A DNA stretch of 41,025 nt from Patescibacteria group bacterium (lineage in GTDB: Bacteria > Patescibacteriota > Patescibacteriia > Patescibacteriales > JAQTRU01). Shown piece by piece: positions 1 to 41,025 of this stretch (the first letter of the stretch is position 1; each line of letters starts with the position of its first letter). The position numbers and the translations under genes were made by a program. Under the pieces are notes generated by a model. The model saw nothing but the letters and a program-made list of their open reading frames with translations. It made no database searches and had not been told where the DNA came from. The DNA is taken from assembly GCA_028711415.1 (NCBI GenBank), contig JAQTSG010000004.1, positions 1 through 41,025 on the forward strand, read 5' to 3'.

Positions 1-195
1 AACATAATAGAGCTGCTTGCTAAAAACTTTAGTATTCTATACTAAATCCACCCCATCCTCTTCTAAATGGGAGTGAGAGATGTATCTATATTTTACCTAA
101 TCAGGGGCTTTTAGTCTATACGGGGTTAATATTCTCTTTTAATTTAAACTTCCTCTAAAAGATTTAATTACTTCTAAGCGCCCAATCATATTTTT
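1..195. other. AT-rich non-coding edge
   Basis: I see no gene, RNA or convincing terminator here. The stretch lies downstream of the last LamG gene and runs off the window edge. Short reading frames on the plus strand are under 20 codons. Confidence 0.5.
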
Positions 196-3100
196 CTAAT
201 ACATTTCCGCCACTTCCTCCTGCGTCAACGCGCGATTGTATATTCTTACCTCATCAATTTTCCCTTTGAAATAATCCGAAGCATTCTGGGTTCTACCTAA
301 TATAGTCGGATATGATGTTGAAGTAAGTATTGTTCCGGCCGGAGCATCGCTTTTTTCCAATATTCCATTAATATAGATTCTTCTCTCTCCATTTTTATAA
401 GTATAGGCCACGAAATACCAATTATTATTTACTAATCTCTGATTTGAATAGAGATAGGAAGTTGTGCCGGCCCTGATACCCGCTCTTAAGATTCCATTTT
501 TTATCTGGAATACAAACGGATATATGTATTGTCCTCTCGCGATAATTGCTCTCGTTCCCAAAACATCTTCCGGATTAATCCAGGCTGACATCGTAAATCC
601 ATTATCACCGGATATTCCGAACAAACTCGTTCCGACATTAATGCTATCATCCACTCCGTCAAAGTAGTAGGCGGAATCCGCATTTCCGTCTTTATCAGTT
701 GTTAACGCGGCTCCGCTTACAATTCCGTTATTCCCGTTTCCGGAAGCGTCACTAGCGTTCCCGCTCATTGGGAGATAGAGCTTAAGGGAATCATCAACAG
801 CGCTCTCGCACCCTATCGGCGAATAAACACATCCGGAAAGGCTATCGCAAGCGCAAGAAGTACAACTATAAGGAAGAGGCAGACAGGCATTGTCATTCGG
901 AGTAAAGCTGCAGCTATTTGTTTCTTCATCGCAGGCATCTATGGTGCAGGCAACTGAATCTTCGCAAGTTATCGGCGTTCCGGCTTGGCAAGTATTATTT
1001 AAACAGGTTTCCTGCCCGTTGCAAGATAAACCGTCATCGCAATCGGAATTTTGGGAGCATCCAATTATCACCTGCGTTCTGGCTTCAGCAAATATCCCTT
1101 CTTTTACCGCGATCACTTTAGCCGTATGCGTCCCGATAGAAGAATACGAGCAGACATCGGTTGCCGTTATTGAATCTAGGTCTTGAGAATTATACTGGGC
1201 GCTGAAAGGAAAAGTAATATTTGTTCCCGCGTCCGAGCGGTCGCAGTAGAAAGTATAGTTAACAGTGCCGGTGGCGGTTCCGGAAACCGAAGCCGCTAAG
1301 TCAACGCCGGAAAGAGAGATTATTCCGGAAGATGGGGTTGCGGATAGAGTCGCTGAAAGGGTCGGAACCGGGGTTTCCCCGCTCGGAGTTCCGTCCCAGC
1401 CGGCTAATCTCGCTGCTAGCCACCAAAGGGCTTTAGCTTTTTTTATGTCCAAAGCGTCGTTAGCGTGGTCGCCGGTTATTGTATCCGGCAAATAATCTTC
1501 ATCATATTCAATATGCCGCCGATACACGGTTCTGCCGCTACTGTCTATTAAACTATAGCGCTCCGTATTATCAAAATTCCAGTTTTCAATATCCGCCTGG
1601 TCAAAAAGAATTCCGCCATTAGCTTGCGCGGCCGCGCGAATTTCTTCATTCCACCGGTTCGTATCATATAGAGTGTTAGCCTGGCAATCAGTAACCGCGG
1701 TTTGATAGACAAATTTAGTCTGATTTATAGCGCTGTCATTATTAAAGCCCGCCATTGAAGAAAGGAATAAATCTAAATCCGTATCATCAAATACGCCTTG
1801 GCTATATGTACCGCCGCACATATCCCAGCACCAGGTCCAGATAGAAGCTTTAAACGGATGGCCTTCGTTAATGGCTTGCGCGGCGGTAATTTGCGTATAA
1901 TTGCGAGCTTCTTCAGTTGACCAATAGCGGTTGTCATCAACATTATTCGCGCTCCATTGCGAACCAGTGTAATATGATCTTTCTATTTTTAAAGCGCCGT
2001 CTTCAATTAAATCGTTAGGGTTGGTTCCGATTTGAACGCTGTAGCGCGGGTCCTGCTCTTCCAATAAAGTCAAACCATTGGGAACTTGCGTGCCGTGAGA
2101 AGAGCCCACCCATTGAATTAGCAAATTTTTAGCGGCATTAATCCATTCGTCGGGTATTTGGGAAACATCGGTATGGCGGTGGTCAACAACAATATAGCCG
2201 GCAGGAGTTTCAGAAAAAACCGTAATAGTTGTTCTTGCTTCCGCCAGTATTCCTTCCCTCTCCGCGATTACTTTAGCCGTGTATGTGCCGGCGGTTGAAT
2301 ACGAGCAGATATCCAAGGCTGAAAGCGAAGTTAATGATTGATCGTTGTACTGGGCGCTATAGGGTAAAGTGATATCTGTTCCTGTGTCCCATCGGTCGCA
2401 GTAGAATGTGTAGTTAATATTTCCTGTCGCAGTTCCGGAAACCGAGGCCGCCAAGTCAATTCCGGAAACCGGAGCGGTTCCGGAATTCGGAGTGGCGATA
2501 AGAGAAACGGAGAGGGTAGGATTTGGAGCAACAACTACGGTTTTAGGCGAACCAGCTAATTCCGGGTTAGTCCCCTCCGGAGTGTTAATGGCGTAAACCC
2601 GTATTTCATGGGTTCCCGGAGGCAAGTTTGGAAAAGAATAATTAAACCCGTGATTAGGATCTCCGACTACTCCTTCGCCCGCTCCGACAATGTCCGTTCT
2701 TAATAAATTCGCTAAAACATTCGCGGCCATAACTCCGTCAATATAAACATGGACATTAATCGGATTGGTTCCGACATTTTGGTCAAAAGCCCAACCAATA
2801 ACCCGAGTGGCGGACGCGCTGTCAAAACCACCAATCGGCGGATAATTAGTCGGCTGGGGAACCGTTGCGGTAATAGTTGTTCTTGCTTCCGCCAGTATTC
2901 CTTCCCTCTCCGCGATTACTTTAGCCGTGTATGTGCCGGCGGTTGAATACGAGCAGATATCCAAGGCTGAAAGCGAAGTTAATGATTGATCGTTGTACTG
3001 GGCGCTATAGGGTAAAGTGATATCTGTTCCTGTGTCCCATCGGTCGCAGTAGAATGTGTAGTTAATATTTCCTGTCGCAGTTCCGGAAACCGAGGCCGCC

Positions 3101-4158
3101 AAGTCAATTCCGGAAACCGGAGCGGTTCCGGAATTCGGAGTGGCGATAAGAGAAACGGAGAGGGTAGGCGGATCAACTGGCGGCAGGTTATTTTCGCAGT
3201 CTTGTGGAAAATAAACGCATCCTAAAATACTATCGCAACTGCAAGACGTACAACTGTATGGGAGAGGCAGACAGATATTATTGTTCGGGGTGAAAGCGCA
3301 GCTATCCGTTTCTTCATCGCAAGCATCCATAGTACAGGCAATTGAATCATCGCATGTTATCGTCGTTCCAGCCTGGCAAGCATTATTAGAACAAATTTCA
3401 TACCCGTTGCAATAAAGGCCATCATCGCAATCGGAATCTTGAGCGCATTGAGGAACAATAGTCCCCGCATATAAACCTTCTATTTCCTGTTCGCTTAACA
3501 CCCTGTTGTATATTCTTACCTCATCAATTTTCCCTTTGAAATAATCCGAAGCATTCTGGGTTCTACCTAATATAGTCGGATATGATGTTGAAGTAAGTAT
3601 TGTTCCGGCCGGAGCATCGCTTTTTTCCAATATTCCATTAATATAGATTCTTCTCTCTCCATTTTTATAAGTATAGGCCACGAAATACCAATTATTATTT
3701 ACTAATCTCTGATTTGAATAGAGATAGGAAGTTGTGCCGGCCCTGATACCCGCTCTTAAGATTCCATTTTTTATCTGGAATACAAACGGATATATGTATT
3801 GTCCTCTCGCGATAATTGCTCTCGTTCCCAAAACATCTTCCGGATTAATCCAGGCTGACATCGTAAATCCATTATCACCGGATATTCCGAACAAACTCGT
3901 TCCGACATTAATGCTATCATCCACTCCGTCAAAGTAGTAGGCGGAATCCGCATTTCCGTCTTTATCAGTTGTTAACGCGGCTCCGCTTACAATTCCGTTA
4001 TTCCCGTTTCCGGAAGCGTCACTAGCGTTCCCGCTCATTGGGAGATAGAGCTTAAGGGAATCATCCGCAACGGTTTGTTCCGGCAAAATTAAAAAAGAAG
4101 ACAGCAAAAACGCAACCGCAAGAATGCTGAAACTTCTTAATCTAAACACTTTTTCCAT
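196..4158 (-). CDS. Secreted LamG/Cys-rich multidomain protein with an uncharacterised central domain
   Basis: A 1320-residue exported protein. Residues 1-32 are a signal peptide. Then follow a LamG (concanavalin-like glycan-binding) domain at about 32-230, a Cys-rich module at about 236-322 (pattern SDCDDGLYCNG), a PKD-like domain at 331-430, an Ig-like segment at about 435-545, a second PKD-like domain at 547-646, a central domain at about 650-930, a third PKD-like domain at about 931-1032, a second Cys-rich module and a second LamG domain at about 1122-1320. The core has a GSSHGTQ motif near residue 686, which resembles the SHGSQ motif of some SGNH-like secreted proteins, but I cannot confirm an enzyme. 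The ATG at 4158 has an AGGAGG site 8 bases upstream. The gene is a paralogue of the one at 5801-9040, with the same shell and another core. Probable role, inferred: surface or extracellular polysaccharide recognition. Confidence 0.85.
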   Translation of the reverse strand: MEKVFRLRSFSILAVAFLLSSFLILPEQTVADDSLKLYLPMSGNASDASGNGNNGIVSGAALTTDKDGNADSAYYFDGVDDSINVGTSLFGISGDNGFTMSAWINPEDVLGTRAIIARGQYIYPFVFQIKNGILRAGIRAGTTSYLYSNQRLVNNNWYFVAYTYKNGERRIYINGILEKSDAPAGTILTSTSYPTILGRTQNASDYFKGKIDEVRIYNRVLSEQEIEGLYAGTIVPQCAQDSDCDDGLYCNGYEICSNNACQAGTTITCDDSIACTMDACDEETDSCAFTPNNNICLPLPYSCTSCSCDSILGCVYFPQDCENNLPPVDPPTLSVSLIATPNSGTAPVSGIDLAASVSGTATGNINYTFYCDRWDTGTDITLPYSAQYNDQSLTSLSALDICSYSTAGTYTAKVIAEREGILAEARTTITATVPQPTNYPPIGGFDSASATRVIGWAFDQNVGTNPINVHVYIDGVMAANVLANLLRTDIVGAGEGVVGDPNHGFNYSFPNLPPGTHEIRVYAINTPEGTNPELAGSPKTVVVAPNPTLSVSLIATPNSGTAPVSGIDLAASVSGTATGNINYTFYCDRWDTGTDITLPYSAQYNDQSLTSLSALDICSYSTAGTYTAKVIAEREGILAEARTTITVFSETPAGYIVVDHRHTDVSQIPDEWINAAKNLLIQWVGSSHGTQVPNGLTLLEEQDPRYSVQIGTNPNDLIEDGALKIERSYYTGSQWSANNVDDNRYWSTEEARNYTQITAAQAINEGHPFKASIWTWCWDMCGGTYSQGVFDDTDLDLFLSSMAGFNNDSAINQTKFVYQTAVTDCQANTLYDTNRWNEEIRAAAQANGGILFDQADIENWNFDNTERYSLIDSSGRTVYRRHIEYDEDYLPDTITGDHANDALDIKKAKALWWLAARLAGWDGTPSGETPVPTLSATLSATPSSGIISLSGVDLAASVSGTATGTVNYTFYCDRSDAGTNITFPFSAQYNSQDLDSITATDVCSYSSIGTHTAKVIAVKEGIFAEARTQVIIGCSQNSDCDDGLSCNGQETCLNNTCQAGTPITCEDSVACTIDACDEETNSCSFTPNDNACLPLPYSCTSCACDSLSGCVYSPIGCESAVDDSLKLYLPMSGNASDASGNGNNGIVSGAALTTDKDGNADSAYYFDGVDDSINVGTSLFGISGDNGFTMSAWINPEDVLGTRAIIARGQYIYPFVFQIKNGILRAGIRAGTTSYLYSNQRLVNNNWYFVAYTYKNGERRIYINGILEKSDAPAGTILTSTSYPTILGRTQNASDYFKGKIDEVRIYNRALTQEEVAEMY
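236..795 (-). repeat. 560-bp direct repeat, copy A (C-terminal LamG)
   Basis: Identical over its whole length, as far as I can align by eye, to 3506-4065 (offset 3270). It encodes residues 1122-1308 of the LamG protein. Identity at silent sites points to a recent duplication or gene conversion. Confidence 0.93.
2222..2520 (-). repeat. 299-bp direct repeat, copy A (PKD-like domain 2)
   Basis: Matches 2870-3168 without visible difference (offset 648). It encodes residues 547-646, a PKD-like domain with an FYCDRWD motif. Confidence 0.9.
2870..3168 (-). repeat. 299-bp direct repeat, copy B (PKD-like domain 1)
   Basis: Partner of 2222-2520, encoding residues 331-430. The 648-bp period includes an Ig-like segment present only once. 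A third, diverged PKD-like copy lies near 1065-1367. Confidence 0.9.
3506..4065 (-). repeat. 560-bp direct repeat, copy B (N-terminal LamG)
   Basis: Partner of 236-795. It encodes residues 32-218 of the same protein. The match ends abruptly at both sides, just inside the signal peptide junction and near the end of the LamG domain. Confidence 0.93.
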
Positions 4159-4262
4159 ATTTTTTTGCCTCCTTTTTTTCTAAATGTTTTAATATTTTTT
4201 AATATGTAAATTAATAATTAATATCCCTAAATTTAACTGGCTGCGCTAAGATTAATAATATT

Positions 4263-5717
4263 TTAATTCACGCCTACTCCGCTTGGCGGTGCCGGCGGAG
4301 TCGTATCAGGCTCAGGCGCTGACGAAAGAACATACTCGTAGGCGCCGGCATCGCAAGCCGATCCTTGCGGCCTTATTACCCCATCGTAATCCGTAGAAGG
4401 CGCGTTAGCGCATATTCCTGAATTCACTGCCGGGCTGCTTGCGATATGATGCAAATCCAATTGGGAATAATTGGCAAAAAAAGAGTTTGCTCCCCCTTCC
4501 GTTCTGTAATTTATATTGTGATCGGCCGCGCTGGAGGCGTCCAAAGTCAACGCATAATCGGCGGCGATATTATTTCTGACGATTGAATTGGTGGCGGGAA
4601 CTCCGGCTATGCCTCCATGGATTCGAATTGCCGTATTCATCGAATCGTTGGGCAGATGGTCAAACACCAGATTGTTGGCCACTTTGCTGTTTGAAAGTCT
4701 TTCCAAGGTGATGCCGTGATAATGGCTCGTGATCACTACGTTGTTTTCAACTGTAAAATTGGTCGGAGGCGCGTCAAAAGCGGTGATTCCTTGAGGCGAA
4801 TATTTCAAAGTATCGGTGACGTTGTTTTCGAAGTCCAGAATATAATTGTTCCTGACAATAATGTTGGCCAGGGGCGTAACTTGGTCGGCTCCCCGATGAA
4901 ATTGAATCGCGTCAAGATGGTCGGCGGGATCAGGTTTGAAATAATTTTTAAAAGTGTTGTTTTCGATGATGTTATTGTTATTTAAGACGGTCATGGAATC
5001 GCCTCCAATATTGGTTACGGTGTTGTATTTGATAGTTGAATCTGACGCTCCCACTCTTATGCCCATTCTGATGTTTTTCACTCGGTTATTTGTTATGGTT
5101 ATATTGCTCACATTTGACGAGCTGGTGTAAATGCCGGTGGTTGCTCCGTAGTCAAGCCAATCTTGAGCCGTCCATCCTGTGATGTCGTTTTTTGAAAACA
5201 CATCGTTATTTTCGATCGTTATGTACGAAGCTGGATAAGATATTCCTCTGATTTCTATTAAACTTCTCTTGGTGATCGATCCGCTGTGTTCCGTGCTCAC
5301 GCTCAAACCCTCAAATTTCCATTTGCTTCCCGAACTCAAATATATATATGATAATTTTGGATTATGCCCCGGCGCGGCTTGTATTGAAATATAATCGCTA
5401 TTAAAATAATTTGACAGGGAAATCGCGCCATGGTAGCCGTCCATTAAATAAACCGAATCTCCGGCTTTAATTGGTGCCCCCGAATTCCGGACTGAACCGT
5501 TATAATATTTTGATTCAAACTTATTAGCCGCAAGAACGCTCTCAATTGAACCCCATGGGTGTTCGGACGAACCGTCGCCGGTGGAAGTATTCCCATTAAC
5601 CGGATCGCAATACCAAAGGTTCCCGGACGCTTCGGCCCTGGGGAAAATCAAGAAATGTACAGACAAAGCAAGAATAAAAACGCAAACGAAAATTAAAGAT
5701 TTAAATTTATTTTCCAT
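4263..5717 (-). CDS. Secreted right-handed parallel beta-helix protein
   Basis: A 484-residue exported protein. Residues 1-30 form a signal peptide ending AEA. The body has the spaced N-rich turns typical of right-handed parallel beta-helix proteins (SNITITNNRVKNI, NIIENNTF, NIIVRNNYI, NFTVENNVVI). A C-terminal GVIRPQGSACDAGAYEY segment is of the type that often ends such proteins (choice-of-anchor-Q-like). Families with this fold include pectate lyases, polysaccharide lyases and phage tailspikes. I see no catalytic set that would fix a substrate. The protein ends in PPAPPSGVGVN, which looks like the first strand of a fibronectin type III domain cut short. The same kind of tail ends the protein at 9125-10534. 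No Shine-Dalgarno site is evident before the ATG. It lies between the two LamG genes. Confidence 0.8.
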   Translation of the reverse strand: MENKFKSLIFVCVFILALSVHFLIFPRAEASGNLWYCDPVNGNTSTGDGSSEHPWGSIESVLAANKFESKYYNGSVRNSGAPIKAGDSVYLMDGYHGAISLSNYFNSDYISIQAAPGHNPKLSYIYLSSGSKWKFEGLSVSTEHSGSITKRSLIEIRGISYPASYITIENNDVFSKNDITGWTAQDWLDYGATTGIYTSSSNVSNITITNNRVKNIRMGIRVGASDSTIKYNTVTNIGGDSMTVLNNNNIIENNTFKNYFKPDPADHLDAIQFHRGADQVTPLANIIVRNNYILDFENNVTDTLKYSPQGITAFDAPPTNFTVENNVVITSHYHGITLERLSNSKVANNLVFDHLPNDSMNTAIRIHGGIAGVPATNSIVRNNIAADYALTLDASSAADHNINYRTEGGANSFFANYSQLDLHHIASSPAVNSGICANAPSTDYDGVIRPQGSACDAGAYEYVLSSAPEPDTTPPAPPSGVGVN

Positions 5718-5754
5718 ATATATATATTAGCAAAATTTATCATTTTAAACAACC

Positions 5755-5790
5755 AAAAAAGGCGCAGATATTAGTAAAAGCACCTTTTTT
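5755..5790 (-). terminator. Rho-independent terminator after the LamG/deacetylase gene
   Basis: On the minus strand AAAAAAGGTGC pairs with GCGCCTTTTTT around a 14-base loop. One pair is a G-U wobble that works only on the minus strand. It lies about 10 bases beyond the stop of the 5801-9040 gene, which suggests the next gene has its own promoter. Confidence 0.75.
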
Positions 5791-5800
5791 ATATATTCAT

Positions 5801-8800
5801 CTATTGAATGGCTAAAATTTCATTTTCAGTGAGTGCCCGATTAAATATTTTCACTTCATCAATCTTTCCCTTGAAGTAATCTGCTCCGTTGAATGTTTTT
5901 CCGATTGCGGTTGTTTGATTGGCGGCCGACATGGTTCCCGAAATTGCATTGGTTGCCCTCAACTGACCGTTAACATAGATTTTTCTTTCTCCGTTCTTGA
6001 ATGTAAAGGCCACATGATACCAATTGTTGGCAACCAGGGCTTGATTTGAAGAAAGATAAGAAGTGGCGGAGGTTCTGATGCCCGCTCTCAACAGCCCGTT
6101 TTTCGTTTGGAAGTTGAAAGGATAAATATATTGTCCTCTTGTGATTATTGATCTAATCAAAGAAATGTCTTCGGGGTTAATCCAGGCCGAGACAGTGATT
6201 TCATTAGCCTCATAAATTCCAAAATTGTTCGTGCCAAGACTGATGCTGTCATCCACTCCGTCAAAGTAGTAAGCCGAATCGGCGTTCCCGTCTTTATCCG
6301 TGGTCAATGTCGCTCCGCTTACCGTTCCATTGTTTCCGTTGCCGGACACGTCGTTGGCGTTGCCGGAGAAAGGAAGGTAAAGATTGAGGGATTCATCAAT
6401 CGCGTTCTCGCACCCTTCCGGCAGATAATGGCATCCTGAAATAGAATCGCAATTGCAGGACGCGCAGCTATAAGGAAGAGGCAAGCAGGCATTGTTATTG
6501 GGAGCAAAACTGCAGCTGTCAGTTTCTTCATTGCAGGTATCATCGGTGCAGTCAATGGAATCATTGCAGGTTATGGGAGTTCCCGCGTGGCACGCATTAT
6601 TCGAGCAAGTTTCCGCGCCGTTGCAGAACAGTCCGTCATCGCAATCGGAATTCTGGATGCACTGGACGAATATTTCGGTCCTGGTGACGGTTACTTCTCC
6701 TTTATCCGGAACCGCTTTGACAAGCGCGTATTTGTTCCCTTCATGTTCTATGATTTTGGCTTCGATCGCTTGATTATTTTGAGTCGCGCTCAAACTATTC
6801 CAATCGTTGTTCAATCTGATTTTTATTGTCAAAGGATAAGTGAAATAAACATCGCTCATTTGATCGGTCAAATTGAATTTGATCTCAGATGGGTTCACCG
6901 AAGTTACAGTAAGGGCGTTGGTGTCTCTTTCTTGGCCGTATTTGGCGATATTTTTATGGAGATCAAACCAGATATCCGCTTCCTTGCTTTTAATATACGC
7001 TAATCCGGCCGCGACGCTTTCGTATGTCCTTTCCGGGGGATAATTGACGTTATGGATGAGTATATCCGTCCAGCCCCGATAATAAAATCCGGAGTTCGGA
7101 TCCAGAATCATATCAATAGTGGCCGGACTAATATTATTGGCTTTCGAATTCATATAGCAGGTAGCATTGGCCGAATTTGGATATCCGCCGGTCCATCGGG
7201 CGCTGGTGTAGTACTTGGCGGCCTCAAGGAAATTGTGTTCATACGCTCTGGAGCCGTCGTAAGCTAAAACTTCTCCGGCGTCGTTGCCGAGCCTTTCCTT
7301 GATCAGCCTTTGCGATTCTCTGTATTCTGTGTCATAGCTGCAGCAATCCATAACGTTTTCGGATTGGCAATTATCCGCGCAATGGCCATGGGTCATGGTG
7401 TGAGAACCGATATCATGGCCCATGTTGTACAGCCGCCGCCATACATCCCAGGTGCCCGCGTAGCCCATATTTCCCCGTTCAACATAATCCACAATTATGA
7501 ACCAAGTCATTTTCCAATTGTGAAGATTCATCTGTTCTATCCACCACTCGTGGTCCGGAGTGGCTCCGTCGTCAATAGTGACCGAAGCCGCGCCGACTTT
7601 ATCGTCATTCCACAAAGAAACATCGGCCGCGCCGTAAGTTGACGGCCAAGTTTTACCGGTGAGTGAAAATCGCGGGTTCTGGTAAACAACCGGGCAATCG
7701 GTCAGATTCAATTTTTGGTTTGGATCGGCGGGCGGAATCGGTTCCGAGACATTGATTGTTGTTCTGGCTTCAGCGAAAATTCCCTGTCTCTCGGCAATAA
7801 CTTTTGCCGTATAAATTCCATTGGTGGCGTATGAACAAATATCTGAAACATTTATCGATTCTATGGATTGGGAATTGAATTGGGCGTCAAACGGAGAAGT
7901 CAGGTCGGTACCGAGATCCGAACGGTTGCAATAAAATGTATAATTAATGCTGCCGGTCGCAGTTCCGGAAACTAAAGCGCCCAAATCAATGTCTCCAATC
8001 GGAGCGACTCCGAAATTGGGTGAAGCTGATAACAAAACAGACAAAGTCGGGGGGTCAACCGGAGGCACATTATTCTCGCAATTTTCCGGAAAATAATTGC
8101 ACCCCGAAGCCGAATCGCAGCTGCAAGACGTACAGCTGTAGGGAAGCGGAAAACAGGCGTCATTGTTGGAAATAAAACTGCAGCTATCGCTTTCTTCATT
8201 GCAGGAATCCGAAGTGCAAGAAACGGAATCGTTGCAAACCAAAGGAGTTCCGGTTTGACAAACATTGTTTGAGCAGGTTTCCTGGCCATTGCAAAACAAA
8301 CCATCGTCGCAATCGGAGTTTTGGGTGCATTGGGGAACAATATCTCCCGTATACAGCCCCTGCATCTCCGCCTCCGACAAAACACGGTTATATATCCTCA
8401 ACTCATCAATCTTTCCCTTGAAATAATCCGAGGCATTTTGGGTTCTTCCTATTATTGTCGGATAGGTCGTTGAATTTAATATCGCTCCGGCCGGAACATC
8501 GCTTTTTTCCAATATTCCATCAATGTAAATTTTTCTTTCTCCGTTTTTGTAGGTGAAAGTGACGAAATGCCAATTATTGGCCGTGAGAGCGCGATTCGAA
8601 TATAAATAGGAAGTGTTATTGGTTCTGATTCCTCCTCTTAATATCCCGTTCTTTATTTGGAACGCGAGAGGATACATGTATTGTCCTCTTGAAATTATAT
8701 TTCTGATTCCCGAAACATCCTCCGGATTGATCCACGCCGAGATTGTGAATCCGTCGGCATCGGTTATTCCAAACATTCCCGTTCCGATATTAATGCTGTC

Positions 8801-9040
8801 ATCAACTCCGTCAAAGTAGTAAGCTGAATCGGCGTTCCCGTCTTTATCCGTGGTTAATGTCGCTCCGCTTACCGTTCCATTGTTTCCGTTGCCGGAAACG
8901 TCGTTGGCGTTGCCTGCCATTGGAAGATATACCTTAAGAGCATCTTCGGCCGTTGAGGTTTTTGGCAAAAATAAAAAAGAACAAAAAATTGCCAAAACAC
9001 AAAAGAGGCCTAAATATTTCCATCTAAATACTTTTTTCAT
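5801..9040 (-). CDS. Secreted LamG/Cys-rich protein with polysaccharide deacetylase (CE4, NodB) core
   Basis: A 1079-residue exported protein. After a signal peptide (1-31) come LamG (about 31-226), a Cys-rich module (234-317), a PKD-like domain (327-434), a NodB-type deacetylase core (about 450-760), a second Cys-rich module (789-874) and a second LamG domain (881-1079). The core carries the CE4 motif 1 as TIDDG (near residue 489, the aspartate pair) and the metal-binding motif 2 as SHTMTH (near 547). CE4 enzymes remove N- or O-acetyl groups from chitin-, peptidoglycan- or xylan-like polymers. The substrate here is not visible from sequence. An AGGAGG site lies 8 bases before the ATG, in the same context as the paralogue at 4158. 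Likely a glycan-bound extracellular deacetylase. Confidence 0.85.
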   Translation of the reverse strand: MKKVFRWKYLGLFCVLAIFCSFLFLPKTSTAEDALKVYLPMAGNANDVSGNGNNGTVSGATLTTDKDGNADSAYYFDGVDDSINIGTGMFGITDADGFTISAWINPEDVSGIRNIISRGQYMYPLAFQIKNGILRGGIRTNNTSYLYSNRALTANNWHFVTFTYKNGERKIYIDGILEKSDVPAGAILNSTTYPTIIGRTQNASDYFKGKIDELRIYNRVLSEAEMQGLYTGDIVPQCTQNSDCDDGLFCNGQETCSNNVCQTGTPLVCNDSVSCTSDSCNEESDSCSFISNNDACFPLPYSCTSCSCDSASGCNYFPENCENNVPPVDPPTLSVLLSASPNFGVAPIGDIDLGALVSGTATGSINYTFYCNRSDLGTDLTSPFDAQFNSQSIESINVSDICSYATNGIYTAKVIAERQGIFAEARTTINVSEPIPPADPNQKLNLTDCPVVYQNPRFSLTGKTWPSTYGAADVSLWNDDKVGAASVTIDDGATPDHEWWIEQMNLHNWKMTWFIIVDYVERGNMGYAGTWDVWRRLYNMGHDIGSHTMTHGHCADNCQSENVMDCCSYDTEYRESQRLIKERLGNDAGEVLAYDGSRAYEHNFLEAAKYYTSARWTGGYPNSANATCYMNSKANNISPATIDMILDPNSGFYYRGWTDILIHNVNYPPERTYESVAAGLAYIKSKEADIWFDLHKNIAKYGQERDTNALTVTSVNPSEIKFNLTDQMSDVYFTYPLTIKIRLNNDWNSLSATQNNQAIEAKIIEHEGNKYALVKAVPDKGEVTVTRTEIFVQCIQNSDCDDGLFCNGAETCSNNACHAGTPITCNDSIDCTDDTCNEETDSCSFAPNNNACLPLPYSCASCNCDSISGCHYLPEGCENAIDESLNLYLPFSGNANDVSGNGNNGTVSGATLTTDKDGNADSAYYFDGVDDSISLGTNNFGIYEANEITVSAWINPEDISLIRSIITRGQYIYPFNFQTKNGLLRAGIRTSATSYLSSNQALVANNWYHVAFTFKNGERKIYVNGQLRATNAISGTMSAANQTTAIGKTFNGADYFKGKIDEVKIFNRALTENEILAIQ

Positions 9041-9124
9041 ATTTTTTGCCTCCTTGATATAAATATTAGAAGTTTGTTAGCATTTAACATTCTAGCTGAT
9101 TACATCCTAGCTAGTCAATAGGGA

Positions 9125-10534
9125 TTAATTCACAGCCACTCCCACAGGCGCCGAGGGCGGAATAACGTCTGCCGCCGAAACGGAAACATATTCATAAGCT
9201 CCCCTGTCCCAGACGCCGTCTGAACCTCGGGCATTGCCCGAAAGATCCAAATTATACGGGGAGGAAAGAGAAAAACCCGTTTGAGTCGCTGAAGTTAACC
9301 TGAAATCCAAGCTGCTTATATCCGTAAAGGGATTGCCGGCCATCACCTGTTCATGCGTTTCAGCCCCATGGCTTCCCCCAATAAATAAATCATAATCGTA
9401 AACACTGGTCGTGTCGCCGGAAGCGAAAGAATAACTGGAGTTTTCGCAATTATACCAAATGTTATTGTAAATCTGATGCCCGCCGGAAGTGGTTACGCCA
9501 TTAGCAAAAGCTATGCCGGTAACCCCATACGCGCCGTCTATATTGGCAAAAGTATTATTATATATTTTCCAATTGTTAGCTTCCTGCCCGTTTATAACCA
9601 CGATTGTGCCGTTAGTAACGTTGTATTCTCTTCCGCCTCCTAGAAAAATATTTCCATAAATTTCCCAATTATCAGAAACCGCGAAACTTCCCCTGCTTAA
9701 TATATCCAGCCAGGCGGTTCCCATGTTTTCCCTGAAAAAATTATTTTTAATGACTATATTATCGCTTCCGGAATCAGCCCAGGGCGCCGAATGCTGAAGT
9801 GCGCATTCTCGGTTCCGATAAAGATAGCTGTGCTCTAAAGTCAACCGATTTATATCTTGCGTTAATAAATGGACTCTGCCTGAATGCTTAAAAGAGCAAT
9901 AGGATAATAATATGTCACTTCCTCCCAGGGCATAGAAGGCGTCATGATCCCAGGCCGTTGTCCCTCCGATATCGCCTTCAAAGACCATATCAGTATGCCG
10001 AATTGAGATGTTGCTGGAATTGTTATATACAGATGCCAGCTTCGTGCCGTTTACATCGCTTTGGGTTGTAATTTTAAAACCGTATCCCGAATCCCATGAT
10101 CCTTGCCCGCCGCCGACTTGTCCATTGAATTCCCAAAATGAAGTATAAAATCTTATTGAAGCGTCAAACACCGCTTGCCCGTCTCCATAGCTGGAATTCC
10201 ACCCCGCATCAGTCCCATGATCCGACTCTATGGCTTTTTTTATGGTGATATATTGAGTTCCACTAACCGCGTCGTCAAAAGTGTAAGAACTATACGCCCC
10301 ATCAGCGATATAGTAAGTATCCCCTCGCGCTAAAGTCGCGGGCAGATTCGTCCAGGCATTAGTCCAATCAGAGCCGTTGTTTAAACCGGTAGCGCCAGCT
10401 CGGACATAATGAAAATCCCCAGCCGCTTTGGCGGGTTGGGTTTTTAAAGTCTGATGTAAATTTATATAGAAGAAAGTTAAAAAACTAAAGAAAAAAACAA
10501 ACAAGGCGATTTTTAACAGTCTAAATTTAGGCAT
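9125..10534 (-). CDS. Secreted right-handed parallel beta-helix protein
   Basis: A 469-residue protein starting MPKFRLLKIALF with a signal peptide or N-terminal anchor (about 1-36). I prefer the ATG at 10534 over one 30 bases upstream, because an AGGAGG site at 10548-10553 lies 13 bases before it and overlaps the stop of the fibre gene. The body shows beta-helix turns (NNSSNISIRHTDMVF, NIVIKNNFF, NWEIYGNIF, NWKIYNNTF). It ends with DGVWDRGAYEYVSVSA, then IPPSAPVGVAVN, the same truncated fibronectin-like tail as the protein at 4263-5717. Stop-to-start overlap with the fibre gene suggests co-transcription and translational coupling, so the two products may act together at the surface. Enzyme activity cannot be assigned. 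Confidence 0.8.
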   Translation of the reverse strand: MPKFRLLKIALFVFFFSFLTFFYINLHQTLKTQPAKAAGDFHYVRAGATGLNNGSDWTNAWTNLPATLARGDTYYIADGAYSSYTFDDAVSGTQYITIKKAIESDHGTDAGWNSSYGDGQAVFDASIRFYTSFWEFNGQVGGGQGSWDSGYGFKITTQSDVNGTKLASVYNNSSNISIRHTDMVFEGDIGGTTAWDHDAFYALGGSDILLSYCSFKHSGRVHLLTQDINRLTLEHSYLYRNRECALQHSAPWADSGSDNIVIKNNFFRENMGTAWLDILSRGSFAVSDNWEIYGNIFLGGGREYNVTNGTIVVINGQEANNWKIYNNTFANIDGAYGVTGIAFANGVTTSGGHQIYNNIWYNCENSSYSFASGDTTSVYDYDLFIGGSHGAETHEQVMAGNPFTDISSLDFRLTSATQTGFSLSSPYNLDLSGNARGSDGVWDRGAYEYVSVSAADVIPPSAPVGVAVN

Positions 10535-10547
10535 ATTGATTAGTTGT

Positions 10548-10553
10548 CCTCCT
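10548..10553 (-). promoter_or_regulatory. Shine-Dalgarno site overlapping the upstream stop codon
   Basis: AGGAGG on the minus strand overlaps the TAG stop (10552-10554) of the fibre gene and serves the ATG at 10534. This decides the start and suggests translational coupling. Confidence 0.75.
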
Positions 10554-13500
10554 ATTTCGCGCATCTAAAACCAATATTTTCATTAAACTCCATGGGGCCA
10601 TAGCTTAAATCAAGCCCAAAAATGCCACTTTGGCCACGGACAAATGCCCTTGAATTTCCCCCGCTTACAGTTACTTTAATTTTACCAATTCCATTGTCGG
10701 AGTTCAAATAATAAGGCGGCGCTATGTCAAGCCCTTTAAAGTCACTAATTTCAGAATACTCGGTCCAGCCAGCAGAAGACGAGATCGGCAATTCAGCTCG
10801 CGTAATAATTTTATCAATCCACTCGCCTATGCCGTCATTTATATAAAATTCATTTCCATTATTCAAAACATACGCCCCATTCTCATTTTTCCGTGTTAGT
10901 CCGCTCGAGTCCGTGTTAGTCCGCGCGCGCAAAATATTTTCGGCAATCGTCATCCATTCATTGTCATTCATGAGATGATAATTATCGCCCAATTCTTGGC
11001 AAGTCAATTGCGCCTCTCCCTGGCTCAAATTAACCGCGATGCCCCCCGCTTCTAATTCGTTCATTTCATTTAAATTCGCTTGATTCGTGTTTGCGAGCTT
11101 TGCTTGCACGCAGAATCCCGGAAGCGTGCCATACTTCGCGCTCCCCGGCGCCCAGACAAATCCGTCTTCGCAATAACCCTCAAAAGCCCCGGCTACGACT
11201 TTTCCTTCCACGCCGATATCGCCGGCCGTTTCATCAACCGCTTCTTCCAAAGCGCTTCCGCAGGCCCCGCCGGCGCAGGCCATAATCCGCCCGTCAACCA
11301 GCAAAGTGCCAACAATTGAAACTTTGCCACTATTATTAATATTTAAGACACTCACCTCGTTGGCCTGAAAATCGGCGATATCGCCGGAACCGGACTGATT
11401 AATCACGAACGCGGTTGTTTCTGTGCTGGTTGCGGTTACGATTTCAACTCCGGCAATTCCGTTTACGCTCATTTTCCCATTATTATCAATTGAAAGCTTA
11501 TCCTCCATAGCCATGGCGAAGGAGGAGTAATTTGTAATTTGGGATGTTAAACTTGCCAATTGATCATTGAAAATTGAAAATTGATTCCTGATTCCTAATT
11601 CATAATTCATAATTCTATTTTCCATTCCTGCCAACACATTTATTATCGCATCAATTTCGTTTTCAACGCTTACAATCTTTTCCCCCATATCATCCGAAGC
11701 GACCGTAAGCTTTGTCTCTAAAAGCAATAATTTCGGATCAACATTATTTCCGATTTCTTGGTCTAAATCTAAATTATTTATGGCGTTAGCTATTAAAATA
11801 TTTACCTCGTCCTCAATTTCCATATTAGCGATTCTCTTTGTTACCTGCTCTTCTACCTGCTCAACTGTTAAGCTTTTATTTCGGCGGGAAATCAAGACAT
11901 TTATTTCCCCTTTTTCCGAATCCAAACTCTCAAGGGCGACTCCCACCGTCGGATCGCCGGCATTAGCGCGCATGGCATAGCCCGGAGTTGAAGAAGCGCT
12001 GGTTAAACTGTCGCCCGGACGAATTGGCCCGTTTTCCGCGGAAACCTTAGCCGGAATCTGGCCGAGCATGGCGATAATCTTATAATTTGGATTATTGGCA
12101 AACCCCGCTTTGTTATTGCCGATAATCGCCGGCTTGGTTGAAACCACGCCCATCAAGTTGCCGTCAGCCACCCGCTTGCATCTTTCCACCGCGTTATTTT
12201 TGGCTACATCCACGCAAACCGTTTCGCCTGATTGTAAATCCGTATCAACGGTATAGAAATATTCGGCGTAGTCGGCTGAAGGCGACGAGGCCGCGCCGTC
12301 ATAGGCGATATCTCCGTCTTCATCTACCGTAAAAATTGTCTCACTCGTGGAAGTGGAGATGGCAAAAATTACTTCATTCTCGGCCGGCGAAGCTTTAACC
12401 ACCGCGAGCTTGGCATAAGGGGAAGTTGTGCCGATGCCGACATTACCGGCCGTGGTCAGACGCATTACTTCATCGCCTGTACCCAGTCTCGCGCTGCCGG
12501 CAACGTCTAAAGTGTAAGCCGGGCTTGTTGTGCCGATGCCGATTTTGCCAAGGGATGAGATAAATAAAGTTGATGTGGCCTGTGCCGCACCGGCGTCATC
12601 GCCAACAATAAAATTACCTTTAGCCAAAAGAATATCATCAAGACTATTCCAACCGCCTCCGGTCGGCGAGGTGGTAGCGATTACCAAGCCATTAGCGTCA
12701 ACCGCGAGAAATGTTCCGGCTGGAGTGGCTAAAGAGGAAATTGAGATTGAAGAAGTGGCAGTGATGGCCGAAACCGTTATTGTTCCGTCCACCGCGATAT
12801 TGCCGGCTACGGATAACGTGGCGTAGGGAGAAGTTGTCCCAATGCCGAGATTGCCAAGAAAATATCCGGTGCCGTTTTCTAAAAAACTCACTAAGGTGGT
12901 AGAAGCGGAATTCGTAAGTTCAAAAAGTCTATTAGTTCCCGCGCCCGCGCCCCAGACCGAGAGGTGAGAATAAGGGGTGGTAGTGCCGATGCCGATATTG
13001 CCGTCTGCGTCAACTACTAATCTATCTAAATTAGCTGTATAAATTCCCAGCTTATCGGCAGACAGATAGTGATAACCAACTGAACTATCAGATAAAAAAC
13101 CAACATTATTAGTGGTTTGTAATGTTCCACCACCTATCCCTAATCTTAAAGTTCCATCAATAGTAAAATTAACTACAGAACTTCCGAAATATATACCCGT
13201 ATCAGTATTCGAAGATTGAGCAATTGTAGGATAAGTCGCGGATCCTGTTTCTACTAAAATCTGCCCAACATCGTTAACAGATAATATGCTCCCTCCGGTT
13301 GAAGAAGCTATATTTAGAATCGATTGACCCGCCACGCCTTGGACAGAAAGTTTTGACAAGGGCGAACTTGTTCCTATGCCAAATTTTCCTGATAAATATC
13401 CTGTTCCATTTTCTAAAACAGACATCAATGTTGTTGAAGCGGTATCAGTTAATTCAAAAAGTCTATTAGTTCCCGCTCCCGCGCCCCAGACCGAGAGTTT

Positions 13501-16500
13501 AGAGTAGGGAGTGGTTGTGCCAATGCCGATATTGCCAACTGCGTCAATCACTAATCTATTAGTACTAGCCGTATAGATAGCCATTTTATCGGCAGCAAGA
13601 TATCTATAACCAAGTGAAGCATCGCCATCAAAAGTAACATTGTCTGGGGTTAACATGGAAGTATTCCCAACTCCAAATACTCCGGTGCCATTAATAGAAA
13701 TACTAACCATATCATTTGCTATATATATACCCGTATCCTTATTGGAAATTTGGGCAAGCCCCGGAATAAGACTCGATCCTCCTTCAATTAAAATCTGCCC
13801 GCTTGCTACTTCCAACGAGCCGGTCGGACTCGTCGTCCCAATTCCCACATATCCATTCGCCAGCACTGTAAACAAAGTTGAAGTAGCGGTTCCGGCAGTT
13901 GTGGAAGCAATCGTGAATAACGGGGTGTTCACGGCAGTACTGGCGGAATTTGAAAGGGATAATAGAGCGTATGGAGAAGTTGTGCCGATACCGACGAAGC
14001 CATCCCGAATTATTCTCATTCTTTCAACACCTGCGCCGACAACTTCACCTGTCAAGAATTTAAAGCCAGTAGAGCTATCAGAAAAAAGTTCTCCGCTATT
14101 GCTGCCTATAGTGACGCCATTGCCATAAATAGTGTTTGATGTATAAATTGACCCATTCACATTCAATTTATAATCTCCCGGCGCCGCCGTCCCAATTCCC
14201 ACATTTCCCGAAGAATAATCATAAACGAATCCGCTGGTTTCAATAGCAAGGCCTCCGGCGAAAGTTGAAGTTGCCGACGCCGAAGTGGCGGTAAAATATG
14301 GAGCCGAAATTGAAGAAGTGGCAGTAAGGGAAGAAGCCGTGATTGTCCCGTCCGCCGCGATATCGCCGGCCACGGATAGTTTGGCGTAGGGAGAAGTTGT
14401 GCCGATACCAACCGCTGAATTTCTGATTCCGCCGGCCGCGTCAGATTCAGCGTAAACAGTTAATAATTGATTGCTGTCAATCGCAAGACCGGCGCTCATC
14501 TTAGTGCCGGCAGCCGCTGAAGAAGACACCGGCATATTAAATAAGGTAATTTGACCGGCGTCTTCAGACGCTTCTAAACTTCCGGTTAAAATAGGCGCTC
14601 CGAATTCTATTTCGTGATTGGAATTAATTTTTACCAGATTAGTGGACGTCCCTGTCGTATCCGTCGTATAAATCCAGCTATCATTTTGAATCCCAATGGC
14701 GCCCAAAGAATTTATTGAGAGCATTGAATAACCGGTAGTGGAAGCGATATTTAAAGCCGAAACTCCCGCAGTTCCATTTATATAGAACTGGCTGGATGGA
14801 GCCGCGGTATTTACTCCCAAATATCCGCTCGGGTTAATATAAAAGCTATTGGCCGGAGCCGCCTTATTTACGGTGAGTCCCGCGTTATTACCGGCGGTAA
14901 ATCCTCCGCTAATCGTCGTGGTCGCGGTTGCCACCGGCGCGTAAATATTTCCATCTTCGGTGGCGTAAAAAAGAGTGGTTGAAGCGGTATTGGTTAATTC
15001 AAAAAGTCTATTTGCTCCTGATCCCGCGCCCCAGACAGAGAGTCTTGAATACGGAGTGGTTGTGCCGATGCCGACATTGCCGGTTGAAGACACAAATATT
15101 GAAGACGTGGCTTGCGATAATCCGTCATCATCACCGACTAAAAATAATCCTTTAGCCAGAGCGCTTCCGGTTAAAGAACCTCCCGAACCAATAGCCGCCC
15201 AAGAGCCGCCTAAACTTTTAAATTCCATCGCGCCCGCGTTATCCCTGAAACCATAGCCGTTTGAAGATGTGGTAGTGCCAAAATTTAAATATCTATTTTC
15301 ACCTTCAACGAATAAATTTCCATAAACTGAAAGTTTGGAAGATGCCGTGGTTGTGCCTATTCCAAAATTTCCCAATAAGTACCCGCTTCCATTTTCAAGA
15401 ACATACATTAATGTTGTCGATGCGTTATTGGTTAATTCAAACAGGCGATCCGTTCCCGCTCCAGCTCCCCAGACCGAGAATTTAGAATAAGGAGTGGAGG
15501 TGCCGATGCCGACGTTGCCGTCTGTATAGTAAATACTTGTCCCAGAAATATCCCAGGTTCCGCCGGAAGCGCTCCCTATGTTAGTCCAAGTTCCGCCTGA
15601 ATTTTTAAACTGCAAAGTTCCGCTTGAGTCGCGGAGGCCGTAGCCGTTTGAGCCGTCCGTATAACCCCAGTTAATATATTGGCCTTCTCCTAAACCGAGA
15701 TTGCCGGCAATATCCAATAAATGGTTAGGACTGGTTGTGCCGATGCCAATATTGCCACCGCTAGCAATCATAAAAACTTCGTTTGAACCGTCAAAAATAT
15801 CAACAATATTGCCTGAACTATCTTTACTCACGCTTAAACCGCCGGAGCTTATTAAACCTTCGGTTCCGGCGGAAAGGCCGATAGCGCTGGCAAAACTGCT
15901 TACGCCTAAACTAGTAAGCTGGGTATGCCCGGCGGAAAATGTGCCGCTTACATTTAAAAAATTAGTATTTAACGTGCCACCCACGTTTAGATTACTGTTG
16001 ATGGTGGCATTATTAGCGCTTAAAGTAGAACCTACGGAAACATTGCCGGAAAATTCGCTTGGGCCGCTTACGTTAAGCCCGCCCCCGACTTTTACTGGAC
16101 CGTCGCCGTAGATCGTGCCTCCGACTATTAGGTCGTCATTGAAAGTGGCCGCGCCCCGGACTAATAAATTTCCCCCCACTATTGTGGTTAGACCGGTTGA
16201 AGACGGTAAAACTGTAGTCTGCGGCTGGACAACAACTTGGGTTGAAGCGGCTATCCCGCCCGGGCTTGCCGAGACCGGAGCGGAAACGGCCGGAGCGGAA
16301 GTAACCGGGGTTAAAGGAGCCGTTCCAACCGCCGGCTTTTTAGCCGGAGCGGCAACTTTAGGAGCAGTTGGAGAAATAATCGCGGCCGCTCCCCCTTCTT
16401 TAGCGGGAACTTCTTTAGCGGGAACTTCGACCAACTTTTTCTCTTCTTGTTGCTGGCTATAATATCTTTTTAAGGAATCTGGGATTATAAAATCTATAAA

Positions 16501-18036
16501 TTTCGTATAAAGATCAAGAAGCGACTCGGTTGACCGGGAAGTTTCTTTCAAAAAATTAACTCTACTAATCTCGGTATAGTTTTTTACTCTCTCATTAGTT
16601 TCCGTAAGATCAGTCCCCAGTAGCGCTAATTTTCCCCCGCCGGCTTCCGACACCCCTTTTACCCGTCCGGCGCTGGCTAAGGTTAAATCGGCTACCTGCC
16701 GATTCAGTTTAAAAGATAAATCTCTTTGGGCTTGAGCTAAATTTTTTAGGGCGGAGGAGAAAAAATCTCTTGCCGTCCCGCTCATCTCAGAAGCGAAAGA
16801 CCGGACTTCGGCAATAACCGAATGGCCGGCGGCTTCGCTTATGCCCGCTACCCGGCCGCGTCCATTATTGTAAGTATCTAAAATATTATTTTTATATTCT
16901 ATCTTGTCCGTATAAAAATTTTGCCAGGCGACAACCGCGCGGCGGGTAAAATTTTCCGCCCGACGGCTTACTATTTTTTTTATTTCTTTTGCCGGCTCTA
17001 TTAATTTTTCCGCTCGGACAATAATTTTTTCTTTAGCCGTCATAATCCGGCTGATTCCTTTTTTTATAACAGCGACATTCGGTTGAATTTTATTTTCATA
17101 AATCGGCTGCCAGGTAGCGCCGGCCTCCTCGGCTAAAACAAATATCTGGCGGCTCAATTTTTCTTTAACCGGTTCAGTAATTTTTTTTACTTCTCCAATC
17201 ATTCCATTCGCATATTGGTTCGCTTTTTTAAAAGCCGGACTCTCGGCCACTAACCCGCTCGCTTCTTCCATCGCTTCTTCCGCCGATTTTACGATTGCCC
17301 GCGTCGCTTCCACCGGAACGGCTAAAGTTTTATCAAGCCCCCGGGCGAAAGAAGCGGAAACGCCCGGAGCAAAGAAAGAAAAAGAAAAAGCAGCCACTAA
17401 TGTCGCGAGACAAATGGCTGCTAATTTCGCTTGCCGGGTTCGCCAAAAATTAAAAATTAATTTTCTTGATTTACCCGCTAAACTATTTACGATGCCAGAA
17501 AAATTTTTAAAAACTTTATTACCCCAATCGGTTATAAAAGTATTCGCGCCATTCGCTTTCACCCGACGAAATTTTTTCTTAACAAATAATTCCCCGGGGT
17601 TAGCTCGCGCCATTCGCATAATACGCGTAATATTTTTTTCTTCCTCGTTCGCCCGCTCGCTCCAGTTATTTAAAGATTCACTTTTTTCATCCGCTTTTTC
17701 TAAAACTGACAGGTCCAGCTCCTCTCTTCTTTTTTTTATAACCCTTTCCCCCGCCTCTTTCTCTTCTAACTTTATCTCTTCTCTTACCCCCCTTTTTTCC
17801 GCTAGTTCTTCCCCTAGATTCTCTTCCAATTTTTCTACTTTCCCGCTACGGGCGTGCATCTCTAAATACTCGCCGAACCACTCCCGCGTCGTAAAATAAT
17901 TCCGGCCGATTTTTTCCGCCCGTAATTTTCCTCTTTGCACCAAAAGGGAAAGATAGGTAACCTTATAAGGCACCTCTTTAGCTAAACGGCGCAGAGGAAT
18001 TAATTTCTTGTATTCCTCTTTATTTTGACTAAGCAT
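10552..18036 (-). CDS. Giant membrane-anchored fibre protein with HTH-like N-terminus and C-type-lectin/FGE-like tip
   Basis: About 2494 residues from the ATG at 18036. A TTG at 18069 would add 11. In order it has a MerR/excisionase-like helix-turn-helix segment (roughly 10-60, with YLSLLVQRGKLRAEKIGR), a charged stretch, one membrane segment near 205-225, long helical regions to about 520, and a Pro/Ala linker. Next come about 15 GIGTTSP-type beta repeats over some 1200 residues (NVGIGTTTPYSKLSVWG), also seen in tail fibres and large surface proteins. Then a SADYAEYF...GVVSTKPAIIGNN region resembling autoprocessing or collar domains, a short coiled coil, and a final 140-residue domain ending NIGFRCAK. 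That tip resembles the FGE-sulfatase/C-type lectin fold used by variable proteins of diversity-generating retroelements. Topology inferred: HTH part in the cytoplasm, fibre outside, possibly for attachment to a host or partner cell. Confidence 0.8.
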   Translation of the reverse strand: MLSQNKEEYKKLIPLRRLAKEVPYKVTYLSLLVQRGKLRAEKIGRNYFTTREWFGEYLEMHARSGKVEKLEENLGEELAEKRGVREEIKLEEKEAGERVIKKRREELDLSVLEKADEKSESLNNWSERANEEEKNITRIMRMARANPGELFVKKKFRRVKANGANTFITDWGNKVFKNFSGIVNSLAGKSRKLIFNFWRTRQAKLAAICLATLVAAFSFSFFAPGVSASFARGLDKTLAVPVEATRAIVKSAEEAMEEASGLVAESPAFKKANQYANGMIGEVKKITEPVKEKLSRQIFVLAEEAGATWQPIYENKIQPNVAVIKKGISRIMTAKEKIIVRAEKLIEPAKEIKKIVSRRAENFTRRAVVAWQNFYTDKIEYKNNILDTYNNGRGRVAGISEAAGHSVIAEVRSFASEMSGTARDFFSSALKNLAQAQRDLSFKLNRQVADLTLASAGRVKGVSEAGGGKLALLGTDLTETNERVKNYTEISRVNFLKETSRSTESLLDLYTKFIDFIIPDSLKRYYSQQQEEKKLVEVPAKEVPAKEGGAAAIISPTAPKVAAPAKKPAVGTAPLTPVTSAPAVSAPVSASPGGIAASTQVVVQPQTTVLPSSTGLTTIVGGNLLVRGAATFNDDLIVGGTIYGDGPVKVGGGLNVSGPSEFSGNVSVGSTLSANNATINSNLNVGGTLNTNFLNVSGTFSAGHTQLTSLGVSSFASAIGLSAGTEGLISSGGLSVSKDSSGNIVDIFDGSNEVFMIASGGNIGIGTTSPNHLLDIAGNLGLGEGQYINWGYTDGSNGYGLRDSSGTLQFKNSGGTWTNIGSASGGTWDISGTSIYYTDGNVGIGTSTPYSKFSVWGAGAGTDRLFELTNNASTTLMYVLENGSGYLLGNFGIGTTTASSKLSVYGNLFVEGENRYLNFGTTTSSNGYGFRDNAGAMEFKSLGGSWAAIGSGGSLTGSALAKGLFLVGDDDGLSQATSSIFVSSTGNVGIGTTTPYSRLSVWGAGSGANRLFELTNTASTTLFYATEDGNIYAPVATATTTISGGFTAGNNAGLTVNKAAPANSFYINPSGYLGVNTAAPSSQFYINGTAGVSALNIASTTGYSMLSINSLGAIGIQNDSWIYTTDTTGTSTNLVKINSNHEIEFGAPILTGSLEASEDAGQITLFNMPVSSSAAAGTKMSAGLAIDSNQLLTVYAESDAAGGIRNSAVGIGTTSPYAKLSVAGDIAADGTITASSLTATSSISAPYFTATSASATSTFAGGLAIETSGFVYDYSSGNVGIGTAAPGDYKLNVNGSIYTSNTIYGNGVTIGSNSGELFSDSSTGFKFLTGEVVGAGVERMRIIRDGFVGIGTTSPYALLSLSNSASTAVNTPLFTIASTTAGTATSTLFTVLANGYVGIGTTSPTGSLEVASGQILIEGGSSLIPGLAQISNKDTGIYIANDMVSISINGTGVFGVGNTSMLTPDNVTFDGDASLGYRYLAADKMAIYTASTNRLVIDAVGNIGIGTTTPYSKLSVWGAGAGTNRLFELTDTASTTLMSVLENGTGYLSGKFGIGTSSPLSKLSVQGVAGQSILNIASSTGGSILSVNDVGQILVETGSATYPTIAQSSNTDTGIYFGSSVVNFTIDGTLRLGIGGGTLQTTNNVGFLSDSSVGYHYLSADKLGIYTANLDRLVVDADGNIGIGTTTPYSHLSVWGAGAGTNRLFELTNSASTTLVSFLENGTGYFLGNLGIGTTSPYATLSVAGNIAVDGTITVSAITATSSISISSLATPAGTFLAVDANGLVIATTSPTGGGWNSLDDILLAKGNFIVGDDAGAAQATSTLFISSLGKIGIGTTSPAYTLDVAGSARLGTGDEVMRLTTAGNVGIGTTSPYAKLAVVKASPAENEVIFAISTSTSETIFTVDEDGDIAYDGAASSPSADYAEYFYTVDTDLQSGETVCVDVAKNNAVERCKRVADGNLMGVVSTKPAIIGNNKAGFANNPNYKIIAMLGQIPAKVSAENGPIRPGDSLTSASSTPGYAMRANAGDPTVGVALESLDSEKGEINVLISRRNKSLTVEQVEEQVTKRIANMEIEDEVNILIANAINNLDLDQEIGNNVDPKLLLLETKLTVASDDMGEKIVSVENEIDAIINVLAGMENRIMNYELGIRNQFSIFNDQLASLTSQITNYSSFAMAMEDKLSIDNNGKMSVNGIAGVEIVTATSTETTAFVINQSGSGDIADFQANEVSVLNINNSGKVSIVGTLLVDGRIMACAGGACGSALEEAVDETAGDIGVEGKVVAGAFEGYCEDGFVWAPGSAKYGTLPGFCVQAKLANTNQANLNEMNELEAGGIAVNLSQGEAQLTCQELGDNYHLMNDNEWMTIAENILRARTNTDSSGLTRKNENGAYVLNNGNEFYINDGIGEWIDKIITRAELPISSSAGWTEYSEISDFKGLDIAPPYYLNSDNGIGKIKVTVSGGNSRAFVRGQSGIFGLDLSYGPMEFNENIGFRCAK
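10555..10660 (-). other. Candidate variable region of a C-type-lectin tip
   Basis: Encodes RAFVRG to GFRCAK at the end of the fibre. In retroelement target proteins this is where the variable region sits. Many exposed codons are NNY (AGT, ATT, TTT, CTT, GAT, AGC, TAT, AAT), as expected from adenine-directed mutagenesis of AAY template codons, although CAA and GAG do not fit. No reverse transcriptase or template repeat is in the window. Confidence 0.35.
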
Positions 18037-18116
18037 GGGGATAGCTTTTTTCTGCCTTTTTATGGGCAAAAAACGATTTTATATTATCAGAACATTATCA
18101 TAGCTTCCTATTAACA

Positions 18117-18122
18117 ATTATA
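18117..18122 (-). promoter_or_regulatory. Extended -10 promoter for the fibre gene
   Basis: TGGTATAAT on the minus strand gives a perfect -10 with an extended TG element. The -35 (about TTTTAA) is poor. The start of transcription would lie near 18110, about 75 bases before the ATG at 18036. Confidence 0.5.
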
Positions 18123-18900
18123 CCACATATTATCAATATTTAAAAGAAACTACCTGAATTTATTACAATATCTTTTGCCCAATCAATTCAATAGGCGCGG
18201 ATGGAATCAAAACTCGCGCCTCTCCTAATAAAAATTGCTTATTTTAAGGAAAAATTAACTAAACGATTTAGTCTGGTCTTTTCGTTTACGCCGGGAGTGT
18301 TAATCTCGCGACAACCACAAAGCTGAAGATTGTAAAAAATTCAAAACGAAAAATTGAAAGTTATCCACAGTTGAGAGAATAAACCACCGAACTGAAGCGA
18401 CCGGCGAGAGCGATAACCCGCCTGCTAACAAGTAGGCATCTTCCAATCCTTTAAAACAGCCGCCACCCGCTTAACCTTTATGCGCGCTCCTCCGTTAAGA
18501 CGATAAAAATCAGCACATTATCAAACGCTTTTGGGGTTATATTATCTTTTCATTATCTTTTTAAAACTATTTTTAAGCGCGAAAGTAAAATTTAAGCTGG
18601 CTAACCCGACCAATACTTTAATGTCCAGACTAAATGGCAATGGCAATACGCGATAATTCATCTTACATATTATCGTATTGGGTATTAATAAATCATCTCC
18701 CTTCTGGCTAAAGGTAATTTATACACCGAGAGCAATATCTTTAAACGCGCTCGCCGGTTAACACGAGTAATTTTTATTATTTTATTTCTAAATTATTCCG
18801 CCCCGTCTCAGCGGGTGCCAACTTCTAAGTTATAAGTTTTGTTTACTAATTTATTTACAAAGTAAACTCTGCCAACGTTTATGTTAACGCCCGCGAAATA
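18123..18900. other. Long intergenic region without a recognisable gene
   Basis: About 800 bases with no supported reading frame on either strand. It has a few short inverted repeats: GTTTAC...GTAAAC at 18841-18867, and CTCG...CGAG near 18750 followed by a T-rich run on the plus strand. I looked for tmRNA, RNase P RNA, SRP RNA and tRNA signatures and found none that convinced me. It separates the surface block from the ribosomal operon and could hide an uncharacterised RNA or a decayed gene. Confidence 0.4.
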
Positions 18901-18901
18901 T

Positions 18902-18934
18902 AAAAAAACGCCGGATATCATCCAACGTTTTTTT
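18902..18934 (-). terminator. Strong terminator of the ribosomal operon
   Basis: On the minus strand AACGTTGGAT pairs fully with ATCCGGCGTT around a 3-base loop, with two G-U wobbles, flanked by seven A and seven T. On the plus strand the two wobbles become A-C mismatches, so it serves minus-strand transcription ending after rpsI. Confidence 0.85.
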
Positions 18935-18960
18935 ATATTTTATTTTATTTTTATTTTTTC

Positions 18961-18985
18961 AAATTACCGTTTGCTCCACTGCGGG
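18961..18985 (-). repeat. Duplicate of the rpsI 3' end
   Basis: 24 of 25 bases match 19091-19115. The minus strand again reads PQWSKR followed by a stop (TAA instead of TAG). With 19091-19115 it brackets a 105-base hairpin-rich insert. Confidence 0.8.
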
Positions 18986-19090
18986 TCGCTTCCGCTCCTT
19001 AAAGAAACCTTCCGGTTTCCTTAATATTCTTTCCCTTGAGAAAGCGGATAGGGAAAATCCTTTTCCCTATAACCCTTTGACCGCAATGTC
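18986..19090. mobile_element. Hairpin-rich insert between copies of the rpsI end
   Basis: Contains three palindromes: GAAACC-TTCC-GGTTTC (19004-19019), a CTTTC...GAAAG hairpin (about 19029-19043), and a 10-bp stem ATAGGGAAAA/TTTTCCCTAT with a 3-base loop (19048-19070). It is bounded by a 25-base direct repeat of the rpsI tail, as after an insertion at a gene end. No coding potential. The mobile nature is inferred. Confidence 0.4.
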
Positions 19091-19095
19091 GCAAA

Positions 19096-19542
19096 CTACC
19101 GTTTGCTCCACTGCGGGGCTCTTCTGGCTTTTTTCAGGCCAGGTTTCTTTCTTTCCGTCTTGCGGGCGTCTCTGGTTAAAAGTCCCTTAGATCTCAAGAC
19201 CGGCCTTATCTCTTTATCAAAGGCGACCAAAGCTCTCGTTATGGCGTGTCTTACCGCTTCGGCCTGGGCGCTCTTTCCGCTGCCTCTTACCAAAACGGAA
19301 AAATCAAAATCTTTTAACCGGCCGATTAACTTAAGCGGCTGGAGAGCAACTGCCATTTCGCCTTCGCTGAAATATTGATTTATTTTTAAACCGTTAACAA
19401 TAATAAGCCCGCGGCCGTCTTTATACAATCTCGCCTGTGCGGAAGAAGTTTTCCTCCGTCCGATCGCTTTTATAAATTTGCCCCTAAACTTTATCTCTTC
19501 ATTTTCTTTCTCTTCTTTTTTGATTGTACTTTTTTCTGCCAT
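19096..19542 (-). CDS. rpsI: 30S ribosomal protein S9
   Basis: 148 residues. A lysine/glutamate-rich extension of about 20 residues precedes the S9 core (AIGRRKTSSAQARLY at about 27-41). The core runs to the family's C-terminal ...RRAPQWSKR, whose basic tail reaches the tRNA in the ribosomal P site. It is the last gene of the ribosomal operon, 127 bases downstream of rplM. The 3' end is duplicated at 18961-18985. The ATG at 19542 is the first in frame and has no clear Shine-Dalgarno site, as for most ribosomal genes in this window. Confidence 0.96.
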   Translation of the reverse strand: MAEKSTIKKEEKENEEIKFRGKFIKAIGRRKTSSAQARLYKDGRGLIIVNGLKINQYFSEGEMAVALQPLKLIGRLKDFDFSVLVRGSGKSAQAEAVRHAITRALVAFDKEIRPVLRSKGLLTRDARKTERKKPGLKKARRAPQWSKR

Positions 19543-19543
19543 A

Positions 19544-19675
19544 TACTAAATAATATAAAAATAAAATAATATAAAAAATAAGGTTTGATAACTCTTTTAT
19601 CTAAACAGCTAACCCGCGCATTCCTTGCTATTTTTATTATTTTGTTATTTTATTATTTTGTTATTTTATTATTTA
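19544..19675. repeat. AT-rich inverted-repeat element between rplM and rpsI, no ORF
   Basis: The left part (19544-19580) shares a 28-base stretch with 28867-28894, beside the four-helix-bundle gene at 28899. The right part (19629-19674) is an inverted TTATTTTATTATTT-type array. The 48 bases between hold no gene. It could be an empty copy of the element at 28853-29333. The low complexity makes alignment uncertain. Confidence 0.45.
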
Positions 19676-20034
19676 ACAATCAGTCTCTTAAGCATCGTCT
19701 TACGGAATCTAACCGGCGGCAACATTTCCCTTACCGCCCTTCTTAAAATTTCCGCCGCTCCGTCCGGCCGTGACTGCTTTAACTTTCTCATTGTTTCCGT
19801 TTTTAATCCCCCCGGATAGCCGGAATATCTAAAATAATTTTTTTGGTCTAGTTTCTTCCCGGTAAATTTCAATTTATCAATATTGGCTACTTCCACGATA
19901 TCCCCATTATCAAGCCGCGGCTCAAAATCCGGTTTGTTTTTGCCTCGTAAAATAACAGCAATCTGGCTAGCCAATCGACCGACTGATTTACCGTCAGCAT
20001 CAATTTTATGTAGTTTTCTTTCGATCTTAGTCAT
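19669..20034 (-). CDS. rplM: 50S ribosomal protein L13
   Basis: 121 residues, shorter than the usual ~142. It has the conserved start KLHKIDADGKSVGRLASQIA and the YFRYSGYPGGLKTETM segment typical of L13, near residues 65-82. The C-terminus ends soon after the MLPPVRFRKTMLKRL region, so the usual tail is trimmed. It lies between rplQ (30 bases upstream) and rpsI, the common L13-S9 pair. L13 binds 23S rRNA early in 50S assembly. Its stop codon lies inside an AT-rich repeat. Confidence 0.96.
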   Translation of the reverse strand: MTKIERKLHKIDADGKSVGRLASQIAVILRGKNKPDFEPRLDNGDIVEVANIDKLKFTGKKLDQKNYFRYSGYPGGLKTETMRKLKQSRPDGAAEILRRAVREMLPPVRFRKTMLKRLIVK

Positions 20035-20064
20035 AAGACTTTATAAACTTTAAGACTTTTTACT

Positions 20065-20415
20065 TTAGACTAGTTCTATCTGCGCCATCTCCGCCCCGTC
20101 TCCCTGTCTCCTGCCTATTTTGACAATCCGCGTATAACCGCCTTTTCTGTCTTTATATCTGGCGCCCAAAACCTCCATCGCCTTCTTTATCGCCATCGGC
20201 TGCGGCAAAGCTTTAATTAATTTTCTTCTCGCCGTAAGATCGTTGGCTCGGGCCGTAGAAATCAATTTTTCTACCAGAGGTTTCACGGCTTTGGCTTTGG
20301 CCTTTGTGGTTTTTACTTTTTCGTATATTAAAACACTGGAAACCAAATTCTTAAGCATCGCTTCTCTTGGCCCCTTTTTTCTGTCTAAAATTGTTCCTTT
20401 ATTCCTATGTCGCAT
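20065..20415 (-). CDS. rplQ: 50S ribosomal protein L17
   Basis: 116 residues with the L17 opening MRHRNKGTILDRKKGPREAM, the central KTTKAKAKAVKPLVEKLI helix and the C-terminal GGYTRIVKIGRRQGDGAEMAQIEL. L17 normally follows rpoA directly. Here a four-helix-bundle gene and its flanking repeats lie between them, breaking the alpha operon. Length and sequence are otherwise ordinary. Confidence 0.97.
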   Translation of the reverse strand: MRHRNKGTILDRKKGPREAMLKNLVSSVLIYEKVKTTKAKAKAVKPLVEKLISTARANDLTARRKLIKALPQPMAIKKAMEVLGARYKDRKGGYTRIVKIGRRQGDGAEMAQIELV

Positions 20416-20418
20416 ATG

Positions 20419-20459
20419 CTAGTTAACTAGTGATTGGTTAATTAGTTAAATAGTTAAAT
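20419..20459. repeat. Inverted repeat, left flank of four-helix-bundle cassette 1
   Basis: Made of TAGTTAA units and containing TTAATTAGTTAA (20438-20449), the reverse complement of 20878-20889. The stop codon of the cassette's gene lies inside it. Confidence 0.6.
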
Positions 20460-20828
20460 GTCTTTATGATTGTTATTTTCCTTCTTATCTCTTAAAAATT
20501 TTATATAACCGTTTATTCCTTTTATTAATTCAGTATATTTACTATATATAAATTCGGCTATTATCCTTGAAACAAAACCTTTTTTATAAGCTCTTACGAT
20601 ACCCGCTCTAGTTTCGCCAGCTTCTCCTCTAGCTATAAACATTCTGCTCATTTTATCTCCCCAATAATATCTATAATAAGCTTCCGAAATATTATCAGTC
20701 GATGACGAAGATGATCTTCTCAACTGATCAACACTGCGATACCTTTCGTCTTTAGGAAACCTCTCAGTTACTCTATATATAAATAATTCTAACCTCTCAG
20801 ATAGTTTATAAATTTTAAAATTCTCTAT
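20454..20828 (-). pseudogene. Four-helix-bundle protein (23S rRNA IVS-like) with ATA in place of the start codon
   Basis: Read from an ATA at 20828 this encodes 124 residues of a complete four-helix-bundle protein: IENFKIYKLSERLELFIYRV at the start, then RFPKDERYRSVDQLRRS, the SSTDNISEAYYRYYWGDK helix and a GINGYIKFLRDKK C-terminus. Relatives start with Met at the ATA position. No in-frame ATG, GTG or TTG precedes the TTG at 20723, which would drop the first helix. An in-frame stop lies 21 bases before the ATA. So it is either a gene with an AUA start or a very young pseudogene. The rest of the frame is intact. It is inserted between rpoA and rplQ with inverted repeats on both sides. Family function is unknown. 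Relatives occur in 23S rRNA intervening sequences, and the fold is shared with the DGR accessory protein Avd. Confidence 0.65.
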
Positions 20829-20857
20829 CCCCCAACTTATCCCCCCTTAAACATATT

Positions 20858-20893
20858 TTAATTAACTAATTGCCTAATTAACTAATTAACTAT
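20858..20893. repeat. Inverted repeat, right flank of four-helix-bundle cassette 1
   Basis: Tandem TTAACTAAT units including TTAACTAATTAA (20878-20889), inverted relative to 20438-20449. The rpoA stop codon (20890-20892) lies at its outer edge. Confidence 0.6.
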
Positions 20894-21813
20894 TCACTCT
20901 TCTTCGGTCTTCCCCTCTTCTTCTTAGACTTATCCTCTTCTCCGGCTGAATTTTCGCTTTCTTCTTTTTCATCCTGCTTGTCCGCCGACCCGGCCTTCGT
21001 AGCTGAAGCTACTTCGGCGAAGGAGGCAGTCTCGGCGGAGGCGGAATCCTGACGAAGGGCTTTTTTCTCTTCCTTCACCTGTTTTTCTCCTCCAGCGGCA
21101 ATTCCTTCTTTAGATAAAAGGGAATTAAACTGCTCAATTAAGATAGCCACAGCCTGTTCAAACGCTTCCCGCGGCGTAATTGTGCCGTCGGTAATAATAT
21201 CTATTATCAACTTATCCCAATTAGTCATTTTACCGACACGGGTATTTTCCACCTTAATGCTTACGGAAAGGACCGGCGAGAAAATAGAATCCATTTCTAT
21301 ATAGCCAATTTCTTTATTCTCATTCTCTATATTTTCCACCGGCCTGTAGCCCCGACCCTGGCTAGCGTAAATTTCAAGATTTAAGCTCCCGGCCATATCA
21401 GTAATATGAGCTAAAACTAAATCCGGATTTTTTATTTCCACCTGTGAATTCTTAACGATATCACCCGCCTTCACCTCTTTCTTCCCATGAGCGTCTAATT
21501 CCAGTTTAACCTCCTCCCCGGAAAATACTTTTAATCTTAACTTCTTTAGATTTAAAATAATCTGCAAAACATCCTCTTTAATGTGCGGCAAAGCCATAAA
21601 TTCATGGTCCGCCCCCTTAATCTTTACGCCGACAACCGCCGCGCCAGGCAACGAGGAAAGCAAAACCCGCCTTAGAGAATTGCCCAAAGTCATGCCATAA
21701 CCGGGATAACAAGGCTCTATGGTTATTAAGCTCTGATTAGGCTTCTCGCCTTCTTTAAAATCTATTTTTTGAGGCAAAGCAATGTTTTGCATATAATTTA
21801 AATTAATTTTCAA
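20890..21813 (-). CDS. rpoA: DNA-directed RNA polymerase subunit alpha, lacking the C-terminal domain
   Basis: 307 residues. The N-terminal dimerisation and assembly domain is complete (about 1-232), with GYGMTLGNSLRRVLLSSLPG and the C-terminal FEQAVAILIEQF helix. After it I find no helix-hairpin-helix C-terminal domain (alpha-CTD), the part that normally contacts UP elements and activators. In its place is a 70-residue Ala/Glu/Lys-rich tail ending KKKRGRPKKSE, with an AT-hook-like RGRP core. Part of the tail (DNA 20994-21023) is encoded by a palindromic repeat. It lies between rpsD and the inserted four-helix-bundle gene. Identity is certain. The function of the tail is inferred. Confidence 0.96.
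   Translation of the reverse strand: MKINLNYMQNIALPQKIDFKEGEKPNQSLITIEPCYPGYGMTLGNSLRRVLLSSLPGAAVVGVKIKGADHEFMALPHIKEDVLQIILNLKKLRLKVFSGEEVKLELDAHGKKEVKAGDIVKNSQVEIKNPDLVLAHITDMAGSLNLEIYASQGRGYRPVENIENENKEIGYIEMDSIFSPVLSVSIKVENTRVGKMTNWDKLIIDIITDGTITPREAFEQAVAILIEQFNSLLSKEGIAAGGEKQVKEEKKALRQDSASAETASFAEVASATKAGSADKQDEKEESENSAGEEDKSKKKRGRPKKSE
20994..21023. repeat. Palindromic repeat inside the rpoA tail
   Basis: CCTTC...GAAGG arms enclose GTAGC-TGAA-GCTAC. It reads in frame through the low-complexity tail. A related GTAGCTTTAGCGAAGG sequence lies in the intergenic region near 38640-38655. Confidence 0.55.
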
Positions 21814-21878
21814 AATATCTATTAATTTAATTTTCGTTTGTTATTTCGTTCTCTTCGTATTATTCGCGTTATTTGCGT

Positions 21879-22514
21879 TTACTTGGAATAATATTCAACA
21901 ATTATCTGGGCGTTGACGTTCGCTTTTATGTCGGCGGTTTTGGGCTGGTGCAAAACTTTGCCCGCAAGTTCTTTAATGTCTAAATTAAGCCAACCCGGAA
22001 CATTATCTTTTTGTCTGGTTAACTTTTCCGGCAATTCTCTAAAAAATTTATACCTCTTGCTTCTTTCCCTGATCTTTATAATATCCCCCTCTTTTACTTC
22101 GTAAGAAGGTATGCTCACTTTCCGGCCGTTAACTTCAATATGGCCATGGCTGGCTAACTGCCTGGCCTGGACGCGGGAGGCGGCAAAACCTAACCGGTAA
22201 ATGGCGTTATCCAACCGTAGTTCTAATGTCCTTAAAAAATTTTCACTGGCATCGCCCGGTTTTCTCTTAGCCCTTAAAAAAGTCAGCTTAAATTGCTTTT
22301 CCAATAAGCCATACTGCTTTTTGGCTTTCTGCTTTTCAGCCAGCTGCATCCCGTAATCGCTCTGCCTTTTTTTCCCTTTTTGGCCATGGAAGCCGGGCGG
22401 ATAATTTCTTTTGACCATAGCGCATTTAGGCGAATTGCAGCGTTCACCTTTTAAAAACAGCTTCTCTCCTAACCTTCGGCATTGTTTGCATTTTGCGTCT
22501 AAATTTCTAGCCAT
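21879..22514 (-). CDS. rpsD: 30S ribosomal protein S4
   Basis: 211 residues from the ATG at 22514 (MARNLDAKCKQC). An upstream start would add seven unlikely residues. This is the zinc-carrying form: CKQC at about 9-12 plus a C-x4-C pair, C26 and C31, in the N-terminal domain. An S4 RNA-binding domain follows (RLDNAIYRLGFAASRVQARQ, then HGHIEVNGRKV). S4 starts 30S assembly and often autoregulates the alpha operon. It sits between rpsK and rpoA, as in the usual operon. Confidence 0.96.
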   Translation of the reverse strand: MARNLDAKCKQCRRLGEKLFLKGERCNSPKCAMVKRNYPPGFHGQKGKKRQSDYGMQLAEKQKAKKQYGLLEKQFKLTFLRAKRKPGDASENFLRTLELRLDNAIYRLGFAASRVQARQLASHGHIEVNGRKVSIPSYEVKEGDIIKIRERSKRYKFFRELPEKLTRQKDNVPGWLNLDIKELAGKVLHQPKTADIKANVNAQIIVEYYSK

Positions 22515-22591
22515 ATTATACCAATATTTGAACAACTATAATTAAATATAATTTATTCTAATTAATTTAAATTCTTTTTTTAATCCGCTTA

Positions 22592-22705
22592 AAAAATCAA
22601 AAATCAAAAATCAAAATTATTGTATTCGCTTCGCTCATAAATTTTTTAAATCAATCCGTCGCGAAGCGACACCTAAATTTTTATTTTTAATCTTTTATTT
22701 TTAAT
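22592..22705. repeat. AT-rich inverted-repeat element between rpsD and rpsK
   Basis: AAAAATC units at 22592-22620 face TTTTTATTTTT units at about 22676-22705. A GTCGC-GAA-GCGAC hairpin (about 22657-22669) and CGCTTCGCTC lie in the centre. Similar AAAATCAAAA units occur at 24697-24725. No gene. Confidence 0.4.
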
Positions 22706-22776
22706 TTATATAAATTTATAATCTATATTCCACTATCACGCTAAATAGAGGAATCGGCAAAACCGCAAGCAACTGA

Positions 22777-23382
22777 TTATACCCTCCTCGGTTTTTTCGG
22801 ACGGCAGCCATTATGCGGAACCGGCGTTATATCTTTAATCGCTGTAATATTTAAACCATTGGCGTTTAAAGCCCTAACCGCTGATTCTCTACCTGTTCCG
22901 ACGCCTTTGACATAAACACTTACTTCTTCCAGGCCAAAATCTTCCCTGGCCGCGCCTACCGCGATTTTAGTTATAATTTGAGCGGCGTAAGGAGTTGATT
23001 TTTTCGCCCCTTTAAAGCCGGCCATTCCGGCGCTGGCCCAGGAAAGGACGTTTCCGTTTAAGTCCGTCAGAGTTACAATCGTATTATTGTAAGTAGCTTT
23101 AACATAAGCTCGGCCGGATTTTACGGTTTTAGCCGCCTTTTTCTTTCTCTTAAATTTTTTCTTCGCTTTTGCTTCCTTGCTTTCAGCTAATTTTTTCTTT
23201 ATTTCTTCGGGCAATTCGTCAATTTCACCGCCACCAAACAGATTCTTTTCCTCTTTTTCCATTTTTAAATTTTTATCTTCTCTTTCTCCAACCTTAATAT
23301 CGGCAGCTTTCTCAACCACTTCGCCGGTCTTGTTTTCTTGCTTTATTGTTTTTTTGTTTTCTTTTTTAGTATCTTCGCTCAT
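22777..23382 (-). CDS. rpsK: 30S ribosomal protein S11 with long N-terminal extension
   Basis: 201 residues. The S11 core (from about residue 83: [21 protein letters not shown], ending [13 protein letters not shown]) is of normal size. About 80 extra residues precede it, rich in Lys and Glu and predicted unfolded ([31 protein letters not shown]). S11 forms part of the 30S platform near the mRNA exit. It lies between rpsM and rpsD. A 7-bp repeat array ends 11 bases before its ATG, leaving no room for a normal Shine-Dalgarno site. No nearer ATG gives a core-only protein, so the extension appears real. Confidence 0.94.
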
Positions 23383-23393
23383 AATAGTAATCG

Positions 23394-23440
23394 TTATGCG
23401 TTATGCGTTATGCGTTATGCGTTATGCGATTCGCGTTATG
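23394..23440. repeat. 7-bp periodic repeat array after rpsM
   Basis: Five exact TTATGCG units followed by ATTCGCG and a partial unit. The array starts at the rpsM stop codon and fills the space to rpsK. Related arrays lie at 27682-27716 and 37839-37915. Confidence 0.9.
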
Positions 23441-23828
23441 TTTTCTGCGCCGATGGTTTTCGTCCCGAACCAGCCGTTTTCTTTACATTACCCCGGACGG
23501 TCCGGTTATTAGTCTTGGTTCTCTGGCCTCTTACCGGCAAACCCTTAGTATGCCTTATCCCCCGATAGCTGCCTATTTCTTTCAACCGTTTAATATTTCC
23601 GGCTATTTCCCTTTTTAAATCCCCCTCTACCTGATGCTGTTTTTCTATTATAACCCTTAATTTGTTTATTTCTTCTTCCGTCAAATCTTTTACTCTTTTA
23701 TCCGGATTTATGCCGGTCATCTTTAAAATTTTATTTGAAGCGGCCAGGCCAATGCCAAAAATGTAGGTTAAAGAAATCTCCACCCTTTTTTCATTTGGAA
23801 TTGTCACTCCGGCTATTCTTACGGCCAT
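23436..23828 (-). CDS. rpsM: 30S ribosomal protein S13
   Basis: 130 residues beginning [27 protein letters not shown], with the helix-two-turn-helix and the [19 protein letters not shown] segment of S13, ending [11 protein letters not shown]. It contacts the 30S head, bridge B1 and P-site tRNA. It lies between rpmJ (42 bases upstream) and rpsK, as in the standard alpha operon. The stop codon TAA is supplied at the junction with a TTATGCG repeat array. Confidence 0.97.
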
Positions 23829-23869
23829 ACCTTTGATTTTAGATTTAAGATTTTAGATTTAAGATTGAT

Positions 23870-23983
23870 TTAACCTTGACGCTGTTTATGTTTCGGGTTT
23901 TTGCATATCACCCTCACCCGGCCCTTGCGCCGGACGACCTTACAATCTTTACAAATTTTTTTCGCGCTTGCTCTAACTTTCAT
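23870..23983 (-). CDS. rpmJ: 50S ribosomal protein L36
   Basis: 37 residues, starting [20 protein letters not shown]. It keeps the zinc ligands C11, C14, C27 and H32 (CKDC...CKNPKH). Encoded just upstream of rpsM in the usual infA-rpmJ-rpsM order. It is the smallest 50S protein and helps organise 23S rRNA near the GTPase centre. The ATG at 23983 is the only sensible start. Confidence 0.95.
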
Positions 23984-24023
23984 ATTGTTCAAAACTATTA
24001 GATTGGTTACTTAGTTTAGATGA

Positions 24024-24062
24024 ACCCCGTTAGAAAGTATGGAGCTTTCTAAACGGGGTGAA
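24024..24062. repeat. CCCCGTTAGAAA palindrome
   Basis: CCCCGTTAGAAAG at about 24028-24040 faces CTTTCTAAACGGGG around a short loop, giving a long hairpin on either strand. The same arm sequence occurs at 27562-27575 and 27654-27667. It could terminate transcription between infA and rpmJ, but there is no T-run. Confidence 0.65.
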
Positions 24063-24063
24063 C

Positions 24064-24198
24064 CATTAATGCGAATCCTACTTTTCTTATCTTCATAAAT
24101 GTTTCTATAATGCAAATACTGCGAATTATTATTTGCGGCATTCGCATTGCGGTAAGAACATTTAAATCCGTAGGAAGAATTTGCATTAAAGGATCACT
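24064..24198. repeat. Long imperfect inverted repeat between infA and rpmJ
   Basis: The outer arms TTAATGCGAATCCTAC and GTAGGAAGAATTTGCATTAA face each other. Inner pairs are AAATGTTTCT with AGAACATTT, and AATGCAAATA with TATTTGCGGCATT. It is either a folded leader RNA or a palindromic element. No reading frame. Confidence 0.4.
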
Positions 24199-24231
24199 AA
24201 AATGTTTAAATCTATAAAAAGTCAATTCTAC

Positions 24232-24498
24232 TTATAATCTATAGACTACCCTCCCCTTAGTTAAATCGTAAGGGCTGATCTGCACTCTTACTTTATCCCC
24301 AGGCAACAGGCGGATTTTATTCATCCGCATCCGACCGGCCAAATAGGCGAATATCTCATGTCCGTTTTCCAGCAAGACCTTGAAGGTCGTATCCGGCATT
24401 AATTCAAGCACTTCGCCCTGTAATTCTATAAAATCCTTGGAATTAAGCGTTTTTTTACCCTCGGCCTGATTTTGGTTTTGAGATTTATTTTCGGTCAT
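24232..24498 (-). CDS. infA: Translation initiation factor IF-1
   Basis: 88 residues from the ATG at 24498 ([16 protein letters not shown]). A TTG at 24540 would add 14 unlikely residues. After a hydrophilic lead of about 20 residues comes the single S1/OB fold of IF-1: [20 protein letters not shown], then the [18 protein letters not shown] core and [14 protein letters not shown] end. IF-1 blocks the A site during initiation. It is the first gene of this ribosomal block. The space before it, to alaS, holds repeats. Confidence 0.94.
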
Positions 24499-24696
24499 TA
24501 ACACAAAAAATTTTGGCAAAGGATTAAAAAACTTTACCAAAATTTTTGGTAAATATTTTAGCTTATTTGCTTATATTTTTCATTATTAATATCGTAAGCT
24601 AAATTATATAGGCAAGTTTGTTTTCTGTCAAGAGGTTATATCGGGATAATTATGCACAATCAGTTTTTCTCCTTTTTGCCTAGATTTTCCCCTAAT

Positions 24697-24830
24697 TCAA
24701 AAATCAAAAGGCAAAAATCAAAATTTATGTCAAAAGGCAAAATTTTTGTTTTCTTAATTCCAAACCACTTTTGAATTTTGAATTGTCCTTTTGACCTTTG
24801 ACTTTTGAATTTTGATTTTCTGACCATTAT
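24697..24830. repeat. AT-rich inverted-repeat element after alaS, no ORF
   Basis: CAAAAATCAAAAGGCAAAAA units (24697-24745) face an inverted CTTTTGAATTTTGAATT-type block (about 24769-24821). It starts within about 12 bases of the alaS stop codon. Imperfect but clear by eye. Confidence 0.5.
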
Positions 24831-24831
24831 A

Positions 24832-26775
24832 TTATCCCAGCACTGCCTTGATTCTTCTCACGCCCGCGCTTGAGCTTTCTTCTTTTATTATTTTAAAATG
24901 CCCGAGTTCACCGGTGCGATTAACGTGCGGCCCGCCGCAGATTTCATAAGAAAACGGTTTAGCATCTTGTCCTACTCTATAAACTTTCACTTTCTCCCCG
25001 TATTTAGATTCAAAAACTCCCATCGCTCCTTTTTTCTTTGCTTCAGGTAAAGGCATCTCCTCGCAGTAAATAGGCAAATCATTGCCTATGGCCTCATTAA
25101 CTAATTTTTCCGTTTCTTTGATTTGTTCCGGTGTCATTTTTTCTTTATGGGAAAAATCAAAACGCAAACGCTCGGCCGTTATATTACTTCCCTTCTGAAA
25201 AACATCTTTTCCTAACACTGTTCTTAAAGCCGCTAGCAATAGATGAGCGGCGGTATGTAATTTTTTTGTTTCTTCACTCGCGTCAGCCAGCCCACCTTTA
25301 AATTTACCGGCCGAAGCCGTGCGGGAAAGCTCCTGATGTTTCTTTAATTCTTCACGGAATCCTCTGGTATCAACGAATAGATTCTTTTCCTGCACTAGCT
25401 CCAAAATCATCTCAATCGGAAAACCATATGACTGGTATAATTTAAAAGCTTCTTCGCCGGTAATAAAAGCTTGAATAATTTCCTCATCGGTTACGGAAAT
25501 ACCAAACTTTAAAAATTTTTTTTCATCTTTTTTAGTTTTTCTATTTTTGTATATTTCCCCCAAAATCTCGCCCTTATCTTTAGTTTCCATTATCTGGACA
25601 TAAATTTTATCAGGAATCGGCTTTTTTTTATCTAGTATTTGTCTGGCTTTTTCTAAGCCATCTTTAATTGTTTTCCCAAACTTCTCTTCCTCCTCCTTAA
25701 ACTGCTCAATAATAAAATCAGCGTTCCGAGATAATTCCGGATAAGCGTCCTGATAATCATGAATCACGATTTTGGCAACTTCCTTGGTCCAGCCACCTTC
25801 TTCCTGCTTTTCTATGCCTAATTGTTTGCCATATCTTATCGCTCTTCTTAATAGCCGCCTGACAATATAACCCTGGTCCGTGTTGGAAGGCGTTACGCCT
25901 TTACTATCGCCGATTATGAAAGTCGCGGCCCGCAGATGGTCGGCAATAATTCGCATCGCCCTGATAGTCCCTTCTTCCTTATATTCCTTACCTGATAATC
26001 TTTTTATTTTATTAATAATATTAAAAAACAAATCCGTCTGATAATTATCGCTAAAATTATTTATCACGGCTAAAGTTCTCTCCAAACCCATGCCCGTATC
26101 CACGTTTTTCTGCTTTAATGGTTCAAAGGAGCCGTCGGCCTTCCTATTAAATTCCATAAACACGTCATTCCAGATTTCCACCCATGAAACATTATCATCA
26201 TTAAAACCGGCCGGAACTTTATCCGGATCCCCGGTCCAGTAAAACATCTCGGTGCAAGGCCCGCAAGGTCCGGTCTGGCCGGCCGGTCCCCACCAATTAT
26301 TTTTCTTTGGCAATTTAGCGATCCTTTTTTCCGGAACTCCTAAACTTTTCCAGATAGAAAAAGACTCCTCGTCAAAGGGAGCGTCTTTGTCTCCGGCAAA
26401 AACCGAAACCGCGATTTTATTCTTATCTAGCCGGAGCCAGTCTGGTGAAGTCAGAAATTCCCAGCTTAACTTTATGGCTTCTTCTTTAAAGTAATCGCCC
26501 AAAGACCAGTTGCCAAGCATTTCAAAAAAAGTATGGTGAGTAGCGTCGCCCACGTCCTCAATATCGTCTGTCCGCACGCATTTTTGCGTATCCGCCAACC
26601 TCCGGCCTTCCGGATGCTTTTCCCCCATTAAATAAGGAACTAAGGGGTGCATGCCCGCGGTCGTAAAAAGGGCGGTCGGGTCGTTTTCCGGAATTAAAGA
26701 AGCGCTCGGGATAATCGCGTGTCCCCGGGCCTTAAAAAACTCTAAATATTTACCGCGCAGCTCTTTCGAAGTCAT
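24832..26775 (-). CDS. alaS: Alanyl-tRNA synthetase, short form
   Basis: 647 residues against about 870 in E. coli. The class II catalytic core is at the N-terminus (MTSKELRGKYLEFFKARGH, then TQKCVRTDDIEDVG and THHTFFEMLGNWSLGDYFK). It is followed by the tRNA-binding middle domain and the editing domain with its zinc ligands (HTAAHLL near 502 and CGGPHVNRTGELG near 618). The protein stops at GVRRIKAVLG, right after the editing domain, so the C-terminal C-Ala domain is absent. A truncated gene is unlikely, because the end is clean. It charges tRNA-Ala and clears mischarged Ser/Gly. Confidence 0.95.
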   Translation of the reverse strand: MTSKELRGKYLEFFKARGHAIIPSASLIPENDPTALFTTAGMHPLVPYLMGEKHPEGRRLADTQKCVRTDDIEDVGDATHHTFFEMLGNWSLGDYFKEEAIKLSWEFLTSPDWLRLDKNKIAVSVFAGDKDAPFDEESFSIWKSLGVPEKRIAKLPKKNNWWGPAGQTGPCGPCTEMFYWTGDPDKVPAGFNDDNVSWVEIWNDVFMEFNRKADGSFEPLKQKNVDTGMGLERTLAVINNFSDNYQTDLFFNIINKIKRLSGKEYKEEGTIRAMRIIADHLRAATFIIGDSKGVTPSNTDQGYIVRRLLRRAIRYGKQLGIEKQEEGGWTKEVAKIVIHDYQDAYPELSRNADFIIEQFKEEEEKFGKTIKDGLEKARQILDKKKPIPDKIYVQIMETKDKGEILGEIYKNRKTKKDEKKFLKFGISVTDEEIIQAFITGEEAFKLYQSYGFPIEMILELVQEKNLFVDTRGFREELKKHQELSRTASAGKFKGGLADASEETKKLHTAAHLLLAALRTVLGKDVFQKGSNITAERLRFDFSHKEKMTPEQIKETEKLVNEAIGNDLPIYCEEMPLPEAKKKGAMGVFESKYGEKVKVYRVGQDAKPFSYEICGGPHVNRTGELGHFKIIKEESSSAGVRRIKAVLG

Positions 26776-26826
26776 GATTTTAGTTTAAGATAAAACAAAA
26801 ATTTTATCAAATAAAAATTAATTTAC

Positions 26827-26849
26827 AATTTTCAATTTCTAATTTTCAA
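26827..26849. repeat. Perfect 23-bp inverted repeat, left end of four-helix-bundle cassette 2
   Basis: The exact reverse complement of 27270-27292. The similarity goes on inward as CAAACAATTTTTAATT. It lies 27 bases from the gene's stop codon and about 50 bases upstream of the alaS start. Confidence 0.8.
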
Positions 26850-26875
26850 ACAATTTTTAATTTACTAATTATAGA

Positions 26876-27223
26876 TTATCCACTCCTTAAACTTGAACTT
26901 ATTTTATTAAAAATAAGGGTTAGCTCATGAGCCTCTTTCCACAATTTTCTTAAATCAATTTTTATTTCTGGACTAACCTCAGCCATCAACTCTATCCAAT
27001 ATTTTGTTTCTTGTATCTCTTTGCGGCAAATAAATATTTTATTAGAAAAATCTTTCCTAGAAGCTGCCCCATTTGCTTCACAGTAATTTGCGCCAACACT
27101 GGTGGCAGATTTAATTAATTGTAATATTATATTTCTATTTAATTCGTTTTGATTTATCTTTTTCAGACAGATAATAATATTCTTACTAAAATTCTTTGTT
27201 CTTTCTTCTAAATCATATGACAT
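26876..27223 (-). CDS. Four-helix-bundle protein (23S rRNA IVS-like family)
   Basis: 115 residues, mostly helical, without membrane segment or signal peptide. The family signature is visible as LNRNIILQLIKSATSVGANYCEANGAAS (two stretches of helix 2), followed by KDFSNKIFICRKEIQETKYW and a last helix ending FNKISSSLRSG. The biochemical function of the family is unknown. Members are encoded in intervening sequences of some 23S rRNA genes, and the DGR accessory protein Avd has the same fold. The gene is enclosed by a perfect 23-bp inverted repeat (26827-26849 and 27270-27292) and inserted between the thioredoxin-like gene and alaS. Confidence 0.85.
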   Translation of the reverse strand: MSYDLEERTKNFSKNIIICLKKINQNELNRNIILQLIKSATSVGANYCEANGAASRKDFSNKIFICRKEIQETKYWIELMAEVSPEIKIDLRKLWKEAHELTLIFNKISSSLRSG

Positions 27224-27250
27224 AATTTGCGGTAATTCTAAAATTGATTA

Positions 27251-27293
27251 ATTGAAAATTGTTTAGAAATTGAAAATTAGAAATTGAAAATTT
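27251..27293. repeat. Right end of four-helix-bundle cassette 2
   Basis: Contains the 23-bp inverted repeat partner (27270-27292) plus an inner ATTGAAAATTGTTTAGAAAT segment. It ends 3 bases from the thioredoxin-like gene's TGA stop (27297-27299). The inner segment recurs, inverted, at 37082-37103. Confidence 0.8.
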
Positions 27294-27296
27294 CTC

Positions 27297-27596
27297 TCAT
27301 TTTTCTAAATAATCCCTTATACTCTTCACTATCTCTTCCTTATTCTGCAGCCCCTCCAGCCGCAAAACCTCCTTGCCGTCTTTATCTAAAAAAATAAAAA
27401 TCGGGACATCTTTTATGCCGTATTTTTCTTTTGCTTCCGGATTTTCATCAATGTCAAAATATTCGGTTTCTAAATTACGAATTTCCGCTTCAATTTCCTC
27501 CCAGACCGGCCGCATGACCAAACACTGCATGCACCAAACGGCCCCGAATTTTAATATTCTCACCCCGTTAGAAATTTTTTTATCTTCTTTCTCCAT
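27297..27596 (-). CDS. Thioredoxin-like protein
   Basis: 99 residues with a single thioredoxin fold. The active-site motif is CMQC (about 19-22, in AVWCMQCLVMRPVW) in place of CGPC, the buried segment is YFDIDENPEAKEKYGI, and the cis-proline is in KDVPIFIF. No signal peptide, so it is cytoplasmic. It probably acts as a dithiol reductant, but the changed dipeptide leaves the redox potential and partner open. The 5' end of the gene overlaps a CCCCGTTAGAAA repeat arm. Downstream lies the four-helix-bundle cassette. Confidence 0.88.
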   Translation of the reverse strand: MEKEDKKISNGVRILKFGAVWCMQCLVMRPVWEEIEAEIRNLETEYFDIDENPEAKEKYGIKDVPIFIFLDKDGKEVLRLEGLQNKEEIVKSIRDYLEK

Positions 27597-27667
27597 AATA
27601 ATATACTAATTGATTTTTTTATATTTTATTTTTTACCCGTTTATTTCTAGTAAGATTTCTAACGGGG
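27562..27667. repeat. CCCCGTTAGAAAT inverted repeat across the thioredoxin-like gene start
   Basis: Arms ACCCCGTTAGAAAT (27562-27575) and ATTTCTAACGGGGT (27654-27667) are exact complements. The inner arm encodes part of the N-terminus. Same family as 24024-24062. Confidence 0.6.
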
Positions 27668-27681
27668 TAAATAATTTTTTG

Positions 27682-27716
27682 TACGCGTTATGCGTTATGC
27701 GTTCCACGTTACGCGA
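27682..27716. repeat. 7-bp periodic repeat array after the HtrA gene
   Basis: Five units in register: TACGCG-type, TTATGCG, TTATGCG, TTCCACG, TTACGCG. It starts within 3 bases of the protease stop codon. It shares the TTCCACG unit with 37839-37915. Confidence 0.8.
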
Positions 27717-27718
27717 AA

Positions 27719-28843
27719 TTACTTAAACTCGTCCAAAACCACGACCTTGGTAAAAATATCATTGCCTCTCTGAATTTTTAAACCAATTCTATCTCCCGGT
27801 TTATATTTTTGTAAAATTGAAAACAAGGTATTGTTGCCTTTAACTTTAATGGCGTTAACTTCAAAAATAATATCGCCTACTGCCAGTTCGGCTTTGGCGG
27901 CTGGTGAATCAGGCAGAATCGCCGAGCTGCCGCCATCGCCTTTCACTAATAAAGCGCCGGAGTCCCTTACTAATTTCATTTCTTCTTTTATTTCCGGAGT
28001 TATCATCTGATAGAGTACGCCGAGCCGCGGCCTTATAATCCGGCCGATTTCCCGAACGCTCTTTATTACCGGCTTGGCGTCATTTACCGGAATGGTAAAG
28101 CCAATGGAGGAGCCGCTTTTGTCAATTGCCACGTTAACCCCGACAACTTTTCCGGCTAAGTCAATCAACGGGCCGCCGGAATTACCGATATTAATTTCCG
28201 CGTCCGTCTGGATAACGTTATCAAGAGCTTCGGCATTGCCGGCCTGATCAGAAGCAACTATGCTTCTACCTAAAGCGGAGACTATGCCTTTAGTGACGCT
28301 GTTCTGGTAAAGCCCTAAAGCGTTGCCAATGGCAATAACCGTAGTTCCGACCTGCAAACTGTCGCTATCGCCTAATTCTACAAAGGGGAGGTTTTTATCA
28401 AAAATTCTTAAAACGGCTAAATCCTTCAAGGGGTCTTTACCGATCAGTTGGGCATAATATTTTTTCCCGCCAGATAAAATTATCCGGTATTCCGCCTTGT
28501 CTCCGCCGGCCGCTGCCACATGTTTATTAGTTAGAATAAAACCATCAGCCGAAATTAAAAATCCGGTACCGGAACCGATCTCGGCTTTTTGTTTTATAGC
28601 ACTTTGCTCACCGGTAGAGAGATTATAGTTAATCGATTCTTTCTCCCCGTAAACAATAATGCTCACTACCGCCGGCATAACTTTTTTTATAGCCAGAATC
28701 GTCGCTTCCTGTTCATCTAATCGTAAATTATCCGCTCCGGCTAAATTCAGTTTCGGCAAGTTAAAATCAAAATTTATCCCGATGCCTAATACTAAAAGCA
28801 AAAGGACGCTTATTAATAGTTTTTTTGTGGTTAATGTTTTCAT
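27719..28843 (-). CDS. HtrA/DegP-type trypsin-like serine protease with PDZ domain
   Basis: 374 residues. An N-terminal membrane anchor (about 8-25) is followed by the chymotrypsin-fold protease domain. The triad is visible as TNKHVAA (His near 108), KDLAVLR (Asp near 144) and GNSGGPL (Ser near 222). A PDZ domain follows (about 280-370, SPAAKAELAVGDIIFEVN). These anchored proteases degrade or refold misfolded envelope proteins. It lies downstream of dnaJ in the same direction, which fits a stress role, with a four-helix-bundle cassette between. A 7-bp repeat array abuts the stop codon. Confidence 0.93.
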   Translation of the reverse strand: MKTLTTKKLLISVLLLLVLGIGINFDFNLPKLNLAGADNLRLDEQEATILAIKKVMPAVVSIIVYGEKESINYNLSTGEQSAIKQKAEIGSGTGFLISADGFILTNKHVAAAGGDKAEYRIILSGGKKYYAQLIGKDPLKDLAVLRIFDKNLPFVELGDSDSLQVGTTVIAIGNALGLYQNSVTKGIVSALGRSIVASDQAGNAEALDNVIQTDAEINIGNSGGPLIDLAGKVVGVNVAIDKSGSSIGFTIPVNDAKPVIKSVREIGRIIRPRLGVLYQMITPEIKEEMKLVRDSGALLVKGDGGSSAILPDSPAAKAELAVGDIIFEVNAIKVKGNNTLFSILQKYKPGDRIGLKIQRGNDIFTKVVVLDEFK

Positions 28844-28852
28844 ATTTTTTTA

Positions 28853-28895
28853 ACTAAATAATAAAATAATATAAAAATAAAATAATATAAAAAAC
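28853..28895. repeat. AT-rich inverted repeat, left flank of four-helix-bundle cassette 3
   Basis: 19 bases (28868-28886) are the exact reverse complement of 29315-29333. It also shares 28 bases with 19551-19578. Low complexity, so the significance is moderate. Confidence 0.55.
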
Positions 28896-28898
28896 TGA

Positions 28899-29294
28899 CT
28901 ACTTTCTGTATTTTAATTGTTGTTCTTTTAAAAATCCTATGTAACCATTAATGGCTCTTTCCCCATTCTTTCCTTCGTTATATAGGTTATTAAATTTTTC
29001 TTGGTTTATATAATCTTCATCCAAAGCAATGTAAAGTTGGTCTAGAACTTCAATAAGGGAACCCCGGGCTATTCGACAAAATTGAATATTTTCTTGAAAA
29101 TTGTATCGGCCATAACCTTCGGCAATATTGGAAGTTATTGAGATAGCCGCCCTCCTCATCTGCGCTATCAGGCAGTATAATTCCTCTTTGGGGAAAGTTT
29201 TCGTAATTTTATAAATATTCTTCCGAAAATCTCTAGCCAGTTGCCAGGCCTTTATATCTTCAAAACTATGCTGTTTTTGATTTACCCCCTCCAT
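28899..29294 (-). CDS. Four-helix-bundle protein (23S rRNA IVS-like family)
   Basis: 131 residues and the most typical of the three copies: SFEDIKAWQLARDFRKNIYK, FPKEELYCLIAQMRRAAISI, TSNIAEGYGRYNFQENIQF and ARGSLIEVLDQLYIAL, the classic family signatures in order. No membrane or export signal. Function is unknown in the family. It lies between dnaJ and the HtrA gene and between inverted AT-rich repeats (28853-28895 and 29295-29333). It is only distantly similar to the other two copies in the window, so they did not arise by recent local duplication. Confidence 0.9.
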   Translation of the reverse strand: MEGVNQKQHSFEDIKAWQLARDFRKNIYKITKTFPKEELYCLIAQMRRAAISITSNIAEGYGRYNFQENIQFCRIARGSLIEVLDQLYIALDEDYINQEKFNNLYNEGKNGERAINGYIGFLKEQQLKYRK

Positions 29295-29333
29295 TATTTT
29301 TATTTTATTATTTTATTATTTTATTTTTATATT
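29295..29333. repeat. AT-rich inverted repeat, right flank of four-helix-bundle cassette 3
   Basis: Tandem TTATTTTATT units directly before the gene's ATG (29292-29294). They leave no Shine-Dalgarno site. Partner of 28853-28895. Confidence 0.55.
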
Positions 29334-29393
29334 CACATTATAACATTAATCCTAAAAATCCTAAGAGTCTCAAGAATCCTAAGAATCCCATTC

Positions 29394-30497
29394 CTAGACC
29401 CCTAACTCCTCCAGCGCCTTTCTCTGCTTCCGTGATAACCCCGTCGGAGTTTTAACAATTACTTTTACTAAGTGGTCGCCTCTCCCCCTGCCTTGCAGTT
29501 TTATTATGCCCCGGTCGCGCAATCTAAAAACCGTATCAGACTGGGTGCCTTCGGGAATTTTTAATTTTACCGGTCCGTCAACCGTGGCCACTTCAATTTT
29601 ATCTCCTAAAGCCGCCTGGCTAAATTTAATTTCGCTCGTTGATTTAATATCATAGCCGTCGCGCTCAAAGCGCTTATCCGGCTTAACTCTTATTTTTAAA
29701 TATAAATCTCCGGCCGAAGCGCCTTTAGCTCCGGCTTCGCCCTGGCCAGATAACCGGATGGATTCGCCTTCGTCAATCCCGGCCGGAATCTTAACTTTTA
29801 AATTTGTCATTTCGCGGACTATCCCCCTGCCTCCGCATTTTTTACATTTCTCACTGAAAGTTTTGCCTTCGCCATTGCAGTCCGGACAGGAAACTTGCGT
29901 CTGCACCTGGCCGAAAATCGTTCTCTGCATTCTTATCTGCCGGCCAGACCCTTTGCAGGATTTGCAAGTTTCAATTTTCGCTCCCGGCTCGGCGCCGTTG
30001 CCGCCGCATTTGTCGCACTTAACGGTTTTTTGCAAACTAATTTCTTTTTCCGCGCCGAAAACCGCTTCAAAAAAATCAATGGTTAAAGTTACTTCAATAT
30101 CATTTCCCCGTCTGGCTCTTGTTCCTCCCCGCCGCCCTTGTCCGCCTCTGGCGGAAAAACCGAAAATATCGCCTAAGCCGCCAAAGACATCGCCCAAGTC
30201 TTCAAAATTAACATTAAAGCCGTTAGCAAAACCGGAAAAATCCCGAAAGCCGTCAAATCCGGAAAAGCCGCCGCCCGCCTGGCCGTGCTCAAAGGCCGAG
30301 CCGAACTGGTCGTATTGGGCTCTCTTTTTCTCGTCGCCTAAAACCTGATAGGCCTCGTTTATTTCCTTAAACTTAGCTTCGTCTCCGCCTTGCTTGTCCG
30401 GATGGTATTGGTGCGCTTTCTGCCGGAAAACTTTTTTTATTTCCTCCTGGCTGGCGGTTTTGGAAACGCCTAGTATATTGTAATAGTCTTTACCCAT
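29394..30497 (-). CDS. dnaJ: Chaperone DnaJ
   Basis: 367 residues from MGKDYYNILGVSKTASQEEI at 30497. The J domain has HPD in HQYHPDKQG (the DnaK-stimulating motif, near 33-35). Then come a Gly/Phe-rich linker (about 70-115), a zinc domain with four CxxCxGxG motifs (CDKCGGNG, CKSCKGSG, CPDCNGEG, CKKCGGRG), and the two substrate-binding beta domains. An in-frame extension to 30758 overlaps the upstream PurF-like gene on the same strand and looks non-coding, so I reject it. DnaJ delivers unfolded proteins to DnaK and, with GrpE, completes the cycle. It is the last gene of the heat-shock cluster. Confidence 0.97.
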   Translation of the reverse strand: MGKDYYNILGVSKTASQEEIKKVFRQKAHQYHPDKQGGDEAKFKEINEAYQVLGDEKKRAQYDQFGSAFEHGQAGGGFSGFDGFRDFSGFANGFNVNFEDLGDVFGGLGDIFGFSARGGQGRRGGTRARRGNDIEVTLTIDFFEAVFGAEKEISLQKTVKCDKCGGNGAEPGAKIETCKSCKGSGRQIRMQRTIFGQVQTQVSCPDCNGEGKTFSEKCKKCGGRGIVREMTNLKVKIPAGIDEGESIRLSGQGEAGAKGASAGDLYLKIRVKPDKRFERDGYDIKSTSEIKFSQAALGDKIEVATVDGPVKLKIPEGTQSDTVFRLRDRGIIKLQGRGRGDHLVKVIVKTPTGLSRKQRKALEELGV

Positions 30498-30557
30498 GTT
30501 TAATTTTTTAAAATATCGCTTTATATAAACTTGTCCCGCCACTTTGTTATTATTTGT

Positions 30558-30635
30558 GTGGACGGGATCCCGCCCCGCTAAGGCGGGGGCGGTGATAATT
30601 TGTAGAAGTGGGGCCTTAACTGAAGTTAAGGCCCC
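30558..30635. terminator. Stem-loops after the PurF-like gene
   Basis: GGGGCCTTAACT and AGTTAAGGCCCC (30610-30635) form a nearly perfect hairpin, 11 bases past the gene's stop. A GC-rich CCGCCCCGC/GCGGGGGCGG palindrome follows (about 30570-30593). No T-run follows the first, so it may act as a processing or transcript-end structure and not a classic terminator. Confidence 0.5.
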
Positions 30636-30645
30636 GAATGATTGT

Positions 30646-32151
30646 TTAATGGCATTTGTCGCAATCAACACAAAGATGCTCGAGCGGAATGCCGGTAGCT
30701 TCTGCCAGATCATCCGTGGTGGTGAAAAAGCAGCTCGCCACTCCCAGTCTTTTGGCAATCTCTTCCGAGGTTCTTACTCTTCTCGTCTCGTCAACAGCGG
30801 CCAAATCGTCCCCGGCTTTAAGCTCTTTTCCCCAGGGACAATAGGAAAGCAGCTTGGGATTAGAAATCCTTAAATGGATTTCTATCTCAATTTCGGCCAT
30901 AACCGAAGCAAAAGCCGCTTTGATTTTCGGAACCAGGTCACTCACCGTTTGGGTGCCGCGGACAATGGAATCGTCCAAAACAACAATAACAATCTTTTTC
31001 TGCCCTTCCCGCAGATACATTTTTATCGCCGTTGGGTCGACTTCAACGGCCGGAATTAATTTCTTCCTGGCCACCATCTTTCTCCTCGGACCGTTGCTTT
31101 GGACGAAACTCCGACCGACATCCGGATATTTAACTAAAATTTCATCAAACAGCGGCGCCCGGCTGATTTTCCCGGCAATCATCGCCTGGATAAAACTGTT
31201 GAGATAACCGATGCCGGAAAATCTGCCAGAATCAGGAACGTTAATTACGATATCGGGGATAAACCCCTTGGCAATATCTCTCTCGGCCAAACGGGCACCA
31301 AGCCTTTTTCTTGCTTCCCGAGCCGAAATTCCTGACAAGACGGTCGTGGGAAAAGAAGTATAAACCGGGCCGAAAGAGCATACCTGATCCCGGATTTTCT
31401 TTTTGATCTGAATAATCCCCATCGACTCCATCCGCCCGTTTTCCAGAATAACCATCTCTCCCGGCTCCAAGCCCCTTACGAACTCAAAACCCTGGTTATG
31501 GAAGGCGCAAGATTCTGAAACGGCAACCATTGCTCCCTCTTTTTTGCCGAGACTTATCGCTTCGTGTCCGTCCGATCCTCTTACCACGTAAATTTTCTTT
31601 TCCGTCAAAATTGTCAGAGCGCAAGCTCCTTCAATTTCCTCGGCCATGCTGGCGATAGCGGCTTTGAAATTTTCATCCGCACTTCTTCCGCTGTCCCAGC
31701 CGGCTTTCGCAATAAGCTGGGCAATCAAAGCCACGTCATCAGTCATCCCCAGGCCGTATCTGTTTTCCGTAATCGCGGAAATGATTTTTTCCCTGTTGCT
31801 TACGACCCCGGCGAAACAAATGGCGAAAAACGGAAAAGCAGATCTTTTGAGAAGATAGGGCTGGCGAACTCTTGACCCTAAATGGCTTATGCCCAAAGGA
31901 GCCCTGAACATCTCAAGGTCCCTTTCAAACTGCTCGCTGAACTCTCCCTTGTGCGTTTCCACAATAATCGGTTCTTCCGCTCCTGCCGGAGATAAAGTCG
32001 CCATACCTCCGAATTTCGTGTTTATCAAGTGATGATGATAGAAGGTAAGCCAAAACAAATCCATAGCAAAGGCCATGTCAATTCCGCCGTTTCCTTCGCT
32101 ACCAACATAGACTTCTTTGTTTACACTAAGAGCAACTAAAGCTCCGGCCAT
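30646..32151 (-). CDS. PurF-type amidophosphoribosyltransferase homologue without the glutaminase cysteine
   Basis: 501 residues with the two-domain plan of PurF: an Ntn-hydrolase-type glutaminase domain (about 1-240) and a type I phosphoribosyltransferase domain (about 270-470). The PRPP-binding motif is intact as VVLDDSIVRGTQ (near 393-404). The glutaminase site is not. The N-terminus is MAGALVALS where active enzymes have a Cys after Met (CGIVGI), and the Asn-Gly oxyanion motif reads AGVVSN. The start is secure, because AAGGAGAGG lies 5-6 bases before the ATG at 32151. So it may be an ammonia-dependent enzyme, or a PRPP-binding protein with another role. It looks G+C richer than its neighbours and is well supplied with a Shine-Dalgarno site, like the gene at 38815. 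Possible horizontal gain. Confidence 0.8.
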   Translation of the reverse strand: MAGALVALSVNKEVYVGSEGNGGIDMAFAMDLFWLTFYHHHLINTKFGGMATLSPAGAEEPIIVETHKGEFSEQFERDLEMFRAPLGISHLGSRVRQPYLLKRSAFPFFAICFAGVVSNREKIISAITENRYGLGMTDDVALIAQLIAKAGWDSGRSADENFKAAIASMAEEIEGACALTILTEKKIYVVRGSDGHEAISLGKKEGAMVAVSESCAFHNQGFEFVRGLEPGEMVILENGRMESMGIIQIKKKIRDQVCSFGPVYTSFPTTVLSGISAREARKRLGARLAERDIAKGFIPDIVINVPDSGRFSGIGYLNSFIQAMIAGKISRAPLFDEILVKYPDVGRSFVQSNGPRRKMVARKKLIPAVEVDPTAIKMYLREGQKKIVIVVLDDSIVRGTQTVSDLVPKIKAAFASVMAEIEIEIHLRISNPKLLSYCPWGKELKAGDDLAAVDETRRVRTSEEIAKRLGVASCFFTTTDDLAEATGIPLEHLCVDCDKCH

Positions 32152-32250
32152 ATAACCTCTCCTTTTGTTAGTTTGTTTGAAATGAACAAAACGTTGTTAT
32201 CAAAATTATTTCAAAATCGTAAATCGAAAATCGTAAATCGAAAATCTCTT

Positions 32251-32553
32251 TTATCCCTTAAATCCTATCTCCTTTTCCGGTCCGACGGATTTTTCCACTT
32301 CTCCGAATCTTTCTTCGTACTTTTTCAAATTATCCACCATGGCCGCGATCATTCTTTTAAAATGGCCAGGGCTGGTTATAATTTTTCCGGTTACCCGGCC
32401 GGAAATCCCTAAAATATTTAAAAATATCATCTGAAACTCGTCTTTATTGTGATTAATCTGCATCGCGTTGGCGTATTCCGCTCCGGGAATATTGTCCGCT
32501 ATTTTTATTTCCTGCGCCCCGACTGGCGGATTATTCGATTTTTGATTTTCCAT
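32251..32553 (-). CDS. DUF3467 family protein
   Basis: 100 residues matching the DUF3467 pattern: AEYANAMQINHNKDEFQMIFLN (two halves, residues about 25-46), then GRVTGKIITSPGHFKRMIAA and NLKKYEERFGE. A small soluble protein of unknown function, widespread in CPR and other bacteria. It lies between the small membrane protein gene and the PurF-like gene. No Shine-Dalgarno site is visible before its ATG. Confidence 0.85.
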   Translation of the reverse strand: MENQKSNNPPVGAQEIKIADNIPGAEYANAMQINHNKDEFQMIFLNILGISGRVTGKIITSPGHFKRMIAAMVDNLKKYEERFGEVEKSVGPEKEIGFKG

Positions 32554-32653
32554 ATTTTTTGTAATGATTTTAATATCTAAGCTAATAATTTATCAAAGAG
32601 GGGGATTTAATACTTCCCCCGCTTTAATTTTCCCCAGCCGTTCCTTATGTCTT

Positions 32654-32872
32654 TTATCCCCTCCTTGATCCAAAAAAGAAGTCATCAAACAAGACAAGAA
32701 AACAAATGGCGACAGCGATAACTCCGTAAAAACCTTTTACCAGTTCTGGCCCGAATGCCCAAACTGGCAAATGCCAAAAAATAAGAAAATCTAAAACAGG
32801 AAGGAGCACTACGATAGCAAAAAATAAAAACAACTCAAGATGCGAGAGCTTAAAGCCATTTATAGGGAACAT
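32654..32872 (-). CDS. Small membrane protein
   Basis: 72 residues with two clear hydrophobic segments (about 12-33 and 46-64) and a charged DDFFFGSRRG end. I do not recognise the family. A strong AGGAGG-like Shine-Dalgarno sequence (AAAGGAGGGG) lies about 5 bases before the ATG, which supports a real gene. It sits between dnaK and DUF3467 in the heat-shock cluster. The short hydrophilic tail suggests a small membrane subunit, but no role can be given. Confidence 0.65.
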   Translation of the reverse strand: MFPINGFKLSHLELFLFFAIVVLLPVLDFLIFWHLPVWAFGPELVKGFYGVIAVAICFLVLFDDFFFGSRRG

Positions 32873-32933
32873 CTTCCCCTCCTTTGTTTTCGCTGGATGA
32901 AATGTGCTTAAGTTAATTGTTAAATGTCAATTG

Positions 32934-34823
32934 TTATTTGTTATCCACCACTTCCCCTTCCACCGGTTCGTCATTTTTCTTTTCTTTGTCAGCTTCTCCA
33001 CCGCCAGCTTGCCCAGCTTGCGCTTGCTGTTGATACATGGAGGCCCCGATTTTCTGCGCGACCTGATTCATCTCTTCCATTTTCTTTTTCATCTCGTCAT
33101 AATTGTCAGAATCTTTTACTTTCTTTAAAGCTTCCAGTTTTTCTTCCAGCTCTTTTTTGTCTTCCGGTTTTATCTTACCCCCGGATTCTTTAAGCATTCT
33201 TTCCGTGGAAAAGATAACCGCGTCCGCCTGATTTTTTATGTCAATCTGCTCTTTTTTCTTTTTATCTTCTTCCGCGTGCATTTCCGCTTCCCTTTTCATT
33301 TTTTCCACTTCTTCCTTAGAAAGACCCGAAGAAGCGGTAATCGTAATATGCTGCTCTTTGCCGCTCGCTTTATCTGTTGCTTTAACGTTTAAAATTCCGT
33401 TGGCATCAATGTCAAAACTTACTTCAACCTGCGGTACGCCTCTGGGCGCCGGCGGCAGGCCGTCTAAAATAAACCGGCCTAAAGTTTTATTATCCTGCGA
33501 CATCGGCCGTTCGCCCTGCAGGACGTGGATTTCCACGCTCGTCTGGCTGTCAGCCGCGGTGGAAAAAATCTGGGACTTTGAAGTCGGAATCGTGGTATTT
33601 CTTTCAATCAAAGGCGTCGCTACCCCGCCCAAAGTTTCAATGCCTAAAGTAAGGGGCGTTACATCTAATAATAATACATCTTTCACATCGCCCTGTAAAA
33701 CTCCGGCCTGAACCGCGGCCCCGGCGGCTACGACCTCGTCCGGATTAACGCCTAAGTGCGGCTCTCTGCCAAAAAACTCTTTTACTTTTTTCTGCACCAT
33801 GGGCATGCGGGTCATGCCTCCGACCATTATCACTTCTTCTAAATCTTTCACGCCCAGTTTAGCGTCGGCCAAAGCCGCCCGGCACGGACCGATAGTTTTT
33901 TCCACTAAGTCGCCGACCAGGTCTTCTAATTTTGCCCGGGTCATTTTCATAACCAAGTGCTTCGGCCCGCCTGAATCAGTCGTGATAAACGGCTGGTTGA
34001 TTTCGGTTTCCATTGTCGTGGACAATTCAATCTTGGCTTTTTCCGCCGCTTCCTTAATTCTTTGCAAAGCCAAGGGGTCTTTGCCTAAATCAATCCCCTG
34101 GTCTTTTTTAAATTCGCTGATTATCCATTCAATAATCCGCTGGTCAAAATCTTCTCCGCCTAAATGCGTATCCCCGTTGGTTGATTTTACTTCCACCGTA
34201 TCTTCAGAAACGTCCAAAATGGAAATATCAAAAGTGCCGCCGCCCAAATCATAAACCGCGATTTGCTGTCCCTTTTTCTTTTCAAAGCCATAAGCTAAAG
34301 CGGCCGCCGTCGGTTCGTTAATAATGCGTTTTACGTCAAAACCGGCAATACGCCCAGCGTCTTTAGTGGCCTGCCTTTGCGAATCATTAAAATAAGCCGG
34401 CACGGTAATAATCGCTTCCGTAATTTTTTCGCCCAGCCGGCTTTCGGCATCGGCTTTTAATTTAGATAAAATCATAGCCGAAACTTCCTGCGGTGTATAT
34501 TCTTTGCCGCTCATTTCCACCTTGACGCCTTCGCCGGCCTGGATGATTTTATAAGAAGCGTTTTTTACATCGCGCTGGACTTCTTCATCGTTAAAATGCC
34601 GGCCGATTAAACGCTTAACCGCGTAAACCGTGTTTCCCGGATTGGTGACGGCCTGCCGTTTAGCGGTCTGCCCCACCAGCCGTTCGCCGTTTTTGGAAAT
34701 CGCCACGATAGACGGAGTGGTTCTGGCGCCTTCCGCGTTTTCTAAAATTTTCGGCTTTCCGCCTTCCATAATCGCCATGGCACTGTTAGTCGTGCCTAAA
34801 TCTATGCCTAATATTTTTCCCAT
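32934..34823 (-). CDS. dnaK: Chaperone DnaK (Hsp70)
   Basis: 629 residues from [20 protein letters not shown] at 34823. A longer frame to 34859 adds 12 residues encoded by a palindromic repeat and is rejected. The ATPase domain is complete (phosphate loops [36 protein letters not shown]). Then come the [14 protein letters not shown] linker region, the substrate-binding beta domain and helical lid, a [16 protein letters not shown]-type low-complexity stretch, and a final EGEVVDNK. It is the central ATP-driven chaperone working with DnaJ and GrpE. Several unrelated genes separate it from grpE here. Confidence 0.97.
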
Positions 34824-34839
34824 ATTTTTTATTCTTATT

Positions 34840-34920
34840 GTCATTGCCAGAAGCCCCAAGGGGCTAAACCCCTTTAGCGAGGGGTTTAGCCCCTACGCTC
34901 ATAGTCTTTCTCGCAATGAC
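34840..34920. repeat. REP/MITE-like palindrome before dnaK
   Basis: Outer arms GTCATTGC (34840-34847) and GCAATGAC (34913-34920) flank a hairpin with a perfect 14-bp stem AGGGGCTAAACCCC (34859-34872) / (34881-34894) and an 8-base loop. It lies in the dnaK leader and is the source of the false dnaK N-terminal extension. Confidence 0.8.
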
Positions 34921-34932
34921 GAATTAATTATT

Positions 34933-35157
34933 TTAATTATTTAACTCTTTTTTAATTTGTTTGTTATAGTCATCAAAATTTCCCTGAATGTCTTGCAGTT
35001 GCTCCTCGGCCGCCTTTTTCTGCTCTTTATTCTCTCCAATACTACCCTTATATCTATCTAAAGCCCCTCCTTTAGCAAAGAAAATCAAGGCAATTATAGC
35101 CACTACTATCAATAATATAATTAAGGAAAATCCCCTATTTTCTTTTCTATGTTTCAT
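34933..35157 (-). CDS. Small membrane protein with prepilin-like N-terminus
   Basis: 74 residues: a basic lead (MKHRKENRG), a hydrophobic segment FSLIILLIVVAIIALIFF (about 10-27), then a hydrophilic coiled-coil-like tail. The RG-FSLI boundary resembles a type IV prepilin cleavage site (G followed by F and hydrophobic helix), but the Glu usually at position +5 is Ile. Glu5 is missing in some minor pseudopilins. The alternative is a plain single-pass protein. It lies directly upstream of dnaK, with a palindromic repeat between. Confidence 0.6.
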   Translation of the reverse strand: MKHRKENRGFSLIILLIVVAIIALIFFAKGGALDRYKGSIGENKEQKKAAEEQLQDIQGNFDDYNKQIKKELNN

Positions 35158-35191
35158 ACAAACAATAATGACGAATTAATTATTTTTTAAT

Positions 35192-35626
35192 TTATTTATC
35201 ATCTTTTATATTCAATAATTCCTTGTTATCTTCCCATAACTTCCAATAAGGATCTGAAAGACAGCGATTTGGAGGGTATATTATAACACCAAGTTTTCTA
35301 TAAAAGGCATTTTGAATATCATATGCGATGCTCCATAACTGCAAATCATTTATATCTTCTTCCAATCCTCTTAATCCTGCTTCCCACCATTCAAGAGAAA
35401 TATTTTTTTCATCCCTAGTAATTATTACAACATTATCAATCCAATAATTTGTTCTACTTTCAATTCTCTCACTACCATTTATAGACGTTGATCCATATAT
35501 GACGAGGGGTTCATCACGAACTATTATTTTAATTATGATATTTTGTGCCCTCAAAAATTCTGTTAATTTCTTTTCACATTTTTTTACTAATTCTTGACTT
35601 GGTTTTTCTTTATACTTAATTTCCAT
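35192..35626 (-). CDS. Unknown protein
   Basis: 144 residues from MEIKYKEKPSQELVKKCEKK at 35626, chosen because GGAG lies 10 bases upstream. The ATG at 35650 falls on the edge of a palindromic repeat. No family recognised. It has no signal peptide or membrane segment and ends with an aromatic, charged region (YWKLWEDNKELLNIK). It follows the DUF4145 gene with a GAAA-loop hairpin between. The two look like an inserted accessory pair in the heat-shock cluster. Low G+C and no Cys motif. Confidence 0.6.
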   Translation of the reverse strand: MEIKYKEKPSQELVKKCEKKLTEFLRAQNIIIKIIVRDEPLVIYGSTSINGSERIESRTNYWIDNVVIITRDEKNISLEWWEAGLRGLEEDINDLQLWSIAYDIQNAFYRKLGVIIYPPNRCLSDPYWKLWEDNKELLNIKDDK

Positions 35627-35648
35627 ATATTTTATACTCCATTTTGCC

Positions 35649-35668
35649 ATTCCCGCGAAAGCGGGAAT
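35649..35668. repeat. Short REP-type hairpin with GAAA loop
   Basis: ATTCCCGC-GAAA-GCGGGAAT, an 8-bp perfect stem with a GNRA-type loop, between the unknown gene and the DUF4145 gene. Confidence 0.7.
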
Positions 35669-35691
35669 CCAGGGATTATTTTAACTTTTAA

Positions 35692-36288
35692 TTATTTATT
35701 AGATTCTTCAAGCCCGCGACTTACTCTCGATGGTAAAACAAATAAAAAATCTGCCAACGCCAATGCAAAATCGAGACATCTTTTTGCGTCTGTTTCGTTG
35801 GGAATAGGAACTTCTTCGTCGGCATGTCTTTGATCATTAGCATCAAGACGGATTTCATGAGCCCATTTAGACATATCATCAGTAATTAAATGGTCCTTAG
35901 CGGCTTTGTTAATTCTGCTATATAAACTACCTTCTTTATAATTCTTTTCTTTTAGCATAGCATCAACAGCGCTTGCAGAAAGCATTACAGATCCAGCTGG
36001 TGCATGTAAACTATTTAAAGCCTGACTTAAATAATTTTTTGCTTTTTCCGGGATAGTGTCTTCAATTTTTGTGGAATTTGGAAAAATTTCAAGCACTTGG
36101 CCATCCGGATCTTTTGATGAAGATGTTACTAAGCCACCGCATCTGATACATTTATATACTTTCCAATATTTTAAATTACCTCCAGAGTGCGCGTTAGTAT
36201 TAATTTGCGCTACTACAAATAAATTCGGACTGTCTACATTGCAATGTGGGCATCTTCCTAAATCCAATTGATTTACAAGTCTAAGCAT
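35692..36288 (-). CDS. DUF4145-like protein with N-terminal zinc ribbon
   Basis: 198 residues from the ATG at 36288. A TTG at 36330 would add 14 and lies next to a repeat. The N-terminus has two CxxC pairs (RCPHCNV and KCIRCGG) about 30 residues apart, a zinc-ribbon pattern. The C-terminal half is the helical DUF4145 domain (AGSVMLSASAVDAMLKEKN, then WAHEIRLDANDQRHADEE). In other bacteria DUF4145 occurs with restriction and other defence genes. No such partner is recognisable here. Function unknown. Confidence 0.7.
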   Translation of the reverse strand: MLRLVNQLDLGRCPHCNVDSPNLFVVAQINTNAHSGGNLKYWKVYKCIRCGGLVTSSSKDPDGQVLEIFPNSTKIEDTIPEKAKNYLSQALNSLHAPAGSVMLSASAVDAMLKEKNYKEGSLYSRINKAAKDHLITDDMSKWAHEIRLDANDQRHADEEVPIPNETDAKRCLDFALALADFLFVLPSRVSRGLEESNK

Positions 36289-36339
36289 ATTATTATGATT
36301 AATATAATTATTTTCTAAACCCAGGAGCAAGCGGTAGGC

Positions 36340-36536
36340 ACGTTTCTACTGCTCACTCCCCGCCAGAGGCGGGCAGGCTGGATGCCGGGTCAAGCCCGGC
36401 ATGACAGAAAGGGGCTTTTTGTCATTCCGACGACCAGCGGGAGGAGGAATCCCTTAAACGTGGCAATTATTACGTTCGTGCCGCTTACAATCTCTAAGGG
36501 ATTTCTCGTCCCGCCCCGGCGGGACTCGAAATGACA
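36340..36536. repeat. Compound REP-like region between DUF4145 and hsp20 genes
   Basis: Holds a hairpin with an 8-bp stem ATGCCGGG/CCCGGCAT (36382-36402), and an element with GTCATT (36421) and AATGAC (36530-36535) ends. Inside, GAGGAATCCCTTA faces TAAGGGATTTCTC, and a GTCCCGCC...GGCGGGAC hairpin is near 36508-36525. No coding potential. Confidence 0.75.
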
Positions 36537-36569
36537 AAAGCGTTATTCTTAATTCTTAAATCTTAATTC

Positions 36570-37007
36570 TTACTTCTTCGTTTTTATCTTGATCGTCTTC
36601 GGCTTCCCCCCAATCGCTTTCGGAATAGAAATCTTTAAAACTCCGTCAATCGCTTCCGCGCTCGCCTTTTCGCCATTAACATGAGCCGGCAAAGCCACGC
36701 TTCTATAGAAACTCCCGCGCCTTATTTCTTTTCTATAATAATTCTTATCTTCCACCTCGGATTTTTTTTCGCCTTCGCCCTTAATAATTAAAACGTCATT
36801 TTCAATGGAAATCTTAACATTTTCCAAATCCACGCCCGCCAGTTGCGTTTCCACGATGACATTATTTTTATCTTCATAAATATCAACCGCCGGGGTAAAG
36901 CCGTTCCGGCCGGCCCAAAGAGCCGGGGAAAGTTCCGAGAACATTTTATCCATGTCCTCAAATCCCGAAGCTTCGGGAAAAAACGGGGTCCACTTTATTA
37001 AAGCCAT
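36570..37007 (-). CDS. Small heat-shock protein Hsp20
   Basis: 145 residues. A short N-terminal arm (MALIKWTPFFPEASGFED) leads to the alpha-crystallin domain (about 37-132: FTPAVDIYEDKNNVIVETQLAGVDLENV, split as two runs of sheet). The domain ends with an A-x-x-x-x-G-V-L motif (AIDGVLKISIPK) and a basic tail. Hsp20 holds unfolding proteins for DnaK without using ATP. It lies between the grpE fusion and the DUF4145 gene. A stable stem-loop occupies its leader (37026-37056). Confidence 0.93.
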   Translation of the reverse strand: MALIKWTPFFPEASGFEDMDKMFSELSPALWAGRNGFTPAVDIYEDKNNVIVETQLAGVDLENVKISIENDVLIIKGEGEKKSEVEDKNYYRKEIRRGSFYRSVALPAHVNGEKASAEAIDGVLKISIPKAIGGKPKTIKIKTKK

Positions 37008-37025
37008 ATATTTGTTTTGTCGCGC

Positions 37026-37056
37026 GAGAGAAATTCGTAATCCGCGAACTTCTCTC
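37026..37056 (-). promoter_or_regulatory. Stem-loop in the hsp20 leader
   Basis: On the minus strand GAGAGAAGTTCG pairs with CGAATTTCTCTC around CGGATTA. It is a 12-bp stem with one G-U pair, and the plus strand would have a mismatch there. It ends 18 bases before the ATG, and no Shine-Dalgarno site follows it. A thermosensor or mRNA-stability role is possible but unproven. Confidence 0.45.
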
Positions 37057-37081
37057 TGGCAACGTATTAATTTTTAATTCT

Positions 37082-37172
37082 TAATTTCTAAACAATTTTC
37101 AATGATTAAATTAATTAATGAATTAATAAATTAAGTCATTGTTTGAAAATTGAAAATCAGAAATTGAAAATT
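37082..37172. mobile_element. ORF-less relative of four-helix-bundle cassette 2
   Basis: The left end (37082-37103) matches 21 of 22 bases of the reverse complement of 27251-27272. The right end (37138-37172) matches the reverse complement of 26827-26858 apart from a 6-7 base insertion. So it has both distinct ends of cassette 2, in reverse orientation, with only 34 bases between instead of the gene. It begins at the grpE stop codon (37171-37173). Confidence 0.6.
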
Positions 37173-37833
37173 ATTTCACTACCACCTTTGCCGCCACTAT
37201 CACCTTTCCATTTAACTTATACCCGGGCCTTAATTCCTTCACCACCTTATCACCTTTCCCTTCAATCGCTTCCATCGTATTATGGTCAAACTTTTCGCCA
37301 ATCGTTTTTATTTCCTCCACGCCCATACTCGCTAAAACGTCTTTAAACTGCCGGATAACATGCTTTATGCCTTCCAGCCAGCCGTTTTTTTCCACAGTTT
37401 CATCAGTATGAGCCAAAGACATCTTTAAATTGTCGTAGACCGGAATTATGGAAAGAATTAGATCTTCGTTGGCGTATTTTACGAATTCCACCTTTTCCTG
37501 CGCCGTCCGCTTCAGTAAATTCTGGTAATCCGCCAAGGCTCTTAAATACTTATTCTGCCAATCGTTTTCTTCAGGCGATTCAAACTTAAATCTTGGCACC
37601 TTTTTCCCATCAATTTCCACCTCTTCTAAAAAAATCCTTTTGGGTCTAACCCAGATTTTTCCTTCCCCATACATAGCCTGATAGACAACCATTTCTTCTT
37701 GAGTTTCGCTGTCTTCAGCAATAAACAATACTTTATATTTTTTATCCTTATAATGTTTATAAATACCCGGCTTAACTTTATTACTGTTGTCCGTTGTCTG
37801 TTTACTATTATTTATCTTTTTTTCTTCACTCAT
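37171..37833 (-). CDS. grpE: GrpE with N-terminal DUF1653 domain
   Basis: 220 residues in two parts. Residues about 22-86 match DUF1653: PGIYKHYKDKKYKVLFIAED, then ETQEEMVVYQAMYGEG and IWVRPKRIFLEEVE...VPRFKF. Residues about 88-220 are the GrpE core: WQNKYLRALADYQNLLKRT, VYDNLKMSLAH, GVEEIKTIGEKFDHNTMEAI and LRPGYKLNGKVIVAAKVVV. The usual unstructured/coiled N-terminus of GrpE is replaced. GrpE exchanges nucleotide on DnaK. The role of DUF1653 is unknown. The gene follows hrcA with only a 7-bp array between, so both domains lie in one uninterrupted frame. No Shine-Dalgarno site. Confidence 0.9.
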   Translation of the reverse strand: MSEEKKINNSKQTTDNSNKVKPGIYKHYKDKKYKVLFIAEDSETQEEMVVYQAMYGEGKIWVRPKRIFLEEVEIDGKKVPRFKFESPEENDWQNKYLRALADYQNLLKRTAQEKVEFVKYANEDLILSIIPVYDNLKMSLAHTDETVEKNGWLEGIKHVIRQFKDVLASMGVEEIKTIGEKFDHNTMEAIEGKGDKVVKELRPGYKLNGKVIVAAKVVVK

Positions 37834-37838
37834 AAATG

Positions 37839-37915
37839 ATATGTGATACGCGATATGCGACTAGCGATACGCGTTCCACGTTATGTGTTATGTGTTATGT
37901 GTTATGCGTTGCGTG
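37839..37915. repeat. 7-bp periodic repeat array between hrcA and grpE
   Basis: Eleven units in register (ATACGCG, ATATGCG, TTCCACG, TTATGTG x3, TTATGCG and variants). It encodes the last residues of HrcA (RITHNT) and ends 6 bases before the grpE ATG. Confidence 0.85.
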
Positions 37916-38574
37916 ACATACTTAATTACGGCCAGATTTTTTTCATAATCCATCCGCATCGGGCCTAAAATCCCGAACAAACCGGTCTTGCCGCTCCGCC
38001 TGTATTTAGAAAAAATCGTGGAGCAGGAATCGCCGAAAGGATTGGCCGAACCGAGTAAAATTTCCGTCTCTTTCACCTCGCTGAAAATATCGTCAATAAT
38101 TTCGTCCATCCTATCAATAATCGCCGAGATATTATAAATTAAATTGGGCTCGGAAAATTCCGGCTGGGAAAATAAATTGGAAATGCCGGTGTAGTAAAGA
38201 TTATTTTTGTGGAATGCCCAAAAAATCGCGTTGCCGGAAATCTTGGCCATCTCCTTGGCCGTTTGCTTAAAACTGGCTTCGTCATTTCCTTTTAAAGCTT
38301 TCTTTAAAATTTCCGCTTCTTTTTCCGCCAATTGTTTTTCTTTTAAACTGGACAAATACAAGTTATAGGCCTTTTCCGTAGGCACGCGGCCGGCCGAAGT
38401 ATGGGGCTGAATTATAAAATCCTCTTCTTCCAGCTCCGCCATTTCGTTCCTGACGGTCGCCGGAGAAATATCCAGGCGGTATTTATCAACCAAAACGCCT
38501 GACCCTACCGGAGCGCCAGTTTTAATATGTTCTTTGATGATGGTATTTAAGATTATTAGTTTTCTCTCGTCCAT
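37888..38574 (-). CDS. hrcA: Heat-inducible transcription repressor HrcA, short
   Basis: 228 residues against about 340 in most bacteria. The winged-helix DNA-binding domain is intact (MDERKLIILNTIIKEHIKTG, PATVRNEMAELEEEDFI, HTSAGRVPTEKAYNLYL). The following regulatory/dimerisation part is shortened but keeps a SGKTGLFGILGPMRMDYEK-like end (DNA 37930-37990). The last residues (RITHNT) and the stop are encoded by a 7-bp repeat array, so the natural C-terminus may have been replaced. It represses through CIRCE, and a perfect CIRCE lies 18 bases before its own ATG, so it is autoregulated. Confidence 0.93.
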   Translation of the reverse strand: MDERKLIILNTIIKEHIKTGAPVGSGVLVDKYRLDISPATVRNEMAELEEEDFIIQPHTSAGRVPTEKAYNLYLSSLKEKQLAEKEAEILKKALKGNDEASFKQTAKEMAKISGNAIFWAFHKNNLYYTGISNLFSQPEFSEPNLIYNISAIIDRMDEIIDDIFSEVKETEILLGSANPFGDSCSTIFSKYRRSGKTGLFGILGPMRMDYEKNLAVIKYVTQRITHNT

Positions 38575-38582
38575 ATTCTGAT

Positions 38583-38610
38583 ATTATCATTCTTAGCACT
38601 CCCCTGTCAA
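38583..38610 (-). promoter_or_regulatory. Promoter of hrcA embedded in CIRCE
   Basis: A perfect -35 TTGACA (38605-38610) lies in the CIRCE spacer, and the -10 GATAAT (38583-38588) follows after 16 bases. Only 8 bases separate the -10 from the hrcA ATG, so the mRNA should start within a base or two of the start codon (near-leaderless). Confidence 0.75.
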
Positions 38611-38619
38611 GAGTGCTAA
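38593..38619. promoter_or_regulatory. CIRCE operator (HrcA binding site)
   Basis: TTAGCACTC (38593-38601), a 9-base spacer, then GAGTGCTAA (38611-38619), both arms identical to the consensus. It overlaps the -35 region of the hrcA promoter, so HrcA binding would block RNA polymerase. Confidence 0.97.
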
Positions 38620-38665
38620 AATGCGGGGCTTGTCCCGCCGTAGCTTTAGCGAAGGCGGATCAAGA

Positions 38666-38674
38666 GAGTGCTAA
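38666..38674. promoter_or_regulatory. CIRCE half-site
   Basis: GAGTGCTAA repeated 55 bases upstream of the full operator, in the same TCAAGA context. The matching TTAGCACTC arm is missing. A GC-rich palindrome lies between the two copies. Confidence 0.5.
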
Positions 38675-38689
38675 AGTGCTTGCCTCGCA

Positions 38690-38761
38690 CCTCACCCCGT
38701 CGTCCCGCCAGCTGGCGGGACTCCCTCCCCTCTCCTAATTAGGAGAGGGTTAGGGGTGAGG
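38690..38761. repeat. Nested palindromes upstream of hrcA
   Basis: Outer CCTCACCCC (38690-38698) and GGGGTGAGG (38753-38761) enclose two perfect 20-bp palindromes, GTCCCGCCAGCTGGCGGGAC (38702-38721) and CCTCTCCTAATTAGGAGAGG (38729-38748). REP/MITE-like, non-coding. Confidence 0.85.
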
Positions 38762-38764
38762 TAT

Positions 38765-38797
38765 AAAAAAGGGACTGCCGCTTTAGCGCAATCCCTT
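38765..38797 (-). terminator. Terminator of the IMP-dehydrogenase-like gene
   Basis: On the minus strand AAGGGATTGC pairs with GCAGTCCCTT (10 bp, one G-U) and is followed by six T. It lies 18 bases after the stop at 38815. Confidence 0.85.
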
Positions 38798-38814
38798 GTT
38801 GAAACATTGTTTCT

Positions 38815-40302
38815 TTAATCAAGCCGAGTCCGGATTTGTTCCTGACCGGCTGAAGAAAACCTTACGAAAGCTATCGGCTGATTGCCGAATTCGTGCAAAG
38901 CCTCCAGATTGGCTGCTCCGGCATGGGCAAACCCTCCCTGGATTAGTTCAATGTCTTTCTTTATCCAGGTTTTCAGGGGCCCACGGTGTTTAACCCTGCC
39001 CTCCACTCCTTCCGGTGCGGTTTTGCCTTTATAGCGGCTATCGGTTACACGGCTTTTTATTGCTCTTTTTGAAGCCATGCCCCAATATTCGACAAAACCC
39101 TCTTTGCCTACGCCCTTTTCCTGGCAAGATAATGATTCGCTGGCCGCAACCAGCCATTTCCCGGCCATACAGGCATCACCGCCCGCAGCCAAAGCCATCA
39201 CCATATCGCCCGGGCCTTCAATACTGCCATCAGGAATTATGGCCGGGGCATGTTCGCCTTTGACTGCCATCCGTCGCCGGATAAAATCAAGTTCCCGAAT
39301 TAAAGTAAACATGGGAACGCCGGCGCCGGTTACCTCTGTAGTTGTGCAGATTGAACCCGGACCGATGCCGCATTTTACTCCGTGGACCCCCGCTTGAGAT
39401 AGCTGCCAGTAGCCGTCAATATCAGCCACATTGCCAGCGATTACCGCAGCTCGGTCGTGAGCCATTTTCACTACTGCCCTAGCCTGGCTTATTACATCCG
39501 GACAATTACCATGACTGCTGTCAACAACAATGATCCCTGCGCCCATCTCCAGGGCTTGCCGCGCCCGTTCCAGATCATTCTTTTCAACTCCGATAGCTAT
39601 GCCTGCCAGCGGCTTGCCATTATGGTAAGATGGGTCAGCGGCAAAAAAATCTTTCATGAAATAAATGCCTTTAAAAATCTTCCCGTCATCCACGATGGGC
39701 AGAACCGAGCATTCCTGCTCTTCAAGCAACCTGTCTCTTATTCTAGAAAAAGGCGTGTCAACATGTTCGACTTTCAGCTCTTCGAACGGTTTCATCCACT
39801 TTGAAACAGGTTCATAAAGATGTTTTTTGAATGCGATACCGCCGGTAAAGATTATTCCGACGAGAATACCGTCCTTAACTACCGGAATGGTGCTGAAACC
39901 GAATTCCTGTAAAATATTATTTGCCTCCTCCAGAGTCTGATCAGGACGCAAACATTTGGGGTCTGATACCAAACACGGTTTATGAGCCAAAACTTCCGCC
40001 AGCCAGGTAATCTGGGTCTCAATTTCCCGGTGCCGATAAATGATGCCGCAACCGCCGACCTCGAAAATGGCCTTGGCCATATTCGGACCGGAAACCGCGT
40101 TCATGGCCGCGGACAAGAGCGGAAAATTCAATTTCACCGGACCGATAGAGCTTGAAAGGTCCGCTCCCAAAGGATTGACTTTGGAAAATACAGGACGAAG
40201 CCTAATTTCCCGAAGCGTATAACCTTTGACCGGCCCAGTTAAACCTCCGCCCCTGAAAAGCTCCGGATACATTTCCACATAAACATCTTCTACAAAACCC
40301 AT
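38815..40302 (-). CDS. IMP dehydrogenase-like protein (IMPDH/GMPR family), divergent
   Basis: 495 residues. The TIM-barrel is interrupted by two CBS modules (about 110-225). The catalytic loop is present as KCGIGPGSICTTTEVTGAG (Cys near 318), and the flap region as EGVEGRVKHRGP. Departures from standard GuaB: GSIEGPGD where GGIRYSGD is usual in the phosphate-binding loop, AGKWLVAASES in place of LGSLLAGTDES, and CTTTE in place of CTTR. So it may convert IMP to XMP, or have changed substrate. The ATG follows a GAGAGG site. It has its own promoter and terminator, and seems G+C richer than its neighbours, like the PurF-like gene at 30646. Confidence 0.85.
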   Translation of the reverse strand: MGFVEDVYVEMYPELFRGGGLTGPVKGYTLREIRLRPVFSKVNPLGADLSSSIGPVKLNFPLLSAAMNAVSGPNMAKAIFEVGGCGIIYRHREIETQITWLAEVLAHKPCLVSDPKCLRPDQTLEEANNILQEFGFSTIPVVKDGILVGIIFTGGIAFKKHLYEPVSKWMKPFEELKVEHVDTPFSRIRDRLLEEQECSVLPIVDDGKIFKGIYFMKDFFAADPSYHNGKPLAGIAIGVEKNDLERARQALEMGAGIIVVDSSHGNCPDVISQARAVVKMAHDRAAVIAGNVADIDGYWQLSQAGVHGVKCGIGPGSICTTTEVTGAGVPMFTLIRELDFIRRRMAVKGEHAPAIIPDGSIEGPGDMVMALAAGGDACMAGKWLVAASESLSCQEKGVGKEGFVEYWGMASKRAIKSRVTDSRYKGKTAPEGVEGRVKHRGPLKTWIKKDIELIQGGFAHAGAANLEALHEFGNQPIAFVRFSSAGQEQIRTRLD

Positions 40303-40319
40303 GGCTTACCTCTCATTCT

Positions 40320-40348
40320 TTTATCCTTCAGTTGAAATTTGTTGTCAA
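40320..40348 (-). promoter_or_regulatory. Promoter of the IMP-dehydrogenase-like gene
   Basis: -35 TTGACA (40343-40348), 17-base spacer, -10 GATAAA (40320-40325). The start of transcription would be near 40313, about 11 bases before the ATG region, leaving room for the GAGAGG site. Confidence 0.6.
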
Positions 40349-40422
40349 AAGGACATTTCTTTAACTAATTTATATTAAATCCCAATCTAACACATTTTTT
40401 AAAAAAAATCAAGGGTAAAAAT

Positions 40423-40441
40423 AAAAAAGCACGCCCGTGCT
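40423..40441 (-). terminator. Terminator of the transpeptidase gene
   Basis: Minus strand: AGCAC-GGGC-GTGCT followed by six T. It lies about 35 bases after the stop at 40477. Confidence 0.7.
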
Positions 40442-40476
40442 ACAACTACATTCGTTAAATTCGTTCTAAATTCGTT

Positions 40477-41025
40477 TTATTCGTGTTTACTAAAATACCA
40501 CCCCATTACTTCCCGGGCAATCGGCACCGCTACGTCGCTGCCTTCCCCGCTCTGCTCCACTAAAACCGTAATCGCAATTTCCGGCTTTTCATAGGGAGCG
40601 AATCCGGTAAACCAGGCGTGAGTTTTTTCTTTTGTTGACCATTGGGCGCTGCCGGTTTTCCCGGCTACGGCAACAGGTAAAGACCCCAAACTGGCGGCGC
40701 TGCCGTTTGTTATAGTCGCCCGCATGCCTTGGCGCACCACACTAATATTGTAAGGGTCAATAAAATCACTTCTTATTGGCGCGGTTTCTACTTCCCTTAC
40801 TAATTTATCATCGCCGGACAATACTTTTCTTACCAGATGCGGGCGGTAAAGACGGCCACCATTGGCAAAAACCGAAGTGTAATTGGCGACCTGCAACGGA
40901 GTGACTAAAAGATCGCCCTGGCCGATGGCCAGATGATAAGTGTCGCCGATATACCACTGCTCGCCTTTGGTTTTTTCTTTCCATTCTTCTGTGGGCAAAA
41001 ATCCGGACGCTTCGCCGGCCAAATC
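40477..41025 (-). CDS. Penicillin-binding protein 2-type transpeptidase, C-terminal part
   Basis: The 3' end of a gene that continues past the window edge (183 residues seen). The transpeptidase signatures are YHLAIGQGDLLVTPLQVANY, characteristic of PBP2/MrdA-like enzymes, and the KTG box in VAGKTGSAQWS. Then comes HAWFTGFAPYEKPEIAITVLVE. The SxxK and SxN motifs lie upstream, outside the window. Such enzymes crosslink peptidoglycan, in rod-shaped cells usually during elongation with RodA. Assignment to PBP2 and not PBP3 rests on the GQGDLLVTPLQ stretch. Confidence 0.88.
   Translation of the reverse strand, partial: DLAGEASGFLPTEEWKEKTKGEQWYIGDTYHLAIGQGDLLVTPLQVANYTSVFANGGRLYRPHLVRKVLSGDDKLVREVETAPIRSDFIDPYNISVVRQGMRATITNGSAASLGSLPVAVAGKTGSAQWSTKEKTHAWFTGFAPYEKPEIAITVLVEQSGEGSDVAVPIAREVMGWYFSKHE

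Follow-up and report, generated by a model that had tools for sequence, protein, structure and literature searches.

Two putatively secreted proteins of a Patescibacteria group bacterium with the same LamG and Cys-rich ends and different, probably de-acylating cores

The window analysed here, 41,025 bases long, is the whole of contig C23, one of 68 contigs in a draft genome that totals 1.10 Mb. Two of the window's genes, A (196-4158) and B (5801-9040), encode probable secreted proteins of 1320 and 1079 amino acids. An earlier note on this DNA described them as genes at these positions, and open frames are indeed there, but they lie on the minus strand, as do all the window features given below. 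Protein A has the order signal-LamG-Cys-PKD1-Ig-like-PKD2-core-PKD3-Cys-LamG, with a core that we take up below as SGNH-like, and protein B has the order signal-LamG-Cys-PKD-CE4 core-Cys-LamG. Between B and A lies the gene of a parallel beta-helix, choice-of-anchor Q protein (4263-5717), and a putative second secreted protein is encoded at 9125-10564. The protein encoded at 10552-18069, 2505 amino acids long, matches no Pfam family and has numerous repeats of the GIGTTSPY type. The remaining genes of the window are mostly housekeeping genes, including those for ribosomal protein S9, RNA polymerase alpha, alanyl-tRNA synthetase, DnaJ, DnaK, HrcA and IMP dehydrogenase. A literature search found nothing directly relevant.

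The ribosome-binding context of the two genes is the same, as had been noticed before. Within the 41 kb, AAGGAGGCAAAA stands before an ATG only ahead of A and B. The leader of A (4159-4174) contains AAGGAGGCAAAAAAAT, which is common to both genes, and the leader of B (9041-9055) contains AAGGAGGCAAAAAAT; most other listed genes of the window have no clear Shine-Dalgarno sequence. A scan for promoters and terminators gave signals no higher than those of shuffled sequence.

How far is the shell of the two proteins really the same? Each has two matches to the LamG family PF13385 (E about 1e-61), in A at 3506-4065 (N-terminal) and 236-795 (C-terminal), and in B at 8348-8947 and 5804-6397. The Cys-rich module that was read from the sequence is real: its four copies, at 3190-3456 and 802-1068 in A and at 8072-8338 and 6404-6670 in B, are 69-73% identical to the first. 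It resembles the Myxococcus-type Cys-rich repeats (DUF4215 and similar) as a short Cys-rich spacer repeat of secreted proteins, but differs from them in matching no Pfam family. The PKD-like domain falls below the Pfam threshold (E 0.21), yet it is clearly repeated, in A, in B (7751-8050) and in two other proteins of the genome. Protein A has three copies, PKD1 (2870-3168), PKD2 (2222-2520) and PKD3 (1069-1365), and the first two flank an Ig-like (Y_Y_Y-like) module at 2524-2850. The claim of a common shell thus stands for the LamG and Cys-rich modules at both ends and for a PKD, but A adds the Ig-like module, PKD2 and PKD3, the last absent from B, so that the inner borders differ. The signal peptides, said to be of one type, are only 39% identical over their regions.

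Some of these modules occur elsewhere in the genome. The Ig-like module of A has three relatives in a protein of contig C26, one of them directly after a PKD. That protein (L008, 2029-7587, minus strand) is at least 1852 amino acids long and contains a polysaccharide lyase, a CBM6, three Ig-like modules, a PKD, FN3-like modules and C-terminal repeats; two of its Ig-like modules are 90% identical in DNA. On contig C59 (L009:1156-3135) a GH123-type protein has a PKD after it, and this PKD is truncated where the contig ends. The PKD of A is 82% identical in nucleotides to this one (over 41 codons) and 65% identical to that of B. Module sharing with the GH123 and C26 proteins supports, at the level of sequence, a set of proteins with a putative role in polymer processing.

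Core A (1390-2199), recognized earlier as an SHGTQ domain, had been called a domain of unknown kind, and this description needs to be revised. It matches no Pfam family, the GDSL families included, and no relative was found by sequence among solved structures. A search among genomes of the phylum showed that seven others contain relatives; a single-sequence search detected those in five of them, and a profile those in G375 and G730. In the resulting eight-row alignment a serine (S34 of the domain, Ser687 of the protein) and a histidine (H245 of the domain, His898 of the protein) are invariant. The AlphaFold model made with this alignment (pTM 0.85, mean pLDDT 78.8) has the three-layer alpha/beta/alpha arrangement of SGNH hydrolases. 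In VIA-align it is matched by the polyvinyl alcohol esterase 9kr1 (Z 12.5, rmsd 3.4, 185 residues) and an acetyl xylan esterase (Z 12.4), followed closely by GDSL lipases and sialate O-acetylesterases, and Foldseek lists PatB and GDSL esterases first. In SGNH enzymes the block I serine lies at the start of a long helix and the block V histidine just before the last helix. The model of core A has the same placement, its putative nucleophile Ser687 starting a long helix, the first, after a central strand, and its His898 coming just before the last helix. We are accordingly quite confident that core A has, as modelled, an SGNH fold. Core A differs from the known SGNH and GDSL esterases in having SHG in place of GDS and in lacking the block V aspartate three residues before the histidine. 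One relative, P0012, has DGGH at that place, and matches Lipase_GDSL_2 weakly and below the cut-off (4.5e-4). Because no such aspartate is visible in core A, its catalytic set is incomplete on sequence alone, and enzymatic activity, though likely, is not assured. No residues of the alignment were assigned to the block II glycine or the block III asparagine.

Core B (6671-7723) is a CE4 polysaccharide deacetylase domain with a C-terminal extension, and here the earlier reading was right. It scores 42.5 bits against PF01522, where the curated cut-off is 23.1, and carries the Asp-Asp and HxxxH motifs of the CE4 metal site, TIDDG at residue 488 (7565-7579) and SHTMTH at residue 546 (7388-7405), together with LIHN (7049-7060). 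Its best matches in the PDB are peptidoglycan GlcNAc deacetylases such as 4l1g and 5o6y. In spite of these likenesses, core B matches any solved member of the family only weakly (E 0.001), and the C-terminal extension and the LamG-Cys shell set it apart. Among 362 genomes of the phylum core B has only weak, short CE4 matches, so that its nearest shell cannot be traced. No homology was detected between core A and core B. Because core A is SGNH-hydrolase-like and core B is a CE4 domain, both cores are probably de-acylating enzymes, putatively of the O- and N-type respectively, acting on a glycan or another polymer.

It seems well established that A and B are paralogues, and we hold this with high confidence, on the grounds of the LamG tree and of the unusual ribosome-binding leader that both genes have. 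In the tree the four LamG copies of the window group together as a clade (99/97), whose closest neighbours are two LamGs from a single genome of the same order; within the clade the C-terminal copy of B is outermost, followed by its N-terminal copy and then by both copies of A. The tree of the Cys-rich modules gave no resolved branching. Between the shell modules of A and B the synonymous distance is about 1 or more, in many cases beyond measure, and the non-synonymous distance is 0.14-0.28; distances of this size indicate an old pair on which purifying selection acts. A candidate that we rejected is tandem duplication of a two-gene unit of beta-helix protein and shell gene, since the resemblance between the two neighbouring proteins, P0002 and P0004, is weak and confined to their C-terminal parts (26% identity, E 2e-7).

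Gene A also contains two exact repeats that had been overlooked. One, of 560 bp, is common to its two LamGs, and the other, of 299 bp, to PKD1 and PKD2. Every other pair of modules has 56-82% nucleotide identity, and sequences simulated at 71-77% identity never gave an exact run of more than 45 bp. Such repeats suggest that gene conversion or insertion took place recently, or else that the assembly is wrong here. In B a short tract of the N-terminal LamG (8826-8896) is nearly identical to the matching tract of the C-terminal one (6276-6346), with 27-30 of 30 bases identical per block and 18-23 in the surroundings.

Does the shell occur in other genomes, and with which cores? A profile of the Cys-rich module found only the four copies of A and B in this genome, and weaker relatives in 20 other genomes among 381 of the class. 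Among all loci retrieved, LamG is present in 42 frames outside the window and the Cys-rich module in 33, and none of these frames has both modules; in this sample a search of related genomes for the shell, as the earlier note had proposed, yields no further cores. One genome of the same order has a LamG protein with a different Cys-rich family, DUF4215. The two genomes of the same genus have no shell match except one weak LamG. In both of them ribosomal protein S9 adjoins the orthologue of the large upstream gene (the 2505-amino-acid protein); for the gene that follows downstream in a genome of that genus, the present genome offers no more than a weak match, which prevented the other boundary of the cluster from being located. 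Among 84,980 species genomes, only one from the Bacteroidia and one from the Paceibacterota contain anything related to B, and there the likeness is a distant one in LamG. Viral contigs contain no relative of B and one fragment of the core-A family, and phage records give only LamG-like matches, mostly in structural proteins. The relatives of core A keep quite different company: a dockerin in G258, an Ig domain in G398, a beta-helix-like N-terminus in G730, and a cohesin with F5/8C in G375. Core and shell have therefore recombined at least once. Two of these proteins from small-genome bacteria are encoded at L101:1088-2140 on the minus strand (G258; its dockerin is weak) and at L133:2630-3901 (G375, with the cohesin).

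What evolutionary path could lead to one shell with two cores? The earlier note proposed a cassette system, in which the ends are kept and the active centre is swapped. Part of this stands, as the paralogues have kept their outer modules and have non-homologous cores, but the glycan binding by LamG was assumed, and the system itself is not supported. In a cassette system the repeated outer modules would serve as recombination handles for repeated exchange of the core, and related genomes would have the same shell with several cores; we find two cores, both in this genome, and the shell in no other gene of the sample. The core change is old by synonymous divergence, the cores of A and B do not lie at matching inner borders, and Pfam found no integrase or recombinase among the 14 gene products scanned. 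These points weigh against the system even though the exact PKD copies around the Ig-like module are what one would expect after recombination between PKDs, the PKD of A is closer to that of the C59 GH123 protein than to that of B, and core-A relatives do occur in other shells. At the junctions there are internal repeats, of which no identical pair flanks a core on both sides. We regard a cassette system as improbable. The same low standing applies to the proposal that LamG and PKD copies, kept near-identical by gene conversion, act as handles to insert or exchange central modules, with the Ig-like insert between the PKDs as a fresh scar. Combinations of core and shell do vary across the phylum, in the manner of other modular secreted enzymes; for exchange inside this shell, the evidence consists of two genes in a single genome. 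One might also think that A and B gained the same common modules independently, as LamG and Cys-rich modules are each widespread in the class. Such convergence is very hard to reconcile with a single clade of four LamGs, with the identical module order at both ends of the two proteins and with the common leader, and we give it almost no weight.

The exact repeats raise a related issue, that of the assembly. Two such repeats in one gene of a 68-contig draft genome, and a contig (C59) that terminates within a PKD copy, would be expected if the contig joined two genes, or duplicated modules, where an exact repeat exceeds the length of a read. We think such an artefact rather unlikely, and that the repeats are fairly probably real, because the frame of A is open throughout and A has the end-module order of B, whose own copies are diverged. 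The separate short near-identical LamG tract of B argues in the same direction. As for C59, its end is only 83% like A, and so it is not the same repeat; no contig was found that would join this end to another shell.

On balance we favour duplication and ordinary domain shuffling, without a dedicated mechanism for swapping cores, as the reasonably likely course of events. An ancestral gene with LamG and Cys-rich modules at both ends would have been duplicated; the core would now be a CE4 N-deacetylase in one copy and an esterase or O-deacetylase of SGNH type in the other, the centre having been replaced long ago. Two shell genes in a single draft genome are too few to tell which core the ancestor had. 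The outer modules would keep recombining within each gene. The C-terminal LamG of A groups with the N-terminal LamG of B and not with the C-terminal one, which suggests that it was recently overwritten by the N-terminal copy of A, if the direction is read correctly. The PKD may have been duplicated around the Ig-like insert; the position of PKD1 and PKD2 on either side of this module, which has relatives in the C26 protein, one directly after a PKD, fits insertion through PKD recombination.

The proteins next to A and B share a further trait, a C-terminal tail of the form PPxxPxG[LV]xVN-stop. The beta-helix protein ends in PPAPPSGVGVN-stop (4263-4298) and the second secreted protein in PPSAPVGVAVN-stop (9125-9160). 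In G730 the tail is encoded at C2:60736, C2:62393 and C3:5586 (L151, L132 and L152). It looks like an FN3 domain that stops after its first strand, and in most cases it directly follows an end of the GAYEY (choice-of-anchor Q) type. Two of 362 genomes of the phylum contain the exact pattern, none contains the reversed control, and G730 has several more near-variants. A sorting or anchoring tail is possible, going by the motif. G730 also has the closest relative of core A (40-49% identical), near a beta-helix-like protein 35% identical to the second secreted protein of the window (L132:2587-4842 and L132:2-1141). The A/B neighbourhood may be shared with, or have been transferred to or from, this distant genome.

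What might the two proteins do? Most likely they would de-acylate a glycan outside the cell or in its envelope, with the LamG ends as putative glycan-binding modules and with disulphide-stabilised spacers formed by the Cys-rich and PKD modules. The arrangement recalls the multimodular secreted carbohydrate-active enzymes, in which catalytic modules are combined with binding, PKD, FN3 or Ig modules; there too non-homologous catalytic modules sit on shared accessory modules, and paralogues differ in the catalytic module. A and B differ from these in having the LamG-Cys pair at both ends and in having cores that are probable de-acylases. Taken together, A and B appear to be a pair of secreted probable de-acylases with common, presumably binding, modules, and a putative SGNH-type function can now be assigned to a core that matches no Pfam family, in a lineage with a 1.1-Mb genome. 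If the exact repeats are real, gene A would be a good case for module insertion by homologous recombination in small genomes.
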